Shown in pieces: positions 1 through 11,567 of a DNA stretch of 11,567 nt. The position numbers were made by a program, and so were the translations under genes. How positions within the stretch are numbered: position 1 is the first letter of the stretch; each line of letters begins with the position of its first letter. This DNA comes from a bacterium (lineage in GTDB: Bacteria > RBG-13-66-14), in NCBI GenBank assembly GCA_035528375.1, contig DATKYS010000025.1, positions 1-11,567 of the forward strand. The letters run 5' to 3'. The notes under the pieces were generated by a model that was given only the letters and a program-made list of their open reading frames with translations, ran no database searches and was not told the DNA's origin.

Positions 1-20
1 GCTGCACCCCCCTCCCTAAC

Positions 21-115
21 CCTCCCCCCAGAGGGGGGAGGGAACCGCGCCCAATCAACACCGGTAAGGTGGATACCCTGCCTCCCCCCAGAGGGGAAAG
101 GGGACTGCTCCAATC
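21..115. repeat. Two 35-nt direct repeats, 60-nt period
   Basis: Positions 21-55 and 81-115 are two imperfect copies of one 35-nt unit that begins CCTCCCCCCAGAGGGG and ends in CCAATC. They differ at a handful of positions and their starts are exactly 60 nt apart. Each holds a short CCCC/GGGG inverted repeat. The pair sits just past the stop codon of the minus-strand pseudouridine synthase, so it would be in that gene's 3' region. No T-tract follows on that strand, so I do not call it a terminator. The pyrimidine/purine-biased composition resembles the CCCTCTCCC modules found later in the window. Confidence 0.6.
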
Positions 116-126
116 GTTTCCTCGGC

Positions 127-879
127 TCATCCCCCATCCCGCTTTATTCGTTTCTCCGCCCCGCGGACCTCCTCCCTCAGCCGCCGGACCTCGTCCTTGG
201 TGAGCTTGCGCCACGCGCCGGGGGCGAGCTTCCCCAGCTCCAGCGTCCCGAAGCGGGTCCGCACCAGGCGCTGCACCCGGTAGCCCAGCTTCTCGCACAT
301 GCGCCGAATCTGACGGTTGCGCCCCTCGTAGAGCTCCATGGCGAAGCGGGATCTGTCCGATCCCCGCTCGATGAGCTCCACCCCCGCGGGCAGCGTCACC
401 CCGTCCTCGAGCTCGACCCCCTCGGCCAGTTTCTTTAAATCTACGTTTTTCACCGGCCCGCGCACCGAGACCTGGTAGCGCTTGAGGACGTGGTGGCGCG
501 GGTGCAGGAGCCGGGCCGCCAGGTCGCCGTCGTCGGTGAGAAGGAGCAGCCCCTCGCTCCGGCGGTCCAGCCGGCCCACGGGAAACACGCGGCGGGGGTA
601 GCCGGCCAGGAGCTTCACCAGGTCGTCGCGCCCCTTCTCGTCGGCCAGGGTGACGACCACTCCCCGGGGCTTGTAGAGCGCGATGTATCCGTGGTCGGCG
701 GGGAGCTTCAGGGGCTTGCCGTCCAGGGTGACCCGCTGGGTCTCGGGATCGGCGGAAGAGCCCAGCGTGGCGACCCGGTCGTCCACGCGGACGCGCCCGG
801 CGCGGATCAGGTCCTCGGCGGCGCGGCGGCTGCACACCCCGGCGGCGGCGATGAGCTTCTGGAGGCGGATGGCGGCCAT
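127..879 (-). CDS. rluB: RsuA/RluB-family rRNA pseudouridine synthase
   Basis: This 250-residue cytoplasmic enzyme converts a specific uridine in rRNA to pseudouridine. An N-terminal S4 RNA-binding domain covers about residues 3-50 (IRLQKLIAAAGVCSRR, then AGRVRVDD). The catalytic domain carries the family signature GRLDRRSEGLLLLTDDG at 102-118, with D105 the expected catalytic aspartate. The conserved EGRNRQIRRMCEKLGY lies at 185-200 and the RTRFG motif at 207-211. S4 plus catalytic domain at this length is typical of RsuA/RluB/RluE/RluF. RluB (23S rRNA near position 2605) is the commonest assignment, but the target base cannot be proven from sequence. The frame stays open upstream to 939, but homologous sequence begins at MAAIRLQKL, so I start at 879. 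No Shine-Dalgarno is visible. The gene is divergent from the LptF/LptG gene. Confidence 0.9.
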   Translation of the reverse strand: MAAIRLQKLIAAAGVCSRRAAEDLIRAGRVRVDDRVATLGSSADPETQRVTLDGKPLKLPADHGYIALYKPRGVVVTLADEKGRDDLVKLLAGYPRRVFPVGRLDRRSEGLLLLTDDGDLAARLLHPRHHVLKRYQVSVRGPVKNVDLKKLAEGVELEDGVTLPAGVELIERGSDRSRFAMELYEGRNRQIRRMCEKLGYRVQRLVRTRFGTLELGKLAPGAWRKLTKDEVRRLREEVRGAEKRIKRDGG

Positions 880-888
880 GACGGTCAG

Positions 889-894
889 ATGATA
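889..894 (-). promoter_or_regulatory. Extended -10 promoter of the pseudouridine synthase
   Basis: Read on the minus strand, TGGTATCAT is an extended -10 element (TGN plus TATCAT). It ends nine bases before the chosen ATG. Transcription would start only one to three bases ahead of the start codon, so the mRNA would be leaderless or nearly so, which fits the missing Shine-Dalgarno. No good -35 is seen. Confidence 0.4.
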
Positions 895-961
895 CCAGAA
901 ACGAGCCGCCGACCGCATCCGACCGGAAAATCCCACCACTCATGGACGGGCCGCGCCGCGC

Positions 962-990
962 TTGCCGGGACCCGCCGGGGATGCTATATT
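962..990 (+). promoter_or_regulatory. Sigma70-type promoter of the LptF/LptG gene
   Basis: TTGCCG at 962-967 is followed after 17 bases by TATATT at 985-990. The -10 region reads ATGCTATATT, so it also has the TGN extension. The predicted transcription start is near 997, which gives a leader of about 22 nt to the ATG at 1019. Confidence 0.5.
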
Positions 991-1018
991 TCCACCTGGA
1001 ACGCACCGGATGACCGCC

Positions 1019-2815
1019 ATGACCGTACCCTGGAAGCTCTACCGCTACATCCTGCGCGAGCACGTGGGACCCTTCGTCTTCGCCCTCGTGGTGGCGACGC
1101 TGGTGCTCCTCTTGGGCCAGGTGTTCAAGATGATGGAGCTCATCGTCACCAAGGGGGTACCGGGCCGGTACGCCCTCGAGCTCTTCGTCCTCTACCTCCC
1201 GGCGGTGCTGGCCTACGACGTGCCCATGGCGCTCATGGTGGGTACGCTGATGGCCTTCGGACGGCTGTCGTCCGACTCGGAAATCACCGCCATGAAGGCC
1301 ACCGGCACCAGCTTTCTGTCGCTCATGGCCCCCAGCGCCGTCTTCGCCTGCATCTTCGCCGTGGGGATGTTCTTCTTCAACGACCTGGTGCTGCCCGAGG
1401 CGAACCACCGGTTCAAGAACCTGTTGCTGGACATCCAGAACAAGCGGCCGGACGTGAGCCTGCGCCCCGGCGTCTGGATAACCGACTTCGCCCCCTACGA
1501 GATTTACATCGAGGAGATGGACGACCGGGACATGACGCTCACCGGGGTGAAGATAAACATCCCCCGGGGCGGGAGCCTGGAGAAGCAGATAAGCGCCGCG
1601 CACGGCGTCCTGAAGACCGGCGAGGGCGGCCGGGTCCGGCTCCTCTTATCCGACGGCACCATCCAGATAACACCGCCGGGCAGCGATTCCTTCCAAACGC
1701 TCAAGTTCGCCAACTACGTCATCGAGATAAACGCCGATACCGAGCTCACCCGGGAGGAACGCGAGCAGCGCTCGGACCGCGAAATGTCGGTGGCGATGAT
1801 GCAGGGGCGGGTCAACGAGTCGCTCCTGGACCAGTACCTGTTGTACCGGACGGCGGAAATCCGCAAGCGCCAGATTCTCGCCGGCGAGGAGCCCGTGTCC
1901 CGCCACCGGCTGTTGACGGCCCTGGGCATGGCGCGGGGGGGGTACACCCCGGAGGAGATACGGCGGCTTTACGGCATCCGCGAACCCCGGCAGACCTCCG
2001 CGGGGGTGACGGCGCACGCGGCGGCGGGTTCGGACCGCCTCGACTACGGCGGCCGCACGTCGCTCTTCGAGGGGGAGGAGATGGAGCTCGAGCCGCTGGG
2101 CGAGGCCCGCGGGACCGAAACCGGCGGGGAGGCGCCACCGCCCGTCGCCGAGGAAACGCAGGAGGGGCCACAGTTCGTCGGCAGCTCCGAGTCGCCCTAC
2201 CTCGACGCCCGCGAGCAGCAACTGGCCATCCAGGGCGGGTTGATACCGAAGGAGGGCGAATCCGCCCCGCCCGTTCCCGTCCCGACGGAGGAGCCGGAAC
2301 CGATTCCCACCGCGCGGGACCTCCTGGCCGAGACGGGGGAGGGCGGCGACCGCACCCTGACCACCGCGGAGCGCATCGCCCGGGAGGAGCGCTACCTGGC
2401 CATCCGCCGCCGCACACTCCAGGGGGAAATCAACCGCTACACCCTGGAAATCGCCAAGAAGTACTCCATCTCTTTCGCCTGCATCGCCTTCGTGCTGGTG
2501 GGGGCGCCGCTGGGGGTGATGATCCGCCGCTCGGGCAAGGGGGTGGGCTTCGTCACCAGCATCGGCTTCTTCATCTTCTACTGGATCTGCCTGGTGGGCG
2601 GCGAGGCGCTGGGCGACCGGGGCATCCTCGACCCCTGGCTGGCGATGTGGCTGCCCAACATCGTGTTTCTGGGGCTGGCGGCGACCTTTATCCGCCGGGC
2701 CGTCAACGACGCCAACCTCGCCTCCCGGGGGCCGGTCTCGGCCGTCATCCGTTTCTTCACCGCCGAGGGGCTCCTGGGGCGTCTCTTCAAGCGGCGGAAG
2801 CGCGCCGAACCTTGA
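1019..2815 (+). CDS. LptF/LptG-family LPS export permease with long insert
   Basis: This 598-residue inner-membrane protein belongs to the YjgP/YjgQ (LptF/LptG) family. These proteins pair with the LptB ATPase to extract lipopolysaccharide and pass it to the LptC/A/D bridge. Predicted membrane spans fall near residues 17-36, 52-80 and 101-121, then 484-502, 508-527 and 540-559. The diagnostic GRLSSDSEITAMKATG is at 81-96, and YSISFACIAFVLVGAPLG at 482-499 begins the second membrane half. A beta-jellyroll periplasmic domain would occupy about 125-255. Usual family length is about 360-400 residues; the excess is a charged helical and Pro/Glu-rich stretch at about 256-475. I start at 1019 because GGA at 1008-1010 is well placed; an ATG at 1010 is also possible. 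LptF versus LptG cannot be decided, and no second permease is adjacent. Confidence 0.9.
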   Translation: MTVPWKLYRYILREHVGPFVFALVVATLVLLLGQVFKMMELIVTKGVPGRYALELFVLYLPAVLAYDVPMALMVGTLMAFGRLSSDSEITAMKATGTSFLSLMAPSAVFACIFAVGMFFFNDLVLPEANHRFKNLLLDIQNKRPDVSLRPGVWITDFAPYEIYIEEMDDRDMTLTGVKINIPRGGSLEKQISAAHGVLKTGEGGRVRLLLSDGTIQITPPGSDSFQTLKFANYVIEINADTELTREEREQRSDREMSVAMMQGRVNESLLDQYLLYRTAEIRKRQILAGEEPVSRHRLLTALGMARGGYTPEEIRRLYGIREPRQTSAGVTAHAAAGSDRLDYGGRTSLFEGEEMELEPLGEARGTETGGEAPPPVAEETQEGPQFVGSSESPYLDAREQQLAIQGGLIPKEGESAPPVPVPTEEPEPIPTARDLLAETGEGGDRTLTTAERIAREERYLAIRRRTLQGEINRYTLEIAKKYSISFACIAFVLVGAPLGVMIRRSGKGVGFVTSIGFFIFYWICLVGGEALGDRGILDPWLAMWLPNIVFLGLAATFIRRAVNDANLASRGPVSAVIRFFTAEGLLGRLFKRRKRAEP

Positions 2816-2840
2816 TTTTTCACGTTTTACCGTCTATATT
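2812..2840 (+). promoter_or_regulatory. Sigma70-type promoter of the small unknown gene
   Basis: TTGATT at 2812-2817, a 17-base spacer and TATATT at 2835-2840 match the layout of the promoter at 962. The -35 overlaps the stop codon of the LptF/LptG gene, so the next gene can be transcribed on its own. The leader would be about 37 nt and carries a strong Shine-Dalgarno. Confidence 0.5.
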
Positions 2841-2883
2841 TAAGCAGACTGGTTGGTTGGGCTGACCTGGGGAGGTATCCCGC

Positions 2884-3132
2884 GTGGCCAAACAGAGCAC
2901 CGCCGAGGGGGCCAAATCCCTGGCCGAGAAGCTGGTGGACGGTATAATCGCCGAGGCCGACGGCGACACCCTGGAGCAGGCGCGGGCCATGGGGCTGGTT
3001 CTCTCCATGTTCATGCCGCAGATAGAAGCCGCGCGGAAGGCTTACAACACGGGGACGGACAAGGGCATAGACGGCCGCGACGACATCTTCGAGAACGCCG
3101 TCACCCGCAAGCTCATGGGGTACCACACGTAG
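2884..3132 (+). CDS. Small helical protein of unknown function
   Basis: This 82-residue protein starts at GTG. The start is fixed by a strong GGGGAGG Shine-Dalgarno at 2869-2875, eight bases upstream, and by the promoter at 2812-2840. I do not recognise the family. It is soluble and probably mostly helical: an amphipathic N-terminal part (residues 1-25, with AKSLAEKLVDGIIAEAD), a hydrophobic helix near 35-46 (AMGLVLSMFMPQ), and a charged C-terminal part. It has no signal peptide, no cysteine and no obvious metal or nucleotide motif. The TAG stop lies inside a GTAGGGG word identical to the edge of the repeat family that follows, so the present C-terminus may have been set by repeat insertion. 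It is not clearly in an operon with the LptF/LptG gene. Confidence 0.75.
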   Translation: MAKQSTAEGAKSLAEKLVDGIIAEADGDTLEQARAMGLVLSMFMPQIEAARKAYNTGTDKGIDGRDDIFENAVTRKLMGYHT

Positions 3133-3490
3133 GGGACCTGCGGTTTGCGATGACGTAGGGGCGGGTGTCCACACCCGCCCGTTTCACATTCCCGGCCTCG
3201 ACCCTCACCCTAACCCGTCGGCGCGCTTGCGATGGCGTAGGGGTGGGTCTCCTGACCCGCCCGCGGGCCGACCTAAAGGTCGGCCCCTACGAGGGTGTCG
3301 TAAAATTTCAATTCGACTCGTAGGGGCGTACCTTTAGGTGCGCCCGTTTTTGATAAGGCAGCCCTCACCCCGGCCCATTGCGATGACGTAGGGGCTGGTC
3401 TCCTGACCCGCCCGCGGGCGACCGTGGACGGTCGCCCCTACGGGTCAGTTTCGCGGTAAACGTAGGGGCGGGTGACCGCACCCGCCCGTG
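3129..3490. repeat. Repeat cluster A: mosaic of GTAGGGG hairpins
   Basis: This fills the gene-free stretch between the small protein and the M16 peptidase. It holds five palindromic units. The unit at 3154-3183 has arms GGGCGGGTGT and ACACCCGCCC. The unit at 3237-3290 is a double hairpin bounded by GTAGGGG and CCCCTAC. The unit at 3319-3371 has a GTACCT/AGGTGC hairpin, a T-run and CCCTCACCCC. The unit at 3388-3441 is a second double hairpin with the same edges. The unit at 3461-3490 is a single hairpin. The linker TTGCGATGACG or TTGCGATGGCG precedes three of them (near 3146, 3229 and 3379). The order hairpin, GTTT, CCCTCACCC, TTGCGATGRC, hairpin occurs twice in tandem. No gene is apparent here. 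Confidence 0.85.
3324..3351 (+). terminator. Hairpin plus T5 tract in cluster A
   Basis: Arms at 3324-3333 (GGGCGTACCT) and 3336-3345 (AGGTGCGCCC) pair with one wobble, and are followed by G and five T at 3347-3351. This is terminator-like on the plus strand. It could stop read-through from 2884-3132 and so insulate the M16 promoter. Confidence 0.5.
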
Positions 3491-3499
3491 CGTCGTATA

Positions 3500-3528
3500 T
3501 GCAACCCCGCGCATTTTTGCGCTATAAT
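3500..3528 (+). promoter_or_regulatory. Promoter of the M16 peptidase gene
   Basis: A perfect TATAAT lies at 3523-3528 within TGCGCTATAATACC. A weak -35 (TGCAAC, 3500-3505) stands 17 bases upstream. The start would be near 3535, giving a leader of about 28 nt. It begins directly after the last hairpin of cluster A. Confidence 0.55.
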
Positions 3529-3562
3529 ACCGGGGAAATCGCAACTCCCGGAGCGTCCCCCC

Positions 3563-6364
3563 ATGCGCAAACCCCTGGTCATCATACTGCTGCTGCTCAC
3601 AGCCGTCTCCGCGCTCGCCCAGAGCGTCCTGCGCACCGAGCTCGACAACGGCCTGGTCATCGTCGCCGCCGAGGTCCACGCCAACCCCACCGTAACCATC
3701 CGGGTCTACGTGCGGACCGGGGGGGTCATCGAGGGCCCCTACCAGGGCGCGGGCATAAGCCACTACTACGAGCACCTCCACGGCGACGGCTCGGAGAGCT
3801 ACACCCAGGAGGAACTGGACACCTGGGACGAAACCCTGGGCGGCATCTCCAACGCCTACACCTCCAGCTCCCACACCTGCTACCACCAGACCTCCACGGT
3901 GGAGCACTTCGACGGCATGGTGGCGCTCATGGCGGAAACGCTCCTGCGCCAGGTGTTCACCGCCGAGGCCATCGCGAGCCAGCGTGGGATAATCCTCAAA
4001 GAGATGAACATGAACCTGGACGAGGCGGACACCCGCGCCTGGTACCGCTTCTCCCACACCATCTACCCGGGCTCCCCGGCCGCCGACCCGGTCATCGGCT
4101 ACCCCGACCTGTTCAAGGCGGTGACCGAGGCCGACCTGCGGGATTACTACACCGCGCGCTACACGCCCGAGAACATGGTGGTCGTCGTGGCCGGTGACCT
4201 GGACGCGGAGGAGATGACGGCCAAGGTGGCCGCCGAGTTCGGGGGCGTGGAGCGCTCGGGGGGGACGCTGCCCGTGGTGGAGCGGCCAGCGAACCTGCCG
4301 GGACCGCGATACTGTGTCGAGTACGCCACCTTCGACCAGGCGCACCTCGTGTTCGGCTTCCGCACAGTGCCCATCTGGGCCGATGACCTCTACGCCCTGG
4401 ACGTGGCGATGCACCTCTTGACCACGGGTCGGACGAGCCGGCTGTACAGGGCGTTGCTCGAGGAGCGGCAGCTCGCGACGGACTTCGGTGTTTACAGCTA
4501 CACCCCGACCTTCGACGCCGGGGAGTTCGAGGTGTACCTGGCCGCGGACCCTGCGCGCCTCCCCGAGGCCTACCGGACCGCCTACGACGAGGTGACCGCC
4601 CTCACCGACGGGCTCGCGGACCCCGGCGAGCTGGAGCGGGTGAAGAACTTACTACTTGCAGACTATATCTTCGATGGGGAGAGCCTGGATACGCGGGCGG
4701 CGCGGCTGGGCACCGACGCCCTTCTGGGCGACCTCGAGTTCTCCGCGGGCTACGTGGACGGCTGCCGGGCGGTGACCGCCGAGGCGGTGCGCGACGTCGC
4801 CCGGCGGTACTTCACCCCGGACAACCTCTACGTGGCCGTCGTTTGGCCCACGGGCGCCGGGGACTTCGATCTCGGGCTCTTCGAGGAGGGGCTCGGCGAG
4901 GAGGATTTGATCGAAAGCGGCCTGTCGGCGGAGGCCCGCGGCCTCGCGGCATCGGTGGAATCCAGGGGGATGGTGAAACCCGGTCAGCCGGACGCCTACT
5001 TCGTCTATCAGGGAAAAACCCCGGCGGCGGCTTCGGTCTGGCTCTCCCCCGACTACCCCCTGACCAACACCCTGGCCCTGGATTATCCCGAGGAGTACGC
5101 CTTCGAGATTGGGGAGGGCGGCAAGAGCGGCCGGATGAGGCTGACCACCCTGGACTCGGGCCTGCGCCTCCTGGTGCTGGAGGATCCGGGCGTGGGGAGC
5201 GCCTGGGTGGGGGCCCTGGTGGACGGCGGCTATCGCGTCGAGGCGCCGGAGGATGAGGGCGCCTTCCACTTCGCCATGCGGATGCTCCTGGAGGGGACCG
5301 GGACCCGGACCGGACCGGAGACGGTGGCCGCCATCGAGGACCGCGGCGGGTCCATCGGGAGCCAGGGCCTGCGCGACTGCGGCCTGTTGAGCGCCCACGT
5401 CCCGGCCGCCGACGCCCCCCTGGCCCTCGAGATCGTCACCGACTGCCTGCGCAACGCGATTTATCCCCCCGACCGCGTCGAGGCCGAGCGCCGGAGGCTC
5501 CTCGACGAGTTGGCCCGGGAGGACGAGGAACCATTCACCGTGGCCTTCCGGGAGGCGAAGCGGGCCTTCTTCGGCGACCACCCCTACTCCCACAACCAGC
5601 GGGGGACGCCCGAGACCGTCGCGGCGCTCACCCGGGAGCGGCTGCTGGACTACCGGGACCTCATCCGGCGGCCCGAGGGAACGCTCATCGCCGTGGCCGG
5701 GGACGTGGACGCCCGGAAGATCGAGGACCTGGTCGAGCGGCTGTGGGAGGACGTGCCGGCCGCGGGCACGCCCCTGCCCGAATGCGGACCGCCGAAGTTC
5801 CCCGAAGAAAACCTGCGCCTCGAGCTCCCCTCCGACCGGGAGCAGACGATTCTCGACTGGCTCTGGCCCGGGATGAGCTGGGACGGCGAGGACCGCTACC
5901 GGATGCGCCTTTTGGACGCGGTGCTCTCGGGAATCTACCTGCCCAACGGGCGGCTGCACGCGCATCTTCGCGGGGCGGGGCTGGTGTACGCCGTGCACGC
6001 TTACCCCATCTTCGGGATGAGGCCGGGCGCCTTCGCGCTCTACCTGGGCACGGAGCCGGGCAAGACCGCCGAGGCGGTGGGCATAGTGGACGAGGAGCTG
6101 GAGAGAATCGCCGCGGAGCCGGTGGGCGAGGCGGAGCTGGAGCGCGGCCGGACCATGCTCGAGGTCAGCCGCTACGTCATTGACCTGGCGCGGCCCTCGG
6201 ACCGCCTCCTGGACGCCGCCTTCTACGAGCTCTGGGGGCTGGGCTACGCGTTCGAGGAGGATTTCACCGAGGAGGTGGAGGGGGTCACGGCGGAGGATTT
6301 GCAGGATTACGCGCGGTGGCTCTTCTCGCGGCCCGGGGTCTTCCTGCGCTACGGCGCGGAGTGA
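3563..6364 (+). CDS. Secreted M16-family zinc metallopeptidase, two-domain
   Basis: This 933-residue protein has a Sec signal peptide (residues 1-19, cleavage after ALA before Q20), so it acts outside the cytoplasm, probably in the periplasm. M16 (insulinase/pitrilysin-like) enzymes degrade peptides inside a closed two-part chamber. The inverted zinc motif HYYEH is at 67-71, with E147 in LKEMNM placed 76 residues on as the third ligand, the usual spacing. SNAYTSSSHTCYH at 96-108 and TGRTSRLYRALLEER at 288-302 are other family landmarks. The second half repeats the fold from about residue 524 (GRMRLTTLDSGLRLLVLED), but its metal motif is degenerate: HFAMR at 569-573, with neither Glu nor the second His. 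One active and one inactive half in a single chain is known in this family. Start 3563 is supported by GGAG at 3550-3553 and the signal peptide. The gene appears monocistronic between repeat clusters A and B. Confidence 0.93.
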   Translation: MRKPLVIILLLLTAVSALAQSVLRTELDNGLVIVAAEVHANPTVTIRVYVRTGGVIEGPYQGAGISHYYEHLHGDGSESYTQEELDTWDETLGGISNAYTSSSHTCYHQTSTVEHFDGMVALMAETLLRQVFTAEAIASQRGIILKEMNMNLDEADTRAWYRFSHTIYPGSPAADPVIGYPDLFKAVTEADLRDYYTARYTPENMVVVVAGDLDAEEMTAKVAAEFGGVERSGGTLPVVERPANLPGPRYCVEYATFDQAHLVFGFRTVPIWADDLYALDVAMHLLTTGRTSRLYRALLEERQLATDFGVYSYTPTFDAGEFEVYLAADPARLPEAYRTAYDEVTALTDGLADPGELERVKNLLLADYIFDGESLDTRAARLGTDALLGDLEFSAGYVDGCRAVTAEAVRDVARRYFTPDNLYVAVVWPTGAGDFDLGLFEEGLGEEDLIESGLSAEARGLAASVESRGMVKPGQPDAYFVYQGKTPAAASVWLSPDYPLTNTLALDYPEEYAFEIGEGGKSGRMRLTTLDSGLRLLVLEDPGVGSAWVGALVDGGYRVEAPEDEGAFHFAMRMLLEGTGTRTGPETVAAIEDRGGSIGSQGLRDCGLLSAHVPAADAPLALEIVTDCLRNAIYPPDRVEAERRRLLDELAREDEEPFTVAFREAKRAFFGDHPYSHNQRGTPETVAALTRERLLDYRDLIRRPEGTLIAVAGDVDARKIEDLVERLWEDVPAAGTPLPECGPPKFPEENLRLELPSDREQTILDWLWPGMSWDGEDRYRMRLLDAVLSGIYLPNGRLHAHLRGAGLVYAVHAYPIFGMRPGAFALYLGTEPGKTAEAVGIVDEELERIAAEPVGEAELERGRTMLEVSRYVIDLARPSDRLLDAAFYELWGLGYAFEEDFTEEVEGVTAEDLQDYARWLFSRPGVFLRYGAE

Positions 6365-6370
6365 ATAATT

Positions 6371-6652
6371 TCCCCTCCCCCCTGGGGTGAGGGTTGGAGT
6401 GATGAGGGCGGTTTCCCTCTCCCTCCGGGAGAGGGATTAAGGGTGAGGGCCACCTTATAAAAACGGGCCGACCTGAACGGCGCGCCGTCGGTCGGCCCCT
6501 ACGTCATCGCAGCGAGGCATCGGCCGGGGTGAGGGTCGAGGTTGGGAACGGTGAAAGCGGCGGCCCATCGTCTCCCTCTCCCCGTGGGAGAGGGATTAAG
6601 GGTGAGGGCTTCCTTTAATAAAGCGGCGGGGACTAAAGTCCCCGCCCTACGT
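6371..6652. repeat. Repeat cluster B: two composite units
   Basis: This is the gene-free stretch between the M16 gene and pyrE. After a CCCCTCCCCCC/GGGGTGAGGG segment come two composite units in the same order. Unit one, 6415-6503: hairpin CCCTCTCCC/GGGAGAGGG, ATTAAGGGTGAGGGC, CCTTATAAAAACGGG, hairpin with arms GGGCCGACC and GGTCGGCCC, then CTACG. Unit two, 6574-6651: hairpin CCCTCTCCC/GGGAGAGGG, the identical ATTAAGGGTGAGGGC, TTCCTTTAATAAAG, hairpin with perfect arms GGCGGGGACT and AGTCCCCGCC, then CTACG. Between them TCATCGCA and GGGGTGAGGGTCGAGG match cluster A in reverse orientation. No coding frame or RNA gene is apparent. Confidence 0.85.
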
Positions 6653-6687
6653 CCAACGCGATAGCGCGTGGACCGGACCGCGGGTCA

Positions 6688-6717
6688 TTGCGCCCCCGCC
6701 CGGTTCGATGCTATAAT
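6688..6717 (+). promoter_or_regulatory. Promoter of pyrE
   Basis: A perfect TATAAT at 6712-6717 sits in GATGCTATAATGCG, so the TGN extension is present. A partial -35, TTGCGC (6688-6693), lies 18 bases upstream. The predicted start near 6724 leaves a leader of about 28 nt, too short for a classical pyr attenuator. Confidence 0.6.
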
Positions 6718-6751
6718 GCGCCCCGCTCGACCCTCCACCGGGGAGAACCGC

Positions 6752-7339
6752 ATGGGTTACGACCCCCTGCACGACCTGCGCTCCACCGGCGCCCTCCTCG
6801 AGGGCCACTTCATCCTCTCCTCGGGACTCCACTCCAACCGGTACGTCCAGTGCGCCCTCTACCTCCAGCACCCCGAACTCGCCGAGCGGGCCGGGCGGGA
6901 GCTGGCTTTTCTTTTGAAGGAGGCCGACCCCGCGCTGGAGCCCACGGTGGTCATCTCGCCTGCGCTGGGCGGGCTCATCATCGGCCACGAGTGCGGCCGG
7001 GCCCTGGGCGTCCGCGCCGTCTTCGCCGAGCGCGTGGAGGGCGTGATGACCCTCCGCCGGGGGTTCTTTCTCTCCCGCGACGACCGCGTGGTGGTCGTCG
7101 AGGACGTGGTGACGACGGGGAAGAGCACCGGCGAGGTGGTGGAGGTTGCGCGCGGGGCCGGGTTCGAACCGGTGGCGCTGGCCTGCGTGGTGGACCGGCG
7201 CGGCGCCGACGCCCCCCCGATGCCCGCCCCCCTGGTCAGCCTGGCCAGGCTGGACATCGAGGTGTGGAAGCCGGAGGTATGCCCCCTGTGCGCCGAAGGG
7301 GTCCCGGCGGAGAAACCGGGGAGCCGCACGTCCCGGTGA
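6752..7339 (+). CDS. pyrE: Orotate phosphoribosyltransferase
   Basis: This 195-residue cytoplasmic enzyme joins orotate to PRPP to give orotidine monophosphate, the fifth step of de novo pyrimidine synthesis. The N-terminal GHFILSSGLHSNRYVQ is at 18-33, ISPALGGLIIGHE at 68-80, the basic loop FAERVEGVMTLRRGF at 91-105, and the PRPP-binding signature VVVVEDVVTTGKS at 113-125. The C-terminus carries CPLC (177-180) and a KPGSR tail, as I recall for the shorter Thermus-type branch of the family. The ATG at 6752 follows GGGGAG at 6740-6745; the frame is open further upstream but lacks such a site. No other pyrimidine gene is in the window. The next gene lies 140 bases on, so read-through into UDP-glucose dehydrogenase is possible. 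Confidence 0.94.
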   Translation: MGYDPLHDLRSTGALLEGHFILSSGLHSNRYVQCALYLQHPELAERAGRELAFLLKEADPALEPTVVISPALGGLIIGHECGRALGVRAVFAERVEGVMTLRRGFFLSRDDRVVVVEDVVTTGKSTGEVVEVARGAGFEPVALACVVDRRGADAPPMPAPLVSLARLDIEVWKPEVCPLCAEGVPAEKPGSRTSR

Positions 7340-7344
7340 CCGGC

Positions 7345-7460
7345 GGGAACGCCCGGTGGAGACCCTGCTTAGATTATTTATCGCAGCCGCCGCGAGAACC
7401 GGCGGCCCTTCACCCTGAGCGAGCCGTCGCCGGGAGCACCCCGTAGGGGAACGCCCGGTG
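7345..7460. repeat. 14-nt direct repeat bracketing the pyrE-ugd spacer
   Basis: GGGAACGCCCGGTG occurs identically at 7345-7358 and 7447-7460. Between them is a GCCGCCG/CGGCGGC inverted repeat (7386-7392 with 7400-7406) and the word CCCTTCACCCTGAGCG, which I recall from dispersed repeats in other environmental genomes. An A/T patch at 7370-7380 could hold a weak -10 but has no convincing -35. Confidence 0.5.
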
Positions 7461-7479
7461 AGCCACCCCGGAGGAGCTG

Positions 7480-8811
7480 ATGAAGCTTGCCGTCGTCGGA
7501 ACCGGCTACGTCGGCCTGGTGACCGGAGCCTGCTTCGCCGACCTCGGCAACGAGGTCATCTGCGTTGACATAGACGAGAAGAAAATCAAGGCGCTCAACG
7601 AGGGCCGGATTCCGATCTACGAACCGGGCCTGGAGGAGATAGTCCGGCGCAACGCCGACGGGGGTCGCCTGAGCTTCACCACCGACCTGGGCGACGCCGT
7701 GCGGAAGAGCGAGATCATCTTCATCGCGGTGGGGACGCCGTCCATGCCCACGGGCGAGGCGGACCTCTCGGCGGTGCGGGCCGTCGCCGCCACCATCGGC
7801 CGCCACCTGAACGCGCCCGACAAGATCGTCATCAACAAGTCCACCGTCCCCGTGGGCACCGGCGACATGGTCACCGAGATAATCGTGCGGGAGTCCGGCG
7901 GCTCCCACCCCTTCCATGTGGTCTCCAACCCGGAGTTCCTGCGCGAGGGCTCGGCCATCAGCGACTCCATGCAGCCCGACCGGGTGGTCATCGGCTCCAA
8001 CGACGCCTACGCCGCCGAGAAGGTCGCCTCCCTCTACCGTGTGCTGACCAAGAACATCGTCAGCACCGACCGCCTGTCAGCGGAGATGATCAAGTACACC
8101 TCGAACGCCCTCTTGGCCACCAAGATAAGCTTCATCAACGAGATAGCCAACATCTGCGACCTGGTGGGGGCGGACGTGGAGGCGGTGGCCGACGCGGCGG
8201 GGATGGACCACCGCCTGGGCCGCCACTTCCTCAACGCCGGCGTGGGGTACGGCGGGAGCTGCTTCCCCAAGGACACCAAGGCGCTCATAGACACCGCCTC
8301 CAAGTACGGTTACAAGTTCAAGGTCCTGGCCGCGGTGGAGGAGGTCAACGCCCTTCAGCCCAAGCAGGCCCTGGCCAAGCTCAACGGGATGGTGGGGGAC
8401 CTGTCGGGGAAGGTCGTGGCGCTGTGGGGGCTGGCCTTCAAGCCCAACACCGACGACATGCGCGAGGCGCCGTCGCTCACCATAATCGAGGGGATTTTAG
8501 CCCAGGGCGGCCGGGTCCGCGCCTACGACCCCATCGCCCACGAGACAGCGGCCGAGGAGCTAGCGAAGCGGAACCTCTCCATCTCCTTCGCCGGCACCAT
8601 GTACGAGGCCTGCGATGGGGCGGACGCCCTGGTGGTCGTGACGGAGTGGAACCAGTTCAAGGACGCGGACCTGAGTCGGGTCAAGGAGCTGTTGAAGACG
8701 CCGGCGATGGTGGACGGGCGCAACATCTACAACCCGGCGGAGGTGGCCGCGCTGGGGTTCGCCTACGAGTCCATGGGGCGCACGTCCCTGGCCCGGCGGG
8801 CCAACGGCTGA
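7480..8811 (+). CDS. ugd: UDP-glucose 6-dehydrogenase
   Basis: This 443-residue cytoplasmic enzyme oxidises UDP-glucose twice with NAD+ to UDP-glucuronate, a precursor of surface polysaccharides. The N-terminal Rossmann motif GTGYVG is at 7-12 and ends its second strand with the NAD-selective CVDID (28-32). Other landmarks are NKSTVPVGT (119-127), NPEFLREGSAI (150-160), IKYTSNALLATKISFINE (204-221, K205 a conserved active-site lysine), and the catalytic cysteine in GYGGSCFPKD (C261). The C-terminal UDP-binding domain has LWGLAFKPNTDDMREAPS. Length is normal. GGAGG at 7470-7474 supports the ATG. The product is the substrate of the decarboxylase at 9366, but 554 bases of repeats separate the two genes. 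Confidence 0.95.
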   Translation: MKLAVVGTGYVGLVTGACFADLGNEVICVDIDEKKIKALNEGRIPIYEPGLEEIVRRNADGGRLSFTTDLGDAVRKSEIIFIAVGTPSMPTGEADLSAVRAVAATIGRHLNAPDKIVINKSTVPVGTGDMVTEIIVRESGGSHPFHVVSNPEFLREGSAISDSMQPDRVVIGSNDAYAAEKVASLYRVLTKNIVSTDRLSAEMIKYTSNALLATKISFINEIANICDLVGADVEAVADAAGMDHRLGRHFLNAGVGYGGSCFPKDTKALIDTASKYGYKFKVLAAVEEVNALQPKQALAKLNGMVGDLSGKVVALWGLAFKPNTDDMREAPSLTIIEGILAQGGRVRAYDPIAHETAAEELAKRNLSISFAGTMYEACDGADALVVVTEWNQFKDADLSRVKELLKTPAMVDGRNIYNPAEVAALGFAYESMGRTSLARRANG

Positions 8812-8827
8812 AACGACCGCAAAACTC

Positions 8828-9259
8828 CGTAGGGGCGGGTGTCCACACCCGCCCGTTTTGTCCCCCTCCCCCCTTTGGGGGGAGGCTCGCCTACGGGTCG
8901 GGAGGGGGGTGCGGCGGCCCCCTCTCCCTTCCAGGGAGAGGCTCGCCTACGGGCTGGGGTGAGGGTCGGGGTGAGGAATGTCAAAACGGCGACCCACGGT
9001 TTCCCTCTCCCCGTGGGAGAGGGTCAGGGTGAGGGCTTCCTTATAAAAAACGCGGGGGGAAAGGATTTGCTTCGCATAGCTCGCTTCGCTCGGTTCCCCG
9101 CCCTACGGAATTCGATTGAATCACGCGACAACCTCGTAGGGGCGGGCCGACCGCATGTCGGCCCCTACGTCGAAAATGCGCGATTTCAGGCCGTAGGGGC
9201 GACCGGTAGGACGAGTCCTCCACGGTCGCCTGCGGGCGGGTGTGGACACCCGCCCCTAC
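8828..9259. repeat. Repeat cluster C between ugd and the decarboxylase
   Basis: This is a gene-free stretch of repeat modules. The unit at 8828-8858 matches the first hairpin of cluster A (3154-3184) over 31 bases. GAGGCTCGCCTACGGG occurs twice, at 8882-8897 and 8938-8953. A composite unit at 9003-9107 has CCCTCTCCC/GGGAGAGGG, GGGTGAGGGC, TTCCTTATAAAAAACG and a GCGGGG/CCCCGC inverted repeat with a long interior, ending CTACG. A 29-base linker leads to a GGGCCGAC/GTCGGCCC hairpin bounded by GTAGGGG and CCCCTAC (9136-9168). A double hairpin with the same edges follows at 9193-9259. The open frame across this region has repeat-derived composition and I do not call it a gene. Confidence 0.85.
8833..8859 (+). 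terminator. Possible terminator of ugd, repeat-derived
   Basis: A perfect 10-bp hairpin (arms 8833-8842 and 8845-8854) is followed by G and four T (8856-8859). It begins about 21 bases after the ugd stop. The T-tract is short and the hairpin belongs to the repeat family, so termination is plausible rather than certain. Confidence 0.45.
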
Positions 9260-9328
9260 GCCATCCCAAACGGCATACCCCTCCCCCCACCCTCCACGTG
9301 CCTGGAAAGCACCCGCAACACCGACCGC

Positions 9329-9351
9329 TTGACACCCGCCGCGGGTTAATT
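9329..9351 (+). promoter_or_regulatory. Possible promoter of the decarboxylase gene
   Basis: A perfect -35 word TTGACA lies at 9329-9334. The nearest A/T-rich -10-like word, TTAATT (9346-9351), is only 11 bases further on, too close for a standard sigma70 pair, and no TATAAT-like word stands at 16-18 bases. Either element could work with another partner; the assignment is uncertain. Confidence 0.25.
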
Positions 9352-9365
9352 GCACCCTTAGCCCC

Positions 9366-10316
9366 ATGAAAGACACCCCCAAGGTCGTGGTCACCGGCGG
9401 CGCGGGCTTCATCGGCAATCACCTGGTCCGCCGCCTCGTGGACGCCGGCCGCCGCGTCGTCGTCGTGGACTCACTCGTCACCGGCGAGCGGGCAAACCTG
9501 GCCGAGGTGATGGGCAAAATCGAGTTCCTGGAGTACGACGTCGCCGGGACCCGCTGGTTGGAGGACCCCGCCCTCTCCGGCCCCGTGGACCACGTGTACC
9601 ACCTCGCCTCCCCGGCCAGCCCGGTGGACTTCACGAAGTTGCCGGTGGAAATCTGCCTCACCTGCGCCTACGGGACGAAAAACGCGATCGAGCTGGCGCT
9701 GGCCAGGGGGGCGCGCCTTCTGGACGCCTCCACCTCCGAGGTGTACGGCGACCCGGACCGCCACCCACAGACCGAGGACTACCGGGGCCGGGTGAGCGTG
9801 GACGGGCCCCGCTCCTGCTACGACGAGGGTAAGCGCTTCGGCGAGGCCCTCATCGCGGCGCACCGCAGAGCCCGGGGGCTGGACGCCCGCGTGGCGCGCA
9901 TCTTCAACACCTACGGCCCGAGGATGAGAAAGAACGACGGGCGCGTCGTGCCCGCCTTCATCGCCCAGGCCCTGACCGGCGAGCCGCTCACCGTCTTCGG
10001 CGACGGCTCACAGACCCGCAGCTTCTGCTACGTGGACGACCTGGTCCGCGGCCTGATGCTTTTGATGGAATCGGATTACGGGGGGCCGGTGAACCTGGGC
10101 AACCCCGACGAGCGGACGGTCCTGGAGCTGGCCCAGGCGGTGCTGGAGCTCACCGGCTCCGAATCGCAGGTCGAGTACCACGCCCTGCCCGTGGACGACC
10201 CGACGCGGCGGAGGCCGGACATCACCGTCGCGGGGCGGGAGCTGGGCTGGCGGCCCGAGGTGGACCTGGCCGAGGGGCTGAAAAAGACCATCGCCTGGTT
10301 CAAGGGCGGAGGTTAA
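9366..10316 (+). CDS. UDP-glucuronate decarboxylase (UDP-xylose synthase)
   Basis: This 316-residue short-chain dehydrogenase/reductase of the extended type uses bound NAD+ to decarboxylate UDP-glucuronate to UDP-xylose. The Rossmann motif GGAGFIG is at 11-17. The UXS-specific words are HLASPASPVDF (79-89), STSEVYGDP (122-130) and GPRSCYDEGKR (147-157), with Y152 and K156 the YxxxK catalytic pair. ARIFNTYGPRM, GDGSQTRSFCYVDDLV and the DDPTRRRPDI tail are also typical. These separate it from UDP-glucose 4-epimerases and dTDP-glucose dehydratases. Length is normal for soluble bacterial enzymes. No strong Shine-Dalgarno precedes the ATG; the Rossmann strand begins five residues in, so little could be added upstream. 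Its substrate is the product of ugd. An intrinsic terminator follows 23 bases after the stop. Confidence 0.92.
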   Translation: MKDTPKVVVTGGAGFIGNHLVRRLVDAGRRVVVVDSLVTGERANLAEVMGKIEFLEYDVAGTRWLEDPALSGPVDHVYHLASPASPVDFTKLPVEICLTCAYGTKNAIELALARGARLLDASTSEVYGDPDRHPQTEDYRGRVSVDGPRSCYDEGKRFGEALIAAHRRARGLDARVARIFNTYGPRMRKNDGRVVPAFIAQALTGEPLTVFGDGSQTRSFCYVDDLVRGLMLLMESDYGGPVNLGNPDERTVLELAQAVLELTGSESQVEYHALPVDDPTRRRPDITVAGRELGWRPEVDLAEGLKKTIAWFKGGG

Positions 10317-10339
10317 ATACCCGGAAAGTAATAAAAGCG

Positions 10340-10360
10340 AAGGCCCGAACGGGCCTTTTT
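10340..10360 (+). terminator. Intrinsic terminator after the decarboxylase
   Basis: Arms GGCCC (10342-10346) and GGGCC (10351-10355), extended by two A-T pairs, enclose a GAAC loop and run into five T at 10356-10360. It is unrelated to the repeat families and is the clearest terminator in the window. Confidence 0.88.
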
Positions 10361-10397
10361 GCATATTCCACATCGGTTAATCGTATGAAAAATTCTC

Positions 10398-10427
10398 TTG
10401 ACACACCCCCTGCCGACTTGTTACGTT
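10398..10427 (+). promoter_or_regulatory. Promoter of the secreted protein gene
   Basis: A perfect TTGACA at 10398-10403 is followed after 18 bases by TACGTT at 10422-10427, a weak -10. The start would be near 10434, giving a leader of about 63 nt, longer than those of the neighbouring genes. Confidence 0.45.
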
Positions 10428-10446
10428 ATGAAAGTCATACTGTAAG

Positions 10447-10456
10447 TCACATGTGA
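10447..10456. promoter_or_regulatory. Palindrome in the leader, possible operator
   Basis: TCACATGTGA is a perfect 10-base palindrome about 20 bases past the -10. A related word AAGTCA occurs at 10432-10437 and again at 10445-10450. The position suits a repressor site or a protein-binding site on the leader. No regulator gene is in the window, so this is a guess from position and symmetry. Confidence 0.25.
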
Positions 10457-10496
10457 TTCAGAAGATCCGTACCCCGACAAAGTGTTGGAGAGAGCC

Positions 10497-11567
10497 ATGT
10501 TGAAGAAAACCCTCGCCGCCCTGCTGGTTCTTGCCGGCCTCACCTCCGCCACCGAAATCACCTTCACCGCCGACCCGTTTGAGATAGACGAAGATGATGA
10601 ATACTTCGGTGCTTTTCTTCCCAACACTGGGTGTCGGGCGATGGCCGAGTTTATGAACGCGGAAGAACCATATTACGGGGACGTGATGGTGATTGATCTA
10701 TGTAAGAATATGCGTCAACCCTATGTACCAGGCAAATCTAAGAGCTGTAGTATATGGTACAGCATCTGGGACGCCACTGAGGACGAATGGGATGAATTTG
10801 TAGGCACAGATCAAGGGGCTGTTTTCTTAGGTGAGGCAATTCCAACAATTACAGATTATTCACAGCTTCCCAACGCTTCTATATACTCCAGTTACGACGG
10901 TGTCATTCACATGGGCGGTTGGTTTGGGTATCCACACGTGGCGTATGCCTATTCCAGATATCAGTGCGTAAATGATAAATATACATGGTATGGGTTCGGA
11001 GGCGATGATGATCATTCCTTCTATTCGGCAATGTACTTCTTGGATCAGGAAAAACAGCGCTTCGGACAGGTGATGCAACCAACTTTTTACGTCAACGAGA
11101 GAAGCATTCCGACGAGCTCAGTTGTACCAACATTCTTCGTTAACGGGCATGATTGCGAAGACAATATTTTGAAAACCGGCTTTTACCTCCAGACCTTGAC
11201 GGATCCGACCTACGAGGGTCAATGGAATGACCCGAGCGTCATCTCCCCCCAGACCTTCGGTAACATGGGCTTTTCCAGCGTTACCGGGGACCAATACGGT
11301 AAGCTGCACATCTTCTGGGAAAGCTCCATCAACACGGGTTATGCCAATTTCAAATGGCAATCTACATTTGCAGTAATAGTCCAGAATGAACTTTACTACA
11401 CCAATTACTACAATGGTCTGCCATCTCAGATAACCCAACTCACAGATAACTACGCTACTTCCGGCGGAGAATATTTCGTCGGAGTAAATTTGATATCTTC
11501 CGATGTGGACCCATCGGGAAACGTGTGGGCGCTTTACGAACTCATTACGACTGCGGGGGACTTCTCG
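10497..11567 (+). CDS. Secreted protein, possible beta-propeller (3' end cut off)
   Basis: The frame is open for 357 codons from the ATG to the window edge without a stop. GGAG at 10487-10490 is six bases upstream. Residues 1-18 form a Sec signal peptide (two lysines, a hydrophobic core, TSA before T19). I do not recognise a named family. The mature part is rich in Tyr, Trp, Phe, Asn and Ser, with five cysteines spread over the first 230 residues, and looks all-beta. Three similar words, DGVIHMGGW (134-142), DQYGKLHIFW (265-274) and DPSGNVWALY (338-347), have the D-x-x-G-x-(L/V)-(H/W) pattern of propeller blades or Asp-box-like turns; this is inference. Base composition is strikingly lower in GC than all other genes here, with codons such as ATA, AGA and CTA in use, which suggests transfer or different selection. 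It has its own promoter and stands after a terminator. Confidence 0.85.
   Translation, partial: MLKKTLAALLVLAGLTSATEITFTADPFEIDEDDEYFGAFLPNTGCRAMAEFMNAEEPYYGDVMVIDLCKNMRQPYVPGKSKSCSIWYSIWDATEDEWDEFVGTDQGAVFLGEAIPTITDYSQLPNASIYSSYDGVIHMGGWFGYPHVAYAYSRYQCVNDKYTWYGFGGDDDHSFYSAMYFLDQEKQRFGQVMQPTFYVNERSIPTSSVVPTFFVNGHDCEDNILKTGFYLQTLTDPTYEGQWNDPSVISPQTFGNMGFSSVTGDQYGKLHIFWESSINTGYANFKWQSTFAVIVQNELYYTNYYNGLPSQITQLTDNYATSGGEYFVGVNLISSDVDPSGNVWALYELITTAGDFS

Follow-up and report, generated by a model that had tools for sequence, protein, structure and literature searches.

What are the repeats that crowd the gaps between genes in this stretch of DNA, and how did the same parts come to stand there in different orders and orientations? 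The window, that is, the whole stretch analysed, is an 11,567-nucleotide contig (C25; GCA_035528375.1, DATKYS010000025.1) of a 2.63-Mb draft genome. The gaps between its genes house all three repeat clusters (3129-3490, 6371-6652 and 8828-9259). The genes are all ordinary: an 82-aa ORF (2884-3132), for which no Pfam match was found, an M16 peptidase, a phosphoribosyltransferase, a UDP-glucose dehydrogenase-type protein and an epimerase, together with what we take, from reading its ORF, to be an LptF/G-like permease.

A preliminary description had pictured the clusters as REP/BIME-like arrangements of shared hairpin modules belonging to no named family that it recognised. All the parts that it named were found, at or within 1-2 bases of the positions it gave, and their sharing among the clusters is real, but they comprise two unrelated repeat kinds plus linkers rather than one family, and both kinds already have names. 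The hairpins fit the superfamily of GTAG-tagged REPs (Di Nocera et al. 2013, PMC3733652), with which they share the GTAG tag, a palindrome of 20-40 nt, high copy number and extragenic location. The part formed by CCCTCTCCC/GGGAGAGGG and GGTGAGGG is, as its sequence indicates, the PIT/TM intrastrand-triplex motif (PMC4666352), which is distinct from REPs. The elements are listed below under these names, with their window coordinates and strand.

3129-3135, + strand: degenerate GTAG REP head; the 82-aa ORF stops at its TAG (3130-3132)
3145-3154, + strand: linker TTGCGATGAC, flush 5′ of a GTAG REP; further copies at 3227-3236 (as TTGCGATGGC) and 3378-3387
3155-3180, + strand: GTAG REP, class B (GGGTG-TCCA), a type that also flanks RAYT L112 of the sister genome G001
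3237-3262, + strand: GTAG REP, TCCT loop; half one of a heterotypic head-head dimer
3265-3290, - strand: GTAG REP, class A (CGACC-TTTA); half two of the dimer, its partner 2 nt away
3320-3345, + strand: GTAG REP, class A variant (GTACC-TTTA), followed by GTTTTTGATAAGG; terminator-like
3388-3413, + strand: GTAG REP, TCCT loop; half one of a second heterotypic dimer
3416-3441, - strand: GTAG REP, class B (GACCG-TCCA); half two of the second dimer, of a type that flanks G001 RAYT L112
3462-3487, + strand: GTAG REP, class B variant (GGGTGACCGCACCC)
6415-6450, + strand: PIT/TM intrastrand-triplex motif, type B, with C at its end; fits the consensus of PMC4666352
6465-6502, - strand: GTAG REP, class A, 38 nt, carrying the palindrome GACGGCGCGCCG as an insert next to its loop; the frame is PIT-B / REP / GTCATCGCA
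6574-6609, + strand: PIT/TM motif, type B; a degraded half-REP (GCGGCGGCCCATCG) stands before it
6625-6650, - strand: GTAG REP, class C (GGGGACTTTAGTCCCC), terminator-like, of a type that flanks RAYTs L114 (G001) and L115 (G002)
8829-8854, + strand: GTAG REP, class B (GGGTG-TCCA), followed by GTTTT; terminator-like
9003-9036, + strand: PIT/TM motif, type B; two positions differ by eye from the E. coli copy CCCTCTCCCTGTGGGAGAGGGTCGGGGTGAGGGC
9052-9106, - strand: class C REP interrupted by a hairpin module nested in it (CCGAGCGAAGCGAGCTATGCGAAGCAAA)
9144-9168, - strand: GTAG REP, class A-like (CCGACATGCGGTCGG)
9193-9230, + strand: class B (GACCG) REP with an enlarged loop; half one of a dimer
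9234-9259, - strand: GTAG REP, class B (GGGTG-TCCA); half two of the dimer

The first cluster thus contains seven full GTAG hairpins and the degenerate one at 3129, while the three units of the form CCCTCTCCC..GGGAGAGGG..GGGTGAGGG (6415-6449, 6574-6608 and 9003-9035) belong to the other two. The stop codon that the GTAG head supplies to the 82-aa ORF is the same in the sister species G002, and not in G001. Some REPs carry inserts of their own. For instance, GACGGCGCGCCG is placed constantly beside the loop of class A REPs of the 38-nt form, at 6465-6502 and in other copies, as if this loop were an insertion hot spot. Likewise, the hairpin module CCGAGCGAAGCGAGCTATG, nested in class C REPs, is found elsewhere in the genome sample (L035, L045 and L092), and an insert resembling it is present at the orthologous locus of G001.

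A scarcity of copies elsewhere in the genome would, according to the preliminary description, have spoken against its reading. Copy number was judged by defined patterns, reversed-pattern controls and hairpin typing, and REP types, linkers and frames were counted in sampled stretches amounting to 513 kb of the 2.63 Mb. The pattern GTAGGGGC-N(8-26)-GCCC has 502 matches in the genome, against 97 for its reversed form, so copies are far from few and well above chance. In the sample, 193 REPs could be typed, which scales to roughly a thousand copies in the genome. They fall into some twelve arm types, and TTYA, TCYA and TC-pyrimidine are the three chief classes of loop. Several contigs end in or beside REPs (e.g., C17:2-27, C28:1-26 and C20:19-44); consequently, the assembly probably breaks there and the counts may be too low. 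REPs avoid coding sequence: ORFs, as called by a crude procedure, contain only 30 of the 193 in a sample that is 83% coding. Divergent gene pairs are their rarest setting. Hairpin patterns of the GTAGGGGC type are also strongly enriched in distant genomes (G029, G053, G060, G073 and G140), with 821 matches against 34 for the control in G140 and, in G029, arms visibly different from those of the window REPs.

Which enzyme could have spread these elements? The search for a Y1 (TnpA_REP/RAYT-type) transposase that the preliminary description proposed was positive: the window genome has one such gene (L001:1429-1899), bordered on either side by these REPs, of class A type (GTAGGGGCGGACCTTCAGGTCCGCCC lies upstream, two GTAG REPs lie downstream), and no second RAYT was found in the genome. 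The REP/BIME-like organisation is therefore borne out, by GTAG REPs together with a Y1 enzyme that matching REPs flank. The protein scores 109.4 bits with the RAYT equivalog model NF047646 (cut-off 80) and 42.3 with the IS200 model, under the cut-off of 55, and it matches the solved E. coli TnpAREP (4er8, E=3e-8). H71 and H73 (the HUH motif) and Y129 are invariant across 10 aligned RAYTs, and the position of Y129 suggests that it is the catalytic tyrosine. An HUH motif, a conserved tyrosine and cognate REPs on both sides are likewise characteristic of the RAYT/TnpAREP REPtrons (PMC8266576, PMC2817692), and the TTYA loop resembles the T-T-N-A loop that, by measurement, the Marinomonas enzyme requires (PMC8266576). 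Unlike those systems, the present lineage is a distant one, with 31-45% identity to the other RAYTs aligned.

The single RAYT leaves the other REP classes to be accounted for. In the sister species G001, RAYT L112 is flanked by GGGTGTCCACACCC and GACCGTCCACGGTC, which are TCCA-loop types, and RAYT L113 by GGGGTTTCCTAACCCC, of the TCCT type, while GGGGACTTTAGTCCCC (TTTA, class C) flanks both L114 of G001 and L115 of G002; the G002 RAYT copy has an internal stop codon. REPs of classes B and C flank RAYTs in the sister species only, and not in the window genome, but every REP type found beside the sister RAYTs (loops TCCA, TCCT and TTTA) occurs in the window and its genome. The simplest reading is that several RAYT/REP families have been active in the genus and that the window preserves their deposits, whereas the genome lacks most of the enzymes, which were presumably lost from it. 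That REPs can outlast their RAYT is already known: Pseudomonas and Stenotrophomonas (Nunvar et al. 2013, PMC3686654) also have REP classes without a RAYT while related strains retain the enzyme. By contrast, here the genus is uncultured, and deeply separated RAYT clades, rather than one orthogroup, are involved.

The association extends beyond this genus. Among 80 related RAYT loci from named genomes of many phyla, a GTAG/GTGG hairpin lies within 250 bp at 55, and on both sides at 38. The loop class is clustered on the RAYT tree, with 14 changes against 26 when shuffled (as low in 0 of 200 shuffles). Of 63 distinct TTNA-loop REPs beside RAYTs, 61 have a TTYA loop and 60 close it with a C-G pair, whereas each of the next five stem pairs takes all four Watson-Crick types; as hairpin detection demanded pairing, the perfect stems are partly so by construction, and what is informative is the variety of pairs and the constancy of closing pair and loop. 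A near-fixed C-TTYA-G loop with many Watson-Crick stem combinations accounts for the “arm types”, and these patterns suggest that RAYTs recognise their flanking REPs by the loop. A strict rule of one loop for one RAYT clade is ruled out, since G001 L114 groups with TC-loop RAYTs and yet is flanked by TTTA REPs. A RAYT-model match is found in 26 of 28 REP-rich genomes and in 59 of 117 others (Fisher test, p=1.4e-5, with a REP-rich threshold set by hand once the counts were known); in the REP-rich genomes G016 and G045 there is none.

The second repeat kind, PIT/TM, has its CCCTCTCCC hairpin at 147 sites in the genome, against 3 for the control. As in PIT/TM_ECO (Holder et al. 2015, PMC4666352), the copies match CCCTCNCCC N3-6 GGGNGAGGG N3 GGGNGAGGG with type A or type B endings, although the second spacer is 5 nt instead of 3 nt in some of them, and one window copy is nearly identical to an E. 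coli copy. The motif is known in E. coli and more than 260 genomes, and triplex formation by the E. coli copy has been shown in vitro, but it has no known mobilising enzyme and no known RAYT link (PMC4666352). It is also present in the genus and sporadically in other genomes, some of which have no RAYT match, the PIT-rich G108 and G137 among them, and PIT is therefore independent of REPs in origin. Transposase-flanking inverted repeats have a GGGGWSAS motif (PMC3733652) to which GGGGTGAG conforms, and a RAYT was therefore considered as the mobiliser of PIT. This candidate was rejected, since no PIT directly adjoins any of the RAYT loci examined and G108 and G137 lack a RAYT-model match.

In addition to single copies, REPs form pairs. 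The preliminary description had noted that the double hairpins at 3237-3290 and 3388-3441 have their first hairpin in common but not their second, and this is indeed so: the TCCT-loop hairpin is present in both, and the second is CGACC-TTTA in one and GACCG-TCCA in the other. Their centre is GCCC-GC-GGGC; in the third double hairpin (9193-9259), hairpin one is enlarged. The sample contains 18 clean head-head dimers (36 of the 193 REPs), every one of two different types, with the centre GCCCGCGGGC or a near variant of it. Although no homodimer is found among them (one overlapping self-match was left out), an avoidance of homodimers is unsupported, as 2.3 calls would be expected against the one made (p=0.3). 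Head-head dimers spaced 1-5 nt, heterodimers, several families per genome and RAYT-adjacent REPs are all known in the GTAG superfamily (PMC3733652); what differs here is that dimers are a minority, all heterotypic, and that many REPs are part of PIT composites. The string GTAGGGG is absent from the main text of that paper. As in BIMEs and REPINs, REP orientation alternates, and conserved spacers and other motifs are present. However, most REPs of a REPIN system stand in same-type inverted pairs, and classical REPINs fold into one long perfect hairpin, which the pairs here, being heterotypic, do not.

Taken together, we consider it highly probable (roughly 0.88) that the clusters are BIME-like mosaics in which GTAG REPs spread by RAYTs of several lineages are combined with PIT/TM motifs as composite units. 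In this model, GTAG REPs would be non-autonomous palindromes whose tag and loop are read, as a single-stranded hairpin, by a Y1/HUH transposase (RAYT), which would copy or move them mostly into intergenic sites, with a preference for the 3′ ends of genes. As only the GTAG and the loop would have to stay constant, while the stem need only pair, arm types could multiply. Several RAYT lineages in the genus would each have had their own REP loop class, and the window genome would keep only the TTYA-loop RAYT, the REPs of the others remaining as deposits. PIT/TM motifs, an independent repeat, would have joined with REPs into larger composites. That these RAYTs move these REPs, and the manner in which the composites formed, we infer from the arrangements described.

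How, then, could the composites have arisen? In the sample, the linker TGCRATGAY lies flush 5′ of 45 of 186 REPs, which include members of classes A, B and C as well as unassigned ones; its overall frequency would predict about 0.01. The slot in TTGCGATGAC-[REP]-GTTTTTATAAGG.AGCCCTCACC is filled by A_CGACC, A_GGACC, A_INS38, B_GGGTG and C_GGGG, although full frames are few. Three REP classes thus stand in register in the frame TTGCGATGAC-[REP]-GTTTTTATAAGG-PIT, suggesting either that one REP is exchanged for another or that modules insert only at REP ends.

Exchange in a conserved frame, whether through single-strand exchange mediated by RAYTs, recombination between the shared GTAGGG/GCC ends or template switching, is a possible explanation that we hold at less than even odds. 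Apart from the shared slot, it is favoured by the absence of empty frames from the sample, by the T-tract/AAGG/CCCTCACC frames, which are nearly all directly 3′ of a REP (classes A, B and C), and by the REPs that follow PIT motifs: of 49 PIT motifs, 20 are followed on the 3′ side by a REP at most 45 nt away, and these REPs, of 8 types, have the same orientation in 20 of 20 cases. However, modules inserting at REP ends alone would produce the same pattern, a swapped REP was seen at none of the orthologous loci, and upstream and downstream frames co-occur for class A (10 of 12, p=0.007), with no clear link for B and C. The bolder proposal, that REPs spread by hairpin-for-hairpin exchange in register between RAYT families at existing REP sites and not by fresh insertion, seems unlikely.

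Alternatively, the linker and PIT may be separate elements that insert at REP ends, so that REPs would be landing sites and the frame secondary, an account that we regard as tentative to a similar degree. The T-tract/PIT side occurs with every REP class, some type B copies of PIT abut a half-REP, as if inserted into one, and REPs are reported as insertion-sequence targets, according to the title of a reference cited in PMC3733652. Nevertheless, no enzyme is known for PIT (PMC4666352), and G108 and G137 are rich in it with no match to the RAYT model.

Whichever way the composites formed, the mosaic reading has to be weighed against the improbable view that the hairpins were kept as transcription terminators at gene ends and multiplied incidentally. 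At least four Ts lie within 12 nt of the 3′ end in 53 of the 193 REPs, against a run of As on the 5′ side in 8, and three window REPs are terminator-like by score; however, about three quarters of the REPs lack the T tract, those with T tails show no clear co-orientation with the upstream gene, and the window's 6 terminator-like sites are little above the 3.5 (sd 1.9) of shuffled sequences. RAYT flanking and the class structure would, moreover, be left unexplained.

Although multi-part stretches are common to the clusters, their origin from one recent duplication of a single block, which the preliminary description had offered as the competing account, is extremely improbable given hundreds of copies in varying order genome-wide and the different sets of modules at the orthologous loci of sister species. 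At the orthologous sites of G001, G002 and G003 gene order is kept; G001 and G002 hold different modules, and no recognised module is present in G003. The parts were therefore reassorted, and not copied as one block.

The clusters are thus of a kind already known, and the least expected observation is that several REP families of one genus are interchangeable in one fixed frame. Such fixed composites with GTAG REPs set the PIT copies here apart from PIT/TM_ECO, the frame being absent at the one E. coli locus examined (at 164.5 kb). The finding links a triplex motif of E. coli with the REP composites of an uncultured lineage. Published SELEX results on REP recognition have a natural counterpart in the C-TTYA-G loop, which is nearly fixed across many phyla while the stems vary. 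The way in which RAYTs mobilise REPs inside cells is poorly understood (PMC8266576). The mixing of REP classes in register is the part worth following, as the genus has both several RAYTs, each matched to its REP class, and frames with a shared slot, in which exchange and insertion could be tested against each other.
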